NCBI RefSeq assembly: GCF_009688965.1
Contig: NZ_AP021875.1
Location: 5,394,001-5,458,000 of the forward strand
Reading direction: 5' to 3'
DNA: 64,000 bases
Source of the DNA: Desulfosarcina widdelii
GTDB taxonomy: Bacteria; Desulfobacterota; Desulfobacteria; Desulfobacterales; Desulfosarcinaceae
Every line of letters begins with the position of its first letter. Position 1 is the first letter of the stretch. Below are positions 1-64,000 of the stretch, in pieces. Below the pieces are notes generated by a model. That model was not told the DNA's origin. It made no database searches and worked only from the letters and a program-made list of their open reading frames with translations. Both the position numbers and the translations under genes were made by a program.

Positions 1-641
1 ACTTGGAAGAGCAGGCCCATTTCATCGGCAGCGGCCTTGGCCGCTTTCAGGGTGGCGTCGCTGCAGGTGTATGGCGCATGACAGAAGATGGACGGGATGA
101 TTCGGGGGCTTTCGGACAGCCAGTGCTTTGCGTATGCCTCGGCGTGGTCGATATTTTTTTTGGGGTCCGGCACACCGGGGGCCGGAAAATCGATCACGCC
201 CTGGGCCAGCACGGCCCGCATGCCGGTTTCGGAAACGGCCCGAGCCACCTCGTTTTCGAGAAAATAGCCTCCGCAGCAGCAGGTGGTGCCCGAGAGCAGC
301 ATTTCGGCGCAGGCCAGCAGGGTGCCCCAGCGGACGGTATCCGGGCGGATGAAGCGGGCTTCGGCCGGGAAGATGTGGTCGTTGAGCCACTCGGCCAGGG
401 GCAGGTCGTCGGCCAGCCCCCGAAACAGCGTCATGGGCAGATGGGTGTGAGTGTTGACCAGGCCGGGCATGACGATACCGCCGGCAGCATCCACGGATTG
501 CGGCACACCGGCAGGCGGCGCAACGGATTCGATGGCCCCGATGCATCCGTTGCGGATGCCGATCCATCCGGACGGAATGATCCGCATGCGCGCATCCATG
601 GTCACCAGGGTGCCGTTGTGGATGACCGTATCGAATTCCAT
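1..641 (-). CDS. Amidohydrolase, MTA/SAH-deaminase-like (partial, C-terminus off the window)
   Basis: The complement from the ATG at 641 stays open to the left edge (213 codons), so this is the N-terminal half of a gene that continues outside. It starts MEFDTVIHNGTLVTMD and carries the zinc-binding NTHTH motif at residues 63-67, followed by LFRGLADDLPLAEWL, almost identical to the paralogue just upstream. The family removes amino groups or chlorine from purine- or triazine-like rings with a mononuclear metal. A distinctive cysteine run (CCCGGYF) lies where the paralogue has CFCDMYL. The catalytic Asp and later ligands cannot be seen. The ATG lies one base after the TAG of the 643-1956 gene, so translation is probably coupled. 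Substrate unknown; a tandem duplicate that has diverged in specificity is the likely reading. Confidence 0.88.
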   Translation of the reverse strand, partial: MEFDTVIHNGTLVTMDARMRIIPSGWIGIRNGCIGAIESVAPPAGVPQSVDAAGGIVMPGLVNTHTHLPMTLFRGLADDLPLAEWLNDHIFPAEARFIRPDTVRWGTLLACAEMLLSGTTCCCGGYFLENEVARAVSETGMRAVLAQGVIDFPAPGVPDPKKNIDHAEAYAKHWLSESPRIIPSIFCHAPYTCSDATLKAAKAAADEMGLLFQ

Positions 642-642
642 G

Positions 643-1956
643 CTAACCGTTCCGGATCTCGTTGGCGATCTGGCGGGCGTCGGCCATGGTTTTTTCCAGG
701 TCCAGGTGCAGCAGCCGGCGGTCTTTCATCAGCACCCGGCCGTTGACGATGGTGGCGGTGACATCGCTGCCCCCCACGGCGTAGACCAGATGGGATTCGG
801 GCCGATACATGGGCGTCAGGTGGGGTCTGTTCGTATCGATGACGATGATGTCGGCTTTCTTCCCGCTTTCCAGGCTGCCCGTAATCCGGTCCAGTCCCAG
901 GGCGCGCGCCCCGTCGATGGTGGCCATGTGCAGCACGGTGGCGGCATCCATCACCGTGGGATCCAGGCTGCTGGCCTTGTGCAGCTTGGCCGCCATGTCC
1001 ATCTCGGCGAACAGGTCGAGGTTGTTGTTGCTGGAACAGCCGTCCGTGCCCAGCCCGGTGCATATCCCACGGCGGATCAGCTCCGCCACCGGAGCGATGC
1101 CCGAAGCCAGCTTCATGTTGCTTTCCGGATTGTGGGAGACCTTGACGTCGTGTTCGGCCAGAAGGTCCATGTCTTCGTCGCTGAGCACCACGCAATGGCA
1201 GGCCAGCAGGTTCGGGGCCAGCACTCCCAGCTCGGCCAGGTGCCCCACCGGTGTGGCGCCGTATTTTTGCCGGACGTCTTCGACTTCTTTTCGGGTCTCG
1301 GAAAGATGAATAACCAGAGGAACTCGATTATCCCGTGCGATGTTGGCGGCCTCGGTCAACAGGTCCGGCGCACACAGGTACGGGGAGTGCGGTTCCACGG
1401 CGACGCTGACCAGGGGATCGTCTTTCCATGTGTCGATCAGGAGGCGGGTGCAGTCGAACCCCTTTTCGATCGGGCCGTAATTGGGCGACGGGAAATCGTA
1501 GAGCACCTCCCCCACCACGGCGCGCATGCCGGCTGCGGCGGCGGCGCGGGCCGCGGCCCCTTCGAACAGGTACATGTCGCAAAAGCAGGTGATGCCGGAC
1601 AGAATCATTTCCGCGCAGCCCAACAGGGTACCGGCATGGACCTTGTCCGCGTCCAGCAGGGCTTCGGCCGGGAAGATGTGGTCGTTGAGCCACTCGGCCA
1701 GGGGCAGATCGTCGGCCAATCCGCGGAACAGGGTCATGGCCGCGTGGGTGTGGGTGTTGACCAGGCCAGGCATGACGATGCCCCCGCACGCGTCGATGGT
1801 TTCTCTGGCCGGTGTCGCCCCCAGCTTGTCGGCCGGACCGATTGCCGCAATGGCATCGCCAATAATGGTTACGGCGCCATTTTCGAAGATGCGGTTTTGT
1901 GCGTCCATGGTGATGACCAGGCCGTTGGTGATCAGCAGGTCCGCTGTGGGGGTCAT
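643..1956 (-). CDS. mtaD: 5-methylthioadenosine/S-adenosylhomocysteine deaminase-type amidohydrolase
   Basis: A 437-residue metal-dependent hydrolase of full family length. Visible ligands and catalytic residues are NTHTH (67-71), His217 in VIHLSE, His254 in ACHC and Asp305 in GTDG; the stretch VSHNPESNMKLASG is typical of MTA/SAH deaminases. The family deaminates methylthioadenosine, S-adenosylhomocysteine or adenosine to the matching inosine compound in the cytoplasm. Its ATG overlaps the stop of the purine nucleoside phosphorylase gene by four bases (ATGA), and a second amidohydrolase follows one base after its stop. Deaminase plus phosphorylase would turn MTA or SAH into hypoxanthine and a ribose-1-phosphate derivative. 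The exact substrate is inferred from family and neighbour. Confidence 0.9.
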   Translation of the reverse strand: MTPTADLLITNGLVITMDAQNRIFENGAVTIIGDAIAAIGPADKLGATPARETIDACGGIVMPGLVNTHTHAAMTLFRGLADDLPLAEWLNDHIFPAEALLDADKVHAGTLLGCAEMILSGITCFCDMYLFEGAAARAAAAAGMRAVVGEVLYDFPSPNYGPIEKGFDCTRLLIDTWKDDPLVSVAVEPHSPYLCAPDLLTEAANIARDNRVPLVIHLSETRKEVEDVRQKYGATPVGHLAELGVLAPNLLACHCVVLSDEDMDLLAEHDVKVSHNPESNMKLASGIAPVAELIRRGICTGLGTDGCSSNNNLDLFAEMDMAAKLHKASSLDPTVMDAATVLHMATIDGARALGLDRITGSLESGKKADIIVIDTNRPHLTPMYRPESHLVYAVGGSDVTATIVNGRVLMKDRRLLHLDLEKTMADARQIANEIRNG

Positions 1957-2840
1957 GGGGCCGCTCCGGTCGGGATCCGGGCGACTACCGAACGGATCAG
2001 ACGGCGAAGGGCGGGGGCGTTTTTTTCGGCCACATCGATGATCGCCTCCAGCTTGGCCGGTGCCGGCCGGTCCGGATCATTGATGTTGGTGATGGTGGAC
2101 AGGGCCAGCACCCGCAGGCCGGCATGTACGGCGGCGATGGTTTCCATCACCGTGGAAAAACCGACGGCATCGGCGCCGATGGTTTTCAGATAGCGGATTT
2201 CCGCCGGCGTTTCCAGCGACGGCCCTTTCAGGCCGGCATAGACGCCGCTTTGCAAGGTGATGCCCAAGCTCTCGGCACTTTGCCGGCAAAGGCGCATCAG
2301 GTCCTTGTCGTACGCCGCCGTCATATCGGGAAACCGAGGGCCCCAGTCTTTTTCGTTGGGCCCGATGAGGGGATTTTCGCCGGTGAGGTTGATGTGGTCG
2401 CGGATGACCATCAGGTCTCCTTCGTGAAAGGCGGCGTTCATGCCGCCGGCGGCATTGGAAAGGATCAGGCTGCGCACCCCCAGGGTCTGCATGACCCGGA
2501 TGGGAAAGGTGACCTGTCCGGGCGTGTATCCCTCGTACAGGTGGAAGCGCCCCTGCATGACCATGACCGGCCGGCCGTCGAGGATGCCGGTCTGCAGCCG
2601 CCCCGAATGACTCGCCACGGTGGAGATGGGAAAATGGGGGATGGTTTCGTACGGTAATGTCATCGTGTTGTCCAGGGGGCCGACGGCATCAGCCATGCCG
2701 GTTCCGGTGACGACGGCGATTTCCGGGTGTCGGGCCATCTTCTCCTGGAGAAATGCGGCCGCTTCGAGAACGGTTTTTCGGGTTGGGGCCAAGGCTGCCT
2801 CCGAAGGTTGTTTGGCGACGGGTTGATCGGGGCCGTCCAA
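1953..2840 (-). CDS. Purine nucleoside phosphorylase (possibly methylthioinosine phosphorylase)
   Basis: A 295-residue PNP/MTAP-family protein that cleaves purine ribonucleosides with phosphate. Signature stretches are GRFHLYEGY, LSNAAGGMN, the KGPSLETPAE segment and STITN near the C-terminus. The Asn in STITN matches the 6-oxopurine-binding Asn of trimeric PNPs, whereas MTA phosphorylases have Asp there, so inosine-type substrates fit better. No ATG precedes the conserved N-terminal helix; the start is the TTG at 2840, which lies downstream of a good sigma-70 promoter. First gene of an operon with one or two amidohydrolases; the deaminase next door would supply inosine, S-inosylhomocysteine or methylthioinosine. 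Confidence 0.88.
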   Translation of the reverse strand: MDGPDQPVAKQPSEAALAPTRKTVLEAAAFLQEKMARHPEIAVVTGTGMADAVGPLDNTMTLPYETIPHFPISTVASHSGRLQTGILDGRPVMVMQGRFHLYEGYTPGQVTFPIRVMQTLGVRSLILSNAAGGMNAAFHEGDLMVIRDHINLTGENPLIGPNEKDWGPRFPDMTAAYDKDLMRLCRQSAESLGITLQSGVYAGLKGPSLETPAEIRYLKTIGADAVGFSTVMETIAAVHAGLRVLALSTITNINDPDRPAPAKLEAIIDVAEKNAPALRRLIRSVVARIPTGAAP

Positions 2841-2879
2841 AGCGGCTTAAGCGGTTCGCGAGTCCGTTCGAACGTCTGG

Positions 2880-2909
2880 TTTATAAAACAGCCGCGGCGG
2901 CGGCGTCAA
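2880..2909 (-). promoter_or_regulatory. Sigma-70-type promoter of the purine-salvage operon
   Basis: On the minus strand TTGACG (2909-2904) and TATAAA (2885-2880) are separated by 18 bases, about 40 bases ahead of the TTG start at 2840. It is the only well-placed promoter match upstream of the operon. Confidence 0.6.
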
Positions 2910-2950
2910 GCGTTGACAACAGCGAGCCAAAGTCTATCAGAGCGTTGACA
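2905..2950. promoter_or_regulatory. Inverted and direct repeats between the divergent PNP and DRTGG genes
   Basis: GTCAA-GCG-TTGAC (2905-2917) is a small inverted repeat that overlaps the -35 box of the leftward promoter. The ten-base word AGCGTTGACA occurs at 2909-2918 and again at 2941-2950. Each copy contains a consensus -35 hexamer (TTGACA) facing right; TATCAG at 2935-2940 is a possible -10 for the first. This could be a shared operator or simply two overlapping promoters. Confidence 0.35.
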
Positions 2951-3018
2951 TTTTCATATAATTATGAAATGTTGCCACGCGGTCACAGATCTATTCGACA
3001 ACCTTTTTGACAAACGAA

Positions 3019-3378
3019 ATGACCATGAAAATACAAGAAATCCAGGATATCCTCAAAGGCAGGATGCTATGCGGCGATGATCAGATGGACGCAGTCATCG
3101 TAGCAGGCGGCGCTGCCGACCTCATGGACGATGTGTTGGCGGCTGCGGCCAAAGGATGTGCCTTGCTGACGGGTGTTACCACGGACCATGTGATTCGGAC
3201 GGCCAAAATCGTCGGTGTGGGCGCCATTGTCATCGTCAGGGGCAAAAACCCTCCCACGGAATTTGTGGAGATGGCCAAATCCTTCGAGATCCCGCTGATG
3301 GTGACCGATTATTCGCTTTTCGTGGCTTGCGGCCGGCTTTACATGAACGGCATCAGGGGACTTGACGGTTCCTGGTAA
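3019..3378 (+). CDS. DRTGG-domain protein
   Basis: About 119 residues, the length of a stand-alone DRTGG domain. DRTGG domains are found in HPr kinase/phosphorylase N-termini and in CBS-domain pyrophosphatases, where they bind nucleotides or act as regulatory modules. Visible features are an alternating beta/alpha pattern with LLTGVTTDHVIRTAK and VGAIVIVRGKNPP in the middle. The open frame begins at a TTG (3007), but the first ATGs are at 3019 and 3025 and none has a clear ribosome-binding site, so the start is uncertain by six residues. In related genomes single DRTGG genes sit next to iron-only hydrogenase or NADH-dehydrogenase-like genes; here a broken piece of such a gene lies 80 bases downstream. 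Confidence 0.75.
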   Translation: MTMKIQEIQDILKGRMLCGDDQMDAVIVAGGAADLMDDVLAAAAKGCALLTGVTTDHVIRTAKIVGVGAIVIVRGKNPPTEFVEMAKSFEIPLMVTDYSLFVACGRLYMNGIRGLDGSW

Positions 3379-3458
3379 AGCGTGCCGGAAACCGTAAATG
3401 GCCAATCCGACCGCGCAGGACCTGAAGCATATCGGAAGCGCAGAAGGATCGACCGGCC

Positions 3459-3596
3459 TTGAGGGACCAAACCTACCTGTTGCTTTGCGGTGATACCGTT
3501 TGTTTTACCGCCGGTTCCATCCGGGTCAAGGATGCCCTGCCGGACACCATAAACGAAAAGGGGTTGCGCGAAAAGATTCATCGCAACAAGGGATGA
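3459..3596 (+). pseudogene. Fragment resembling the N-terminal [2Fe-2S] domain of a NuoF/HndC-type subunit
   Basis: A 45-codon open frame from TTG 3459 (AAGGA ten bases upstream) to TGA 3594-3596. It reads YLLLCGDTVCFTAGS, then KDAL and EKGLREKI. That pattern (a strand, Cys-x4-Cys, a Gly-Ser turn, then a helix ending in EKGL) resembles the start of the thioredoxin-like [2Fe-2S] domain fused to NuoF-like subunits of NADH-linked hydrogenases, but only the first two of four cluster cysteines remain before the stop. It is best seen as a remnant of a larger gene; a functional micro-protein is possible but unsupported. The flanks 3379-3458 and 3597-3651 show nothing else. Confidence 0.45.
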
Positions 3597-3651
3597 AGGA
3601 AAATACAGATATCGGGCTTGATAAGAAACCGTTTTTTACAGGAGCGTTGAC

Positions 3652-5706
3652 ATGACTATAGCGATTCTATTGATGGGCGGATTGGGACTCGTGGTGGGGG
3701 TCGGCCTGGCCATAGCTTCCAAGGTTTTTTATGTGTACGTGGATCCCAAAATCGTCGCCATCGATGACGTGCTGCCCGGAGCCAACTGCGGTGGCTGCGG
3801 TTTTCCAGGGTGCAGCGCCAATGCCGAAGCCATCGTGGCGGGCAAATCCTCGCCCAGTTCCTGTGTGGCGGCCGGAGACGAGACGGCATTGGCCATCGCC
3901 GCTATCCTCGGCGTGTCCGTGGAGGCCAAGGAACCGGACATCGCCCTGCCCGGTTGCACCTATGGCGTGGCCGACGCGCAGACAAAATACAGCTACGACG
4001 GATTGAACGACTGCCGCGCCGCCGCCCTGCTCTCCGGTGGCATGAAGGTCTGCAATATCGGTTGCCTGGGGTTGGGCACCTGTGCCGCTGCCTGTCCCTT
4101 CGGTGCCATCGTCATGGGCCCCGAGGGCCTGCCTGTGGTGGACGAGGTCAAATGCACCGGCTGCGGTACCTGCGAGCGGGTCTGCCCCAAACACATTATC
4201 ACCCTTTCGTCCGTTACCCGCAGAATTTTAAAAGAGTACACCACCGAAGACTGTACCACCCCCTGCCAGCGCGCCTGCCCGGCGGGCATCAATATCAGCC
4301 GTTACATCGAACAGATCGTTGACGGCGATTACCAGGGATCAGTCCAGACCATCAAGGAGCGCAACCCCTTTCCCACGGTGATCGGCCGAATTTGCCCCCG
4401 ACCCTGCGAAAACGACTGCCGGCGCCAATATGTGGACGAGCCGGTGGCCATCAACTTTTTAAAGCGCTTTGTCGCCGATTATGAACGTACCCAGAACGAG
4501 CGCGTCCAGCCGTTCAAGGCACCGGACACCGGTCGCCGCATTGCCGTGGTCGGCGGCGGGGTCGAGGGTCTTTCCGCCGCCTTCTTTGCTGCGCGCCTGG
4601 GACACGCCGCCGTGGTTTATGAAGCTACCGACCGTCTGGGGGGTCTGCTCAACAGCGCCATTGCCAAATACCGGCTACCCGAAGAGATCCTCAAATGGGA
4701 TATCGACGGCATCCTGGAGATGGGCGTCGAAGCAAAGACCGGCCAGATGCTGGGCCGCGACGCGAGTGTTTCCGGGTTGCTGGATGAGGGTTACGAAGCG
4801 GTTTTCCTGGCATCCGGCGGATGGGACAGCCGTTTGTCCCGGGGTGCCGAAAAAGAAGTCGAGATGCCGATACCAGGCTGTTTTCTGCTGCTGGATCTGC
4901 TGCGTTCCGGACGGGACGGGCATTCGACAGTCACCTGTGAAGGCGAAACGGTAATCCTCGGCGGTGAAACGCTGGCCGCACAGGTTCTTGAAAAAGCACG
5001 GGAAGCCGGTGCCGAGCGGCTGACCTTCATCTTCAGAAAAGCGCCGGATGCGGCCACGGCAGCCGCGTTGAGCGAAGCCGGTGCCCGGGTGCTTACCGGC
5101 GTCGGCGTTACCCGCCTTTTCGGGCAGGGAGAGGCGCTCACGGGGATTGAGATTCGGGACGAAGCCGACGAACAAATCCAGATGCTGAACGCCCGGACCC
5201 TGGTTCTTTCCGCTGGCCGCTTTCCCGAACTGGTATTCGCCCGGCCCGCCGGAGAAGAAGAAACGGACACTCCTTCGGGAGCCTGGGTCGCGACACCGCC
5301 GTACAAGCAGCCTGCCAATGCCGAGGAATTCGGGCTGTTCGCCAAGGGCGACATCCTGACTGATTTCAGCGGTGCCATCAAGGCCATCGCCGCCGGACGG
5401 CGAGCCGCTGCAACGATTCACATGCTGATTTACGATATCTCCCTGGATTTGCCTGAAAACGTCATTCAAGCGGATACGGCCATTCAGAATGTGGATCATG
5501 TGGAGGAGGTTGCCGCCAGCCCGCGTCAGATCATGCCCCTGGCCGACAGCCGGGAACTGACCCGGAAAATGGAACTGGAGAAAGGGTTCGACACGGCCGC
5601 TGCCAAAGCGGAAGCTGCCCGATGCCTGCGCTGCGGACTGATTTGCTACCAGAATGCTGAAAAGCTGCAGCCGCTGGAACAGATCCGTGACGCGGTCAAT
5701 GCCTGA
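3652..5706 (+). CDS. RnfB-GltD fusion: membrane-anchored multi-cluster Fe-S flavoprotein
   Basis: 684 residues with three parts. Residues 1-30 form a membrane helix and 44-72 an RnfB-type Fe-S domain (Cys46, 49, 54, 71). Two ferredoxin-type clusters follow (Cys134/138/144/148 and Cys168/171/174/178). From about 195 the protein is like the small subunit of glutamate synthase: Cys201/205/209 and Cys248/252/256 for further clusters, the FAD loop VVGGGVEGLSAA near 300, a second nucleotide-binding region, and a C-terminal CLRCGLIC. Normal RnfB ends after the ferredoxin domains. The fusion should pass electrons between a pyridine nucleotide (via FAD) and ferredoxin or a membrane partner. AGGAG precedes the ATG. 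rseC follows, as in Rnf loci, but no other Rnf subunit is in the window. Donor and acceptor are inferred. Confidence 0.88.
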   Translation: MTIAILLMGGLGLVVGVGLAIASKVFYVYVDPKIVAIDDVLPGANCGGCGFPGCSANAEAIVAGKSSPSSCVAAGDETALAIAAILGVSVEAKEPDIALPGCTYGVADAQTKYSYDGLNDCRAAALLSGGMKVCNIGCLGLGTCAAACPFGAIVMGPEGLPVVDEVKCTGCGTCERVCPKHIITLSSVTRRILKEYTTEDCTTPCQRACPAGINISRYIEQIVDGDYQGSVQTIKERNPFPTVIGRICPRPCENDCRRQYVDEPVAINFLKRFVADYERTQNERVQPFKAPDTGRRIAVVGGGVEGLSAAFFAARLGHAAVVYEATDRLGGLLNSAIAKYRLPEEILKWDIDGILEMGVEAKTGQMLGRDASVSGLLDEGYEAVFLASGGWDSRLSRGAEKEVEMPIPGCFLLLDLLRSGRDGHSTVTCEGETVILGGETLAAQVLEKAREAGAERLTFIFRKAPDAATAAALSEAGARVLTGVGVTRLFGQGEALTGIEIRDEADEQIQMLNARTLVLSAGRFPELVFARPAGEEETDTPSGAWVATPPYKQPANAEEFGLFAKGDILTDFSGAIKAIAAGRRAAATIHMLIYDISLDLPENVIQADTAIQNVDHVEEVAASPRQIMPLADSRELTRKMELEKGFDTAAAKAEAARCLRCGLICYQNAEKLQPLEQIRDAVNA

Positions 5707-5750
5707 CCGTACCGAAAATTTACCATAAATGACCCGTCGATAAAGAGATT

Positions 5751-6239
5751 ATGGCCACTGAAGAAGGAATCGTATTTAAACTGGGAGAAGCCGGGCCGGC
5801 AACTGCGTGGGTCAAGACCACCCGTTCCAGCGCCTGCGAAGGTTGTTCCTCCAGAGACGCCTGCCACGCCGAAGGCGGTGGAAAAGAGATGGAGGTGGAG
5901 GCCATCAACACGGCCAGGGCCCGGGTAGGCGACCGGATTGTGCTGAATATCAAGACTTCCTCCCTGCTGAAAGCCACCTTTCTGCTCTACGTGTTTCCGA
6001 TTCTGGCCATGATTGCCGGAGCCCTGCTCGGGCAGACCGTGGCCGGTATGCGGGGATCCGATCCGTCGGGATTGTCCGCCCTGTTCGGTTTTCTTTTTTT
6101 CGGGCTCGCATTTATTACCATTCGCATCGTGGGCCGGTTTCTCTCCAAAGACGCCAGTTACAAGCCTGAAATCATCAAGATCCGAGGAGCACGACCTCCA
6201 TCGGCCGATGCTCCGGTACAGTCCGGGAGCGTTTCGTAA
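5751..6239 (+). CDS. rseC: RseC/MucC family membrane protein
   Basis: 162 residues. The N-terminal half is soluble with a cysteine cluster (CEGCSSRDAC, about residues 26-35) and a small beta domain; two membrane helices lie around 66-90 and 98-120. This layout is that of RseC/MucC, known from the SoxR-reducing complex and often encoded beside Rnf genes, where it is thought to help assembly or redox control. It lies 44 bases after the RnfB-GltD fusion and directly abuts the PilZ gene, so the three form one transcription unit. The ribosome-binding site is weak. Confidence 0.85.
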   Translation: MATEEGIVFKLGEAGPATAWVKTTRSSACEGCSSRDACHAEGGGKEMEVEAINTARARVGDRIVLNIKTSSLLKATFLLYVFPILAMIAGALLGQTVAGMRGSDPSGLSALFGFLFFGLAFITIRIVGRFLSKDASYKPEIIKIRGARPPSADAPVQSGSVS

Positions 6240-6719
6240 GTGAGCGATCAGACCGTTTTCATATCCAGCCGCAACACGGCTACCTTCCGCTGCCCGCAGT
6301 GCGGCCAGGCCAAGACCGCGGATGTGAGCCAGTACGCAACGTTCGGCAAGAAAGTAACGGTCACCTGCACCTGCGGCTGCGGCCACCGCTTCCGCTGCCG
6401 GCTGGAAAATCGCCGTCAATACCGCAAAGGCGTCGATCTTCCGGGCCGATTCACCCTGCTGGGAGAAGACGGGACAAAGGATACCGGCCTGGTCAGGGTG
6501 GTGGATCTTTCCGCCACCGGTCTTCAAATGCAGTTAACCGTTGCGCGCTCTTTTACCGTCGGGGCTGAATTGATCGTTGAATTTCGCCTGGACGACCGCA
6601 AACGGACGCCCATGAGGAAACGCGTCATTGTCCGGAATATCAGGGGACAATCCGTGGGTGCCTCTTTTCACCCCAACGAACTGGACGATCCTGCCCTGGG
6701 ATTCTATCTGCTGCCCTGA
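6240..6719 (+). CDS. PilZ-domain protein with N-terminal zinc-ribbon-like segment
   Basis: 159 residues starting at GTG 6240, immediately after the rseC stop. The N-terminus has CPQCGQ and a second CTCGCG cluster, a likely zinc ribbon. The PilZ domain follows: RRQYRK supplies the arginine-rich motif and DLSATG the (D/N)xSxxG motif, both needed for c-di-GMP binding, so it should bind the messenger. Output is unknown; placement with rseC suggests translational coupling more than shared function. A diguanylate cyclase with intact active site is coded at 29.4-30.5 kb. Confidence 0.85.
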   Translation: MSDQTVFISSRNTATFRCPQCGQAKTADVSQYATFGKKVTVTCTCGCGHRFRCRLENRRQYRKGVDLPGRFTLLGEDGTKDTGLVRVVDLSATGLQMQLTVARSFTVGAELIVEFRLDDRKRTPMRKRVIVRNIRGQSVGASFHPNELDDPALGFYLLP

Positions 6720-6817
6720 ATGTCCACCCCATGTTATATGTGCCTTGCCCTTGAATCTGTGATATAAACAATCTTTTAAAAACCGGCCGATAAAGGCCGT
6801 CGCTCGGGAGTATCGTC

Positions 6818-7795
6818 ATGCCATCGTTTCCGATTCCAGCAGGAGTAAGCCTGCGACGGGGTGCCGCCAAAGGATGGCGGGGGTTCGTCTGGATGCTCAA
6901 AATCATCCTGCCGGTTTCCCTGTTGACGTTTCTGTTGGATTTCTTCGGTTGCCTGGCCCACCTGGACGGGCTGCTGGAGCCGCTCATGGGGGCCATTCAT
7001 CTGCCGGCCATGGCAGCGCTGCCGCTGCTGGTTGGCCTGTTGACCGGCATTTACGGCGGGATTGCGGCCATGACCGTCCTGCCTTTTACCGTGCAGCAGA
7101 TGACCCTGATGGCGGTGTTTCTGCTGATTGCCCACAGCTTGATCCAGGAAGGTCTGGTGCAGCACCATTCCGGCTGCCCCATGTGGATGGCCACGGCCAA
7201 CCGTCTGGCGGCGGCAGTTTTGACGGTATTTGCCATCGGTTGGCTCCTGGGTCCGGAGACCGCCCGGGAAACGGCCGGCATGTCGCCGGCAGCAACAAAG
7301 ATCGCTTTCTGGCCGGCGCTTCAAACCTGGGGCGCAGACATGGCCGAGTTGTGTTTGAAGATGCTGCTGATCATCGTTGTGCTGATGATGGGTATGGAAC
7401 TGGCAAAGCAGTATCGCCTGATCGAAAAGGTGGTGCGGCTGATCAAACCGTTTTTGGGACTGCTGGGCCTGGACCGACAGGTGGGCATGCTGTGGTTGAC
7501 GGCCGCGTTTCTGGGGATTACCTACGGCGGCGCGCTGATCGTGGAAGAGGTTCGGGAGGGAAAATTGCCTTCGGATCGGTTGAAAACACTGCATGTCTCC
7601 ATCGGCATCAATCACGCCATGCTGGAAGACCCGGCCGTTTTCATTCCCCTGGGCATTCACCCCTTTTGGCTTTGGGTCCCGCGGCTGGTTGTGGCGGTGA
7701 TGTTTGCCCATACCTACCGGCTTTGGTTGTGGTTGCGGGCACGCCGCCGCATGCTGACTGGCAATGCCATTTCCGCGGGAAGCCTGAAGCCATGA
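6818..7795 (+). CDS. Nucleoside-recognition (Gate) domain membrane protein
   Basis: 325 residues, strongly hydrophobic, with about seven to eight predicted membrane segments. The pattern of two repeated hydrophobic halves with GLLTGIYGG and LGITYGGALI matches the Gate/nucleoside-recognition family (as in spore maturation proteins, FeoB C-termini and nucleoside transporters). Related stand-alone proteins are annotated as transporters of unknown substrate. It overlaps the downstream DUF3108 gene by four bases (ATGA), so the two are translationally coupled. What it transports cannot be told from the sequence. Confidence 0.75.
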   Translation: MPSFPIPAGVSLRRGAAKGWRGFVWMLKIILPVSLLTFLLDFFGCLAHLDGLLEPLMGAIHLPAMAALPLLVGLLTGIYGGIAAMTVLPFTVQQMTLMAVFLLIAHSLIQEGLVQHHSGCPMWMATANRLAAAVLTVFAIGWLLGPETARETAGMSPAATKIAFWPALQTWGADMAELCLKMLLIIVVLMMGMELAKQYRLIEKVVRLIKPFLGLLGLDRQVGMLWLTAAFLGITYGGALIVEEVREGKLPSDRLKTLHVSIGINHAMLEDPAVFIPLGIHPFWLWVPRLVVAVMFAHTYRLWLWLRARRRMLTGNAISAGSLKP

Positions 7796-8679
7796 ACGGC
7801 AGCGCTCGGAAGCCGCCCGTCCGGCGACAGCATGGCGAGGCCGGAAGCAAACGGGCCCTGAATCGCCTGATCCCGGGCAAGCGGATTTTCTTTTTATTCG
7901 TTGCGGCCTTTTTGCTTGCCGCGGGTTCCGCCCATGCTGAAGACGACCGCCCGACAAATCTCACCGCTTTTCAGCCCGGTGAACGGTTGACCTTTGCACT
8001 CAAATGGACCATTGTTCCCGCCGGCACGGCCGTTCTGGAGGTGCTGCCCGGGGAACATATGGCCGGCCTGGACGCCTTCCACTTTGTGCTCACCGCCCGG
8101 TCCAATGCGTTTGTAGACGCTTTTTACACGGTGCGGGACCGCGTCGATGCATGGGCTGACGCCGCCATGCAACGGTCCCTTCTGTACCGAAAAAAACAGC
8201 GTGAGGGCAGTACACGAAGGGATATCACCGTTTCATTCGACTGGGACGCGATGACGGCGCAGTATGTCAACGGGAACGACGTCCGTGAACCGATCGCCAT
8301 CACGGAAGGCAGTTTCGATCCCCTGTCCATTTTCTACTGGTCCCGGTTCGCGCCGCTGGCCGTTGGTGGTCGATTGCAGCGTCCGGTGACGGACGGCAAG
8401 AAACACGTTCTGGGGATTGCCCATGTCGTCCGGCGGGAGAGCATCCGGGTCCCCGCCGGAAGGTTCGACACCTTTCTCCTCGAGCCGGATTTGCGGCACG
8501 TCGGGGGTGTTTTCGAAAAAAGCCCCGACGCCAAGCTGCAATTGTGGGTGACTGCGGACCGGCGCCGGCTGCCGGTAAAATTGAAAAGCAAAGTGGTTGT
8601 CGGCAGCTTTACGGGTGAGTTGACGGGTATGATCGGGACAGTGACGCCGGCGGAGCCCGAGTTGTCGACAAGGCCTTGA
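7792..8679 (+). CDS. DUF3108 periplasmic protein
   Basis: 295 residues from the ATG at 7792. A positively charged N-terminus is followed by a hydrophobic stretch (IFFLFVAAFLLAAGSAHA) with a plausible signal-peptidase site after AHA, so the protein is exported. The remainder is beta-rich and matches DUF3108: GERLTFALKW near the start, a FDPLSIFYW segment in the middle and a final LPVKLKSKVVVGSF. DUF3108 proteins resemble lipoprotein-carrier folds, but no role is established. Coupled to the upstream Gate-domain membrane protein by overlap. Confidence 0.78.
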   Translation: MNGSARKPPVRRQHGEAGSKRALNRLIPGKRIFFLFVAAFLLAAGSAHAEDDRPTNLTAFQPGERLTFALKWTIVPAGTAVLEVLPGEHMAGLDAFHFVLTARSNAFVDAFYTVRDRVDAWADAAMQRSLLYRKKQREGSTRRDITVSFDWDAMTAQYVNGNDVREPIAITEGSFDPLSIFYWSRFAPLAVGGRLQRPVTDGKKHVLGIAHVVRRESIRVPAGRFDTFLLEPDLRHVGGVFEKSPDAKLQLWVTADRRRLPVKLKSKVVVGSFTGELTGMIGTVTPAEPELSTRP

Positions 8680-8704
8680 AGACCGTCTTTTCAGGAGGGT
8701 TAAA

Positions 8705-9349
8705 ATGGAATCCGATTATCGAAGCTGGTTGTGGGATAAATGGGCCGAGCGCTGTGTGAAGAACCTGATCAAGAACGAATTCGACGCCCGGTTCGTACCG
8801 GACGCTTCGGCCGCCGCCACCGTAATCATGGAGCTGGCGGCGCCCTTCGAATCCTTCGGCTTCGGCGGTTCCGACACGACGCGGAGTCTGGGAATTATTG
8901 AAAAGCTCAAGGCTGCTGGAAAGACCGTTCACGACCACTGGCAGGCCGACTTGAGCAAAGAAGAGGATCTGTCCATCCGTTTGGCCCAGGGACGCTGCGA
9001 CTGTTTTCTATGCAGTGCCAACGCCATTTCCGCCACCGGCGAAATCGTCAATGTGGACGGCATCGGAAACCGCACCAATGCCATGACGTTCGGCACGCAG
9101 AAAGTGGTCATCGTCGCCGGGATGAACAAGGTGACTCCGGATCTGGACAGCGCCCTGAAGCGGGTGCGCGACGTGGCCGCGCCCATGCGGGCCAAAAGTT
9201 TGAACATGAAAACTCCCTGCGCCGAAAGCGGTCGCTGTTCGGACTGCCGGGTGCCCCAGCGCATCTGCCGCATCACCGCCATCCTGCACCGCAAGCCGAT
9301 GCTGACCGACATCAGCGTCGTTTTGATCGGCCAGTCTCTGGGGTTCTGA
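8705..9349 (+). CDS. LUD-domain (lactate-utilization, DUF162) protein
   Basis: 214 residues. GFGGSDTTRSLGI, the SANAISATGEIVNVDG segment and a C-terminal cysteine cluster (CAESGRCSDCRVPQRIC) define the stand-alone LUD/DUF162 family, homologous to LutC and to the C-terminus of LutB. Those proteins take part in Fe-S-dependent oxidation of lactate; many orphan members in anaerobes have no assigned substrate. A strong AGGAGG sits eight bases before the ATG. No lutA or lutB is nearby, so the role here is open. Confidence 0.82.
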   Translation: MESDYRSWLWDKWAERCVKNLIKNEFDARFVPDASAAATVIMELAAPFESFGFGGSDTTRSLGIIEKLKAAGKTVHDHWQADLSKEEDLSIRLAQGRCDCFLCSANAISATGEIVNVDGIGNRTNAMTFGTQKVVIVAGMNKVTPDLDSALKRVRDVAAPMRAKSLNMKTPCAESGRCSDCRVPQRICRITAILHRKPMLTDISVVLIGQSLGF

Positions 9350-9366
9350 TACCCCTTCAACCGTGA

Positions 9367-9384
9367 CGTGTCCACGTGGACACG
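9367..9384. promoter_or_regulatory. 18-bp perfect palindrome upstream of the parvulin gene
   Basis: CGTGTCCACGTGGACACG reads the same on both strands and lies between the LUD stop and the ribosome-binding site (AAGGAG, 9388-9393) of the next gene. No T-run follows, so it is not an intrinsic terminator. It could be an operator or a hairpin near the start of the message. Confidence 0.5.
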
Positions 9385-9399
9385 ATTAAGGAGAAAACA

Positions 9400-10383
9400 A
9401 TGATCTTTTTGACCAGAAGCCTGTCCGTTTTCGCCGTTGCCCTGGCGTTGCTTTTTTCGGCTCTTCCGGCAACCGCCGCCGAGGCGCAGCCGCAGGTCGG
9501 GCAGATCGCCCGGGTCAACGACCAGATGCTGATGCGCCAGGACCTGGACCGGGAGATGAAGCTGGTATCGTTGCGGTTGGCCCGCCAGGGACAGCCGGTG
9601 AGTGCGGCCCAATTGAAGCAATATGAAGCCAACATCCGTGAAACTTTGATCAACCGCACCTTGCTCCTGCAGCAGGCCAGATCCGCGGGGGTGGATGTCA
9701 AGGAGAGCCTCGTAACCAAGGCCTTAAGCGAGTTCAAGGCAGCATTCGATGGCGAGATGGGCTATGCCCGGGCTCTTGCCGATATGGGATTTTCCGAGGA
9801 GAGCCTCAAGAATCAGATCCGGGACGGACTGGCCGTCAAAGCTCTGATCGACGACAAGGTGACCCGGCATATCTCCCTTTCGGATCGCCAGGTCCGCGCT
9901 TTCTACGACGACAATCCCAGCCTGTTCCGCCGGCCGGAGCAGGTGAGGGCCTCGCACATCCTGATCAAGGTCCCCGAAAATGCCGACCCGGCAAAGAAAG
10001 ACGAAGCCTTGGCCGCCATTCAGGCGCTGAAAGCCCGCATCGAAAACGGTGAGGACTTCGCCGTTTTGGCTATGGAGAACTCCGACTGCCCCAGCAAGGC
10101 CAAGGGGGGAGACTTGGGCTTTTTCGGCCGGGAACAAATGGTCAAGCCCTTTTCCGATGCCGCTTTTGCCTTGCAACCGGGCCAGATGAGCGACGTGGTC
10201 GAGACCCGTTTTGGTTATCATTTGATTCGGGTGACCGAGCGTCAGGAGGAGCAGACCTTGCCTTTCAACGATGTCAAGGAGGCCATCGCCAGCCGCCTGC
10301 GCCAGGAGCAGGAGGGGAAAAAGATCGACGCCTACATTGAGAAATTGAAGGAACATGCGGATATTAAACGATTTCCTTTGTAG
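9400..10383 (+). CDS. Periplasmic parvulin-type peptidyl-prolyl isomerase, SurA/PrsA-like
   Basis: 327 residues from ATG 9400, chosen because AAGGAG lies seven bases upstream and a signal peptide follows directly (FAVALALLFSALPATAAEA). A SurA-N-like chaperone region spans about residues 30-165. The parvulin domain begins with VRASHILIKV, includes DCPSKAKGGDLGFFGREQMV and ends with TRFGYHLIRV. Such proteins help outer-membrane and secreted proteins fold in the periplasm. One parvulin domain rather than the two of SurA makes it more like PrsA/PpiD. Several outer-membrane barrels coded in the window are plausible clients. Confidence 0.87.
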   Translation: MIFLTRSLSVFAVALALLFSALPATAAEAQPQVGQIARVNDQMLMRQDLDREMKLVSLRLARQGQPVSAAQLKQYEANIRETLINRTLLLQQARSAGVDVKESLVTKALSEFKAAFDGEMGYARALADMGFSEESLKNQIRDGLAVKALIDDKVTRHISLSDRQVRAFYDDNPSLFRRPEQVRASHILIKVPENADPAKKDEALAAIQALKARIENGEDFAVLAMENSDCPSKAKGGDLGFFGREQMVKPFSDAAFALQPGQMSDVVETRFGYHLIRVTERQEEQTLPFNDVKEAIASRLRQEQEGKKIDAYIEKLKEHADIKRFPL

Positions 10384-10391
10384 GTTTTTCC

Positions 10392-10420
10392 TTGACAAGG
10401 AGTAATTCATTGTCTAATGA
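10392..10420 (+). promoter_or_regulatory. Promoter and long leader of the cold-shock gene
   Basis: TTGACA (10392-10397) and TAATGA (10415-10420) are 17 bases apart. Transcription from here would give a leader of roughly 135 bases before the TTG at 10563, in line with the long structured leaders of cold-shock genes. Confidence 0.45.
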
Positions 10421-10562
10421 TTTTTTTTGGATGATAATTTGGCCAACGCAAATCCTGATCCGACATCTTCTGAGGCGCCAGTTCCAAGTGCCGGAGTATC
10501 GTCTGTAAAGGCAAAAGGGGGGAGTACTGGTAAGGAACCAAGAGGGAGAGGAGGTCAGGGTT

Positions 10563-10766
10563 TTGGCTAACGGAACAGTAAAATGGTTCAATGACAAAAA
10601 GGGGTATGGATTTATCAACGAAAACGAAGGTCGGGACATTTTTGTCCATTTTTCAGCCATAGACATGCCGGGATTCAAGACGCTGTCTGAGGGCGATGTG
10701 GTCATGTTCGATGTCGAAGAGAGCGACCGCGGCCCCGAGGCCAAGAATGTGAGAAAAACGACCTGA
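10563..10766 (+). CDS. Cold-shock domain protein (CspA family)
   Basis: 67 residues, the usual length. [15 protein letters not shown] and DIFVHFSAI are the RNP1 and RNP2 motifs that bind single-stranded nucleic acid; the protein acts as an RNA chaperone or antiterminator. The start is a TTG preceded by AGGAGGT (10549-10555). It has its own promoter, a long leader and a strong terminator, so it is a single-gene unit. Confidence 0.93.
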
Positions 10767-10788
10767 GTTAAGAAACGACGAATTTCAA

Positions 10789-10834
10789 ACCGGGACGCCC
10801 AGGCAAGCATCGCTTGGGCGTCCCGGTTTTTTTG
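10789..10834 (+). terminator. Intrinsic terminator of the cold-shock gene
   Basis: A 13-bp perfect stem, ACCGGGACGCCCA (10789-10801) with TGGGCGTCCCGGT (10815-10827), is followed directly by a run of seven T. Confidence 0.9.
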
Positions 10835-10863
10835 GAAAGGCCGTTGCTTGCCCGCCTCCTTCT

Positions 10864-11020
10864 AAGTGCCCATCCAGAAATAGGCAAATTGGGTCGAGAT
10901 CGAGGCGCACGAAAAATTTTACCGCAGTCATATGGTTAATATTTCGAGGATAAAATTTTTCGCGCAACAAAGATATCGGCCAAGGGTAAGATTGGCTTGG
11001 CCATTTCTGGATGGGCACTT
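10864..11020. mobile_element. MITE-like palindromic element, about 157 bp
   Basis: The ends are perfect 18-bp inverted repeats: AAGTGCCCATCCAGAAAT (10864-10881) and its complement at 11003-11020. A second pair lies inside (CGAAAAATTTTA at 10910-10921 and its complement at 10951-10962). It encodes nothing. Its right end stops one base short of the stop codon of the lipid kinase gene, suggesting insertion beside that gene. No second copy was noticed in the window. Confidence 0.6.
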
Positions 11021-11021
11021 C

Positions 11022-11900
11022 TTAATATTTCAGCCGGATGGCTCCCGCCAGCACCGAAAACGTGAACCGGTTGGCCGACCACCCCACATCCCCGTCAATC
11101 TGCAAAGTCAACGGCGCGTTCAATTTTACGGTTACCGTTTTGCCGCGGCGATAGTCGCCGCAGCGGTTGCCGACGGTAAATCCAGTGAGCAGGCCGCCCA
11201 CGATTCCCGGCAGGCCGGAGGCGAGCGTGAGGGTATGCAGATGACCGTCACTCCAACAGGCCCGGGGAACGGCCTGCAACCCCATACCGAAAAATGGCTG
11301 CTTGACGACCATGAAACTGGTCAGCCTCCTGACGCGCCGGCTGGCGTCATCCACAGTAATCCAGGCGCCGGTGGGTCGATAGTCCTGAAAATACGCCCTC
11401 AGACCGGCCCGGATGTGGGCGCTCAGCCCCCCATAGCCCCGCCGCCTATATTGCTCGTATCGACGAATCTGTGCGCCGTCGATACCCAGCGATACCATAA
11501 ATCCTTTTTTTCTCCCGCCGCAGTCGATCAGATCGCAGGAATGCATGCGTCCTGCGCGGATCCTGGCTGCGATCGCTTCCGTTCCTCCCCGGTACCCCAG
11601 GGCATAGGTGAGGGCGTTGCCCGTGCCGAAAGGCAAAAAGGCCATTGCCGTGGATGGGGTTTCGACGGCATTGATGGCCAGAGAGAAGGTTCCGTCTCCA
11701 CCCGCCACGACGAGCACGTCACAGCGTTCGGCCTGCTCGCGGGCGCACTGGGAAAATGCCTCGGCCGAAGCGGTATCCAGTCCGTGAATGTCGGCGCGCA
11801 GCAGGTCGGCAGCCTTTTTGAGAAGGGCGTAGCGTCGGCTCATGGAAAGATTCCCGGAAGCCGGGTTGGCGAGGATGGCGTAGCGCGGCATCGATTTCAT
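11022..11900 (-). CDS. Diacylglycerol kinase-like lipid kinase (YegS/BmrU type)
   Basis: 292 residues from ATG 11900 (a further in-frame ATG at 11927 is possible; GGGGA precedes 11900). The N-terminus ILANPASGNLS and the GGDGTF and FGTGNALTYALG motifs are the nucleotide-binding elements of the DAGK catalytic domain; a beta-sandwich C-terminal domain follows. Members phosphorylate diacylglycerol, phosphatidylglycerol, sphingosine-type lipids or undecaprenol. It is a lone gene; the MITE-like element lies directly after its stop. Confidence 0.85.
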   Translation of the reverse strand: MKSMPRYAILANPASGNLSMSRRYALLKKAADLLRADIHGLDTASAEAFSQCAREQAERCDVLVVAGGDGTFSLAINAVETPSTAMAFLPFGTGNALTYALGYRGGTEAIAARIRAGRMHSCDLIDCGGRKKGFMVSLGIDGAQIRRYEQYRRRGYGGLSAHIRAGLRAYFQDYRPTGAWITVDDASRRVRRLTSFMVVKQPFFGMGLQAVPRACWSDGHLHTLTLASGLPGIVGGLLTGFTVGNRCGDYRRGKTVTVKLNAPLTLQIDGDVGWSANRFTFSVLAGAIRLKY

Positions 11901-12212
11901 GGCGGGTCCCCATCTTTCATTAAACACCTACAAAAACAGACGTTTTGAGTTGATCCGATGCATTGGCATTGTTAGCATAATGTTAGCGTTTCGTTAGAAA
12001 CGGGTTGGCATGTCAGGACAACCGATGACTATCGACTTTTGGCAGTCTCGCAAAAAGTCACCAGACTTGTCATTCCCGAGGCGGGAATCCTCAATGATCG
12101 TACGGGTGAAAAATTTTTCGCCCCTACCCCGCCTTTTTGGGAATCCATCAATTTTTCAATTGGTTGTATTCTCGTCCGTTTTCCCAATTTTTACAACCGC
12201 TGGATCGAAACC
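11901..12212. other. Intergenic region between lipid kinase and glycosidase-like gene
   Basis: About 310 bases between divergent genes. The plus-strand frame is open from 12039, but its first 58 codons run through an intergenic repeat, so they are treated as non-coding. AT-rich repeats GTTAGCATAATGTTAGCG near 11969 and a REP-like hairpin (12068-12090) are the only structures seen; no convincing promoter was identified. Confidence 0.5.
12068..12090. repeat. REP-like intergenic hairpin
   Basis: TGTCATTCCCGAGGCGGGAATCC: ATTCCCG and CGGGAAT pair. A close relative lies at 33801-33826. Repeats of this type are scattered between genes in many proteobacteria. Confidence 0.6.
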
Positions 12213-15200
12213 ATGAGCAAGCGTCGCACAGCATTGAAAAAAATCCTCTGGATCGGACTGATCGCCGTTGTCATGACGATGGTGTGGCTGCCGAGAGCGC
12301 TTGAACACACCCCTTCAGCCGCTGTGCCGCACTACAAGGTCCATATTGCCTTTGGTTTCCACGTCAATTTGTACCACTCTTTTCGCGGGGATACCAACGA
12401 CGAAAACGGATTCGGACAGGATATCGACGTTATCCGGCACACCATCCGCGAATTGGACCGCTTCAACCGCAGCGGCGTCCCGGTCAAGGCCGTATGGGAT
12501 TTCGACAATCTTTTCTCCCTTCAGGAGATTCTGCCCGTTCACGCACCGGATATCATTCCCGATGTGCGGCGGCGCATTGCGGAAGGCCGCGATGAAGCCA
12601 TTTTAATGTCCTACGACAATGGCCTGGCATCGGCCATGAACAACGAGGAATTCATGGCCTCCGTGCAGCGGGCCGTTACCAACGAAAAGGGCAGCGGCAT
12701 CGAAGACCTTTTCGGCACGGTGGCCCCCATCGTCCGCCCCCAGGAGATGATGACCACCCCCGGCCATTTCGAGCGCTATCGGGAATTGGGAATCGAGTAC
12801 GTCTCCCTTTATTACAGCGCCACCCCTTTCGATGCTTTCCGAATGTTTTCCCGAACGTTGACGCCCACGGAGGCCCATAATCCCATCGCGTATCGCAATC
12901 CGGCAACCGGGGAACGAATCGGCATCATCCCGTCCTATCATGCCGGCGACCTCGTGGAGCATGTCAGCCTGCGCAATTGGGTGCAGGAGTTGCACGATCT
13001 CCAGCAGGAGGGAAAAATCGACCGGGATGTGCTTATTTTCATCAACTTCGATGCGGACGCCGAATTCTGGACCGGCAAACCGCTGCCCTGGCACCTGCGC
13101 TGGCTGCCCAACACCGGCGGCATCGCCCAACTGGTCGAATCGGTGGCCGACCTGGATTGGGTGCGCTTCACCAACCTGACAGACTATCTGGCGGACCACC
13201 CGCCGGTTGGGACCGTCTACTTTGGCCAGGACACGGCCGACGGCAGCTTCAACGGGTACGATTCCTGGGCGGAAAAGGCCTATGCCTCTGACTACTGGAC
13301 CCGCATCGTGCGCAACCGCCGGGCTCACCGGATGGCCCGCAAGGCCTGTGCGCTGTCGCCGGACGAGGGCTTACCGGCAAGGCGTCAGAACCTGTTGCAA
13401 GCGTCCTTCGATCTCCGGCTGCGCGCCCTGTCGACGACCAATTTCGGTCTGGCGACACCATTTCTGGCCAAAGAACGGGAATCGGCCATGGCGGCCCTGC
13501 TCAACCGTCTGGACGACTACAGCGAGAAAATCGAAGCCTTCATCGCCCAACATTCGGCGACGATGGTTGCCCGAACCCCTCCACCCCGTCAGGCTTCGAA
13601 TACCGGTAGCCTGGTGGATGCTTTCGTGGTTCTGAACGACACGCCCGACGATGTCCGGACCGGCGACCGCAACCTGGCCGTTACCCTGCCCGACAATGCT
13701 GCCGGGACCAGCCGGTATGCCCTGATCGACGCGAAGGGCCATTCGATTCCCGCTGCCGTTGTCGAACAGCGGTCATCGGAGTGCGGCACATCGTTGACCC
13801 TGCGGGTATTCAAAGACCACGAGATGCCCGACGGCGTCTATTTCCTCTGCCAGCGGGAGGATCGATCCCGCGATGCGGATAAGACCCGCGGACAGGTGTT
13901 TGCCGACGCAACCCACCTGAACAACGAATTCATTGACGTCCATCTCGATGCCAACGGGCACCCGATCCGGGTTGTCAAGGAGGGGGACGCTCAATTGGGC
14001 GCGGGCAGCCTGATTCCATACATCGTCTACCGGGGAAAGCGCATCACCCCCGAACGGTTGACCGTAACCGTGGAAAAGCCGGGTGATGACGGCGTGGCAG
14101 TCGTAAGGCTCCACGGCCCCTGGGCAGGTCCGCCAGGGGTGACCCGTGCCCCGGGATGGGTGGATACCCGCTTGCGCCTGATCGCCGGAGTGCCTTATCT
14201 GTTTGTCGAAGGCACAGTGCGTTATCCGGATACCTGGCGAAACCAGGTGATACACGCAGATAGGCCGGTACTTGCACGCAAGATCGACGACGGCTGGCAG
14301 GAAGTCGCTCCGGTGGAATTACGGTATTTACAACGGGCCAGCAGAATACATCCTTTTTTCATCCACAAGCGCAACTATCTGGGAAAAGAAGGCGCCTATG
14401 CCGTCGATTACTACAAGTATTCGTCGAAAAACCGCAATGTGGCCAGCATCAACAACCACATCACTGCCGAATATGCCGCCGTGACGACATCCGGAAACGG
14501 TATGGCCGTGGCCATGAATCCGAACGTAAGCGCCAATTTTGCCTATTGCCCCTTCAAAATGGACTATCGCCCGCAAACCAGAGAATTTGCCATCCGCGCC
14601 AATCCCTTCGGCACCTACCATGGCAGCCAGATCGTTCCGCCCACGCGGGGCAATCGACAGGGATATGAAGCCGTTTTGTTGTCCGCGCCGCAACTGCACA
14701 GCGCCGGCCCGACCTATAACGGCCGCCTGGAGCGATTCGAGCTGATGGTGGCCTTTTTTGCCGGGGATGCTGTCCCGGACGATGTCAAGGCTGATCTGGT
14801 TGCCTTTGCCCGGCCGCCGATGGCCAGCGCAACCTTTGCCGCAAAGGCGCCAAAACCGTCACGGGAAAATTCGCTGCCGCCGGCCGGGTTTCTGGCCCTG
14901 CCCTATCGCGATGGTATGCTGCTGCAATGGGATGCGGATGACGATCCCGGCACCCAGTATCGAATCCGCTGCCGGAACGTTACAAAACGGGAAGAACGGG
15001 CATTCGTCTCGGCGGGCCATTCGCTTTTACTCGACCGCTCCGCGCTGGATGTCGCCGGTCACGATTTCATCTTGACCATCGAAGCCCTGCGAGGCGACGG
15101 CAGCGGGACGAAGCGGTCAAGACCGATCCGTTTTGGCTTCAGGCCGGCGGTTGCCCCCGATATGGCCATTCCGCTGGATTTCAAGGCGAAGCTGTTGTGG

Positions 15201-15239
15201 GCCAATGTCAATGCATGGATCCGGTGGCATCTGCTATGA
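12213..15239 (+). CDS. Membrane-anchored glycoside hydrolase-like protein (GH57/GH38-type barrel)
   Basis: 1008 residues from ATG 12213, chosen because the next residues give a basic segment and a single membrane helix (ILWIGLIAVVMTMVWLP), while the longer frame crosses a repeat. The region to about residue 320 starts with HIAFGFHVNLYHSFRGDTND and has an Asp-rich FINFDADAEFWTG segment, recalling the seven-stranded barrels of GH57 and GH38 alpha-glycosidases; beta-sandwich-like sequence follows to the end, as in alpha-mannosidases. No family is certain and catalytic residues cannot be named. It would face the periplasm and could trim envelope or imported glycans. Its 3' end overlaps the convergent zinc-ribbon gene by six bases. 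Confidence 0.6.
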   Translation: MSKRRTALKKILWIGLIAVVMTMVWLPRALEHTPSAAVPHYKVHIAFGFHVNLYHSFRGDTNDENGFGQDIDVIRHTIRELDRFNRSGVPVKAVWDFDNLFSLQEILPVHAPDIIPDVRRRIAEGRDEAILMSYDNGLASAMNNEEFMASVQRAVTNEKGSGIEDLFGTVAPIVRPQEMMTTPGHFERYRELGIEYVSLYYSATPFDAFRMFSRTLTPTEAHNPIAYRNPATGERIGIIPSYHAGDLVEHVSLRNWVQELHDLQQEGKIDRDVLIFINFDADAEFWTGKPLPWHLRWLPNTGGIAQLVESVADLDWVRFTNLTDYLADHPPVGTVYFGQDTADGSFNGYDSWAEKAYASDYWTRIVRNRRAHRMARKACALSPDEGLPARRQNLLQASFDLRLRALSTTNFGLATPFLAKERESAMAALLNRLDDYSEKIEAFIAQHSATMVARTPPPRQASNTGSLVDAFVVLNDTPDDVRTGDRNLAVTLPDNAAGTSRYALIDAKGHSIPAAVVEQRSSECGTSLTLRVFKDHEMPDGVYFLCQREDRSRDADKTRGQVFADATHLNNEFIDVHLDANGHPIRVVKEGDAQLGAGSLIPYIVYRGKRITPERLTVTVEKPGDDGVAVVRLHGPWAGPPGVTRAPGWVDTRLRLIAGVPYLFVEGTVRYPDTWRNQVIHADRPVLARKIDDGWQEVAPVELRYLQRASRIHPFFIHKRNYLGKEGAYAVDYYKYSSKNRNVASINNHITAEYAAVTTSGNGMAVAMNPNVSANFAYCPFKMDYRPQTREFAIRANPFGTYHGSQIVPPTRGNRQGYEAVLLSAPQLHSAGPTYNGRLERFELMVAFFAGDAVPDDVKADLVAFARPPMASATFAAKAPKPSRENSLPPAGFLALPYRDGMLLQWDADDDPGTQYRIRCRNVTKREERAFVSAGHSLLLDRSALDVAGHDFILTIEALRGDGSGTKRSRPIRFGFRPAVAPDMAIPLDFKAKLLWANVNAWIRWHLL

Positions 15240-15557
15240 CAGGTATGGTGGCTTTGCGTCGCTGAACGATGCGGGCTGGCTGGATTTTTCGGGTTTATCG
15301 ATCCTCAGATAGGTCCGGCATTGTGGATAGTTGCTGCACCGGTACCGGGTGAAGCCCCTTTTTTGCATGTAGCGGTGCATCGGCTGGTTGCAGACCGGGC
15401 AGTTCGGCCTGACTGCATCGTTTTTCCGCGGACCGTCGACAATGAACTGGCGGTTGCAGATCATGCAGATTCGCCGCTTCTTGCCGTTGATGGTGCGTCC
15501 ATAGCGATAGGTCGCACTCGAACCGCATGCCGGGCATATTGTGGCTTGCTCTTCCAT
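15234..15557 (-). CDS. Double zinc-ribbon protein of unknown function
   Basis: 107 residues. Two four-cysteine modules are visible: CPACG...CMIC near the N-terminus, as in InsA-type transposase N-termini, and CPVCNQPM...CSNYPQC, as in topoisomerase I C-terminal zinc fingers. This suggests nucleic-acid binding. It has no catalytic domain and is not flanked by inverted repeats, so an active transposase is unlikely. ATG 15557 has AGGTG upstream; a GTG one codon earlier is possible. Confidence 0.65.
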   Translation of the reverse strand: MEEQATICPACGSSATYRYGRTINGKKRRICMICNRQFIVDGPRKNDAVRPNCPVCNQPMHRYMQKRGFTRYRCSNYPQCRTYLRIDKPEKSSQPASFSDAKPPYLS

Positions 15558-15670
15558 CACACCTGCCTTCGGGGATCGATCCTTCTTTCCCTTGTGAAAC
15601 CAAATTAGGCACGATGTGTTAGTTCTCCTTTAGCGTCGGATTAGATCCCTGTTTGAAATCAGGTGCGCTT

Positions 15671-16456
15671 TCAAAGCAGGCCTTTTTTGCGGTAGACGTA
15701 TGCCAGAAGGGTATCCACGATCAGGAACAGGACAACGGGCAGCAGCAGGAAAATCAGCGTCAGGATGGCGGCCAGGGATCGGTTGGAAGAGGAGAGCAAG
15801 GGAAAGAGGGTTCCGGTAAAGGAAGCTACGCTGCCGCCGCCGATCAGAAAGACGAGAAAATACTCCGAAAAGGCAACTAGGAACACCACGCTGCCGCCGG
15901 CGACCGCTGCCGGCATCAGCAGCGGCAGCTCCACCCGCCAAAGTGTCATCAGCGGGCCGGCACCCAGATTCCGGGCACAGATCCGGTATTTTTCGCCCAT
16001 GGTCTGAAAGCCCGCGACCAGTGCCCGGAACATGTACGGGTAGCTGAACATGGCCAGCACCAGGACCACCCCGATCAGGGTTTCGGCCAGGGCCAGCTTG
16101 ATGAACACAAAGTGCAGGCCCATGGCAAAGGTCATGGGCGGCACCAGGGCCGGAGTCAGGAGCAGGCCCTCCAAAAGCGCCTTGCTCCGAAATTCGGTTC
16201 GGGCGAAAACAGCCGCCGGAAAAAGGCACATGGACAGGGTCACCAGAACGGTCAGCAGGGAGAAGAGAAAAGAGTTCCCCAAAGAGAAGAGAATCCGGTG
16301 TTGGTGCCGCAGGAAATAGGAGACGCCCGTAAGGGAGAAGGTCTGCGGCCAGACATCGGGAAACCGCCATCCGGGCGCCAGGGCGATCAGCAGCAGAACG
16401 ATCACGGGTAGAACGAAAAGCAGGATCAGAACCAGCATCGTGGCGGCATGTTTCAT
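15671..16456 (-). CDS. ABC transporter permease (YnjB-type importer), second permease
   Basis: 261 residues with six membrane segments and the cytoplasmic EAA-like loop ARNLGAGPLMTLWRVELPLL that contacts the ATPase. Last gene of the operon; its start overlaps the stop of the upstream permease by four bases. E. coli YnjC is one long permease, whereas here the two halves are separate genes. Confidence 0.88.
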   Translation of the reverse strand: MKHAATMLVLILLFVLPVIVLLLIALAPGWRFPDVWPQTFSLTGVSYFLRHQHRILFSLGNSFLFSLLTVLVTLSMCLFPAAVFARTEFRSKALLEGLLLTPALVPPMTFAMGLHFVFIKLALAETLIGVVLVLAMFSYPYMFRALVAGFQTMGEKYRICARNLGAGPLMTLWRVELPLLMPAAVAGGSVVFLVAFSEYFLVFLIGGGSVASFTGTLFPLLSSSNRSLAAILTLIFLLLPVVLFLIVDTLLAYVYRKKGLL

Positions 16457-17322
16457 AATTTGCGCACCCCGTTTTCCAGGCGGCGGACGGCCTTGGAATA
16501 GACGACGATAAAAAGGACCGCAAAGGCGAACATGAGGGTCAGGATCGCCATGGCCTCCGGCCGGCGGATCAGGTCGTGTTTGAAGTACAGGTTGTACACG
16601 TGAATGCTCAGCATGCCGGGACGGCTTTCGCTAAGGATGTAGGGGATGTCGAAGGCGCCGAAGCTGTAGAGAAAAAGGATGATGAAGGCCGTGTGTAAGG
16701 CGGGGGCCAGGCGGGGCAGGACAATGGCGAAAAAGATCCGTGTCCCCGAGGCGCCGAGCATGGCGGCGGTCTGGATCTGCCGGATGTCGAAACGGGCCAG
16801 CAGGGCCATTACCAGAAGCATGGCAAAGGGGGCGCCTTTGAGGCTATAGGCCAGGATCATGCCCATTCCCCAGCCGGAATATAGCACGTTGGGAAATTCC
16901 TGCATGGAACCGATCAGGCCCAGGGCATGGAAAACTGATGCCAGGATGCCCGACCGGCTCCAGAACACCAGCACCACGAAGGCCACGGCAATGTGGGGCA
17001 AAATCAGGGGGATTTTGTAGATCAGGGCTGCGCCGGCAAGCCTGCGGGGCAGTTGCCAGACCCGATAAGCCAGAAGGGTTCCCGCGGTGACGGCCATTGC
17101 CGACGAGGCCGCCGCCACCCACAGGGAAAAGCCGAAGGAGGCAAAAAACGAAGGGTCGCCCAGGATGCGGGCATAGGCGTCCAGAAGGTTGCCTGCGTAG
17201 GGCAGGGGTGTGAGAACGCCCAGGGACTGGCAGACAGTGAGAAAGACACCCCCGCAGAACAGCACCAGGTACGGCAGGAGCAGGGGGCTGAGCCTGGCCA
17301 GCAGGTTAGTTGTCCAGGACAT
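16453..17322 (-). CDS. ABC transporter permease (YnjB-type importer), first permease
   Basis: 289 residues, six to seven membrane segments. The ATPase-contact loop reads AAMLGASGTRIFFAIVLPRL. It overlaps the 3' end of the substrate-binding-protein gene by 17 bases and the next permease by four, so all are translated together. Pairs with the 261-residue permease to form the membrane channel of the importer. Confidence 0.88.
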   Translation of the reverse strand: MSWTTNLLARLSPLLLPYLVLFCGGVFLTVCQSLGVLTPLPYAGNLLDAYARILGDPSFFASFGFSLWVAAASSAMAVTAGTLLAYRVWQLPRRLAGAALIYKIPLILPHIAVAFVVLVFWSRSGILASVFHALGLIGSMQEFPNVLYSGWGMGMILAYSLKGAPFAMLLVMALLARFDIRQIQTAAMLGASGTRIFFAIVLPRLAPALHTAFIILFLYSFGAFDIPYILSESRPGMLSIHVYNLYFKHDLIRRPEAMAILTLMFAFAVLFIVVYSKAVRRLENGVRKL

Positions 17323-18529
17323 GGGTCTTCCAGCCCTGCTCCAGCGCCTCCAGGTACGCCGATGGAATCTCGGGAACCGCCACCGGGTCCAGTTGGTCCG
17401 ATCCCAGGGTGGCCGGCCCCAGGTCCACGGATTGAAACTGGTTGCGCTGCGCCGGTGTCAGCCGGTCCGGATCAAGGGCGGGAAAGTCTCCCCAGTTTTC
17501 CGGGTCGTATTTGGATAACTGGGCATCCACGGAAATGAGAAAATTGGCCAGCACCATGGCCCCGGCCTTGTTGGGGCTGTTGAAGGGAATGGCCGTAAAG
17601 TGGGTGTTGTAGATGGAACCGTCCTTTAAAACGAAGGTTCGCACCGTCTCCGGGTAGCTGCCTTCGAGAATTTTGTTCTGGGCGTGGGGCGGGTGGTAGG
17701 ACATGCCGAAGGCCACTTCTCCCCTGGAAAAGAGCGTGTCCAGCACGGCGCTGTCCTTGGGATAGGTGCGTCCTTTCTGCCACAAAAACGGTTCGATATC
17801 GTTGAGCCAGTTCCAGAGAAGCGGGGCCTTGCGGGCAAAAAGATCCGGGTTCCATCCGGCCAGATACTGTTCATGACCGCCGGTGACGGCGCAGAACACC
17901 TGGCGGATAAAAGCGGAGCCGGTGAAATCCGGCGGTTGGGGGTAGGTGAACCGGCCGGGGTTGGCCTTGACCCAGGCCTTCAAGGCGGCCATGGTCTGCG
18001 GCGGGGTGTCGATGCGGGCCGTGTCGGTTTCGAAAACGAACTGCGCCCGGCCATACGGTGCCTCGTAACCGTCCACCGGATAGCCGAAATCATAAGCCAC
18101 GCTTTTCGGGTCCACATAACGCTGCACGTTGGGCAGGTTCGCGGCAAAGGGGCCGAAGAGAAGACCGGCTTCTTTGGCATTTTTGAAGTTCTCTCCGTTG
18201 ATCCAGAGCAGGTCGATGGTGCCGGTGCGTTTGCCGGCGGCTTTCTCGTTGAGCAATTTGTTCACGAAGACCCCGGCGTCCATGGGAACCCGCACGAGAT
18301 CGATGCCCCAGCGTTTTTTCATCTCGCCGGCCACATAGCTGTCCACCCAGTCATTGACATGGGCCCAGCCGCCGAACATGTACCAGCGTACCTGGCTGCC
18401 GCGGGCCTGCTCCTCAATTTGGTCAAAGGGCATATCCAGCAGGGCGGCGTCTGCCGGTTGCGCCAGTCCCTTTGAAGGCAGGGTCAATATGGCCCCCAGG
18501 GCTGCGAGAAGAACGAGTTTTCGGATCAT
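17306..18529 (-). CDS. YnjB-family ABC transporter substrate-binding protein
   Basis: 407 residues from ATG 18529, which has AAGGAGAG directly upstream and starts a clear signal peptide (LVLLAALGAILTLPSKGLAQ). Characteristic YnjB stretches are WYMFGGWAHVNDWVDSYV, RVPMDAGVFVNKLLNEK and IDLLWINGENFKNAKE. YnjB proteins are bacterial extracellular solute-binding proteins related to thiamine- and iron-type receptors, with no proven ligand. Encoded with an ATPase, two permeases and a small-molecule kinase. Confidence 0.88.
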   Translation of the reverse strand: MIRKLVLLAALGAILTLPSKGLAQPADAALLDMPFDQIEEQARGSQVRWYMFGGWAHVNDWVDSYVAGEMKKRWGIDLVRVPMDAGVFVNKLLNEKAAGKRTGTIDLLWINGENFKNAKEAGLLFGPFAANLPNVQRYVDPKSVAYDFGYPVDGYEAPYGRAQFVFETDTARIDTPPQTMAALKAWVKANPGRFTYPQPPDFTGSAFIRQVFCAVTGGHEQYLAGWNPDLFARKAPLLWNWLNDIEPFLWQKGRTYPKDSAVLDTLFSRGEVAFGMSYHPPHAQNKILEGSYPETVRTFVLKDGSIYNTHFTAIPFNSPNKAGAMVLANFLISVDAQLSKYDPENWGDFPALDPDRLTPAQRNQFQSVDLGPATLGSDQLDPVAVPEIPSAYLEALEQGWKTHVLDN

Positions 18530-18539
18530 GGTCTCTCCT

Positions 18540-19484
18540 TTAGTAAGGTTTGAGTCGCAGTGCCACCCGCTGGCCGGGCGTAAACTGGTCGGCCTGGCTG
18601 TACACCGTATAGGCATTGTCCTGAATCGTTACGGTATAGGCGGTGTAGTGGCCGGCAAAGGTTTTCTCGGCGATGCGCCCGGGCCCTTGGGCATCTGCGG
18701 TTATGGTCAGATTTTCGGGCCGGGCCAGATGCGCATCGGTTTCGGATTCAGGCACCCGGAATATCGGAAAAAGGTTTCTCGGGATCGCGTTCACCGGACC
18801 TAAAAAACGGGCCACCTGTGGGGAGACGGAGTTGAAATAGACCGCCTTGGGCGTGTCGAACTGGCGCAGCCGGCCGTCGAGAAGAACGCCGATGCGGTCG
18901 GACATGGAAAAGGCTTCTTCCAGGTCGTGGGTCACGCTGATGGTGGGAATTCCGAAGGCCTGCTGGGTGCGGCGGATGAAGCGGGCGGTTTCCATCTTCA
19001 GGTTGCGGTCCAGGTTGGCAAAGGGCTCGTCCAGCAAAAGGACCGCCGGGTTGACGATCATGGCCCGGGCGATGGCCACCCGCTGCTGCTGACCGGCGGA
19101 GAGCTGGGCGGGGTAGTGGTCCCCTTTGTCGGCGATCTGGAAATAGTCCAGCATGCGGTCCACCTGCCGGTCGATTTTGTCTTTGCCCATTCGCTGGGCC
19201 TGCAGCCCGAAGCCGATGTTCTCGCGGACCGTCATGGACGGAAAGAGGACATAATCCTGGAACACGATGATCACCGGGTGGTGCTGCGTCGGCGGATCGG
19301 AGAAGTGAACCGTGCCGGTATCGGCGGTTTCCAGCCCGGCAATGATCTTGAGCAGGGTCGTCTTGCCCACCCCGGAAGGTCCGACGATGGATACCAGTTC
19401 ATGGGGCCCGACATCGAAGCCGATGTCTTCCAGAACGGTTTTACTCCGGTATTGTTTGGTTATGTGACGGACTTTAAGATCCAT
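18540..19484 (-). CDS. ABC transporter ATP-binding protein
   Basis: 314 residues from ATG 19484. Walker A GPSGVGKTTLL, signature LSAGQQQRVAIARAM and Walker B AVLLLDEP are intact, and the switch histidine lies in SVTHDLEEA. A TOBE-like C-terminal domain of about 80 residues suggests a regulatory ligand site. Ten bases precede the receptor gene and its 5' end overlaps the kinase gene by 25 bases. Confidence 0.92.
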   Translation of the reverse strand: MDLKVRHITKQYRSKTVLEDIGFDVGPHELVSIVGPSGVGKTTLLKIIAGLETADTGTVHFSDPPTQHHPVIIVFQDYVLFPSMTVRENIGFGLQAQRMGKDKIDRQVDRMLDYFQIADKGDHYPAQLSAGQQQRVAIARAMIVNPAVLLLDEPFANLDRNLKMETARFIRRTQQAFGIPTISVTHDLEEAFSMSDRIGVLLDGRLRQFDTPKAVYFNSVSPQVARFLGPVNAIPRNLFPIFRVPESETDAHLARPENLTITADAQGPGRIAEKTFAGHYTAYTVTIQDNAYTVYSQADQFTPGQRVALRLKPY

Positions 19485-20434
19485 GGGATATCGGCCAGGT
19501 ACTGTTCGATTTTCGCGAATGTGTCCGCATTCTGCAGGGGTCGGTCGGTCCGCGTATACTCGTACCAGGCCATGAAGCACCAGGACAGAGCCCGCAGCAG
19601 GATGGTCTTTTCCATCACCGTTGTTTTAAGGACCAGTTCATCGAAGTCCAAATCCGGGCAGGCGTCCCGATGATAGGCCCGGAGGAATCGGTTTTTCTCC
19701 GCGGGCGTCAATACCGTGTCGCTTTTCCACAAGGTGGTGGTGGGAACCAGAAAGTGGCCCAGATCCTGATAGCGGCAGGATTCCACGGCCTTTTCCCAGT
19801 CCACGAGAAAGTCTCCTTCATCGCCGATGATGAAGTTGCCGGAATTGACCTCGGTATTGACCAGGCAGCGGGCTTCGTCGGCAAACAGGCTGCGGGTGCG
19901 GTCGGCCAGTTCGAGGACGCTCCGGTGATAGGCCCGTATTTGCCGACCCTCGCTTTCCAGGGGATGGTGGGCGAATCGGTCGAGCAGTCCTTTGCTTTCC
20001 CGGGCGATATCCATTACCGGATCGGCCTGGACCACCAGCCCCTTTGGTACGGGCACCGTGTGGACGCGGGCGAAGATGCGGGCGGCGCGCTCCAGGTCCC
20101 GTTCATAGATCAGGGGATCGCCCGGCAGGTAGTTCATGAGCAGGGCGCCGCCGCCCAGCGGTTCGGGGTCGGGATGGCAGGCGATGGGCCGGGGGGTCAC
20201 GCCGGATGCGTCCAGGGCCTGGAGTACCTTGTACTCGTAGGCGATCTGATCCCCGCCCAGACCCAACTGGCTGCCGTGGTTGATGCGCAGGACGAAACGG
20301 CCGGCTTCGCTTTCCACCAGATAGTTGGCATTGTATTCTCCGGCGGCCAGAAAGGAAACCGACAGCGGTTCTTCGATCCATCCAACGGTCGCGAGAAATG
20401 TCCGTATCCGTGACAGTTCCTTTGGATCTGCCAT
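19460..20434 (-). CDS. Aminoglycoside/choline/thiamine kinase-fold phosphotransferase
   Basis: 324 residues from ATG 20434 (AGGTGA upstream). The APH fold is shown by FVLRINHGSQ (ATP-binding Lys replaced by Arg-Ile-Asn context), the catalytic-loop equivalent LVNTEVNSGNFII and LVDWEKAVE with the magnesium-binding Asp. In the catalytic loop the usual HGD is replaced by NTEVNSGN, which is unusual. Related enzymes phosphorylate choline, thiamine, homoserine or sugars after uptake. First gene of the importer operon, so it may trap the imported compound; which compound is unknown. The upstream 100 bases show no thiamine-riboswitch motif. Confidence 0.75.
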   Translation of the reverse strand: MADPKELSRIRTFLATVGWIEEPLSVSFLAAGEYNANYLVESEAGRFVLRINHGSQLGLGGDQIAYEYKVLQALDASGVTPRPIACHPDPEPLGGGALLMNYLPGDPLIYERDLERAARIFARVHTVPVPKGLVVQADPVMDIARESKGLLDRFAHHPLESEGRQIRAYHRSVLELADRTRSLFADEARCLVNTEVNSGNFIIGDEGDFLVDWEKAVESCRYQDLGHFLVPTTTLWKSDTVLTPAEKNRFLRAYHRDACPDLDFDELVLKTTVMEKTILLRALSWCFMAWYEYTRTDRPLQNADTFAKIEQYLADIPWILKSVT

Positions 20435-20576
20435 GACGTCACCTGTTTCCTGTCGATATAAAGGAATCACCCTCCTTCTGCCTGTAACGTTGTATAACAT
20501 TTTCCTGGAGTGCAGTAAATTTCGTTGGAAATTTGAGACACCGGTCGCCCATGCCGGAAGGCCCTTTTATTGGGGA

Positions 20577-20606
20577 TTGACACGCATTGCGCGCAAACCG
20601 TATATA
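20577..20606 (+). promoter_or_regulatory. Sigma-70-type promoter of the acyl-CoA synthetase gene
   Basis: TTGACA (20577-20582) and TATATA (20601-20606) are 18 bases apart, giving a leader of about 170 bases before ATG 20783. The rest of the gap 20435-20782 shows no other structure. Confidence 0.6.
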
Positions 20607-20782
20607 TTTAAAAATAAGTATGGCCGGTTGGCCCGCCCCTCCTTTTTTGAACCACTTTTAAACAAAATTTATTCTTGTCTTTTTATAGACGGACTGCGCA
20701 TCGGGCGCATCAGGCAGCGTTCTTTTCATTCAATGACGAGGCCTTCGCTTTGAACCCGGCTTCAATTTTCAGTGAGGTGACG

Positions 20783-22558
20783 ATGAAACAGACAGTTATG
20801 GAGCGTTTCGAGAAAACGGTTGCCGCCCACGGAGATCGACCCGCGTTGAAGCATAAACGCAACGGCCGGTGGGAGACGATTACCTGGAATGACTATCAGA
20901 CCGGAGTGCTGACCACAGCCAAGGCGTTCATGGCCCTGGGCCTGGAGGCCGGCAAGGCGGTCAATATCCTGGCGAACAACTGCCCGCAGTGGTTTATCGG
21001 CGATCTGGCGGCCATTTTTGCCGGCGCCGTGCCCGGCGGCATCTACACGACCAGTTCCCCGGAACAGTGCCTGTATATCGCCCAACACAGCGAAGCCAAT
21101 ATTGTCGTGGTGGAAGATGGGGCACAGTTGAAAAAATTCGAAGGATTGTGGCCCGATCTTCCCGATTTGAAAGCCATCGTGATGATGAACGGCTCCGATG
21201 ACGACCCGCGGGTCTATGCCTGGGGCGATCTGCCCGAGCTGGCTTCCGGAGTGACCGATGCGGCTCTGAAGGAGCGGATGGATGCCCAGTCTCCCGATTC
21301 CTGCTGTACATTGATCTATACGTCCGGTACCACCGGCAATCCCAAAGGCGTCATGATCACCCACGACAATATCGTGTGGACGGCTCGAAAGGTGGTGGAG
21401 ACCGTTGACGGAGACTACCGCGACCAGGTGATCAGCTACCTTCCTTTAAGCCATATTGCCGAACAGATGGTCAGTCTGGTCGTCCCGATGACGATGGGAT
21501 GCACCGCCTGGTTTGCCGAAAGCCTGGACCAGTTGGGCGACAACCTGCAGGAGGTCCGGCCGAGCATATTTCTCGGGGTGCCGCGGGTCTGGGAAAAGAT
21601 CCAGGCCAAAGTGGCGGCGGCCGGGGCCGACAACCCGCCGCTCAAAAAGAAAATCGCCGCCTGGGCCCGCAGGCAGGGACTGGCCGGCGGCTACGCCCAC
21701 CAGAACGGTCAACCCCGGCCGCGGCTGTATCCCCTTGCGGACAAACTCGTGTTTTCCAAGGTCCGCCAGCGGTTGGGGCTGGATCGTTGCCGCATCTTTT
21801 TTTCCACCGCCGCTCCCATCGCCGAGGATACCCTCGAGTTTTTCATGAGCCTGGGGATAACGATTACCGAGATATACGGCATGAGCGAGTGCACCGGCCC
21901 CACCACGATCTCTTTGCCGCAGACCGGGCGCTATCGCACCGGCTGGGCCGGGCCGCCCATGACCGGGACGGAGCTTCGTCTTGGGGAGTACGACGAAATC
22001 CTGATGCGCGGCCGCCACGTGTTCAAGGGGTACTACAAGAACGAGGCGGCCACCCGCGATACGATCGACGAAGAGAGCTGGCTTCACTCCGGGGATGTGG
22101 GCCGTATCGACGACAAGGGCTTTTTGAAAGTCACCGACCGCCTGAAAGAACTGATCATCACAGCAGGGGGAGAAAACATTCCTCCCCAGGTCCTGGAAAG
22201 CAAGCTCAAGGCGATTCCGATCATCAACCAGGTGGTGGTTATCGGCGACCGGCGCAAGTATGTATCGGCGCTGCTGACCCTGGATCCGGCCAAAGTGGCG
22301 CTGGCGGCGGAAGAGGCCGGCAGCCGGGCCACCGATATCGACGGGGCCGTTTCCTGCGAGCGGTTCAAGGCCTATTTGCAGGTGCGGGTGGATGCGGTCA
22401 ACGCCACCCTGCCCCGATCCTGGACGATCAAACGATTCGTCGTTCTGCCCAAAGACTTGTCCATCGAAAACGGTGAACTGACGCCGACCATGAAGCTCAA
22501 ACGCCGGGTGATCAAAGCCAATTATGCGGGGGAAATCGAGGGTATGTATGCCGAATGA
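20783..22558 (+). CDS. Long-chain fatty acid-CoA ligase (AMP-forming)
   Basis: 591 residues from ATG 20783 (GAGGTG upstream). The adenylation P-loop reads YTSGTTGNPKGVM, and later core motifs GMSECTGPT, HSGDVGRIDDKGFLKV and TDRLKELIITAGGENI are all present. The protein is of the FAA1/ACSBG type, about 600 residues. It activates fatty acids to acyl-CoA using ATP, for beta-oxidation or lipid synthesis. It has its own promoter; lipid-related genes downstream (LssY-C, phospholipase D, lipase) make a link to fatty-acid recycling possible. Confidence 0.93.
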   Translation: MKQTVMERFEKTVAAHGDRPALKHKRNGRWETITWNDYQTGVLTTAKAFMALGLEAGKAVNILANNCPQWFIGDLAAIFAGAVPGGIYTTSSPEQCLYIAQHSEANIVVVEDGAQLKKFEGLWPDLPDLKAIVMMNGSDDDPRVYAWGDLPELASGVTDAALKERMDAQSPDSCCTLIYTSGTTGNPKGVMITHDNIVWTARKVVETVDGDYRDQVISYLPLSHIAEQMVSLVVPMTMGCTAWFAESLDQLGDNLQEVRPSIFLGVPRVWEKIQAKVAAAGADNPPLKKKIAAWARRQGLAGGYAHQNGQPRPRLYPLADKLVFSKVRQRLGLDRCRIFFSTAAPIAEDTLEFFMSLGITITEIYGMSECTGPTTISLPQTGRYRTGWAGPPMTGTELRLGEYDEILMRGRHVFKGYYKNEAATRDTIDEESWLHSGDVGRIDDKGFLKVTDRLKELIITAGGENIPPQVLESKLKAIPIINQVVVIGDRRKYVSALLTLDPAKVALAAEEAGSRATDIDGAVSCERFKAYLQVRVDAVNATLPRSWTIKRFVVLPKDLSIENGELTPTMKLKRRVIKANYAGEIEGMYAE

Positions 22559-22843
22559 ACACTGATATGTATGCCTGTCCATCCATACAGCCGGAAAATT
22601 CACCGATTCCATCAATGCCCGACGTTTGTCTCCGATGCCAGAACTTGAATCTTGACAATACCGAATTCAAAACAATCTTGTCTGATAGTCTGATCCCAAT
22701 TCACCTTTTTTAAGGCATTCATCCAGGCCCTCACGGATGGCTGCATCGTGTCCGGGACCTTCAACTGCCTGCTGGGTCAGGTGGCATCCGACAGTACCGA
22801 AGGACTGTCGGCCGGCAACATACTGCCAGGAAAGACAAGATCG
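22559..22843. other. Intergenic region upstream of the LssY-C gene
   Basis: About 285 bases. TTGACA lies at 22652-22657 without a convincing -10 partner. The last 140 bases are GC-rich and open in the frame of the next gene, but have no resemblance I recognise; they may be an unused 5' extension. Confidence 0.35.
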
Positions 22844-24199
22844 ATGATGACCACAGGCTATCCAACCAGGCCGCCAGCGGTTTTCGATATCGCAATTCTT
22901 GTGTTGAGGAGGGGCTTGACCATCCTTATGTTTTTAGGGCTGTTTGCCGGCTGTGCCACGCTGCCGTCGCCCTCTTCCTATGAACCGGCTTCGATCAACG
23001 CGATCCGGTTTCGCGACCGGGCGCTGTCGAAGGCCGACGAAGACATCAGGGTGACGGTAGCCGTACCAACCGCCGATGAAGCTCGTGCCTTGTTCGGCGC
23101 CGATCTGTTTGGCAGGGAGGTGCAGCCCGTGTGGGTCAAGGTCGAAAATCACAGCACCCGGACCTATTATCTGCTCAGTGCGGCTACGGATCCGAACTAT
23201 TTCTCACCCCTGGAGACGGTTTATTCGCTCCGGGGTGGTCTGTTCGGCATTTACCGGGATGAAATGGAGCACCATTTCCGGTCGATGAACTTCCGAAATC
23301 CAATATCGCCCAATACGGCGGTATCGGGGTTCATTTTTACGAACCTCGACGAAGGTGAAAAGATCGTTCAGATCGATCTGATTGCCGCCGAACAGATCAA
23401 GCTCTTCACCTTTTTCATCCAGATCCCCGGCATGCGCGTCGACTATCGCATGGTGGATTTCAACAGTCTCTATCCGCCCGAGATGATTCGTGATGTCGAT
23501 CAGGATGCACTCAAGGCGGAACTGGAGGAAATGCCCTGCTGTACAACAAATCAGGAGGGCAGCAAGCTCGGCGACCCCATGAATCTCGTCATCATCGGTG
23601 ATTTTAAAGACGTTGTCGCCGCCTTTGCCAGACGGGGATGGCTGCCGGCCGAGGAAACCTACGCCACGGCGGTCTGGAAAACAATCAAGTCGTTTTTTTT
23701 CGGGTCACGCTATCGGTATTCGCCGGTGAGTCCGCTTCACTTTTTTGGAAGACGCCAGGATTTCGCCCGCCAGAAACCGCGGCACAACATCCACGAACGC
23801 AACCATCTGCGGTTATGGCACAGCCCCTGGCGCTTTCAGGGGAAGCCGGTTTTCGTCGGCCAGATCAGCCGTGACATCGGCGTCCGGTTTACGTCGAAGG
23901 CATGGCCGCCCGTCACTCACAAGATCGACCCCGATGTCGACGAAGCGCGCTTTGCACTCATCGAGGACCTGATCTATTCGCAAATGCTCGCTCACGTCGG
24001 TTTCGCGAAAGGGGTAGGCTGGGCCAGACCATCCAAACCCAGGTTCAATTTGACCGGCGATCCCTATTTTACCGACGGTTATCGCGCCGTGCTGATCCTC
24101 GATCGCGGTCCCATCGCGTTGGATCAGATCAAATATCTCGACTGGGAAGCGCCCAGGACCTTTCAGCTCGGTGACGCCAATGCATCATCCCGGAATTGA
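22844..24199 (+). CDS. LssY C-terminal domain lipoprotein
   Basis: 451 residues from ATG 22844, with AGGAAAG nine bases upstream. A hydrophobic segment ends in the lipobox LFAGC, so the protein is lipidated and membrane-anchored; a later start near LRRGLTILMFLGLFAGC would give a shorter and more typical signal. The C-terminal half is an LssY-C domain: DFKDVVAAFARRGWLPAEE, then HFFGRRQDFARQK, HERNHLRLWHSPW and ISRDIGVRF. LssY is named from Legionella; its C-terminal domain is widespread in envelope proteins with no known activity, sometimes fused to PAP2 phosphatases. First gene of a tight cluster with lipid-acting enzymes. Confidence 0.78.
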   Translation: MMTTGYPTRPPAVFDIAILVLRRGLTILMFLGLFAGCATLPSPSSYEPASINAIRFRDRALSKADEDIRVTVAVPTADEARALFGADLFGREVQPVWVKVENHSTRTYYLLSAATDPNYFSPLETVYSLRGGLFGIYRDEMEHHFRSMNFRNPISPNTAVSGFIFTNLDEGEKIVQIDLIAAEQIKLFTFFIQIPGMRVDYRMVDFNSLYPPEMIRDVDQDALKAELEEMPCCTTNQEGSKLGDPMNLVIIGDFKDVVAAFARRGWLPAEETYATAVWKTIKSFFFGSRYRYSPVSPLHFFGRRQDFARQKPRHNIHERNHLRLWHSPWRFQGKPVFVGQISRDIGVRFTSKAWPPVTHKIDPDVDEARFALIEDLIYSQMLAHVGFAKGVGWARPSKPRFNLTGDPYFTDGYRAVLILDRGPIALDQIKYLDWEAPRTFQLGDANASSRN

Positions 24200-24220
24200 A
24201 TGTCCGGCAGTGAGGCGGTA

Positions 24221-25213
24221 ATGAAAAAAATGCCAACATGGCCGCTTGTCGTCGGTACACTGGTGTGCATGCTTTTCAGTACTGGCGGCACCTCTCTTCG
24301 CGCCGAAGAGGTTTTCGTATCCATCGGCGGCGGGGATCCGTCCGGCGTCTATTTCCCTACCGGCTTGGCCATGGCCAGGATGCTCAATGCCAAGCGCCAC
24401 GATTACGGCATCCGGGCCACGGTGGAAGAAACCGATGGCGCGACCTTCAACATGAATGCGATCCTGGCCGGTTATATGGATTTCGGCATGACCCAGTCCG
24501 ACAAACTCTATCAGGCGGTCAATGGCCTGGCCGAGTGGGCGGACAAAGGCCCCCAGAATGAATTGCGGGCCGTGTTCAGCCTCCACCACGAAGCGCTCAC
24601 CCTGGTGGCTGCGGTGGATGCCGGCATTCATGACATGGACGATCTGAAGGGCAAGACGGTCAGTATCGGCAATCCGGGTTCCAGCCGGCACTGGACGGTT
24701 ACGGAGGCTTTGACGGCCTTTGGCCTGGATTCAAACCGGGACTTCAATGCCATTGAAGTCATGGCCTCCGATGCACCGGCTCTGATGCAGGACAACCGCA
24801 TCGACGCCTATTTTTATACGGTCGGGCACCCCAGCGAGACCATCCGCCAAACCCTGTCCGGGGCGCGCGAAGCCCGCCTTATCCCGATCGCCGGCTCTGC
24901 CATCGACCGGCTGATTGCCGCGAACCCATTTTACAGCAAGGCGACGATCCCGGTCATGCAACTTTATCCGGACGCGGCCCGTCAGGCAGATGTGGATACC
25001 TTCGGCGTCATTGCCACCTTGTGCACGTCTGCCAGGGTGCCTGCGGATTGGGTCTATGCGCTCACCAAAGAAGTCGTTGGCAATCTCGAGTTCTTTCGCC
25101 AACAGCATCCGGCCCTTTATCGGTTAAGCCGCGAAGGTATGCTCGATGGGCTGAACGCCCCCCTGCATCCCGGTGCGCTCCGATACTACAAGGAAACCGG
25201 GTTGATCGATTAG
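24221..25213 (+). CDS. TAXI-family TRAP transporter solute receptor (orphan)
   Basis: 330 residues from ATG 24221 (GAGG just upstream), with a signal peptide ending LRAEE. SIGGGDPSGVYFPTGLAMAR and GMTQSDKLYQAV are classic TAXI motifs, as is SIGNPGSSRHWTVTEAL. TAXI receptors deliver small organic anions such as glutamate to TRAP transporters. No TRAP membrane subunit is in the window, so this one either serves a transporter elsewhere or acts as a sensor or lipid/ligand carrier. It follows the LssY-C gene by 21 bases. Confidence 0.85.
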   Translation: MKKMPTWPLVVGTLVCMLFSTGGTSLRAEEVFVSIGGGDPSGVYFPTGLAMARMLNAKRHDYGIRATVEETDGATFNMNAILAGYMDFGMTQSDKLYQAVNGLAEWADKGPQNELRAVFSLHHEALTLVAAVDAGIHDMDDLKGKTVSIGNPGSSRHWTVTEALTAFGLDSNRDFNAIEVMASDAPALMQDNRIDAYFYTVGHPSETIRQTLSGAREARLIPIAGSAIDRLIAANPFYSKATIPVMQLYPDAARQADVDTFGVIATLCTSARVPADWVYALTKEVVGNLEFFRQQHPALYRLSREGMLDGLNAPLHPGALRYYKETGLID

Positions 25214-25242
25214 CTGCCGCATTTTACCTGATTGGGATTTTT

Positions 25243-26832
25243 ATGATAAGATATCAAATACCTTTGATCGGTTTCTGCGTTTTCGCACTGCTGCTGAGCT
25301 GTGCGCCGAAGGGGAGGCCACCCAGGGACCATGATCATGGTGCGATACCATCGATGCCTCCCATGGCATCCATCACCAAAGACCACCGACCAGTCCCGGT
25401 TTTCGGTCCATCGAGTGAATATGCCGGCAGCCCGCTGGACGAGGTGGGGCATACCAGTTTTTACGGCGTCCATGAAGACCCGTCGAACCGGATCGCCCTG
25501 CTGAATAACGGCGATCAGTCCTTTGCCGCTCGCGTGCAACTGCTTGAAAGGGCAACGACGTCCATCCGCATCCAGGCGCTGGTATTTTGGGCCGACGAAT
25601 CGGGACTGTTTATTGCCGAGATCCTGAAACGAAAAAAGGCAGCCGGTGTCGACGTCCGTGTGATCGTCGATGCGGCCTCGAATCTGGGGCTGCAGACCCA
25701 GTGGATGTATTTCGATTTGAAGCAGCACGGCATCGAGGTTCAGGGATACGAGTCGCTGTACCTGGAGTGGATCAACGAAATGCCCGTCCCGTTCCTCTCC
25801 CCGTCAAAAGATCCCGAGGCGCCGAACCACCGCTATCACGAAAAAATGTGGATCGTGGATGGAGAAACCGAGCATGCCATCGCCGTTGTCGGCGGGTTGA
25901 ACATCGCCAACGCCTACTTTCGGGTGGACCCTTCGGATCCCGATCAGAACTGGCGGGATCAGGATATCGTCGTCAAAGGGGGCATCGTTTCAGACATGGT
26001 GACGGCCTTCGACCGCAATTTCGATCACTTTGTCGCCATCAAACAAAGTCGGGGAGGGCTCAACACCGATCTGTACTGGCAGTCGACACGGAAATTCCTG
26101 GACGAGGTCGGCAAGCTGAGAATTTCATATACGACCGATCCGGAACGGGTCGAACGGGTCAAGCGCATGGCCCGGGTCAAACCCGACCTGGCCTTTGTAC
26201 CTGTACGCAGCCGGTTTTTTCATAACCGGCCCCGACTGGGCGAATCATACATCCGGCAGGCCTATGAAAAGCTCTTCGACCATGCCAGACAGGAGATTAT
26301 CGTCTGCAACGCCTACTTCATCCCTTCGGCCGGGTTTATCGAAACGATCAGGAAAGCGGCGGCGCGAGGGGTTCGTGTGACGATTCTGACCAACAGCCCC
26401 GAAACCAACGATCTGCCGGAGATGACCATGGTCGGACGCAGTTACTATAAAGCCATCCTGGCAATCAACGAGGAGATGCCAGCCCGGCAAGCCGGCGGCA
26501 GCGTGCAGATTTGGGAATGGCAGGGCCGGCGGTACGACCGCGACCGGCAAACCGAGGGTACCATTCATGCGAAATACGCCGTCTTCGACCGGCGTTATGC
26601 CCTGGTGGGATCCTACAACCTGGACCCCCGCAGCGAAAAGCTCAACAGTGAGACCGCCGTGGTTTTCGAAAGCGTCAGATTGTCCACCGAATTGGCCCGC
26701 CTTTTTTATCTGCACGATCTGGCTTACAGCCGGCCGATCACCCCGGAGGATGCCGCTGAATTCAACGATCCCAGCGATGCGTTTTACAAATTGAGAAAAG
26801 AGTTCGGAGGCCTATTTGAACCGCTGCTTTAG
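25243..26832 (+). CDS. Phospholipase D-like lipoprotein with two HKD motifs
   Basis: 529 residues from ATG 25243. The N-terminus IGFCVFALLLSC is a lipoprotein signal. Two complete HxK(x4)D motifs are present: HEKMWIVD followed by AVVGGLN, and HAKYAVFD followed by LVGSYNLDPRSEKLN. Two motifs in one chain make a full active site, as in cardiolipin synthases and bacterial phospholipases D. The enzyme should hydrolyse or transfer phosphodiester headgroups of lipids on the periplasmic side. Its 3' end overlaps the lipase gene by 17 bases. Confidence 0.88.
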   Translation: MIRYQIPLIGFCVFALLLSCAPKGRPPRDHDHGAIPSMPPMASITKDHRPVPVFGPSSEYAGSPLDEVGHTSFYGVHEDPSNRIALLNNGDQSFAARVQLLERATTSIRIQALVFWADESGLFIAEILKRKKAAGVDVRVIVDAASNLGLQTQWMYFDLKQHGIEVQGYESLYLEWINEMPVPFLSPSKDPEAPNHRYHEKMWIVDGETEHAIAVVGGLNIANAYFRVDPSDPDQNWRDQDIVVKGGIVSDMVTAFDRNFDHFVAIKQSRGGLNTDLYWQSTRKFLDEVGKLRISYTTDPERVERVKRMARVKPDLAFVPVRSRFFHNRPRLGESYIRQAYEKLFDHARQEIIVCNAYFIPSAGFIETIRKAAARGVRVTILTNSPETNDLPEMTMVGRSYYKAILAINEEMPARQAGGSVQIWEWQGRRYDRDRQTEGTIHAKYAVFDRRYALVGSYNLDPRSEKLNSETAVVFESVRLSTELARLFYLHDLAYSRPITPEDAAEFNDPSDAFYKLRKEFGGLFEPLL

Positions 26833-27871
26833 CTTACAACACTTCTCGGCAGCGCTGCTTTTTGCCGTGGGAATCTCGTTTTTCGGGCTGCCGGCCCGGG
26901 GCTCCGAAACCGCTGCGGTCTGCACAAAAGCGATTCCCGAGATCACTTTCAGCAACTTCTCACCTCCTTTCAAGGATTACGACTATTTTCAGAATCGCCG
27001 AACCTTTCCTTTTGCCTTCAATGCTACGTCGTTCAGCCTGCTCAATGCATGGTGGCTGGCCGAAGCGTCCATGCTGGTCTATGCGGATGAAACCTATGTT
27101 CGCCGACGCTTTGCAAGGGCCGGGTTGTTCCATCTCCGATTTTTCAACCGTTCCAGCACCCAGTGCTTTGTCGCTTCCAACGACCGGTTTGCGATCATCG
27201 CCTTTCGCGGCAGCGAGATATGGAAGCGGGGCGAACCGTTCGATCCACGCCGGATATTCGCCGATTTTACGACCGATATCGATTTGCAGCGGACCGAATG
27301 GTATCGTGGGGGCAGGGTTCATCGTGGCTTCAAGACGGCCCTTGATTTGGTCTGGGATGAACTGAAATCAGAAGTCGAAACACTTCAGGCCCGGGGCTTG
27401 AAACTATGGATTACCGGGCACAGTCTGGGTGCGGCCCTGGCCGTCCTTGCCGGTGATCGGCTGCCGGATGTTCAAGGCGTGTATACCTTCGGATCGCCCA
27501 GGGTGGGCGATGATCAATTTCAGGCGGTGTTCAGGCCCAGAACATACAGGATTGTCAACTACCGTGACATCGTTACCCGCGTACCGCCGAAAGGGTTGTT
27601 CCGTCACGTCGGCGAACGGATCTCCATCGATGCACAAGGACGGGTGCTTTATCATTGCAACACCTTTGAAAACCAACCGGACCCCATTTTGACGGATGAT
27701 ACCGAAATCGATGAGCCGTGCCGGGAGCACACGGCAAGCCATGCGACGAACCTGATCCCGCGTTCCATCCGCGACCACGTACCCCTGCTTTATGCGATCT
27801 ACCTCTGGAATGAGTTGGCGGTACGCCGAGACGTAACGGGCAATTCATTTACAAAACCGATGAGGAGGTGA
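26816..27871 (+). CDS. Secreted class 3 lipase
   Basis: 351 residues starting at TTG 26816, with GGAGG about eight bases upstream inside the phospholipase gene. A signal peptide runs to about PARGSE. The nucleophile elbow is GHSLGAALA; FIIAFRGSE-type sequence (IIAFRGSE) precedes it and FGSPRVGDDQF with YRIVNYRDIVTRVPP follows, giving the Asp of the triad as in class 3 lipases (PF01764). It likely hydrolyses acylglycerols or lysophospholipids in the periplasm. Translationally coupled with the phospholipase D-like lipoprotein, which suggests stepwise lipid breakdown. Confidence 0.87.
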   Translation: MNRCFSLQHFSAALLFAVGISFFGLPARGSETAAVCTKAIPEITFSNFSPPFKDYDYFQNRRTFPFAFNATSFSLLNAWWLAEASMLVYADETYVRRRFARAGLFHLRFFNRSSTQCFVASNDRFAIIAFRGSEIWKRGEPFDPRRIFADFTTDIDLQRTEWYRGGRVHRGFKTALDLVWDELKSEVETLQARGLKLWITGHSLGAALAVLAGDRLPDVQGVYTFGSPRVGDDQFQAVFRPRTYRIVNYRDIVTRVPPKGLFRHVGERISIDAQGRVLYHCNTFENQPDPILTDDTEIDEPCREHTASHATNLIPRSIRDHVPLLYAIYLWNELAVRRDVTGNSFTKPMRR

Positions 27872-27873
27872 AA

Positions 27874-29319
27874 ATGGAGACCAGGCACAAGGTATTGATC
27901 ATGCGGTGCGATGGATATGACCCCGATGTCATCGGCGGGATCATAAAAGAGGGAATGGAAGAACTCGGTGTGGTGCCCACCGGAAAGGTTCTGTTGAAAC
28001 CGAATGTGGTCATTGCCCATCCGCAGCTGTTTCCCCACGCTTTCACACGAAAGGAATTTTTGGATGGCGCCATATGGGCGTCGAAGGCCAGAGCTGAAAA
28101 TGCCAGGGAAATCGCCGTGGGAGAACGTTGCGGCATCACGCTGCCCACACGTTGGGCGTTCAAGAATGCGGGCTACCCGGAAGTATTGAAGAAGCATCGA
28201 ACCAAGGCCTACTATTTCGATGAAGTGAAGCAGGTTCCTGTGAATTTGAAAAGCGGAGCTGCGCTGAGAAACACCATGTTTTTTCCCAAGCCCATCGCAG
28301 AAACGGATTTTTTGATCAATCTGCCCAAGTTCAAGGCCCACCCGTGGTGCCGCCTGACGCTGAGTCTGAAAAATTTTATCGGCATTCAGGACGACCGACA
28401 CCGGCTGGTCGATCACAACGTTTTCCTCGAACATAAAATTGCAGACCTGCAGGAGGCGGTTCAACCCAAATTCATCGCCATTGACGCCATCACCGCCGGA
28501 CAGAAAATGATGCTGACACCGACGCCTTTCCACATGGGCGCCATTGTTATGGGCACCAATTCATGTGCGGTGGATACCGTGGGCTGCCATATGGTTCACG
28601 TCGATCCCGAAGATCTGATCCATCTCAAACACGCTTCGACCAGGGGGCTCGGCCCCATGAATATCGATGAAATCGAAGTTTCCGGCGATTTCCCGTTGGA
28701 AGAAGTCCGCGAGCGAACGACGAATTTCGAGTTCTGCCTGGAGACCATCGACAAGTATTTTTCCGACGGAACGAATTTGCGATGCACGGTGGGAAAGTTT
28801 CCCGAAAAACATTCTTCCGACTATTGCTGGGGAGGGTGCCCGGGCGCCTTGCAGGAGGCGATGCACCTGTTCGATGCCTTTCATCCGGAGGCAAGGCAGA
28901 CAATAAAGAAGGTCCATTATGTTGTCGGCAGAGTCCAAGGCCCTATTGCATTCGAAAAGGATGAGAAAATCCTGTTCGCCGGGAACTGCACCAGCTGGAA
29001 AGGGGAGATCAACGGCAAGGAAGTGACGATAAATAGCAGCTACAAACCCCCGCGCGCGGTTGACGAAAGAAAAACCAAAACCAACGACATGCTGGTAAAG
29101 ACTCTGGCAACCCTATGGAGCTGTTTTCGACAGAGAAAATCGGATTACGTTCACGCCAAAGGATGTCCCGTGTCCGTCGGCGATCATGTTCACTATCTTT
29201 CGATGCTCGGCAAATTGAAAAACGTCAATTTCGATCCCAGGATCGTTGTTTCGTTGAATATCGATTACTGGAAAATGAGATTTTATCGGGCGGTCAATCG
29301 CTGGTTGACGGATGAATAA
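27874..29319 (+). CDS. DUF362-domain protein
   Basis: 481 residues from ATG 27874, preceded by GAGGAGG at ideal spacing; a GTG two codons earlier is possible. DUF362 motifs are VLLKPNVV near the start, NLPKFKAHPWCRLTLSLKNFIG in pieces around 145-170 and the later DAITAG and DTVGCHM. The usual C-terminal ferredoxin motif of some DUF362 proteins is absent; cysteines occur in CWGGCPGA and GNCTSW instead. The function of the family is unknown. It overlaps the end of the lipase gene region and closes the five-gene cluster. Confidence 0.82.
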   Translation: METRHKVLIMRCDGYDPDVIGGIIKEGMEELGVVPTGKVLLKPNVVIAHPQLFPHAFTRKEFLDGAIWASKARAENAREIAVGERCGITLPTRWAFKNAGYPEVLKKHRTKAYYFDEVKQVPVNLKSGAALRNTMFFPKPIAETDFLINLPKFKAHPWCRLTLSLKNFIGIQDDRHRLVDHNVFLEHKIADLQEAVQPKFIAIDAITAGQKMMLTPTPFHMGAIVMGTNSCAVDTVGCHMVHVDPEDLIHLKHASTRGLGPMNIDEIEVSGDFPLEEVRERTTNFEFCLETIDKYFSDGTNLRCTVGKFPEKHSSDYCWGGCPGALQEAMHLFDAFHPEARQTIKKVHYVVGRVQGPIAFEKDEKILFAGNCTSWKGEINGKEVTINSSYKPPRAVDERKTKTNDMLVKTLATLWSCFRQRKSDYVHAKGCPVSVGDHVHYLSMLGKLKNVNFDPRIVVSLNIDYWKMRFYRAVNRWLTDE

Positions 29320-29377
29320 AGGGTGAACAGAGGATGTTGCAAAAATTCGTTGGTTGGAGAAAGACAGTCCGCTAACA

Positions 29378-30487
29378 TTAGATGTCGGTCTCCGCTTGAA
29401 TACAATTTCCTCCTCTACCTTTTGCTGCATACAAAGCCTGGTCAGCGCGGGATAGAACCGTTTCGATTTTTTCTTTGTTCCGGAATTGCGCCACACCACC
29501 GGATACGGTTACCGTCAAGTCCGATGCCACATCAATGAACCGGAGCGCTTCAATGGCCCTGCGGATTCGATTGGCCGCTATGGTTGCGCGTTTAAGGTTG
29601 ACGCCATTGGCCAGGAGGACAAATTCTTCTCCTCCAAAACGGGCAAACAGGTCAGAATCGCGCAGTTGTGACTGAACCTCGGATGAAAAACGTTTGAGTA
29701 CGACATCGCCGACGTGGTGGCCCATCCTGTCATTGATGCTTTTGAAGCGGTCCAAGTCGAAAAAGCAAACACAAAAACCGTTGCCGCCACGATCGGCGAC
29801 CGCCTTTTGCCTTCTAAGCATATGCATCATATGTCGTCTGTTGGTTAAACCGGTAAGCTCGTCCGTAATGGCCATATGTTCTATTTTTTCAATTGCCGTT
29901 GCGAGCTCTGCATTGCGCTGGTACAATTTTCTTCTAAGCAGGCTTATCTGATTGCTCACAAAAGAGAATGCAACGATAACCAAAACAAAAACAAGAGCGA
30001 CGACGTATTCATCTTCAATCTTAAATTGGCTTGGGTATAGCTGACAAAGCGTGAAAATGACGGCAATATATCCCAAGATCATTACCGCTGCCGTGGCCCT
30101 GTATTGATTGGGGGTCATGCTGAACGCCCCGTATAAAAGGATGATGGGAAAATACATCAACATGAGGGCGCGGAAATGATCCATAAAAAAAACGGTGATC
30201 AACAGCGTAAAGATAGACCAATTTACCATCTCCCGGGTCATGCTGGGATCCGATAAGCGCCGATTGACGCCCAGGCGAATCAATACTGGAATCGTCAGGT
30301 GACCCACCCACAAAAAAATCATCAAGAAAGCGAATTCCTGGAACTCGAGCCTGAACCCCCCTGAAAAAAACAAAATAACGGATACCAGCGATTGACTCGC
30401 GCCCCCTCCCAGGGCCTGGAGCGCCCGCTTCATGCGGATCCGCTGTTTCACGTCATCTTTTGGAATCAGCTTGTCGAACAATACCAT
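29378..30487 (-). CDS. Membrane-bound diguanylate cyclase
   Basis: 369 residues. Six hydrophobic segments fill the first 185 residues, then a short helix leads to the GGDEF domain. The active-site loop is GGEEF, and RDSD lies five residues before it, an intact inhibitory I-site (RxxD). MAITDELTGLTNRR and FFDLDRFKSIND are also present, so it should make c-di-GMP from two GTP and show product inhibition. The membrane part resembles no sensor domain I know. It stands alone; the PilZ protein at 6.2 kb and the EPS genes are possible downstream targets of c-di-GMP. Confidence 0.92.
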   Translation of the reverse strand: MVLFDKLIPKDDVKQRIRMKRALQALGGGASQSLVSVILFFSGGFRLEFQEFAFLMIFLWVGHLTIPVLIRLGVNRRLSDPSMTREMVNWSIFTLLITVFFMDHFRALMLMYFPIILLYGAFSMTPNQYRATAAVMILGYIAVIFTLCQLYPSQFKIEDEYVVALVFVLVIVAFSFVSNQISLLRRKLYQRNAELATAIEKIEHMAITDELTGLTNRRHMMHMLRRQKAVADRGGNGFCVCFFDLDRFKSINDRMGHHVGDVVLKRFSSEVQSQLRDSDLFARFGGEEFVLLANGVNLKRATIAANRIRRAIEALRFIDVASDLTVTVSGGVAQFRNKEKIETVLSRADQALYAAKGRGGNCIQAETDI

Positions 30488-30903
30488 TTCTCCAAAACAA
30501 ATTTGTTCTCATTAATTCGGTCCAGGAAACCGGGTCCTCCGGGCCAGGTCAGAGGTAATTGGCTCCGCCGTAATCGTCGTGTAGGAATCCAGCATTCAGA
30601 ATAAGGCTTTCGCCTTCGGCTCATTCGATTTTTTCCAAAAGACGGAGCGAAGCGACATCAAAATCCTTCTGGCTCCTGAATTCTGTCTTCTGACGCCTAT
30701 TGTTTCTATTGATTGCAGCCATACCCCTGCCAGGGGGAACCCAAAACCGGGGCCTCCGGGTCCGGATATTTGCCCAGGTTTAAATCGAATATCGGTGAGA
30801 ACTCTTTTCAACTTTAGACAGATCCTAAAATAGAAACTGAATTTTGCACGAACCATAAGCATTCATATGCAATGAATCGGCATGTCGATATCGGCTTGTA
30901 TTA
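30488..30903. repeat. Non-coding region with imperfect repeats
   Basis: About 415 bases without a credible gene. The words AAACCGGGTCCTCCGGGCCA (near 30517) and AAACCGGGGCCTCCGGGTCC (near 30752) are imperfect direct copies about 235 bases apart. Between them lies low-complexity sequence with TTCTGGCTCCTGAATTCTG-type words. It looks like degenerate intergenic repeat material; an open frame at 30596-30862 on the minus strand has no protein-like composition. Confidence 0.4.
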
Positions 30904-31848
30904 CTAAAATCGTCCTTTCAAGGTTATGCCGACAAACGGCGCCGTGTCCGTTCCGGTTTCACCCAGATCGTTGCCGTCTTCATCGTCAATGCTGATTTTG
31001 CCATCTATACACGCCCCGCCGTTGATGTCGAGCCGATAGCTCTCGCCAAGCCGCCAACCGATGCGCAGGAAGGCCGCCCAGAACTCCACTTCTCCGATGC
31101 CGTCGGGCACGGCATTGCTGTCATCCAGACGAAAGCGGTAGGATCGAAACGCCCCTCCCACGCCCAGTTCCAAACGGTCGGTCGGGGTGTAAACCAGTTC
31201 CAGGCCGGCCGGACCGGCTATGCCGGCGCGGAAAGGATTGCTAACTTTGAAGCGGTCGTCGATCTTCCAGTCGATGGCCAGGAAAGGAAAGGCCTCCCAT
31301 TCATCCAGCCGATTGAATACCCCGGCGCCAACGCCGATCTTCAGGTTCGGCCCAACCGCATGCATTGCCGAAATAACCGCCCCGTAAGAAAGGGATTCAT
31401 CGGTTTCGGCCCCGGACGCACCGGCAAACTCCACGCTGGGGATAACCATCAGGCGCCATTGGTTGGCAGTGGTGTAGGCAATGGGCAGGCTGATACCCGG
31501 CCGGACAATCTCGTCCCACAGGTCGATCCCGGCCAGACCGTCGATTCCGGAGAAATCCCAGCGTTCGTAGTCGAAGCTCAATCCCAGGCCGACCGCCCAT
31601 TGCCGGTTGACAATCCGGGTCACGTCAAACCGAAAAAAATGGCGCTCGACATCGAATTCGCCACCGCTGTCCAGGTCGGTTTCGAACTGGTAGACAGGGG
31701 TATAGGAAAATGAAAAAGCGTATTTCGGAGGCGCCGGTCTGGCGGAACCGGCATCACCGGACTGGGCATGGGCGGAAGCAGTCATTGCCATGGCGGTGAG
31801 GATCGTCGATAGTCCCAATAGCACAAAAATCTGGCGAGGGCAGCGCAT
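30904..31848 (-). CDS. Outer-membrane beta-barrel protein (DUF6268-like)
   Basis: 314 residues with a signal peptide (LLGLSTILTAMAMTASAHAQ). The rest is built of alternating polar/hydrophobic strands with aromatic girdles and ends in GITLKGRF; a C-terminal Phe is the usual BAM recognition signal. The arrangement resembles DUF6268 barrels, whose role is unknown. A likely ribosome-binding site (AGGAGGAATAA) precedes the ATG at 31848. Single-gene unit. Confidence 0.8.
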   Translation of the reverse strand: MRCPRQIFVLLGLSTILTAMAMTASAHAQSGDAGSARPAPPKYAFSFSYTPVYQFETDLDSGGEFDVERHFFRFDVTRIVNRQWAVGLGLSFDYERWDFSGIDGLAGIDLWDEIVRPGISLPIAYTTANQWRLMVIPSVEFAGASGAETDESLSYGAVISAMHAVGPNLKIGVGAGVFNRLDEWEAFPFLAIDWKIDDRFKVSNPFRAGIAGPAGLELVYTPTDRLELGVGGAFRSYRFRLDDSNAVPDGIGEVEFWAAFLRIGWRLGESYRLDINGGACIDGKISIDDEDGNDLGETGTDTAPFVGITLKGRF

Positions 31849-32221
31849 TTATTCCTCCTGAGGCTGTGATGGGAAGTGCTCACCGAATCGTTCCGGTAAG
31901 GCAATTGGCCCATTACATTGCATGAAAAGCCCACGTTGTCACCAGATTTATGGGTTCTGTTGCGTCTTGCTGCGTACCTCTATATTTTTTTAACGACGGG
32001 CAGAGTTTACCCCGCCTTCCAAGCACACCGTCAGGATGGGCGCGAAGGGGAAACACGTGGCTGGGCCGGTTCGAATCCTCGGACCTGCAATCCTCTGCAA
32101 TCACCGTCCTGACGCGAGCAGGATCCCTTTGCCGTGTTGAAGACAATGGATTGCTTAATGAATCCGTTCATTGGAATTTTTTGGTCGGCGGCCATTCTTT
32201 TCTTTTTTTGGCGGTTTAGGA
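31849..32221. other. Intergenic region with an 11-bp inverted repeat
   Basis: About 370 bases. CGTCAGGATGG (near 32030) and CCGTCCTGACG (near 32104) can pair over 11 bases with one G-T pair, enclosing a segment with GGTTCGAATCC. This recalls a tRNA T-loop, but no cloverleaf can be drawn. CTGCAATC is repeated at 32090 and 32099. No gene or promoter was recognised. Confidence 0.35.
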
Positions 32222-32830
32222 TCACTTTTGAAGCCGGTGCGCAAGGATCCCGCCGATCATGGCCAGGCATTCCATATCCAGATAACCGGCCGCGTTTTTG
32301 CGCAGCAGCACGGTGCACTGGGCCGGGAAGTCCTCGTCGGCATCGTGAAAAATGAGAACGATCGGCACCCGGTGCAGGGCCTGGAATTCATAGGCCAGGT
32401 GGCAGGACACGTCCGTATCGAACGGTCGGCCGCCCAATGCCAGGCACGCCGCTTCAAGCTTGTCCAGGCGACCTGAAAAGGCCCTGGCAATGGGGATTTC
32501 AACCGTGTTTTTGAAGCCGCCAACATACGGTGCGGCATCCTTGAAGTCCTTGTAGGTAACCAGGGTGTGATCCGTTTGGGGCGTGTCCGGGCAAAGCAGC
32601 AGGTATTTGCAGACCAGTACGCTGGCTGCATGGCTGGGGGGCTCGTTGTTTTCATTGAAGATTCCGTCCTGGGTAACGGTGATGCTTTGATTGAACAGGG
32701 GAACCGTGAAACCATCTTGGGTTGCATCGATCCCCAATGTGTCGCTTAAACAGGCTCTGTCTTCCAGGGCCGCTACCTGCTGCAAATAATCCGCGATGAT
32801 TTTATCGAAAACCGGTGCGCGTTCTGTCAT
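32222..32830 (-). CDS. DUF3786 protein
   Basis: 202 residues, one DUF3786 domain and nothing else. Typical stretches are KYLLLCPDTPQTDHTLVTYK, CHLAYEFQALHRVPIVLIF and DADEDFPAQCTVL. The same domain forms the C-terminal part of the gene just upstream (32846-33655), 15 bases away, so the pair arose by duplication and is co-transcribed. AGGAGG precedes ATG 32830. DUF3786 is known mainly from anaerobes with corrinoid or CO-dehydrogenase chemistry; its biochemical role is not established. Confidence 0.82.
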   Translation of the reverse strand: MTERAPVFDKIIADYLQQVAALEDRACLSDTLGIDATQDGFTVPLFNQSITVTQDGIFNENNEPPSHAASVLVCKYLLLCPDTPQTDHTLVTYKDFKDAAPYVGGFKNTVEIPIARAFSGRLDKLEAACLALGGRPFDTDVSCHLAYEFQALHRVPIVLIFHDADEDFPAQCTVLLRKNAAGYLDMECLAMIGGILAHRLQK

Positions 32831-32845
32831 TTTTTCCTCCGTTCG

Positions 32846-33655
32846 TTATGCACTTACCCCATGGCGTAACGCCAGTTTCTCAAACATCCGCGTAATGCCA
32901 GCACCCAGGGCATACAGGCCGTCGATGCCCAGATTCTCCTCGGCGGTGGCGTCAAAAAACAGATTCAGATTGGATTTCATACCGTCCTCCGCATGCCAGT
33001 AGCAGACCAGCAGCGGGATCAGGGGCAGGGGATAGAGCACCAGGGCAACGTCCGATTGAAACTGGTTTCCGGCGGGTTGGCCGTTGAACAGGTCCACCAG
33101 ATCGCTGAAAAGCTCTGGGTAGGCATCGGCCACTTTTTTCATGGGTTTTTCGCAGCGCTGGCCGAACAACCGATACCAATCCCCGCCGCTGGGCAGTTCG
33201 CGCAGCGGCACCCATTTTCCCGTGACAGGTACGCCCTTGCAGCAAAGGATATAATTCAGGACCGGGGCCGTTACCCAGGGGTTGGCATGGATGTCCGTAT
33301 ACACCGTTCCGGCGTCATCCACGCCGAAGTCCTTGCCCATTACCTTTAGAACGAGCTTTTTACCGTCATATACCGCGCCGATGCGACTGGCTGCATCGCT
33401 GAAATCGACCTGGCTCAACCGGGCCTTTAATTCAGCGAGTTGATTTTCGGTTTCCTGCGCATTGTTGGCTCGTTTCTGGGTCTGACTTTCATACTGATCG
33501 GCAATTTCCGGGGGAAGCTGGGGGCAGTCGGACAGCGGCCGCCGGCCACCGAATACGGCGGCGGCAAAGGCCATGCACGTTTTTTCGTTGCATTTCCGGC
33601 AATTGGATTTTTCAAGCAGTTTGAATACATCCATGAGCGTCTTGAACTGGGACAT
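32846..33655 (-). CDS. Fe-S domain plus DUF3786 protein
   Basis: 269 residues from ATG 33655, which has AAGGAGGT upstream. Residues 10-50 form an Fe-S domain of the kind at the N-terminus of the corrinoid Fe-S protein and RnfB: Cys19, 22, 27 and 44 in C-x2-C-x4-C-x16-C spacing, with CMAFAAAVF between. A short helical linker leads to a DUF3786 domain (GKKLVLKVMGKDFGVDD to KSNLNLFFDATAEENLG). It should bind one [4Fe-4S] cluster in the cytoplasm. It is divergent from a LuxR-type regulator that carries the same Fe-S domain, which suggests a shared redox signal or a regulator-target relation. Confidence 0.82.
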   Translation of the reverse strand: MSQFKTLMDVFKLLEKSNCRKCNEKTCMAFAAAVFGGRRPLSDCPQLPPEIADQYESQTQKRANNAQETENQLAELKARLSQVDFSDAASRIGAVYDGKKLVLKVMGKDFGVDDAGTVYTDIHANPWVTAPVLNYILCCKGVPVTGKWVPLRELPSGGDWYRLFGQRCEKPMKKVADAYPELFSDLVDLFNGQPAGNQFQSDVALVLYPLPLIPLLVCYWHAEDGMKSNLNLFFDATAEENLGIDGLYALGAGITRMFEKLALRHGVSA

Positions 33656-33706
33656 GGGGACCTCCTTGGGTTGCATTGATCGATGCTGGCGAGCATACAA
33701 AAGAAA

Positions 33707-33826
33707 GGGGGACGTGAAATCCCCCATTTGGGCGATCAAGTGCTTTTTTGGGGGGATTTTTATCGTCAACCTTGTCAGGCAAGCGATAAACTATCAGACA
33801 TGTCATTCCCGCGAAGGTGGGAATCC
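33707..33826. repeat. Hairpins and REP-like repeat between the divergent Fe-S genes
   Basis: AAATCCCCC (33717-33725) can pair with GGGGGATTT (near 33751-33759) and, alternatively, GGGGGA (33707-33712) with TCCCCC. TGTCATTCCCGCGAAGGTGGGAATCC (33801-33826 in part) matches the hairpin at 12068-12090. The full gap is 33656-33941; no clear promoter was found for either gene. Confidence 0.45.
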
Positions 33827-33941
33827 ATTCATCTCCATTCGTTGTGAATGTTGTCGGGCCTTGATCCAGCATCCAATAGATGCCCGTATCGCTCCCAAAA
33901 GCCTTTACATTTCAAGGAGGGAAAGATAGGAAAAATGAATA

Positions 33942-34901
33942 ATGGAAGCGTGTCACCCCATGGACGACAGCATAATTCACACCAATACCCTCGCGAATCA
34001 CGATTTCTCGACGGCCTACGCAACCCTGGCGCTCTTTTCATCCGGCCCGTTGGCGGGACAAAGTGCAGCGGTGGATTGTCTGGCCCTTGGTGCGCGTTTC
34101 GAGTTGGACTGCGAGTTGGCGCCCCTGTTTCCCTATATCAACGCCGTGGCCGACAGTGCCCAGTACTATGAGAAGCCGGTTTACATCAAATTTTTGCTTG
34201 CGGACCGGCTGTGTGCCTTTTATTCCACCGAAGGCGCCTTTACGCCGGTGCGGGATCTGGCCGAGGCCATGGACTTTTTGCCGACGCTTCTGGATTTTAT
34301 CCGGGATGTAAGCAGGCGCCGCCCGCAGATTGTCCCCAACAATAAAAAATACAATCCGACCTCGGCCGTGGACATCTACCGGCTATTGCCAGGTTCCAAC
34401 TGCCGGGAATGCGGTTTTGCCACCTGCCTGGCTTTTGCCGCGGCGCTTTCCCGCGGGCGCACCTCCATGGCCAAGTGCCCCCATATGGCCGATCCTTTAG
34501 AAGAGAAAGCCACATACCCGGTTTACGACAGCAAGGGCAATCTCCTCCGTACCGTCTCGCTGGATATCGACACCTCCGGCCTGCGCACCAAAATCAGCCA
34601 GAAGGATGCTCGTATCCAGAGCCTCGAGACGCAGCTTTCGGATTTTGAGAAACGCCGGCGGGCGAATATCGCTTCGGCCAATGCCGAACTGCCGATGCCT
34701 CTTACCCGGAGGGAGATCCAGGTTCTGCGCCGCATTGCCAGCGGATTCACCAACAGGGAAATCTCCAGTCAGCTCAACATTTCTCACCACACCGTAAAGA
34801 GCCATGTGATTCACATCTTCAATAAAATCGGAGTCAACGACCGCGCCCAGGCGTCTGCCTGGGGGGCCATGCATGGGTTGATCGACCTGCTTGAAAATTA
34901 G
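33942..34901 (+). CDS. LuxR-type transcription regulator with an internal [4Fe-4S]-binding domain
   Basis: 319 residues. Residues 1-140 are an unrecognised alpha/beta domain. Residues 143-182 are an Fe-S domain: Cys154, 157, 162 and 179 in C-x2-C-x4-C-x16-C spacing with CLAFAAAL between, the same as in the divergent 32846-33655 protein. A charged helix (about 215-245) follows, then a LuxR/GerE helix-turn-helix (254-315) with LTRREIQVLRRIASGFTN and the recognition helix region SHHTVKSHV. No response-regulator receiver is present. The likely role is a transcription factor that senses redox state, oxygen or cluster status. Start uncertain: ATG 33942 or ATG 33960. Confidence 0.82.
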   Translation: MEACHPMDDSIIHTNTLANHDFSTAYATLALFSSGPLAGQSAAVDCLALGARFELDCELAPLFPYINAVADSAQYYEKPVYIKFLLADRLCAFYSTEGAFTPVRDLAEAMDFLPTLLDFIRDVSRRRPQIVPNNKKYNPTSAVDIYRLLPGSNCRECGFATCLAFAAALSRGRTSMAKCPHMADPLEEKATYPVYDSKGNLLRTVSLDIDTSGLRTKISQKDARIQSLETQLSDFEKRRRANIASANAELPMPLTRREIQVLRRIASGFTNREISSQLNISHHTVKSHVIHIFNKIGVNDRAQASAWGAMHGLIDLLEN

Positions 34902-34927
34902 GGCAAGCTAAGCATTTTGGAATGAAT

Positions 34928-34952
34928 GCCCGTTAAAATAACGGACTTTTAT
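34928..34952 (+). terminator. Weak possible terminator after the Fe-S LuxR gene
   Basis: GCCCGTTA and TAACGGAC pair over seven of eight bases with a three-base loop, followed by TTTTA. The stem is short, so efficiency would be low. Confidence 0.35.
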
Positions 34953-35160
34953 GTTGCCCATACGCGTTTTCCCGTTTCTTTTCGAAAATTATTCATATGT
35001 GTGGAAATGTAAGTTCACCAATTATGTATTTTAGGTAATACTATGAAAAGTTTTTCCTAAAAATACATACTTTTTTTCATATTTCTGCCGATTCCGATAT
35101 CGATCAAAATATAAATATTTGTATTTATTAGTTTTATAGGCTATCGTCATTTTTACTTTT
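34953..35160. other. AT-rich intergenic region
   Basis: Roughly 200 bases of strongly AT-rich sequence with many poly-T and poly-A tracts between the regulator and the short exported protein. No open frame, repeat or consensus sigma-70 promoter stands out. It may act as curved upstream DNA for the sigma-54-like site that follows. Confidence 0.4.
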
Positions 35161-35177
35161 TTGGCACATAATTTGAT
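35161..35177 (+). promoter_or_regulatory. Sigma-54-like promoter ahead of the short PEP-CTERM-like gene
   Basis: TGGCAC (35162-35167), five bases, TTGAT (35173-35177). The consensus is TGGCAC-N5-TTGCW, so it differs only at the C of the -12 element (GA instead of GC). Transcription would start near 35189, about 85 bases before ATG 35274. Confidence 0.45.
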
Positions 35178-35273
35178 AGCTTATACATAAATGGTAAGTG
35201 AGATAGAAAAAATCTTATAATGCATCAGTTAGGCAACTTTGCTTTCACCTATTTTTATAAAGAAATGTTGGGC

Positions 35274-35522
35274 ATGAAAAAAATAAAAACAACATTTTCT
35301 TTTTTTGTACCGCTTCTGTTTCTCTCTGTGTTGCTAGCATGGCCGCTATCCAGCGAAATTAGCCTTGAAGCGTCAACGCTGTCGATGATCAACGGGGAGC
35401 ACACGAGTGTTGACCTTGAAAAAGGAACTTTTGGAAATCTCCACGAGTCTGCAAGGGTGGTTGTTCTTCTCGCAGGAACCGGAATTATTGGATTAGCATG
35501 CATCAACCGGAATAAAAAGTAA
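35274..35522 (+). CDS. Very short exported protein with a PEP-CTERM-like tail
   Basis: 82 residues from ATG 35274 (an ATG 54 bases earlier is also open). MKKIKTTFSFFVPLLFLSVL is a signal peptide, a polar stretch of about 35 residues follows, and the C-terminus is a hydrophobic helix VVVLLAGTGIIGLACI capped by NRNKK. Hydrophobic helix with GTGIIGLA followed by basic residues is the shape of PEP-CTERM sorting signals recognised by exosortases, but the Pro-Glu-Pro preceding the helix is missing (ESAR there). It may be a variant substrate or a small bitopic membrane protein. A strong terminator follows and a sigma-54-like promoter precedes it. Confidence 0.6.
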   Translation: MKKIKTTFSFFVPLLFLSVLLAWPLSSEISLEASTLSMINGEHTSVDLEKGTFGNLHESARVVVLLAGTGIIGLACINRNKK

Positions 35523-35572
35523 AACTCCAGCTACCATTAGGTAAATCAGCGACCTGTTGATTCGATCTTGTC

Positions 35573-35628
35573 GAATGAATCAAAAACCCGATATCTGAAC
35601 TCTCAGATATCGGGTTTTTGATTTATTC
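35573..35628. terminator. Bidirectional intrinsic terminator
   Basis: Arms 35573-35598 and 35603-35628 pair over 26 bases with one G-T pair and a four-base loop (ACTC). The core is AAAAACCCGATATCTGA, so an A-run on one side and a T-run on the other serve both converging genes. Confidence 0.92.
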
Positions 35629-35667
35629 AAATCTTTTTTAAGGTCCTTTTACGCTCTCCTTCACATA

Positions 35668-37326
35668 CTAATTCCCGTAAACAACTATATAGTTACTCCG
35701 AGTTTCAGAAGATGACCCGGATCCATAGTTGCCGCCTAAGCTGACACATTCACCGGCATTAAACATTTTACGGTAAAGCTTCATATACGGCTGCGAACTC
35801 AACGAAGTCGTGATTTTATAGTCGGAGCGAAATTCCCAATCGCTTAACCAATTAGGTGCCGAAGAGGATCTGCTGTCATATACTACATACACCCAATAAC
35901 TGACAGGAGTGGTAAAACGAATATAATCACTGGCTGAATTGTTATAGCGTTCATCGTTGGGCGTTTGAATGATTGTACGCCCCAGCATCCAGTCTGGAAC
36001 GCCTCCCGTGATGAAATAATCCCGGTCTGTGTAAAGATAGGCTCCAACAGCCACCTCGGATTCTGCAAATTTGGATTCTAACTCACAGCCGGAGGTGGTC
36101 GTCATTCCACCAACGCTGTTGCTGTAAAAAACGAGGTAATTGCTAACCGTATCCCCCGAAAAGCCGGCTGCTTTGTTGCCGCCAAGGTTGACGATTTCGC
36201 CTTTGGAATAATTGCAGCAATAGATCTTTAATGACGGCTGCGTAGATAGAGATGTTTTAATAACGTCACCGGTATCGACAAAATCGCTCATCCAATTCGG
36301 CAGGCTGGTTGCACGGCTGTCGTAGGCGACATATACCGTTCCATCGTAAGGCATGGTAAACGTCAGATAGCCACTGGCATCGGTGCTGTTTCTATCGTCG
36401 TTTGGCGTTATGGTCGCTTCCATGCCGTCATAGGAAGACGGCACATCCGTCAGTTGATAGCTCCTGTCCGTGTAGTATTCGATGCCGCTGGTAAGCGTAG
36501 TTTCCGCAAACTGTGAGCTTAAAACACCATCTATAGTGGTCGTCGTTCCACCAACGCTGTTGCTGTAAAAAACGAGGTAATTGCTAACCGTATCCCCCGA
36601 AAAGCCGGCTGCTTTGTTGCCGCCAAGGTTGACGATTTCGCCTTTGGAATAATTGCAGCAATAGATCTTTAATGACGGCTGCGTAGATAGAGATGTTTTA
36701 ATAACGTCACCGGTATCGACAAAATCGCTCATCCAATTCGGCAGGCTGGTTGCACGGCTGTCGTAGGCGACATATACCGTTCCATCGTAAGGCATGGTAA
36801 ACGTCAGATAGCCACTGGCATCGGTGCTGTTTCTATCGTCGTTTGGCGTTATGATCGCTTCCATGCCGTCATAGGAAGACGGCACATCCGTCAGTTGATA
36901 GCTCCTGTCCGTGTAGTATTCGATGCCGCTGGTAAGCGTAGTTTCTACAAACTTCGAGCTTAAAACACCGGAACTGGTTGACGAACCAGTGCTGTTCGAA
37001 ACGGAGGGATCATAGTGGACCTCATTGGAATTGGAACTTACGAGGCTACCATCGAAAGCCCGCACAACGAAATAGTATTCGGTCTGATCCTGGAGATTGT
37101 CTATGGTGCAGGTTGCCGTGGTTCCTTGCCAAATGGGCTGGCTGTAATTGTAAGCTTGACCACTTTCCCGTGCGTACAAAAGGTAACCATCCGGTGAACC
37201 ACTGACAGCGTCCCAGCGAAGTGTCACGCTGGCCGCCAGGACCGCGGTGGTTGCCATTAGAATTAGGGCGGTAAACAGGGTGGAAACGATAAGGGTAGTC
37301 TTGTAGAGCGTATGTTTTACGTTCAT
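35668..37326 (-). CDS. Secreted protein: fibronectin type III domain plus three 147-residue repeats
   Basis: 552 residues from ATG 37326. A signal peptide (LFTALILMATTAVLAA) is followed by a fibronectin type III domain (about 32-108). Then come three copies of a beta-rich domain, starting near residues 120, 267 and 414, each with a YTDR(S/D)Y motif, a TPNDDR or TPNDER turn and a GG ending N-Y-(L/I)-V-x-Y. The first two are nearly identical; the third has diverged. Cysteine pairs (YCCNY) occur in copies one and two. The domain is not one I can name; adhesion or glycan binding at the surface is a guess from the layout. Its leader has nested inverted repeats. Confidence 0.75.
   Translation of the reverse strand: MNVKHTLYKTTLIVSTLFTALILMATTAVLAASVTLRWDAVSGSPDGYLLYARESGQAYNYSQPIWQGTTATCTIDNLQDQTEYYFVVRAFDGSLVSSNSNEVHYDPSVSNSTGSSTSSGVLSSKFVETTLTSGIEYYTDRSYQLTDVPSSYDGMEAIITPNDDRNSTDASGYLTFTMPYDGTVYVAYDSRATSLPNWMSDFVDTGDVIKTSLSTQPSLKIYCCNYSKGEIVNLGGNKAAGFSGDTVSNYLVFYSNSVGGTTTTIDGVLSSQFAETTLTSGIEYYTDRSYQLTDVPSSYDGMEATITPNDDRNSTDASGYLTFTMPYDGTVYVAYDSRATSLPNWMSDFVDTGDVIKTSLSTQPSLKIYCCNYSKGEIVNLGGNKAAGFSGDTVSNYLVFYSNSVGGMTTTSGCELESKFAESEVAVGAYLYTDRDYFITGGVPDWMLGRTIIQTPNDERYNNSASDYIRFTTPVSYWVYVVYDSRSSSAPNWLSDWEFRSDYKITTSLSSQPYMKLYRKMFNAGECVSLGGNYGSGSSSETRSNYIVVYGN
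36106..36969. repeat. 441-bp tandem duplication inside the repeat-protein gene
   Basis: The block 36106-36528 recurs at 36547-36969 with a period of 441 bases (147 codons). Differences are few: K/Q, V/A and I/T changes near the repeat ends. Such identity points to a recent duplication or gene conversion and makes the locus prone to copy-number change. Confidence 0.9.
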
Positions 37327-37441
37327 GATCTTGGGCAACTCTCCTGGTCAATTTTTAAGCCAGATAACGTGCCATCCCAATGCTGTCGGGGGGAATCCCT
37401 CAACTACAAAGCAATAGGTTTGCCAGGTTGCCAAAGATCAT
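37325..37441 (-). promoter_or_regulatory. Structured leader whose inverted repeat covers the start codon
   Basis: On the minus strand ATGATCTTTGGCAAC (37441-37427) can pair with GTTGCCCAAGATCAT (37339-37325) at 14 of 15 positions; the latter ends inside the ATG of the repeat protein, and the CAGGAGAG ribosome-binding site (37346-37339) adjoins it. Nested inside, CCTATTGCT and AGCATTGGG pair at 8 of 9 positions around a GGGATTCCC turn. GGCAAACC resembles part of c-di-GMP-I riboswitches, but the conserved GCAAAGCC is missing, so it does not fit that class. Confidence 0.45.
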
Positions 37442-37853
37442 TGTTATTGGACTTTAACGGTTTGTTTTTTTAGAAAAAAAATTATTCAACGATCAACAAG
37501 ATCAATCTGGAAACAAGCCGTACGGGAAAAGTTTTTGATCTAAGTGTGCAAAGATCGTAACCAACGTCAAACGCGTATGGCCCGATTAGATTTGGGTATG
37601 ATTCGGTGTGGTAAAGGAGATTGTTGGTAGCGTCAAAAATCTTGTGCACATTTGGGAACGGTGTCCTCCACCGCTGCTGGTGATATAAATCTTAATGTGC
37701 AAATCGGGGGGGGGCGGCAGGAGTAATGCCGGAAAGCTTGGGCGATGCAGGTGAAAATTAGCTAAAATTATAAATAGATATGTATGGAATCGGGGCGCGA
37801 TAGAGGGATGGGCAAGGGATGATGTCTTTTGGTGTAAATTGACAATCCGTTAT
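37442..37853. other. Intergenic region upstream of the repeat-protein gene
   Basis: About 410 bases between the start of the leftward repeat-protein gene and the end of the UDP-GlcNAc epimerase gene. A G-run (37708-37716) is the only striking feature. No promoter could be fixed with confidence and no open frame is protein-like. Confidence 0.4.
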
Positions 37854-38978
37854 TCAATTGGAAGGCATTGCGATGCGAATGGCTTTCACGATGCGCTGGG
37901 CGGTGCATCCGTCCCACCGCTCGGGCACGTGGTAGGATTTGGCGGCTCCGGCAAGAATGCGGTCAATTCGAGGCTCCAGGCTTTCCATGGTACACAATTG
38001 ATTGGTGCCTTGATCGACTGTTATCGGCCGCTCCGTATTGGGGCGCATGGTTAAACAAGGAATACCCAGATAGGTGGTTTCTTCCTGTATCCCGCCTGAA
38101 TCGGTAATGACAAACTGGCAGTTGAACACGAGATTCATGAAACGGACATAGTTCATGGGTTCCGTCAGGACCATCTTTTCTGCATGTTGCAGCCCATCCA
38201 GCAGACCGAAGGCAACGAGATTCTTTCGGGTACGCGGATGAACCGGAAATACCAGCGGGGTCCGCTCGGAAACGGCGATCAGCAGCCGGCACAATGCCGC
38301 CAGAATATCAGGGGAATCCACATTCGCCGGTCGGTGCAAGGTAATCAACCCATACCGGTTGGGAGACAACCCCAAATCGGAAAAGGCGCCGGATCCCGTG
38401 ATCTTTTGCCGCATCATTTCAAGTGAATCGATCATGATGTTGCCGACGTTCTCGATCTTTTGGCGGGGAACGCCTTCCTTAAGAAGGTTTTCCGTAGCAT
38501 CCGGTGAAGGGGTCCACAAGATGTCGGCCAAGGCGTCGGTGACCAGCCGATTGATTTCTTCGGGCATGGTCCGATCGTTCGAGCGCAAACCGGCTTCCAG
38601 ATGAGCCACCACTGGCCGACGGGAACCCTCCGGCAGGTCTGTGTAGACAACCTTGCTGGCTGCGATGGTGCAGGCCATGGTCGAATTGACATCCCCCACA
38701 ACAACGACAAGTCGCGGCTTTTCCTTGAGAAGAATCTTCTCATAGGCAATCATAACATTGCCCGTCTGCTCGGCATGGCTCCCGCTGCCGATTCCCAGAT
38801 GGATGTGTGGATCGGGCAGCCCCAGATCTTTGAAAAAGGCATCCGACATGTTGATGTCGTAATGCTGGCCGGTGTGAACGATAACCGGCCGGGCCCATTC
38901 TGCCTGATTCAGGGCATGGTACAGGGGGGCGATTTTCATGAAATTGGGCCGGGCCGCTGCGATCAGATGAATAATCAT
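37854..38978 (-). CDS. wecB: UDP-N-acetylglucosamine 2-epimerase (non-hydrolysing)
   Basis: 374 residues, full length for the family. AAARPNFMKIAPL, VVVGDVNSTMA, HLEAGLRS, PEEINR, TLHRPANVD and TDSGGIQEE are standard WecB motifs, including the active-site Asp, Glu and His. It converts UDP-GlcNAc to UDP-ManNAc in the cytoplasm, providing a precursor for ManNAc or ManNAcA in the polymer. Last gene of the leftward EPS unit, 240 bases after fcl; the gap 38979-39217 shows nothing notable. A ManNAc product is in keeping with the WecG/TagA-type transferase at 48.9 kb, whose relatives use UDP-ManNAc(A). Confidence 0.94.
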   Translation of the reverse strand: MIIHLIAAARPNFMKIAPLYHALNQAEWARPVIVHTGQHYDINMSDAFFKDLGLPDPHIHLGIGSGSHAEQTGNVMIAYEKILLKEKPRLVVVVGDVNSTMACTIAASKVVYTDLPEGSRRPVVAHLEAGLRSNDRTMPEEINRLVTDALADILWTPSPDATENLLKEGVPRQKIENVGNIMIDSLEMMRQKITGSGAFSDLGLSPNRYGLITLHRPANVDSPDILAALCRLLIAVSERTPLVFPVHPRTRKNLVAFGLLDGLQHAEKMVLTEPMNYVRFMNLVFNCQFVITDSGGIQEETTYLGIPCLTMRPNTERPITVDQGTNQLCTMESLEPRIDRILAGAAKSYHVPERWDGCTAQRIVKAIRIAMPSN

Positions 38979-39217
38979 GGTTGTTGGACGATTGCCTCCC
39001 TATTGGCATCCTGCGATCATGTCAATAAGCAAATGCCTGTATACATCTTCTATTTGATTGCGGCGTCATCCAGACGCTTTTTAATATTCATCATCGACAG
39101 CGTCCTCCCTTCGCTTATTTTTTTGCGAACTTGCTGCATCATATTAACAGGTTTTCCGGTAGCATTGAACACTAAACACGCCTGCCTTAAGCCAAGAGAA
39201 AAGAGGCATCGTGGGTG

Positions 39218-40261
39218 CTAAACCCCGAACTCACCGACATGGTCTATAAACCACCGGTACGTCATCCGCACACCGTCTTGCAAACCGATGGTGGCCCGCC
39301 ATCCCAATTGGGACGATCGCGTCACATCCAACAGCTTTTGTGGGGTGCCGTCCGGCCTGGATGCGTCGAAACCCAGTTTGCCCTCGAAACCGACCACACC
39401 CTGGATTACCTCGGCCAATTCTTTAATCGTGTGATCTTTGCCGCATCCCAAGTTGACAAAGCAGGGACGCGGGTAGCTGAAAAAGTGATCCGAGGCGGTC
39501 CGATCATCGAGATTCATGATGAAAACGCACGCATCCGCCATGTCATCGACGTGTAAAAATTCCCGTCGCGGAGATCCGGTCCCCCAAATAACGACCTCTG
39601 GCTTGCCATCCCGTTTGGCTTCGTGGAATTTTCGGATCAATGCCGGAAGAACGTGTGAGGTCTCGAGATCGAAGTTGTCATTGGCACCGTACAGGTTGGT
39701 CGGCATCACCGCCATGAATCGAGTGCCATATTGGCGGTTGTAGGCCTCGCACATCTTGATACCTGCAATTTTGGCAATGGCGTAGGGCTCGTTGGTGGGC
39801 TCCAGGAGGCCTGTCAACAAATGTTCCTCAGCCATGGGCTGCGGTGCCTGCTTGGGATAAATGCAAGAGGAGCCTAAAAACAGCAAACGCCTGACCTGCT
39901 GTCCATAAGCAGCGTGGATGACATTGGTTTGGATGGCCAGGTTTTCGTAGATGAACGGGGCTGGATAGGTGTCGTTGGCAAAGATGCCTCCTACTTTTGC
40001 CGCTGCCATGAACACGTATTCCGGCTGCTCTTCCCGGAACAAAGCGTTCACCGTGGCCTGATCGGTGAGGTCGGCCTGAACCAGTTGCAGGGTCGTTTTT
40101 TGCGGTTCGTTTTCAACCGGCCGGAAGATCCGAGCATCGGGTTGTCGAGAATGGTAGCTGCCGACAATTCGCGAATATCCCAGTTCAAGCAACCGGCGAA
40201 CAATGGCGCTGCCCACCATTCCTCCCGCACCGGCAACAAAAATTTTCGCGTCTCTATTCAT
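39218..40261 (-). CDS. fcl: GDP-L-fucose synthase
   Basis: 347 residues. [14 protein letters not shown] is the NADPH-binding loop, SSCIYP and YAIAKIAG give the catalytic Ser/Tyr-x3-Lys, and MPTNLYG is also typical. The enzyme epimerises and reduces GDP-4-keto-6-deoxymannose to GDP-L-fucose. Its start overlaps the end of gmd by eight bases, the usual pairing for the two-step pathway, so the polymer probably contains L-fucose. Confidence 0.95.
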
Positions 40262-41345
40262 TGCGATTGTTCACCCGGAAACCGGCCCGCTGGACAAGTT
40301 CATCGCGCTTGGCTTCTTCGAGGTCGACCTTGACCATTTCGTGGACCAGTTCGCTGAATGAGGTTTTGGGCGACCACCCCAATTTCTCATTGGCCTTTGT
40401 CGGGTCTCCGAGCAGAGTTTGCACCTCCGTGGGTCGGAAATAGCTCGGATCCACGGCAACGATGGTTTTACCGTTGGCCATGTTGAGACCGCGTTCGTTC
40501 ACCCCCTCCCCTTTCCATTGGATGGCGAGGCCTAGTTCCTTGGCCGCCTGGGAGATGAATTCACGAACCGAATGCTGCTCACCGGTAGCGATCACGAAGT
40601 CATCCGGCGCCTCCTGTTGGAGCATGAGCCACTGCATCTCCACATAATCCCTGGCATGCCCCCAGTCGCGAAGCGCATCGAGGTTGCCGATGTACAGGCA
40701 CTCCTGAAGCCCGAGATAAATACGCGACAGGGCCCGGGTGATCTTGCGGGTGACGAAGGTCTCACCGCGGATGGGCGATTCGTGGTTGAACAGGATGCCG
40801 TTGCAGGCATAGATGTTGTAGGCCTCGCGATAATTCACCGTGATCCAATACGCGTAGAGTTTGGCGCAGGCATAAGGGGATCTCGGATAAAAGGGCGTCT
40901 TTTCGGTTTGAGGGGTTTCCTGTACCTTGCCGTAAAGCTCAGACGTGGAGGCCTGATAAAAGCGGGTCTTGTTTTCGAGTCCGAGCAGGCGGATGCCTTC
41001 CAGGATCCGCATGGCGCCCAGCGCGTCCACATCTGCCGTATACTCGGGGGTTTCAAAAGAGACCTGGACATGGCTCTGGGCAGCCAGGTTGTAAACCTCG
41101 TCCGGCTGTACCTGCTGCAGCACCCGAATGAGGTTGGTGGCATCGGTCAGATCCCCGTAATGAAGAATCATCCGTCGATCTGTTTGATGGGGGTCCTCAT
41201 ACAGATGGTCGATCCGATCGGTATTGAACAACGACGCCCTGCGCTTGATACCGTGAATTTCATATCCTTTTGCCAGCAGAAACTCTGCTAGGTAGGCGCC
41301 GTCCTGCCCGGTAATGCCGGTAATTAAGGCAATTTTTTTTGACAT
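40254..41345 (-). CDS. gmd: GDP-mannose 4,6-dehydratase
   Basis: 363 residues. [15 protein letters not shown] is the NADP-binding loop; [16 protein letters not shown] and [15 protein letters not shown] provide the catalytic Thr/Ser, Glu, Tyr and Lys; [16 protein letters not shown] is another family mark. It makes GDP-4-keto-6-deoxy-D-mannose, which fcl next door turns into GDP-fucose. Stop overlaps the fcl start by eight bases. Confidence 0.96.
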
Positions 41346-41420
41346 GAATCCTCAAAAGAGATCGGTCTAAAAAAGGAGTAGATCTGCAGATGGCATTTTT
41401 TGAACTTTTAGAGGGTCGGC

Positions 41421-42590
41421 TTAAAACAATGTCGTCCAACTGTAGCTGAACTGAAGCCAGAATACATTGCGCTCCCGGGTAATGTCGCGTTCGCCATCGT
41501 CCCCGGACTCCACATTGTTCTGGTAGCGGTAACTTAGCGAAACTCTTAAATTGCGCATGACATCGTAAGTCAGATTGGGCTCAAGCCAGTAGTAACGTGA
41601 ATCATTGACATCGGATTGTCGATCCAGCAGTTTGTAGCTGAAAACCAGCCTGGCGTTGATTCCTGCCCGAAACCGTTCGGTCAGCAACTGACGGTAAGAA
41701 AAATAAAAATTGTCCACGTTGATATCGTCACCTTGCGATGTCGTTCGCAGATCGTGAAAATAACGGAAAAGTGTGGTCGACGTTTCCCCATCGAAGCTCA
41801 GATCGATCCGCGCCCGTGCGCCCCAACTATCGTCGTCACTGCCATCCTCATCGGTAACTTCGGCATAGCGTGCGCCAATTGATGCAAAGCTATAAGATAC
41901 GGTGCTCCAGTCTCTATGCCAGCCGATGTCCATGGAATATGAATCCACCTCGTTGAAATCGTTCTTACGATAGTAGTAGGAGGGTCCGATGGATATTCGG
42001 TCCACTTCGGTCTTCAAACGGTGAACATAATACAGGTTGCCCCTGTGATTGTAATAATCGGAAAAGTCATCGTCATCGTAGGATGCATCCTGGTAGCGGT
42101 ACCCAACTGAGAGCCCAGAGACTGTCGTCAAATCGTAATCGACATCCCCGCCAGCTTCCAGAAAATTACGTTGGACTCTTTCGATGACGCGTCCGGTCTC
42201 CTGAAGATAGGTGTTCAGCGTCGTATCGTCATAGTATTTCAAATCGATATCAGCTTTCCATCGTTCCTTGAAACGGCGGTCACCGGACAATTCATAATAT
42301 TGATTTGTCCGGTTTAGATCGCTTTCATCCAGATAGGTCAGGATATCCCAATCCGCACTCAAGGTAACGGAGGATAGCAAGGTTTCATAATCCAGATCCA
42401 CGCTCGGGCTGACCGTCAAGATGGAGGAATCGACCTTTTCATCTTCCGTATATAATATGTTGTCATCATAAGCAGCACCCACCGAGACATTTGGTTTCAG
42501 CGCCGTCTCTGCAGCTTGAATTGAAGACGTCAATAAACTTATGAAACCTATGCAAACGGTGATCGAGGTAAAAATTAGACATTTTATCAT
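41421..42590 (-). CDS. Outer-membrane beta-barrel protein of the EPS locus (TIGR03016/EpsL-like)
   Basis: 389 residues from ATG 42590, which begins a signal peptide ending near SIQAAE. The remainder is a long series of amphipathic strands rich in Tyr, Asp and Ser, ending FSYSWTTLF with the C-terminal Phe of BAM substrates. Barrels of this kind are found in exopolysaccharide loci linked to exosortases, next to CpsD- and GumC-like genes, and are thought to help the polymer across the outer membrane. The longer upstream frame (to 42716) lacks signal-peptide character. Confidence 0.75.
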   Translation of the reverse strand: MIKCLIFTSITVCIGFISLLTSSIQAAETALKPNVSVGAAYDDNILYTEDEKVDSSILTVSPSVDLDYETLLSSVTLSADWDILTYLDESDLNRTNQYYELSGDRRFKERWKADIDLKYYDDTTLNTYLQETGRVIERVQRNFLEAGGDVDYDLTTVSGLSVGYRYQDASYDDDDFSDYYNHRGNLYYVHRLKTEVDRISIGPSYYYRKNDFNEVDSYSMDIGWHRDWSTVSYSFASIGARYAEVTDEDGSDDDSWGARARIDLSFDGETSTTLFRYFHDLRTTSQGDDINVDNFYFSYRQLLTERFRAGINARLVFSYKLLDRQSDVNDSRYYWLEPNLTYDVMRNLRVSLSYRYQNNVESGDDGERDITRERNVFWLQFSYSWTTLF

Positions 42591-42902
42591 GCGCCTATTA
42601 ATTAATGTATCTTGACTAAGGCGTTTGATCCAGCTTAGACCTTCAAACACATTGGAGGCCGGTGTAAAGCGGTTTTTACGTTGTCGGCAACGTGGCCTTG
42701 TGAATCCATTCTTCATTGATAAATGCCCTTCATTGATTTGGTTTTATGGGTCGCTGTCCAAAAATGAGAAAGTGTCAATCATGGTTGGTATTGGATTTCG
42801 TGTTGCTAACTCCCATTTGTATCTATCCGATTCGATGTTGACGAGCAAGTTTCTGATATCGGGAACCTCATGCATCACACCAACTAGTGGAAGTTAGTCC
42901 TA
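42591..42902. other. Intergenic gap inside the EPS operon
   Basis: About 310 bases between the CpsD-like and barrel genes. It is of average composition, with AACTAGTGGAAGTTAGT-type repeated words near 42883; no promoter, terminator or gene was identified. The plus-strand open frame there has no ribosome-binding site. Confidence 0.4.
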
Positions 42903-44168
42903 TCATGAATACTTTTTTCGCCTATTAGCTTTATTTTTGTTCAACACAGTTCCCAATATGTTGACCTCCTTGAGACGGAGCATCATTTTTTTGATTTCAT
43001 CAACGGGTGTCCGCTCTGACTCAATCACAGGAATCACACCATCGACATAACGCACCAAGATCATGGCGTCAGGATAGGGTAGAAGCGCTGGTCCATCGAC
43101 GATTACGACTCGATCGGCGGGGTAGCGGCTCTTGATCTCCTGCATCATAAGCTCCATCCGTCCCGAGTTGAGCAGTTCTGGCGAATTGTCCACCGGAACG
43201 ACGCCGCCGGGTATCAAGGTCAGTTTATCGATCCCCGGGTTGATCAAGATATCGGAAATGTCAACATTACCCTCAAGATAATCCGTTAGACCGTGTTCCA
43301 CCTTCAGGGAAAAAAAATTGGTTGAAAATGAGGAATGCTGTTTGGTGGGTTTGCGGATGTCGGCATCGATGATCAACACGGTTCGATCGAATTCTTTTGC
43401 GATGCTTATCCCCAGATTGATGCTGGTGAAGGTTTTACCCTCGTAAGGGTTTGCACTGGTGATCAGGATACTGTTGCCTCCAATAGCCTTGAGCTTGCGC
43501 AGTACTTGGGTTCGAAGAATTTTAATCTGATCGGTGATTTCGAAATCGTCGAAGACGGAAAAGACCCTGTTATTTTTGAGTAATTCAGGGGCCATGACCT
43601 GAACTTTGGTTTTCGAATAGCTGACTTTCACCTTTTTGTTCGATGGAGGGACGTCCGCCGGTGATGTCGAGGGGTTGCTACGGTGCAACGCAGGTTCTTG
43701 AGCACTGATTTGTTGCGATGGTGTTCCCTTAGATGGGTCCTGCTCCAACGGAGAAGGATTATCTGCGTATGCCTGGTAATGAACAGCTGTGGGAGCGGGG
43801 ATTTGCGATTCCACAGATGGTTGAGGTGCTTCCACTGATGGTCGGGCATCTTGCGATAGTAAATGCGGCGACGGTTTGGGATCAGGTTTAGCAGCAATAG
43901 GTTCCTCCACTACGGTTGAGGCGGAGGGTGCTACGGAAGCCGATTCCAATGGATCAGAAACAGGTTTTTTATTGGAGTGGTCGGATACCATATGAACCTG
44001 GTGTTGCATATCGGAGCCCCGTTGCTTGCCGGTCATTTCAGCCGAACTGAGCGTCGATTTGCTTGAAGGTTTTCGACTTAACCGGGTGTAATCCTGATTG
44101 GTTCGCGTCACCGGTTTATCGGTATGCTTTTTTTCTTCCTTCTTTAACGCTTTGGAAAATTTACCCAT
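42903..44168 (-). CDS. CpsD/CapB-type BY-kinase-like ATPase lacking a tyrosine cluster
   Basis: 421 residues from ATG 44168 (a GTG four codons earlier is possible). MGKFSKALKKEEKK is the usual cytoplasmic start of these proteins. A long Pro/Ser/Glu-rich linker of about 175 residues follows, then the ATPase: Walker A SANPYEGKTFTS (about 238-249), Walker A' VLIIDADIRKP and the later VVIVDGPALL. BY-kinases control capsule chain length by autophosphorylation on C-terminal tyrosines, but here the C-terminus NRRKKYS has one Tyr only. Encoded directly after the GumC-like partner. It may work as a plain ATPase switch. Confidence 0.82.
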   Translation of the reverse strand: MGKFSKALKKEEKKHTDKPVTRTNQDYTRLSRKPSSKSTLSSAEMTGKQRGSDMQHQVHMVSDHSNKKPVSDPLESASVAPSASTVVEEPIAAKPDPKPSPHLLSQDARPSVEAPQPSVESQIPAPTAVHYQAYADNPSPLEQDPSKGTPSQQISAQEPALHRSNPSTSPADVPPSNKKVKVSYSKTKVQVMAPELLKNNRVFSVFDDFEITDQIKILRTQVLRKLKAIGGNSILITSANPYEGKTFTSINLGISIAKEFDRTVLIIDADIRKPTKQHSSFSTNFFSLKVEHGLTDYLEGNVDISDILINPGIDKLTLIPGGVVPVDNSPELLNSGRMELMMQEIKSRYPADRVVIVDGPALLPYPDAMILVRYVDGVIPVIESERTPVDEIKKMMLRLKEVNILGTVLNKNKANRRKKYS

Positions 44169-44197
44169 ATTGATGTCCACATATCCATTCGAATAGA

Positions 44198-45970
44198 TTA
44201 TGAATTCTTGGCTTCTTTTTCGATAGGCACACCAATCTCAACCAACCGTTCTTCAAACTTGGCCCACAAATCGCCAATCGGCATGACAAACCAATTCAGC
44301 ACTAACGATGCCAATAAAATCCCCATCAATACAGTCCCCATCATCATCAAGCGCCTGTATCTTCGCAACCGCTTTTGAACCGGCGTATCGAAATAGGAAA
44401 GGGTGGCCAGCACCGGAACACCTGAAATGGTTTCTAATTCATCGGTCGCTTTAACCGAAGAATCCAAACCTTCACTCAGGGCTACCAGCAAGGTTCCACA
44501 TCCGATCCCCAGGACGAATCCCATTAAGATAATCAACAGGCGGTTGGGTTCGGACGGTTTGTGTGGCAGAACAGCCGGGTAATCAATGCTGAATTGTGCC
44601 CCCTGCTCGGAAATATCCATTTCCTGGGCAATCCGTGCCGAGTGAAGTTTATTGGAAACTTCGTTGAACTTTTTTTTGGCATTTTCATAGTCCAGGGTCA
44701 GTGAATTGTACTCCTCGTCGATAAATGGTGCTGCCTCCAACCTTTTCTGATATTCTTCCAGCTTGGCCATTGTTTTTCGACGTTCATCACGCAAGGCTTG
44801 GATCTCCGACTGGGCAACGATAATCTGCGCTTTGATATTCATATAGCCTGGATTATCGGAATTTTCGTCCGCCTCATCAATTGCTTCAGTACCGGTCCTC
44901 TGCTTGGCAATCTGCTGCTTGAGCAGGCTGGCCTCTCGCTGTAATCGGACCAAATCCGGATGCTTGTCACCATATTTTGATTTCACCTCGGCAATCTTTT
45001 TTTCTACGACTTTGAGCCGGTTAACCTGTTCGATAGAGGTGTCGTTTTCTCCAACCTGAGATTCCAGTTTTGCGATTTCACTTTTCAGCTGAATTATATC
45101 CGGATGCTTGTCAGATAGATTGGCCTGCATGCGGATCAGTTGAAGTCGGAGATATTTGAGGCGGTTGTTGGGGTTGCTTGCAACCTTACCGGTTTCGGTG
45201 ACAATTGGCACCATGGGATCAATGTTTGCAATCTGGCTTTTCAAATAGACGATCTTTTCCTGCAACGTACGAATTCGCGTATCGATATTGTCCACGTCCT
45301 GCCCAAGGCGGAATACCGCCTGCTGAAAAATGCTCATTGATCCGGGAAGCTGGTCAATATTGGCCGCCTTGAACCGACTAACCTTTTCCTCGTTGAGTTT
45401 CACACGACGGCGAAGGTCTTCCAGTTCTCTTTCGAGAAACATGGTCGTGGTACTCGCCTGCATCTCGCGGACTTTCTGGTCTTCCTGTACGAAAAGATCT
45501 GCAAGGATATCGGCAACTACTTTGGCCTTTTCGGGATTCTTGTTGGCATAGGTCAGGGTGAAGGCAATTGTTGCCTGGCCTCGACCACCAGAGCGCTTGT
45601 CTAGTAAACGCACATTGATAGTCTTGAGTTCAATGTTGCCACGCATTTCAGCGACCATCTCGCCATCGGATTCAAGCTCCGGATAGAGATTCTGAGCCTT
45701 GATAATTTCCAGCAGCTTAGGGTAGCTTAGAATTTTCCGTTCGAGGTTTTCGAGCCGTTCACTGATATAACTGGTTATGGTCGACTGCACATATTCTTCT
45801 GGAATCTGTTGATCTTTGACTGAGATCATCACCTCTGACCGGTAGACGGAAGGCAGGACGAAGGCGGTAACTGTGCATACGAGGAAAATCGCTGTAAAAG
45901 TTATAAAGAACAGTTTCTTGCGGCGCCGGATTATCCCTCGAATATCTAAATTTTCAAGTTCTACAGGCAT
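44198..45970 (-). CDS. GumC/Wzz-type polysaccharide co-polymerase (chain-length protein)
   Basis: 590 residues. Two membrane helices flank the periplasmic part, one near 18-40 and one near 480-500, with a third hydrophobic segment close to the C-terminus (about 545-565). Long coiled coils with two SDKHPDIIQL/GDKHPDLVRL-type repeats lie between, as in GumC. The Pro-rich segment PHKPSEPNRLLII before the second helix is the family signature. With the CpsD-like ATPase just downstream (30 bases) it forms the chain-length/secretion unit that bridges to the Wza-like protein. Confidence 0.9.
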   Translation of the reverse strand: MPVELENLDIRGIIRRRKKLFFITFTAIFLVCTVTAFVLPSVYRSEVMISVKDQQIPEEYVQSTITSYISERLENLERKILSYPKLLEIIKAQNLYPELESDGEMVAEMRGNIELKTINVRLLDKRSGGRGQATIAFTLTYANKNPEKAKVVADILADLFVQEDQKVREMQASTTTMFLERELEDLRRRVKLNEEKVSRFKAANIDQLPGSMSIFQQAVFRLGQDVDNIDTRIRTLQEKIVYLKSQIANIDPMVPIVTETGKVASNPNNRLKYLRLQLIRMQANLSDKHPDIIQLKSEIAKLESQVGENDTSIEQVNRLKVVEKKIAEVKSKYGDKHPDLVRLQREASLLKQQIAKQRTGTEAIDEADENSDNPGYMNIKAQIIVAQSEIQALRDERRKTMAKLEEYQKRLEAAPFIDEEYNSLTLDYENAKKKFNEVSNKLHSARIAQEMDISEQGAQFSIDYPAVLPHKPSEPNRLLIILMGFVLGIGCGTLLVALSEGLDSSVKATDELETISGVPVLATLSYFDTPVQKRLRRYRRLMMMGTVLMGILLASLVLNWFVMPIGDLWAKFEERLVEIGVPIEKEAKNS

Positions 45971-46029
45971 ATGGGTTTCCTTTGAAGCTTTTCCAGTTCA
46001 CTTTTTGCCATACATTGGCATGAAAAAAA

Positions 46030-46059
46030 CACGTCAACCATTTTCACGTCAACCATTTT
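46030..46059. repeat. 15-bp tandem repeat upstream of the GumC gene
   Basis: CACGTCAACCATTTT occurs twice head-to-tail (46030-46044, 46045-46059) and is followed by ATGGTT, so AACCAT-TTT-ATGGTT forms an inverted repeat. It lies in the 220-base gap between the Wza-like and GumC-like genes; a regulatory role is possible. Confidence 0.5.
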
Positions 46060-46191
46060 ATGGTTAGTCGGTTGAAGAATGGGAAAAGCCTTTATTAAAA
46101 ATTTTCATAAATGGTTTTGGTTAACAAATTCCGTAGAGTACAGAGGGCATGATCAACTTCTCGTGGAAGGATCGTTTTTCTGCTGAATCTC

Positions 46192-46746
46192 TTAAGGCAC
46201 GACCAGGATGTCACCCCGTTGCATCAGCACATCCTGTTCCAGATTGTTGCCCTTCAGAACCTCCTTGTAGTCAAATGGAATTTTTTCTACCTTACCATTG
46301 TTGTTGCGGAGTATATGAATATCACGTTCGGCGGCAAAGGGTGTCAACCCTTTGGCCATGGCAAGCAGATGCATGACCCGGGTTTCCATAGTGATTGCAA
46401 AGGTCCCTGGATTTTTTACCTGACCAATTACATAGGCATTCAAGCTATTGATACTCTTAATAATTACTGTGACCACCGCATCTGGAACATACTCAGCCAA
46501 CTTTTTCTTGATAGCCACCCGTATTTCAGGCACAGACATGTTGTTCACGTTAACATCACCAATCAAGGGAAACGAAAGGATACCGTCCGGGGGGACGATC
46601 AACTCACGACTAAGCGATTCATCTTTCCAAACGGAAATCTCAAGCACATCCCCAGGCCCCACAAAATAGGCAGCTGCATGCACCGCAGTGCATAAAGCCA
46701 GTGTAATCATTGCGACAAGCAAAGCAGTAAGTATCTGTTTTTGCAT
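46192..46746 (-). CDS. Wza-like polysaccharide export protein, short form
   Basis: 184 residues from ATG 46746 (GGAGG six bases upstream). A signal peptide (LLVAMITLALCTAVHAA) has no lipobox at the cleavage site. YFVGPGDVLEISVWKDESL opens the poly-export domain and a SLBB-like domain with NAYVIGQVKNPGTF follows. Wza has an extra C-terminal helix that spans the outer membrane; it is missing here, so another protein, such as the barrel at 41.4 kb, may give the outer-membrane pore. Confidence 0.92.
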   Translation of the reverse strand: MQKQILTALLVAMITLALCTAVHAAAYFVGPGDVLEISVWKDESLSRELIVPPDGILSFPLIGDVNVNNMSVPEIRVAIKKKLAEYVPDAVVTVIIKSINSLNAYVIGQVKNPGTFAITMETRVMHLLAMAKGLTPFAAERDIHILRNNNGKVEKIPFDYKEVLKGNNLEQDVLMQRGDILVVP

Positions 46747-46817
46747 GTAATCCTCCAGGAAGAACATGTGTCAACAAAGGGGAGTCAGTGTTAAACAAGA
46801 ACCAATGAGCCCTTGGC

Positions 46818-48455
46818 TTAAATCATCCCGAACAAACCTTTGGCACAAAAAATAAGGATCGCTGCTGATATGGTGACATGCATTGATTTTGTGCGTAGTT
46901 CTCCGACCAACACCTCGTAACTATAGTACAATATGACGGTTTTTACCGCAACCAAGCCCATCAGATATCCCTCTATAGGGACATCGGGCAGATTGGAGAT
47001 GAAAATGATCACAAAGATCACCAGAAAATCCAATGTCGAGCTTTTGAATCCATTGGACCGTCGGGTCAGTTTCATGGTCATATACACCGAGGCCAGCATT
47101 ATCAGGTAAAACGAGTTGTAGATAACAATGAACAAATGGTTGATATTCGCGTTTAGATTCAGGTCACACCTGAAGATCATAAAGGGCGTGAATAGGTAGA
47201 GCGCAATCCTGGAAATTCTATTCAATATGCTTTTATCTAAAAAACAAGCCAGAATCAATAGTACTAAAAAACCGGATAGGATGAGTGGAAACAGACGGCT
47301 GTCGGAGGGTTGAAACACGGCGTTGAAGATCAGCAACGACGGCACGCCGAACTTGACGATACTGAAGGTGACCTTGATGATCTGCCCGCGGTCCTTCAAG
47401 GGCTTCAATCGCTGCTTCAACGACGTAAGAAACCAATCTCGATTAATCCGGTAATCCGCCTTTTCGAATCCTCTCAAAATACCCAGGATCATGCACGCAA
47501 AAAGGAAGTAAGCGCCGAGGAGTATTCGGTCGTTTAATCCGTGATAAACGATGGCAAAGATGATCAATAGTGATTGAACCAAATAGATCGTCACCACGGC
47601 TTCGGTATGGTAAAGGCCAATGCTCATGAGTTTATGATGGAAATGGTTTCTGTCCGCGGCAAAGGGGGATCGCCCTTGTATGATCCGTTGAACCATCACG
47701 GCCAGGGTATCTAGCACGGGAATCCCAAAAATAATCAGAGGCAGAATGACGCTGATCCTTGATGATTGCTGAGCCAGCTTGAGGGAAAGGACCACTGTTA
47801 TAAAGCCAAGCATTTGACTGCCGGCGTCACCCATGAAAAGCTGCGCAGGATAGGAGTTGAACTTCAGGAATCCGAGGACGCTCCCTCCGACGGCGATGGC
47901 GATCATCACCAACACCCAGTTTTGTTCGCTCACGCCAAGATACCCAATGCACAGCAAAATGAGCAAGGAAATACCGCCGGCCAAACCATCCAACCCATCG
48001 GACAGGTTGGTAGCGTTGGTGATCCCCACGATGACAAAAATGGTCAGCGGTATGGACGCCCAGTCTGGTAAAAGCGATCCGGGGAGCCACAATCCACCCA
48101 AATCGTTAATCTTGGTGCCGCCGACCAGCGTGACCACCAAGCCTGCCATGGTCTGGCCCAGAAGTTTAACACGGGGTTTCAGGTCTTTTATATCATCAGC
48201 TATGCCGAAAATAACAATGATCAAGGCTCCAATCATCAGTCCTTTGACAAACTGGGTTTTGGGAGCCCACAATATAATCGGTACACTTGCGCCAACCATC
48301 ATTGCCAGCCCCCCGCACTTGGGCATTATCTGATCGTGAATCTTTCGCCCGCCTGGCTTGTCCGTGGCCTGTAGCCTGACAGCCAGTTCCCGGGAATGGG
48401 GCATCACGACAATGGTGACGATAATTGATACCAGCAAGGTAGTTAAAAATAACAT
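46818..48455 (-). CDS. WecA/MraY-family polyprenyl-phosphate sugar-1-phosphate transferase with C-terminal extension
   Basis: 545 residues with about fifteen membrane segments. Family motifs are TDKPGGRKIHDQIMPKCGG, TNATNLSDGLDGLAGG, FMGDAGSQMLGF and the HIHH-like RNHFHHKL. The enzyme starts polymer synthesis by moving a sugar-1-phosphate, probably GlcNAc-1-P, from UDP-sugar to undecaprenyl phosphate. The normal family length is about 350; the last 190 residues add a second hydrophobic part of unknown use. First gene of the EPS unit, behind a sigma-54-type promoter. Confidence 0.92.
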   Translation of the reverse strand: MLFLTTLLVSIIVTIVVMPHSRELAVRLQATDKPGGRKIHDQIMPKCGGLAMMVGASVPIILWAPKTQFVKGLMIGALIIVIFGIADDIKDLKPRVKLLGQTMAGLVVTLVGGTKINDLGGLWLPGSLLPDWASIPLTIFVIVGITNATNLSDGLDGLAGGISLLILLCIGYLGVSEQNWVLVMIAIAVGGSVLGFLKFNSYPAQLFMGDAGSQMLGFITVVLSLKLAQQSSRISVILPLIIFGIPVLDTLAVMVQRIIQGRSPFAADRNHFHHKLMSIGLYHTEAVVTIYLVQSLLIIFAIVYHGLNDRILLGAYFLFACMILGILRGFEKADYRINRDWFLTSLKQRLKPLKDRGQIIKVTFSIVKFGVPSLLIFNAVFQPSDSRLFPLILSGFLVLLILACFLDKSILNRISRIALYLFTPFMIFRCDLNLNANINHLFIVIYNSFYLIMLASVYMTMKLTRRSNGFKSSTLDFLVIFVIIFISNLPDVPIEGYLMGLVAVKTVILYYSYEVLVGELRTKSMHVTISAAILIFCAKGLFGMI

Positions 48456-48567
48456 TGAACCCCAAACATGTAAATCATTGCAGATGCAGACGGCATTCGA
48501 CGATCATGGTGGTGTTGTCGTTTTCAGTATCACCCGATGATCGAGACACATTTAATCACAAATTTAC

Positions 48568-48583
48568 AGCAAGTTAAATGCCA
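48568..48583 (-). promoter_or_regulatory. Sigma-54-type -24/-12 promoter of the EPS operon
   Basis: On the minus strand TGGCAT (48583-48578), five bases (TTAAC), TTGCT (48572-48568). It matches TGGCAC-N5-TTGCW at all but one position and has the strict GG-N10-GC spacing. Transcription would begin near 48556, about 100 bases before the WecA-family gene. Confidence 0.65.
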
Positions 48584-48849
48584 AGTTAAAATTTAATTTG
48601 GAAATCGATACTTTAATTAATAATAATAATAGAATGTTATCCTATATTTGGATCCAATTCAACCGCTAACCGCATCGTCTGAAAATCGGTGCGAACAATT
48701 AATTTATGAATTATTTTCCATAATTTTAGAAAGCGTTATGGAGTATATTGCAGAAGCTCAGTTCGATATCGTTCCCGCTAAACCTATTGTCAACGTTTCG
48801 CCTGCAGCTTTACAACTGCAACCACATGGCTTGAGGTCGATATGGATCT
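48584..48849. other. Intergenic region between the two EPS units
   Basis: About 265 bases, AT-rich in its left half (48590-48650), which would suit an enhancer-binding and bent-DNA region for the sigma-54 promoter. No palindrome long enough to be named an activator site was found. The right part contains a weak open frame on the plus strand without gene-like features. Confidence 0.4.
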
Positions 48850-49620
48850 TTAATCCTTCATCATAAGGACCATGGTCAAGATTACCCGCAAGGCAAAAAC
48901 CGGCAGAACGCGTTGTCGGCGAATCCTTTTGGGATCCTTCAACAGGCGATAGAGCCACTCCAGGTGAAAACGCATCCAGATATCGGGAGCGCGTTTTACG
49001 CTTCCCGTGATTGCATCCAGAGTCCCTCCGATTCCTTGGCAAACCTTGACCGATGTCAACTCGTCAGCATGGTTGGCAAACCATTTTTCCTGTCTAGGAG
49101 AGCCTAGGGCCAAAAAAAGGATGCTGGCCTTCGAGTCATTGATACGTCTGATTAGTTGAGGCATCTGAGTGTCTTGCACATAACCGTCGGATCGGCCGGC
49201 GATACACAGACCCGGAAATCGGGTTCGAAGTCTGTCAACTGCCGCCTTGTTCACGGATTCGCGAGCCCCGTAAAGGAAAATGGACTTTTCCTCCTCCACC
49301 GCCAGTCGACAGATATCCTGCATGAATTCTACCCCCGGGACACGCTGCAACACCGCCCCGTGCAGCAACCTGGCCGCAACAACGATGCCGATACCGTCTG
49401 GAATCAACAGATCCGCAGATTGGAAGGCTTTCCACAGTTCAGGATCCCGGGGAACGGAAAAGTTCTTCTCAGGATTGGCGGCAAAAATGGAACACGGTCG
49501 GTCGCCCTGCAGGAAGTCTCGCACGCGTTGGATGGATTGGGATCGATCCACAGGGTCCACCCATATATCAAGAATGTTCAAACGATCCGACAATCGAACC
49601 ACCCTTTCTATCTGAACCAA
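48850..49620 (-). CDS. WecG/TagA/CpsF family glycosyltransferase
   Basis: 256 residues, the standard length. ANPEKNF, LLIPDGIGIVVAARLL, RVPGVEFM, FLYGARESVNKAA and ALGSPRQEKW are family motifs. Members add ManNAc, ManNAcA or glucose to the lipid-linked first sugar. The GT26 enzyme acts on undecaprenyl-PP-GlcNAc, the likely product of the WecA-family enzyme coded 400 bases away, and wecB in the same locus would make the UDP-ManNAc donor. It overlaps the heparinase gene by 13 bases. Confidence 0.92.
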   Translation of the reverse strand: MVQIERVVRLSDRLNILDIWVDPVDRSQSIQRVRDFLQGDRPCSIFAANPEKNFSVPRDPELWKAFQSADLLIPDGIGIVVAARLLHGAVLQRVPGVEFMQDICRLAVEEEKSIFLYGARESVNKAAVDRLRTRFPGLCIAGRSDGYVQDTQMPQLIRRINDSKASILFLALGSPRQEKWFANHADELTSVKVCQGIGGTLDAITGSVKRAPDIWMRFHLEWLYRLLKDPKRIRRQRVLPVFALRVILTMVLMMKD

Positions 49621-51350
49621 TTTCTAACCCAAGGTGCACGGGTGCAGATAATGGTTGTGAAAACAACACTATTAGCATTTCCCATTCTGGTGCAGGACAA
49701 TGTATATGTTGGTTCCTTATGCCCGTATCTGGAAGAGAACCATCCCAAAATCGGATCTTGTTGTCCACGAATCAATTGAAAATTTGCCTCACGAAGATTC
49801 ATGTAGATCTTTTCCCCCCCGTGATCGACGATCCACCCACCTGCTTCGGCAGACACTTCCGCCTGGGGATGCAGATGAAAATTGATCTGAAAACAGTGGA
49901 TTCCCTTACCGATAAATCTATCCTTAATCAGAAACGTTTCCCCGCCCACCACCAGAACCGAACGACGATGCCTTACAGGATCCGATAATCGAGCGTATCC
50001 GTTATGTTCCGCATCATAAAAAAGGTTACCGCCTGGTTCATGGCAAGCCGTCAACCGCACCTTATAGGGACGGCTCCATATAAAACCCGTTTCTTGAACA
50101 GCCTGATCCTGATTATCGATATTGACAGTGTTATGCGCCCTCGTGCTCTTAAAGTACCTACGCCATTTAGGAACACCATTATATCGGTAAGTCCCAGTAT
50201 CCACGATCAACGGCCACCCATTTTTGGATAAAGTGATGGATAATGCATCGGCATGACCATGGTTGCAAAACGGCGCCATACCCAAAGGGCCGTGGTCAAA
50301 GGTGAACATTAACCGACTATCGTTGATGACACTATATCCGGATGCGGGAAAGGTGATCCGCTCCCCACTGGAAATAGTCGATGCATTCCGGCGGGGAGCG
50401 ACCCCCGGCGCCACGGCAGCACCGTCATCGCTGTCACCAATGCCAGGAAATGTCCCGTTCATATCCAGAAACGTACTCATAAAACTTTCTGCTTTTAACA
50501 GCTTTGGTTGCCAATGGGACAAGTTGGCTAAGCTGTTTTTATGCACAAAGTCCATCACCAACCAATACAGATCTAAAACAAACCGGTGGTAACCGAGCGA
50601 CTGTTCTGCAGGTCCGCCGTCTTCAAGTATCTGGTGCTCAATTTCAGATTGAAGGATTCTTATCCCAGTATCTAACCAACTGCGGCCGGTACGCTCAAGA
50701 CGGTACATCGAACCTGCAAATACCAAACCCACTGCTTCCGTGATCGTATGGTTGCCGAGCGAGGAGTAAAGCGACAACCCATTGGCCACCATCCTGGCGT
50801 GAAGGTTGATAGTCTGGAGTATACGATCACGGTCTCGGGAACGCAGGTATTTAAGTTGCTTGAGGGCATAAAACAGTACAGGAATACGTAAGGCGCACTC
50901 CATAGAGGACCGGTAGTTATCTCCGTGGGGAAAGGGATTGTCCTTTATCCATGAGAGAATTAGTGCTTTAGCTGCATCCCCGCTCAACCTACCTCTGGCT
51001 GTTGCTGAACGATAACTTTCCCAAGCGAAAAATGTCGATACCAGTTGCAACCGGGCTGGCTCCCAACGCAATCGGATATCAGATTTTAACGCACCCGAGT
51101 CTGGTGGAAACCCATTTTTAAAATTAGCTGACGCATTCGTGAATTCCGGGAGCAGGTCCGGCATTTTAAGATTATCGACACGCGCGCATTCAACAGCAAA
51201 TCTGTTAAACTGCCGTCCGTCCAGGATATAAAGAATTTTCAGATGCAGTCTCGCACATAATTGCCATATACGATGTAACAATTCAATGGTCGATGAATGA
51301 CGCAGTCGAAGCAAATAAAAGCGCAGGTTGAATGCCATGACTGCTTTCAT
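49608..51350 (-). CDS. Heparinase II/III-family polysaccharide lyase
   Basis: 580 residues with the two-part family layout: an alpha-helical toroid (about 60-300) with NPFPHGDNYRSSMECALR and SLGNHTITEAVGLVF, then a beta-sandwich with the metal-binding FCNHGHADALSITL and TGTYRYNGVPKWRRYFKST. In EPS loci such lyases trim, edit or recycle uronate-containing polymer. No signal peptide is clear, so how it reaches substrate is uncertain. It overlaps the WecG-type gene by 13 bases. The polymer probably contains a uronic acid if the lyase acts on it. Confidence 0.88.
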   Translation of the reverse strand: MKAVMAFNLRFYLLRLRHSSTIELLHRIWQLCARLHLKILYILDGRQFNRFAVECARVDNLKMPDLLPEFTNASANFKNGFPPDSGALKSDIRLRWEPARLQLVSTFFAWESYRSATARGRLSGDAAKALILSWIKDNPFPHGDNYRSSMECALRIPVLFYALKQLKYLRSRDRDRILQTINLHARMVANGLSLYSSLGNHTITEAVGLVFAGSMYRLERTGRSWLDTGIRILQSEIEHQILEDGGPAEQSLGYHRFVLDLYWLVMDFVHKNSLANLSHWQPKLLKAESFMSTFLDMNGTFPGIGDSDDGAAVAPGVAPRRNASTISSGERITFPASGYSVINDSRLMFTFDHGPLGMAPFCNHGHADALSITLSKNGWPLIVDTGTYRYNGVPKWRRYFKSTRAHNTVNIDNQDQAVQETGFIWSRPYKVRLTACHEPGGNLFYDAEHNGYARLSDPVRHRRSVLVVGGETFLIKDRFIGKGIHCFQINFHLHPQAEVSAEAGGWIVDHGGEKIYMNLREANFQLIRGQQDPILGWFSSRYGHKEPTYTLSCTRMGNANSVVFTTIICTRAPWVRNWFR

Positions 51351-51444
51351 GATGTTGTCAGTCCAATGAACAGGTAAGGAATTGAAATAAGAACCAGCAC
51401 GTTATCCGTTGTATAGCCAAAATAATACCCAGGATAAGCTCCAA

Positions 51445-54192
51445 TTAAAATTCTCTAACAAACTTGACTGCATCTGCGCAGGTACTTGACGGTCCCGGCT
51501 GAGCAATAAGTGTAATGTTGTAACTCTCCCCTGCATTGAAGGGATAGGAACCGAGGCTGTTCCACATGCCACCGTTTATCGACTGGTTAATGAATAGGCT
51601 ATCTGTCCCGCCTGAATAGTCGACGGAGACAGGTATCATAGTGTTCCTCGAAGGGTACTCAGTCCACCACATGGAAAATTGGTATGTTCCTGAAACCGAG
51701 GGGGTGAAAGTCCATGTATAGGTCGTATTATCTCTGCTATAAAGTGAATTAGCCGCCCGATCATTGGGATCATATGGATCGGCACCTCCTGAAACATACC
51801 AGGCACCGGTTGAAAAAGTCCCGGCATCACCATTGTCGATAATGATTGTTTCGGCGGTAACATCGACCGTAAAACGCTGTTCATCCATACCAAGTGAGTT
51901 TGTAGCCTGAACGATTACGGAATGGTTGCCCTTTTGCCCTGATGTCGGCACCCAGGACACTACACCTGTGCTCTGCCCGATCGTCATTCCGCTTGGTGCC
52001 GAGATCAGTTGAAATGTTGGTGAGGGTTCACCCAATGCTCCCATGCGGTATGTATATTCAGAATCAACTATGCTTGTAAGGATTGGCGTCGTATAAATAA
52101 AAGGTCCAAACGTGCCGCAAATCGGCAGTAATCCTATTACTTCATCCATCCACGGGCCTGACATCTTGGCATATCCCTGATTATTAGGATGCCAGGTATC
52201 CCACATGTCCGTTGCGTAGTTTAAAACGTTTTCTTGGTCGACCAAAACAAGCTTGTCACCCGCCGCTATTCTGGACTCTGCCATGACTTGAAGATTTTCG
52301 TTAAAAGTTGTCGTTTCTTGGTGATACGGCTGGCGGTTGATTATACGTGCCAAAATGACCGCCACATCTCGGCCTGTTTCTGATTCGAACATATCTATTT
52401 CATCAAGAACATCCTCTACATAGATAGGATTAGTCGTAAACCCATTGGTACCTATATGAAGCAAAATGATTTCAGCAGGATTTTCCACCAGCCATGCGTA
52501 TACATTTTCGGCGACTGATGAAGCCGTTATGCCACCGATGCCCTGGTGATTGAGGTCACTCAAACCTGAGGCAAATAAGCCGTCTGTTTGGTTGCCGACA
52601 AAATCAATAAAATAACCATCACCAGCCAATTGTTGATAAAGTTCTCCACGATAACCTATCATCTGTTGCGAAGTGGTTGACTCTCCATAACCAAGCGTAA
52701 TTGAATCCCCGAGGGGCATAATTGCAACAGGACTGGCACAATCTCGAACGACAATGAGAGCTGTGTCATCTTTGGACCAAGTCCCTTTATTATCCTGAAC
52801 CCTAAAAAATATCGTATGTATACCAGGTGTTAAAGAATTCGTACTAAACGTCTCTTGATCACTGATTATCCCGTCAATATCAGATTCCCATGCATAAGAT
52901 GCCACGGTACCATCACTATCTATGCCGGTTCCCATGAAAGTGATCTCTTCTTGTGGAACAGTGCTGATAGGAGTTATGGCTTCTATCACCGAAACCGGCG
53001 GAAGATTGATGTCACCTCCAACATAATTAAATTTAACTGCATCTGCGCATGTGCTCGAAGGGCCTGGTTGAGATGTGATGGTGATATCGTAGCTCTTTCC
53101 GGCAGTAAAGTAGTAGGTGCCAAGTAAATTCCATCTGCCGCCATTAGCTTGCTGGTTTATGATCAAGCTATCAGTCCCATAATCATGGACTATCGTTAAG
53201 GGTATGCTGTCGCTTCGAGAACTCCATTCCGTCCACCACATTGAGAAAGTATGATTTCCACTGACCGATGGAGTAAACGTCCATTTGTAGATTGAGCCGT
53301 CTCTGCTCCAGAGAGAGGTCGCTTCAGGATCCTCTGGATCCCATGAGTTTAGCGCTCCGGATATCCTCCAGATACCGGTAAAAGAGGTTCCTGGGTCACC
53401 GTTGTCGATAACCCACTCATTAACGCTTTCCTGGACGACTAAAGTTTGGCTGACCGGCTCAGATGGTTCGCCATCGTCATCGTATACAATCAAATTTATC
53501 TGGTGTGAACCTGCTGAGAGGGGGATATCGGTTGTGAAATTTGCAGTAGTCCCAAGATGTCCGTCTATATTGGAGTACCAGTTGTACTGACTGATGGATC
53601 CATCAAGATCTTCACCATGCCCGCTAAACCTAACCAAGTCGGACGGCGCTGCTGGATTAGGGCTTATGGAATCGATCACTGCCATGGGCTTGATGTTGTA
53701 ATTGGGTACGAAGGTCAATTTAATAGCATCAGCACAGGTGCTAGACGGACCAGGTTGGGACGTGATAGTAATATTATATTCGGTTCCTGCTTCAAACGGG
53801 TAGGTATTTAAAAGATTCCATTGCCCTCCATTTTGTCCTTGGTTTATATAGATACGATCTGTATTGCCCCAATACTCTATATCGACTGGGATGTGGTCAC
53901 TTCTAGATGGCCATTCAGTCCACCACATCTCCAAATCATGATATCCAGAATCTTCCGGTGTAAATGTCCAAGTGTATGTGGTCCCGTTCCTGCTCCACAA
54001 GGAATTGGCGCCGGGGTCGTTCGGATCCCATGGATCCGTACCGGATGAATTCGACCAATTTCCACTGAATGAGGTTTCAGGATCGCCGTTGTCAATGATA
54101 TCAGCAGCAATGGAATGAGATGCGGGGAACACCAACCATTGAACCAAAAAAAATACGATTATCGAAATGACTAAGAGTGTATAATTTTTCAT
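51445..54192 (-). CDS. Secreted SGNH esterase with three golvesin-like and two PKD-like domains
   Basis: 915 residues from ATG 54192 (GGTGG upstream) with a signal peptide to about Ala30. Three copies of a golvesin C-terminal/xanthan-lyase-like beta domain lie at about 31-163, 261-392 and 783-915, each ending in SQPGPSSTCADA(I/V)K or AQPGPSSTCADAVK. Two PKD-like domains (168-253, 398-483) separate them. The SGNH hydrolase (488-690) has GDSITLGYG, the oxyanion block HIGTNG (579-584) and the catalytic DTWH (Asp665, His668). A He_PIG-like Ig domain follows. It would remove acyl groups from an extracellular polysaccharide while bound to it. Encoded just before the lyase. Confidence 0.87.
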   Translation of the reverse strand: MKNYTLLVISIIVFFLVQWLVFPASHSIAADIIDNGDPETSFSGNWSNSSGTDPWDPNDPGANSLWSRNGTTYTWTFTPEDSGYHDLEMWWTEWPSRSDHIPVDIEYWGNTDRIYINQGQNGGQWNLLNTYPFEAGTEYNITITSQPGPSSTCADAIKLTFVPNYNIKPMAVIDSISPNPAAPSDLVRFSGHGEDLDGSISQYNWYSNIDGHLGTTANFTTDIPLSAGSHQINLIVYDDDGEPSEPVSQTLVVQESVNEWVIDNGDPGTSFTGIWRISGALNSWDPEDPEATSLWSRDGSIYKWTFTPSVSGNHTFSMWWTEWSSRSDSIPLTIVHDYGTDSLIINQQANGGRWNLLGTYYFTAGKSYDITITSQPGPSSTCADAVKFNYVGGDINLPPVSVIEAITPISTVPQEEITFMGTGIDSDGTVASYAWESDIDGIISDQETFSTNSLTPGIHTIFFRVQDNKGTWSKDDTALIVVRDCASPVAIMPLGDSITLGYGESTTSQQMIGYRGELYQQLAGDGYFIDFVGNQTDGLFASGLSDLNHQGIGGITASSVAENVYAWLVENPAEIILLHIGTNGFTTNPIYVEDVLDEIDMFESETGRDVAVILARIINRQPYHQETTTFNENLQVMAESRIAAGDKLVLVDQENVLNYATDMWDTWHPNNQGYAKMSGPWMDEVIGLLPICGTFGPFIYTTPILTSIVDSEYTYRMGALGEPSPTFQLISAPSGMTIGQSTGVVSWVPTSGQKGNHSVIVQATNSLGMDEQRFTVDVTAETIIIDNGDAGTFSTGAWYVSGGADPYDPNDRAANSLYSRDNTTYTWTFTPSVSGTYQFSMWWTEYPSRNTMIPVSVDYSGGTDSLFINQSINGGMWNSLGSYPFNAGESYNITLIAQPGPSSTCADAVKFVREF

Positions 54193-54356
54193 TTCACCAC
54201 CCCGTTTTAATTTACTGAATCGGGAAAAGAAGTGGATAGACATTTAATAAAAATATCCACCCACAGGCACAAAAGCAACAATTTTGGCCAAACGACTTTT
54301 GCTGGATGTTATATTGAATGGCTGCAGCGAATGGGACCGAGTTTTACGAATCGAGA

Positions 54357-55166
54357 TCATCCACTTGTAGGTTCAGAGAGAAATCGAACAAGGAATTCTT
54401 CTAAATCAATTTCTCCGAGCCCCAAGATGTACATTAGTGCCCCAGTGTCGGATATATCCAAACGCTCTTCGGGTTTGTAATAATTAAAAGCGGCCTTCCA
54501 TGCTTTTCCATAAACCGGATGTTCCATGGCCGCTTTGGAGAATTGATCAATTCCGCCCTCACGGTTTAAATATTCATTACCATCCCGAATTTTAATATAA
54601 TATGTGTATTTCCGGGTAAATGCAAGGGCAGCCTCAGTGGTATACCTCTCGTTCCAAACACTATGCTGGATGACATGTATCTGTTGGACGGTGTCCAGGG
54701 ATGGCGCGCGTTCCTTTATCCGTTTTAACACGGTGGCTGTTAGGTCGGACTGCCCGCCTTCTTTGACCCATACGTGACCACCATTGGCCAGTACCCGATA
54801 CCATCGATCGGTCAAGCTCGCAAATGCCATTTCACGATTGGAATGGGCCGATAACCATCCGCCGGTCTCCTTCCAAACGGCATCCATGACACTGTTGGAA
54901 TCAGTGTTGAATTGATCTGCATTTTTACCATAAGCGCCGGAAACCACAACAACATGATCTTTAATCCAATCAATTCCGAACATAGATTGCAAAATGGTTC
55001 TATCGGCGGCAGTACTTTGTCCATCGTCTTTGTCAGGCGCATGGTCATAATGCAATGAGATCAAATCAGTAGACGGATTAAACGATCTTATTCTAAAAGC
55101 ATTGAACACCACTATGATTGCTAACAGCGTAATGCCGATAACAGAAAAACCGAATAGGATACGCAT
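54357..55166 (-). CDS. Membrane-anchored protein of unknown function, nucleoside-hydrolase-like motif
   Basis: 269 residues. One N-terminal membrane helix (ILFGFSVIGITLLAIIVVFNAF), the rest periplasmic. Residues 38-50 read SLHYDHAPDKDDG, an Asp cluster that recalls the calcium-binding loop of nucleoside hydrolases and related fold members; VVVVSGAYGKN follows where those proteins have a second strand. The similarity is weak and I would not assign activity. It begins two bases after the stop of the upstream ATP-grasp gene, so the two are coupled. Sits in the AT-rich segment, though itself of middling composition. Confidence 0.65.
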   Translation of the reverse strand: MRILFGFSVIGITLLAIIVVFNAFRIRSFNPSTDLISLHYDHAPDKDDGQSTAADRTILQSMFGIDWIKDHVVVVSGAYGKNADQFNTDSNSVMDAVWKETGGWLSAHSNREMAFASLTDRWYRVLANGGHVWVKEGGQSDLTATVLKRIKERAPSLDTVQQIHVIQHSVWNERYTTEAALAFTRKYTYYIKIRDGNEYLNREGGIDQFSKAAMEHPVYGKAWKAAFNYYKPEERLDISDTGALMYILGLGEIDLEEFLVRFLSEPTSG

Positions 55167-55168
55167 TC

Positions 55169-56281
55169 CTACTTTTTAATCTCCGCAAGAATCATTTCAA
55201 TGTCACCGAATTTTGGGGGATCAAACCAGGTATTGCCCTCGATCACGACCGGTCCTTTTTCGGCTACCGCAATATCCCAGCCAATCGCCTGAATAGGTGA
55301 AAATCTGTGGGCGGCATTGATTGCCGTTTGGCAGACATCTTCCCAATGAGGAATTGAAAACTGGTTGAGCTGAAAACCGGATTCAGGATGTTTCTCTAAA
55401 ATTTCAATACCATGGGGCTTTGAAGATAGATAAATGGTCTCTTCAAGCGAACCACTATTGATGTTAATCTTAGAAAGCAAGTTGCCAGTTCTGCCATAAT
55501 TTTGATTGTCAACAATATTCGCACCGACAATCAACTTAAGATACGCATATACGATATGACAAGTTCCATCTTTTCTGATGTTTGTAATTACTCTCGCCGT
55601 CTGCAGATATTCAGATTGGCTTAATATATTGAAGTCTTGGTGATTGCGAATCCTTTCCTGAATAACAAAGGTATTATATTCTGGGTCGGTCCTGATTTTA
55701 CGATAAATGCTTTCGGCGTTGCTGCTAGTATTTTTTTCATCGGTGAAGAGGTCAGCATTTCGCTTGTAGATTTTTATGCCTTTTCCATAAACACCTCTTG
55801 AAGGTTTCAAAACAAATTCGTCGGGAATGTCATTGATAATGAATCGATTCCATTCATCTATATTTGTGATCTGTGATCCCTTATATGACCAGCCAGGTAA
55901 ATTGTTGAACACAATGCCAAAAAGTTTAGGAATCGGTATCTTACATTCAGTACAGATTCTATAGAAGATACCTTTTTCTTCTGTGAGCGGTGCCCATGAA
56001 ACAGGATTTATCTTCCGTTGTATAACGCTCATTTTTTTCCGACTGACATATGTTGGATTATTCTTCTCCGTAATGTTTTTATATAAAAATCCATAGTGAT
56101 AGGATTCTTCTGGAGTATAACCTTCACTGACATAGAGTTTAATTAGTTTATAAAACAAGCGCAATGAGTCACCATCAAACCTCCTTTTGGGTCGATATGA
56201 GTAATGTATCAATCTAATAAAAAAACGTGTCATCCTCCAGGGAATAGTGACAAATTTAGGAATATAGTTTAATGGTTTCAT
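55169..56281 (-). CDS. Sugar-transfer-associated ATP-grasp protein (1)
   Basis: 370 residues. FVLKPSRGVYGKGIKIY is the ATP-grasp phosphate loop and GWDIAVAEKGPVVIEGN the metal-binding strand, as in the family named for its place beside glycosyltransferases (PF14397-like). Such enzymes join a carboxylate to an amine or hydroxyl with ATP; in polysaccharide loci they probably attach an amino acid or similar group to a sugar acid. A paralogue lies at 57.2-58.4 kb. AT-rich. Confidence 0.85.
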   Translation of the reverse strand: MKPLNYIPKFVTIPWRMTRFFIRLIHYSYRPKRRFDGDSLRLFYKLIKLYVSEGYTPEESYHYGFLYKNITEKNNPTYVSRKKMSVIQRKINPVSWAPLTEEKGIFYRICTECKIPIPKLFGIVFNNLPGWSYKGSQITNIDEWNRFIINDIPDEFVLKPSRGVYGKGIKIYKRNADLFTDEKNTSSNAESIYRKIRTDPEYNTFVIQERIRNHQDFNILSQSEYLQTARVITNIRKDGTCHIVYAYLKLIVGANIVDNQNYGRTGNLLSKININSGSLEETIYLSSKPHGIEILEKHPESGFQLNQFSIPHWEDVCQTAINAAHRFSPIQAIGWDIAVAEKGPVVIEGNTWFDPPKFGDIEMILAEIKK

Positions 56282-56342
56282 AAAATTTCCGTAGTAACAA
56301 TTGTGATACTATTTCGTTATTTGAAAAGTATTAATTACCAAA

Positions 56343-56960
56343 TTATTCGAAGTCTAAGCTTGTAAACAGCATACCGCTATCTTCTCTTATAATCATACGC
56401 CCTTCATTATAAGCGAGTTTAATCGGAGCAATATTCCGGTAATTGATCTTACTATCCAGTCTCTTAATACCCTTTTTCTTAAGTATCTGATTCCGATAAT
56501 CATATAGCGCTTTTCCAATTCCCTGTTTTCGGTAACTATCTTTTACGGCAACATACAATACCTTCGCGATTAGTGGAGAGGAGTCCTTCCATGAACGATC
56601 TAACTTTTTTTGGGTTAAAAATCTGTCAATTTCTTGATTTGGTTTTAGGTTGTTTCTATTCTTGTCAATTTTTATTTTTTGAATTAGTTTAACAAATATC
56701 ATTTCAAAAAATAAAGGGATATTCTTTAAAAAGAAAGTCTTCCAAAATATTTTCCAGTTGATTATAGTAATCGAAAATCCGACAATTCTATTTTTATTTG
56801 TGGCGACAATGAAGATAGCATCCTTGGAGGAAAGTGCATATCTGCAAAATGCTTTGTGTGCTCTCCTGCCTCTAAGACCGGCGATGGGTGTTTTCGCTTC
56901 TCCAAGGAATTCAACAGCTTCATCATAATCAAGTTTGTTTATAAGTCTATAGACAGTCAT
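56343..56960 (-). CDS. GNAT-family N-acetyltransferase
   Basis: 205 residues. Motif A VAVKDSYRKQGIGKALYDY binds the pyrophosphate of acetyl-CoA; NIAPIKLAYNEG near the C-terminus is also usual. A basic helical insertion of about 50 residues, rich in Lys and Ile (around 75-125), is not typical and may bind membrane or polymer. In this locus it may acetylate an amino sugar precursor. Strongly AT-rich, with codons unlike the flanking genes at 50 kb. Confidence 0.8.
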   Translation of the reverse strand: MTVYRLINKLDYDEAVEFLGEAKTPIAGLRGRRAHKAFCRYALSSKDAIFIVATNKNRIVGFSITIINWKIFWKTFFLKNIPLFFEMIFVKLIQKIKIDKNRNNLKPNQEIDRFLTQKKLDRSWKDSSPLIAKVLYVAVKDSYRKQGIGKALYDYRNQILKKKGIKRLDSKINYRNIAPIKLAYNEGRMIIREDSGMLFTSLDFE

Positions 56961-57237
56961 TTTAATAATTTTAAATTAGCTCTTTGCGATCCATCGACAA
57001 AAAGGATTATTAAGGCATCAGAAATAACTTTACTATAAAAGCTTGAAATTTTGAAAAAAAATATTGGATAGCGGAGAAGCCCTAATATTGCTTTTTGTAT
57101 CCTATAGTGAAAGTTTAGAATCTATTGTATAGAGAAATTTAGACAGATACTATAGGGATTTATCTTTGCACTAAATCACTACCTCCTATTGATAATTTTC
57201 AAATAAACTATGTTGTCATTAAGTAAATCAATTTATT
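56961..57237. other. AT-rich gap inside the EPS island
   Basis: About 275 bases between the second ATP-grasp gene and the acetyltransferase gene, with long A and T tracts. A promoter for the acetyltransferase unit could lie here, but the composition makes chance matches likely. Confidence 0.35.
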
Positions 57238-58446
57238 CTAGTGAAATGATATGCCATTTTGATAAAAAATTTTTTTATTCTTATCCGTAAGAAGGCCGCC
57301 GTTGGCAGCCTGCATTCCTGTTGTCGCCCAAAATTTATTTGCTTCAATAATTACGGGGCCTTTATCACTGATACCAATATCCCATCCAACTGATTTGACA
57401 TGATTGAAAACTTTTTGTGCTTGTATGGTTATTGTTTTTACCTGTTCCCAACAGGGTAACTGAAAATCTTTAAATTTGATTTTTGTAATCGGATGTTCAT
57501 ATAGAAGCTTACCGTCTTTAATCATCTTTTTTCTTCTCTTTTCCTCGAATTGTCTTTTAATTGACATATACCCTGAATTATAGGGAATATCACTACCTTC
57601 AAACTTTACAAAATATTTTACCAAGCCGAATTCTTTCAATTTTCCAGTCTCTATATTAATCCCTATCACAATGCCGCCCATAGTGAAATTGTCAACAGGA
57701 AGATCTGAAGCGCTTGTTCTCAGAATAGCCCCAAGAATTTCCACATTTTCGTTGGTTGTTAAAAGTGTAATCAAGCGTATTGTGTTTACACAAAAAGGGT
57801 TAATTTCATTCATCTTACTATGCTGCAATATCGCATTCTCAACAACATATTCATCTTTTACGTTGATTTTAATGGAGTCAGTTCCATTTATTTTATTGTA
57901 GTCTATGAAGTGGATTCCTGCACCATAAGCACCAAATCTAGGTTTCAATACGATCTTTTGTATAGAGTTTTCCTTCATAAGTTTTAAAAGTTCTTGTGAC
58001 CGTCGGAAACTCATAGAATTTCCGTATAGTCCCCATTGTTTGGGTACTGGAAGATCATGATGTTTGCAAATCAAGTTAAAAAAATATTTGTCATCGAGCA
58101 AAAAACCGTTGTTTCCAACTAATTTTTTCAATTTTGCAGACGTAATTGGTTCATCTCTATCACCAATAAATTTCTTGAATTCATTCTTATTCTTAACATC
58201 AAAGCCATACAAATAATAATTTGTCGGATATATTTTTAAAACAAAAAATATATATAGATAGTCGAAAATTTTTGTCACCAATCTTTTGTTATTAATTCCT
58301 TTAAAATCATAATAGCTTTTATTGTTAAATCCTTTAAAAAGTTTACTCAATCTTCTATAATGAGAAATATAAGTATAAAATATTAATAATGTATCGATGA
58401 GATGCCACAATGCTCTGTTCATTGGTCTCGTGTTTAACAAATTCAT
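57238..58446 (-). CDS. Sugar-transfer-associated ATP-grasp protein (2)
   Basis: 402 residues from ATG 58446 (AGGGGC upstream). IVLKPRFGAYGAGIHFIDY is the phosphate loop and SVGWDIGISDKGPVIIEAN the metal-binding strand, so it is a paralogue of the 55.2-kb protein. The N-terminal 140 residues are not conserved between the two. It has the ordinary active-site pattern and is presumably a ligase acting on a different sugar or amine. Very AT-rich (about one third G+C). Confidence 0.85.
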   Translation of the reverse strand: MNLLNTRPMNRALWHLIDTLLIFYTYISHYRRLSKLFKGFNNKSYYDFKGINNKRLVTKIFDYLYIFFVLKIYPTNYYLYGFDVKNKNEFKKFIGDRDEPITSAKLKKLVGNNGFLLDDKYFFNLICKHHDLPVPKQWGLYGNSMSFRRSQELLKLMKENSIQKIVLKPRFGAYGAGIHFIDYNKINGTDSIKINVKDEYVVENAILQHSKMNEINPFCVNTIRLITLLTTNENVEILGAILRTSASDLPVDNFTMGGIVIGINIETGKLKEFGLVKYFVKFEGSDIPYNSGYMSIKRQFEEKRRKKMIKDGKLLYEHPITKIKFKDFQLPCWEQVKTITIQAQKVFNHVKSVGWDIGISDKGPVIIEANKFWATTGMQAANGGLLTDKNKKIFYQNGISFH

Positions 58447-58974
58447 TTCGCCCCTGCTAAACAAAAAGATTAATAATTGCTTTGATTTTAATAGATCTTG
58501 TTCAATTAATTTCTTATGTAGAAAAAATGTAAGCGTTCAGAGGATAAGTATGTATAAATAATGTCAAGAAAATACTGGTAATAGATCTTCGAAAACAGGA
58601 AATAACACATTATCTGACGAAAAATGGGAACATCGGTTTTGTATTTAAACGATAAGTTTTTCTCAGGGATAATAGCCGCTATAACAGATTTCCATTTTAG
58701 CTTTGGGTACTCTAATGCCCTATGGCAGATTGCGGTAACAGCTTTGACGTGAGTTGCCTATAGAGTTCAAAAATGAGCCTTTTGAGTGCATAAAAAGCAC
58801 TCTACTATAGTTAAAAACAAAGTTATTAATTTAGTAATAAAAAGATTTGAAGTATATCGAATTTTCTCATAATTTACGTGGCGTTATAAAAAAAATATAG
58901 GGTCAAATTTCCCTGTGAATACTTGTCAATATTTTAGATCAAGTATTTAGAATCCGGCAAGCGATACATAGTTA
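58447..58974. other. Long AT-rich intergenic region
   Basis: About 530 bases without an open frame of note between the deacetylase-like and second ATP-grasp genes. No terminator-grade hairpin or repeat was recognised. It may hold a promoter for the genes to the left. Confidence 0.4.
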
Positions 58975-60456
58975 CTATTTATAATTGTTTCTATAGAAAG
59001 TTATTGCCCTATGAAATATCAAATTATATTTTTCTAAATAATTTGGTGCCTCATTATTGGGGATGAACAATTTGTCATCGGTAACAATAATCAGACTATC
59101 ATCGCTAAAATCATACTCAAATTTTACAAAGCCTTTACCATTTGCGAACAATCTTTTTCCTTTGCTGGTCAAGATGCTTTTGTCTTTGTATTCAGGCAGT
59201 GAAAAATTAGAAATTCTTCTGCCATTCAAATGAAAAAATATTGCACTTTCGAAATAAATTTTATCAACTGCATTTTCTTTTAAGTTATTTTTTTTCGTCA
59301 GGAATACGCCATCTCCAGGTAGAATTTTACTAATAACGATTTCGCCTTCATTATTAGCGTAATATTCTTCTCCACTTGATCCATAGAGAGTCTCATTGGG
59401 TGAAGCTATTAAAGTGACACCTTTTACTGTATGTGTGTTAAGATTGATGATCAAAAGATCATCATTATTTCTAAGAATTTTTACCTTCTTCATCATTAAC
59501 AAACGATCCAAAATTATCGAAACAGGAACAAACCAACCATCTTTTTGTGCTGCCACTATATCTATACTTTTTTTAACTTTATCATTCAATTTCCCGGATT
59601 TGGAAAACCCTGGATATCCAAAGTGAGTGTAAACGATAGTTGTTCCTCTTTGTTTTACAAGTTTATCAATGTTCTCTTTATTCAATAAACTTGTAAAACC
59701 ATTGACTCCATTACCATCGGAAAACGAAAACCAATAATTTACAAAAGGTTTGGCTTTATCATGATATGGCATGCTTGGATTGAAGGCCAAAGTGTTTATG
59801 TTTTGTGTTCCGAACAATCGAACATATTGCGATTTTTCCTTGATAATATCTCCCCAGTAATAGTCGCTTGATGGTATCTCACCGGAATAAGGCAGTTTTG
59901 CTTTTGATAAAAGCAGCTTGAGCATCAACTGTAAAAACTTATCCGGAACTACTTTGGCGCCCCAATATAGATTCTCAAGGTTTTCCCTGTGGTTTATATA
60001 GATTTTAGGATATTTACCAAAATAGTTTTTAAACTTCTCGTAACCACGGATTGTAGTATCTCTTTGATCATTTCCTGCCGATGGGCCATGGGAAGCAATT
60101 TCAAATCCCTTTTTTTCTAATTTTTGCATATAATTTAAATATGCTTCTCTTTCGCAGGTATCTCCTGGTGAGTAGTCTGTGAGCTTGTCTGGGATTCCAT
60201 TGGTTCGGGTTGCTTTAAAAACCCAAACTGCCACCGTCGTTTTTAAACCAACAGCATCCAAATAATCATATACAGGTTTAATTTTCTCTAAAGTATTGGC
60301 GTCCGGATCATCAGTAATTGTAAATGCAAAATTTTTTCCATCCGGATAGGGGCTTAAAGAATATTCATTTTTTTTGTCATTTTGTATATAGATAAACCAA
60401 ATTAGTATAAAGAAAACAGAAATAAAACATATAAAAAAAATCTTTTGCAATTTCAT
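58975..60456 (-). CDS. Membrane-anchored polysaccharide deacetylase-like protein
   Basis: 493 residues with an N-terminal membrane helix (IFFICFISVFFILIWFIYI). The catalytic-type motif TDDPD (48-52) corresponds to the TFDD of NodB deacetylases; the metal motif HxxxH is only half present, His123 in ASHGPSAGN. VYTHFGYPG near 260 may supply the C-terminal His. The last 190 residues are a beta-rich domain. It could deacetylate a sugar of the polymer, or be an inactive relative. Its ATG overlaps the CapA stop by four bases. Confidence 0.65.
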   Translation of the reverse strand: MKLQKIFFICFISVFFILIWFIYIQNDKKNEYSLSPYPDGKNFAFTITDDPDANTLEKIKPVYDYLDAVGLKTTVAVWVFKATRTNGIPDKLTDYSPGDTCEREAYLNYMQKLEKKGFEIASHGPSAGNDQRDTTIRGYEKFKNYFGKYPKIYINHRENLENLYWGAKVVPDKFLQLMLKLLLSKAKLPYSGEIPSSDYYWGDIIKEKSQYVRLFGTQNINTLAFNPSMPYHDKAKPFVNYWFSFSDGNGVNGFTSLLNKENIDKLVKQRGTTIVYTHFGYPGFSKSGKLNDKVKKSIDIVAAQKDGWFVPVSIILDRLLMMKKVKILRNNDDLLIINLNTHTVKGVTLIASPNETLYGSSGEEYYANNEGEIVISKILPGDGVFLTKKNNLKENAVDKIYFESAIFFHLNGRRISNFSLPEYKDKSILTSKGKRLFANGKGFVKFEYDFSDDSLIIVTDDKLFIPNNEAPNYLEKYNLIFHRAITFYRNNYK

Positions 60457-61754
60457 TGAACAACAGCCTTTTTATTGCGACTCTTTAAAATGAAAAAAAT
60501 GGATAAAAATACAAAAGTAAAAATACCGATAATGAAAATTCTATACTTTCCCCAAAATAATTTTATCGCTTTATACAAATATTTTAACTTAAAATGTCTT
60601 TCTATCGCTAATATAGGATTTTTCTTGAAATCTTTAAGAAACATTATAAATCTTCCTTTTAATTTTGAATATAAACTAACCGAATCATAATAATCTTCTG
60701 ATGACAGGCTGTAAAGCCGATTTATTTTATCATTACACCCAGACAAAACTTCCCCTTTAGGAATAGTCAAAATTCCTGAATGTGAAACTATAGGGTATAT
60801 CCTTGCATTTATAATTTTTTCTTTTGTTAATTCAATTTCCAGCATAAAGCTTTTCGCAAATTGCAAATTTTTATTTTCAGAATTTAACCGATCAAATAAA
60901 AAATTTCCTAAACTGTATGCAGCAACTTTATCTTCAATTACATCTACTCTTTGAATTACATGGGGGCCCGATCCTACTACAACTGACGCGCCAGCATCTA
61001 ATATTTTTTTCGCTAGTTTCTCCTCTGATGGGCTGGGAACCGAAATGCCGAGTTCACCCCAGTGCATCATAACCAGAATATGATCCACAACATCTTCATA
61101 CTTTTCTATTTGGGCCAATATTTTTTTTTCTTCCAGTTCGCCAACTTTAAATTTAGCAGGCATTTCCGCATTCATGTGATATCGTGCATATCCCAGCAAA
61201 CCAATTTTAATTCCTTTGGCTTCATATATTTGAAAGTTTTCATTGATCCCGAAAGTTGCGATTTTATTTTTTTGAAATATTTTTATGCTCTCTTTTACAC
61301 CACAAACACCACCATCAAATTGAAAATGATTATTTGCCAAATTAACTGCATCAATCTGTATATTCGTTAATACATTCACCCAAGATGTTTTGGCTACACC
61401 GGTCGTGAGTTTACAGCCTGCTTTGTCGTCAAGAAATGTCATTTCCAGGTTCCCCAAAAAGAGATCTCTTGATTTCAGCCAGCTAAGAACTTTCGTATCC
61501 TCTTCGTCATTAATACTTTTGAGTATATTATTTACCGTATTTATATTTGTGAATCGTATGTCACCTACTGTAACTAACGAAACCGTTGGAGAATCATTTT
61601 TAGGACTGATGTTTTTTAATAATGAAAAATATGGCATTCCATAATTATTCATTTCCGTCGCAAAAAAATCTGTTTCTATTGCTCCTGAAGGGGCTAAATG
61701 CGCAAACACAGAGGCAACCAAAAAAATAAAAGCGATAGTAAATCTCGTTCTCAT
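60453..61754 (-). CDS. CapA-family (poly-gamma-glutamate-type) membrane protein
   Basis: 433 residues with a signal peptide or anchor at the start and a C-terminal membrane helix (FIIGIFTFVFLSIFFIL). The metallophosphatase-like CapA core shows LANNHFQFDGG, MMHWGELG, GSGPHVIQ and YSLGNFLFD. CapA helps to synthesise or anchor poly-gamma-glutamate, but many members occur in polysaccharide loci without the CapBC ligase, as here; ATP-grasp genes downstream might replace it. AT-rich. Confidence 0.85.
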   Translation of the reverse strand: MRTRFTIAFIFLVASVFAHLAPSGAIETDFFATEMNNYGMPYFSLLKNISPKNDSPTVSLVTVGDIRFTNINTVNNILKSINDEEDTKVLSWLKSRDLFLGNLEMTFLDDKAGCKLTTGVAKTSWVNVLTNIQIDAVNLANNHFQFDGGVCGVKESIKIFQKNKIATFGINENFQIYEAKGIKIGLLGYARYHMNAEMPAKFKVGELEEKKILAQIEKYEDVVDHILVMMHWGELGISVPSPSEEKLAKKILDAGASVVVGSGPHVIQRVDVIEDKVAAYSLGNFLFDRLNSENKNLQFAKSFMLEIELTKEKIINARIYPIVSHSGILTIPKGEVLSGCNDKINRLYSLSSEDYYDSVSLYSKLKGRFIMFLKDFKKNPILAIERHFKLKYLYKAIKLFWGKYRIFIIGIFTFVFLSIFFILKSRNKKAVVQ

Positions 61755-61844
61755 AAAGTTTCGTTCCTTCTGCCTGCCCGCAACCTGGTTTGATAATGAA
61801 AATTATAAAAACACATAAGCAAATAATAAACTAGTATCACTGTA

Positions 61845-64000
61845 TCATCTGAACTGAATTTTTAACCCAGTCCGAAGCGATGCTACAATTTTTATGGTCG
61901 TTAAGGTCGCACTGTAGATTTCCTGGAGGGAGATCGGAGCAGCAGAACCTTCCAGAACACTTTTGATAAATGCGTCTACCTGCTTCTTTTGTCCCTTGTC
62001 TTGAGCGATTAGCTTTTTTATTGTTTTTTTTCCTTTTGAATAGACCTCTATCGACTTGAAATCTTCTATCACAGCGACCGATCCAAAACCGTATATTTCG
62101 ACTCTTTCCTTTGGGAGGCTCTTGTCGCCATTGGATAGATAGGCAATCGTACCAATGGATCCATTGCGGTAGGTTAAGCTTACAGTCACGACGTCATCCA
62201 AATTTTTAGGATCCTTCATGGCGGTTGCATAGACTGTTTCTGGAAGGGATCCATTCAGATAGGTTAGATAATCAACGAAATGACAGACTTCCCCAACAAT
62301 TCTTCCACCGCCGATATCAGGATCCTGAATCCAGGAATCCCTCGGAATCTGACCTGCATTAATCCGATAGGTCATTGCTAACGGACCATTGGGGAAAACG
62401 ATTTTCAATTGTTCGGTCAATGCTGAGAAACGCCTGTTGAAGCCAACCATTAAAAGTGGCTTGCCAGTTGTTTCCGTTGATTCGGTTGCATTGGATTGAT
62501 TTGTTTTTTTCTTGACTGAATTGCTACCCTCAACATGAGTGCCAACAAATTCAAAAATGTCATTGAGCTCATTTTCATTGAGGCAAAGAGGTTTCTCGAC
62601 AAACACATTTTTTCCGTTTTTGAGCGCTTCGATCACGAATTTTGCGTGGGAATCATGGCGTGTAGCGATAAAGACAGTATTGATGTCATCGTCAGCGAAA
62701 AGCTCATTTTTATTTGATGTGCAGAATTCAAACCCGAAACGTTCGGCTACGGAACGAGATGACGACCCGCTTGTAGTAAGCACACCTTTTAGTTTCACTG
62801 AGGATTGTTTGGGGATATTCGGAAGCAAGTTTCCTTGGGCATAGGATCCTGCACCGAAAAAAGCGATGTTTACCGAAGATGGTGTCCGATCGGAGGCGGG
62901 CACCATTAAGATCTTAGATTGATTTGGATTATCGGCTTTTAACGTATCATAGGCGATGAGGATGCCAATGAAAGGCTCTGATTTTTCTATCATCATATCG
63001 TAAGCATGCGGTGCATCCTCAAGCTTGAAGGTGTGGGTGGTCAGGTAGTTTACATCGATCTTTTTTCTATGCAGCAAAGATTGAAATTCCTGCATGTTTC
63101 GCTTTTCCGTCCACCGTACATAAGCAGGCGGATAGTCTTGTCCTTTGTCTTCGTAAGCCGGGTCGTATCTACCCGGCCCATAGGAACAGGACATCTTGAC
63201 TTGCAGTTCTTTCTTGTAAAAGTGAGGTTCTCTTTCGAAGCCTGTGGGCACGGCTCCTACAACCACGACAGTTCCTCGTTTGCGGCAGATTGCCCCTGCA
63301 AAGTTGATGGGATCTAACGAAGTCGACGCTGCCGTGATGATTACCGCATCGCATCCCAGACCTTTGGTAAAATGCTCAATCTGGCCTTCGATGCCTGTTT
63401 CATCACGACGCATCGCAAGTTCAGCACAATGTTTGGATGCAAGATCCACCATGGCTGAATCGATATCGATACCGATGACGCGAACGCCGGATGCTTTCAG
63501 AAGCAGACTGGTCAACTGGCCTAACAGGCCTAACCCGACGACCGCACAGGTTTCACCAAGCCTCAAGTCGGCTTGGCGCACACCCTGCATGGCGATGGCG
63601 CCCACCGTATTGTAGGCAGCAGACTTAAAATCCGCGTCAGGTTCAAGTTTTACACACAAATTCATCGGTACGCTGACATATTCGGCGTGGGAAGCGGTGA
63701 GCCCGCCACAAGCAACACGATCACCAATTGAGAAACCGATTGCCCCTGGTCCGATATCCACAACCTCTCCGGCACAGGAGTAGCCAAGTGGAGAATAAGA
63801 ATCGAGCTTTTTCATCACAGCCCTGTAGGTCTGCACGAGTCCCTGTGATTTCAGGGTTTGAAGTACCTGTCTTACTTGCTCAGGACGCTCCTTTGCTTTT
63901 CCGATATAGCCTTTCCTGGCAGTCTTCACGGTGCTTCTCTCAGTTCCGGCGCTGATCAACGAAAAAAAATTTCGAACCATTACCTGTTTGGGGCTGACGA
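61845..64000 (-). CDS. Bi-domain oxidoreductase: zinc-type dehydrogenase plus Gfo/Idh/MocA (partial, N-terminus off the window)
   Basis: 719 codons are visible; the frame is open through the right edge, and upstream codons read VSPKQV before MVRNFFSLISAGTER, matching the usual ... VLVRN...SLISAGTER start of this family. The real start therefore lies beyond 64000. The first half is a medium-chain dehydrogenase (AVVGLGLLGQL, GIDIDSAMV); the second is a Gfo/Idh/MocA oxidoreductase (AFFGAGSYAQGNLL, EKPLC, GGRIVGEVCHFVDYL). This fusion is common beside heparinase-type lyase genes in EPS clusters and is thought to modify a sugar nucleotide. G+C content is near 45 percent. Confidence 0.88.
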   Translation of the reverse strand, partial: VSPKQVMVRNFFSLISAGTERSTVKTARKGYIGKAKERPEQVRQVLQTLKSQGLVQTYRAVMKKLDSYSPLGYSCAGEVVDIGPGAIGFSIGDRVACGGLTASHAEYVSVPMNLCVKLEPDADFKSAAYNTVGAIAMQGVRQADLRLGETCAVVGLGLLGQLTSLLLKASGVRVIGIDIDSAMVDLASKHCAELAMRRDETGIEGQIEHFTKGLGCDAVIITAASTSLDPINFAGAICRKRGTVVVVGAVPTGFEREPHFYKKELQVKMSCSYGPGRYDPAYEDKGQDYPPAYVRWTEKRNMQEFQSLLHRKKIDVNYLTTHTFKLEDAPHAYDMMIEKSEPFIGILIAYDTLKADNPNQSKILMVPASDRTPSSVNIAFFGAGSYAQGNLLPNIPKQSSVKLKGVLTTSGSSSRSVAERFGFEFCTSNKNELFADDDINTVFIATRHDSHAKFVIEALKNGKNVFVEKPLCLNENELNDIFEFVGTHVEGSNSVKKKTNQSNATESTETTGKPLLMVGFNRRFSALTEQLKIVFPNGPLAMTYRINAGQIPRDSWIQDPDIGGGRIVGEVCHFVDYLTYLNGSLPETVYATAMKDPKNLDDVVTVSLTYRNGSIGTIAYLSNGDKSLPKERVEIYGFGSVAVIEDFKSIEVYSKGKKTIKKLIAQDKGQKKQVDAFIKSVLEGSAAPISLQEIYSATLTTIKIVASLRTGLKIQFR

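Follow-up and report, generated by a model that had tools for sequence, protein, structure and literature searches.

The gene P0001 encodes a one-component LuxR/GerE-type regulator with an Fe-S domain of the PF04060 family. We propose, with a probability of about 0.72 for the whole proposal, that it activates the divergent DUF3786 genes P0002 and P0003 from a palindromic operator, under control of an Fe-S sensor. The locus lies in a 64,000-nucleotide stretch of Desulfosarcina widdelii DNA (the window). Comparison of related loci at the sequence level reveals a conserved regulator layout, a conserved predicted operator, a constant promoter geometry and a linkage to the target family. In the proposed mechanism, P0001, most likely as a dimer, would bind an 18-bp palindrome through its LuxR-type helix-turn-helix (HTH) and, from a position centred at about -42.5, would turn on the P0002/P0003 operon. 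Elsewhere, the regulator would act likewise on CGGC-domain genes, or on DUF3786 genes that lie in tandem with it or at a distance. The sensor would consist of a TBP-like domain and a four-cysteine domain of the corrinoid Fe-S protein type, probably with a [4Fe-4S] cluster; P0001 activity would depend, via a coiled coil, on whether this cluster is present or on its redox state.

P0001 (319 aa; 33942-34901, + strand; open reading frame and Pfam) is divergent from its predicted target P0002 (32846-33655, - strand), which codes for an Fe-S DUF3786 protein of 269 aa counted from the ATG. This ATG, at 33655, is preceded by a ribosome-binding site, AAGGAGG (33661-33667, - strand). P0003 (32222-32830, - strand), the predicted second gene of the operon, follows 15 bp downstream in the same direction. 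Both products match DUF3786 (PF12654) above the Pfam cut-off (7e-49 for P0002, 4.2e-42 for P0003). P0002 carries in addition a PF04060 domain (8.8e-12; residues 14-45, 33521-33616) before the DUF3786 part (residues 84-257, 32885-33406), with Cys19/22/27/44 in its translation. An Rfam search over 29000-38000 gave no match. The host genome is a single contig of 7.3 Mb, with Desulfosarcina species as nearest named relatives. Elsewhere in the window we observed a third PF04060 protein, an Fe-S flavoprotein carrying this domain at its N-terminus (3652-5703; Fer4_20, Pyr_redox_2), and a 556-aa fn3 protein (35668-37338; fn3 by Pfam) whose translation contains long, near-identical internal repeats.

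The HTH of P0001 (GerE; residues 253-304, 34698-34853, + strand; 2.3e-19, 69.2 bits against a cut-off of 23.5) is near-invariant in our alignment A1. Its PF04060 domain (residues 149-181, 34386-34484, + strand; 2.7e-13, 49.8 bits against a cut-off of 23) contains Cys154/157/162/179 with the spacing C-x2-C-x4-C-x16-C. Among the Pfam matches listed, no receiver domain was present in P0001 or in 22 other members of A1, and no autoinducer-binding domain in P0001. A scan of species genomes for orthologues gave 29 loci, and 23 orthologues were aligned with P0001. The four cysteines are kept in all 24 sequences, under a slight but non-nil selection since one search-pattern peptide covered the last cysteine; they are also kept in A1. 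The original prediction, made from the DNA sequence, had described this domain in both proteins and a LuxR HTH lacking a receiver, both borne out by the Pfam matches; it had also proposed cysteine conservation in orthologues as a check of its redox-switch idea, which the 24/24 count favours.

DUF3786 genes are present in 19 of 30 distinct regulator loci, against about 2% expected per locus at a generous gene density; the orthologue sequences being related, these loci do not count as independent events. Five of the 11 loci without DUF3786 carry a CGGC-domain gene (L019, L027, L036, L037 and L110). The full regulator was found in 13 genomes of a 395-genome phylum sample, one copy being split across two reading frames. 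All 13 encode DUF3786, compared to 238/395 overall (P 0.0012, uncorrected for phylogeny). The host genome has 12 DUF3786 genes, so that most are not beside P0001. The association anticipated by the original prediction thus stands for 19 loci and fails for 11, and the control of DUF3786 genes it had suggested gains from these linkages and from the sites upstream of such genes (below): that the regulator would control DUF3786 genes is well supported by sequence comparison. A small cysteine-containing family (MKCDHCQTDITESEE...; L019:3005-3436, L037:7127-7492, L027:8987-9349) adjoins the CGGC gene at a number of regulator loci and, in L116, lies beside a DUF3786 gene; the one member tested had no Pfam match.

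The predicted operator, ATCCCCCATTTGGGCGAT (33719-33736; 18 bp), was found by sequence comparison. The palindrome ATCSCCCNNNTGGGSGAT is the single conserved block in 9/9 divergent intergenic regions (the L109 copy has one mismatch), and the DNA around it is barely alignable. In the 7.3-Mb host genome, exact sites of the strict or the relaxed pattern occur only in the window and at 624283, and a control pattern gave no exact site. With the strict pattern and up to one mismatch, 11 of the 21 loci outside the deriving set have a site; comparison loci have none. With the relaxed pattern (ATCVCCCNNNYGGGBGAT, up to one mismatch), which was chosen after the loci had been seen, 23/30 loci have a site no more than 300 bp from the regulator, compared to a single one in the comparison loci, which total 204.8 kb. 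No site with up to one mismatch was found near the regulator in L021, L031 and L112.

Whether regulator and target are arranged in tandem, convergently or at a distance, the position of the palindrome tracks the target gene rather than the regulator. In tandem loci, it lies between regulator and target, upstream of the DUF3786 or CGGC gene. At L026, 2 kb separate it from the regulator and 69 bp from the Fe-S DUF3786 gene. L033 has two sites, one preceding the regulator and one preceding the DUF3786 gene. The regulator locus of genome G172 has only a site with two mismatches, upstream of a CGGC gene; the sole exact site of this genome is on a different contig, where a DUF3786 gene follows about 0.1 kb downstream.

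Other occurrences were also recorded. Exact relaxed-pattern sites in G077, G006, G036 and G389 are beside other genes or inside open reading frames. G036 and G389, related genomes whose regulator loci are site-free, carry an identical exact palindrome (L193:3447 and L194:954) near a GNAT-type gene, with no DUF3786 gene in the stretch examined. The second exact host operator (624283-624300; L173:5284) is located in a 568-bp gap after a gene for a 615-aa sensor-like protein. Downstream of it are two small genes and an alanine-dehydrogenase-like gene, with a -10-like TAGTTA at 21 bp. Host sites with one mismatch, mostly GC-rich or within genes, were not counted as a regulon.

A -10-like hexamer begins exactly 21 bp past the operator in the direction of the DUF3786 or CGGC gene; in the window, this is TATGCT (33692-33697, - strand). 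The best offset was 21 in each group of sites taken alone: the nine deriving sites, 17 other sites and five sites at loci of PAS-LuxR regulators (described below). TANNNT occurs at this distance in 7/9, 6/17 and 4/5 of them, respectively, against background rates of 0.004-0.025 (P 8e-12, 2e-6 and 1e-9), and on the regulator side in 0/9. Class II LuxR-type activators have their site centred near -42.5. Placing the hexamer at -12 to -7 puts the operator at -51 to -34 and its centre at -42.5: a position that would fit a class II LuxR-type activator. The start of P0002 transcription is expected near 33685.

The same palindrome might instead be bound by P0001 as a repressor, or serve mainly for self-control, the DUF3786 link being secondary. 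It does lie between both genes in the nine divergent loci, and L033 and L034 have a site immediately before the regulator. In tandem and distant loci, however, the site precedes the DUF3786 or CGGC gene rather than the regulator, the -10 element keeps a constant distance on the target side alone, and a repressor site would more often overlap the -10 or the start. We therefore hold repression or self-control to be decidedly improbable, and favour activation of the target genes.

Further insight came from the C-terminal half of P0001. After the Fe-S domain, the AlphaFold model has a beta hairpin (strands 188-195 and 201-209) and a long helix (211-248). This segment (residues 186-248, 34497-34685, + strand) resembles the end of a PAS domain plus a coiled coil and, together with the HTH, the terminal part of PAS-LuxR proteins of the phylum. 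In a tree of the hairpin-to-HTH region, the PAS-LuxR proteins form one clade (support 100/99), and PAS-LuxR and Fe-S regulators are together separated from two other LuxR proteins (support 99/97). The tree indicates that both types have a common C-terminal half and different sensors; it is compatible with a swap in either direction. DUF3786 adjoins PAS-LuxR genes in 5/10 loci (L103, L124, L156, L157 and L159), where the palindrome is similar and the -10 spacing identical to those at Fe-S regulator loci. From the shared operator and neighbours, one DNA-binding half seems to serve one target family under two sensors, as in a module swap.

These loci also bear on a trivial origin of the palindrome, as a chance or inherited sequence such as a terminator-like hairpin that the loci have in common by descent. 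The inverted repeat is perfect and adjoins runs of T or A, and many of the loci come from related Desulfobacterota. Yet gene orders vary while its place and the 21-bp spacing before the target stay constant, the flanking intergenic DNA is hardly alignable, and the palindrome recurs at PAS-LuxR loci, so that we regard such an origin as highly improbable compared with a functional operator.

As for the sensor, the best NCBIfam match of the Fe-S domain is the gamma subunit of acetyl-CoA decarbonylase/synthase (the corrinoid Fe-S protein), at 57 bits compared to about 29 for RnfB, and the domain of P0001 probably carries a [4Fe-4S] cluster. Alternatively, the cysteines could bind zinc or be only structural, with a partner protein or the N-terminal domain reading the signal. 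The PAS-LuxR relatives, which perform the same job with no Fe-S domain, speak for this possibility. Against it, PF04060 is typical of the [4Fe-4S] domains of corrinoid Fe-S proteins, the cysteines are invariant, and the Fe-S part of P0002 has corrinoid Fe-S protein as structural kin (Z 7.8-8.6; 2ycl and 4c1n, Z 8.3-8.6); we consider zinc or structural cysteines unlikely. The preferred cluster-bearing domain might then act as a redox or cluster-status switch, an idea whose basis is confined to the conserved cysteines and the homology to low-potential [4Fe-4S] domains.

The N-terminal 140 residues of P0001, unassigned in the original prediction, have indeed no Pfam match even at E 10, but part of them is predicted to resemble half of a TATA-binding protein (TBP). 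In the AlphaFold model (23 sequences, mean pLDDT 87.6), residues 26-125 (34017-34316, + strand) form two strands, a helix, four strands and a helix. A TBP half has the order strand-helix-four strands-helix, which the last seven modelled elements of the domain follow. Among the VIA-align matches listed for P0001, the sole one to this domain is Methanocaldococcus jannaschii TBP (2z8u_B; Z 10.1, rmsd 3.0, 88 aligned), the remaining ones being HTH domains. An hhalign comparison of a 56-sequence N-domain profile with six TBP halves aligned them in register with a score of 22.3 (P 0.0015), at an assigned probability of just 16.5%; none of 200 column shuffles reached this score, and the reversed profile gave 15.3. 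Other searches were negative. Among the matches listed, the Pfam TBP model (PF00352) hit no A1 member or N-domain protein, and across the 395 genomes its matches were weak and scattered, with no N-domain protein among those listed. TBP was absent from the best 60 rows of a profile search of PDB sequences with the N-domain, and from the best 50 Foldseek rows for the regulator, all occupied by HTH domains. The domain may thus be described as TBP-like and as a possible relative of TBP.

About 100 or more genomes of the phylum sample encode a shorter protein with only the N-domain and the Fe-S domain, and the host genome has one (L009:6153-6677, - strand). These stand-alone proteins (L085-L102, L104 and the host copy) are of about 175-215 aa and widespread in the phylum. 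Several adjoin ArsR regulators and ArsP_1-type permeases, which suggests a separate role, perhaps in metalloid or thiol stress.

The literature searched contains a single passing mention of DUF3786. DUF3786 genes adjoin CooC-like ATPases in L204 and L210 (by sequence) and in L223 (by Pfam), and one lies within a cobamide-biosynthesis cluster in L214 (GATase_3, CobD/CbiB); CdhD accounts for 2 of 94 DUF3786 neighbours. We take a function close to corrinoid or CODH/ACS metabolism as a lead rather than a finding. Structural matches of DUF3786 beyond the Fe-S part all had Z <6 and were not trusted, including TBP for P0002 residues 73-140 (Z 5.4-5.7) and START-like rows (Z about 4). More speculatively, the sensor could combine true TBP-superfamily and [4Fe-4S] domains, interchangeable with PAS and common to the stand-alone protein, and tune corrinoid- or CODH/ACS-linked DUF3786; we consider this extended reading tentative and somewhat short of even odds.

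As the original prediction had stated of this layout, a LuxR-type regulator with PF04060 is not described in the literature searched, most of it outside subscription journals. New here are the predicted operator, the -10 spacing, the apparent sensor exchange with PAS-LuxR proteins and the predicted TBP-like fold of the N-domain. The layout is thereby offered an operator, a promoter geometry and a target family, and DUF3786, common in anaerobes (see the phylum counts above), a first handle. The TBP fold is known from transcription initiation in archaea and eukaryotes; if the N-domain were a real TBP relative, this fold would double as a bacterial sensor module beside an Fe-S domain.

Compared with known systems, the N-domain shares its predicted element order with TBP and TBP-domain proteins, and the Z of 10.1 with the M. 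jannaschii protein; unlike TBP, it is missed by the Pfam model, is in single copy and sits in the sensor position. PF04060 is among the sensor domains of Clostridiales sigma-54 activators (PMC6615313), so that one-component regulators with this kind of Fe-S domain have a precedent. Those proteins are of the AAA+ sigma-54 type whereas P0001 is LuxR-type, and the passage on them reports no TBP-like domain. The corrinoid Fe-S protein gamma subunit (AcsC/CdhE) and RnfB have the same four-cysteine domain as P0001 and P0002; in contrast to AcsC/CdhE, the latter two have it joined to an HTH or to DUF3786, with no corrinoid-binding or TIM-barrel part. With LuxR/GerE (NarL/FixJ-type) regulators and class II LuxR-type activators, P0001 shares the GerE HTH and a palindromic site at about -42.5, but its predicted sensor is TBP-like plus PF04060, no receiver or autoinducer-binding domain having been found. 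The PAS-LuxR relatives (L070, L076, L103, L159 and others) have a hairpin, coiled coil and HTH homologous to those of P0001, and carry a PAS_4 sensor where P0001 has the TBP-like and Fe-S domains.
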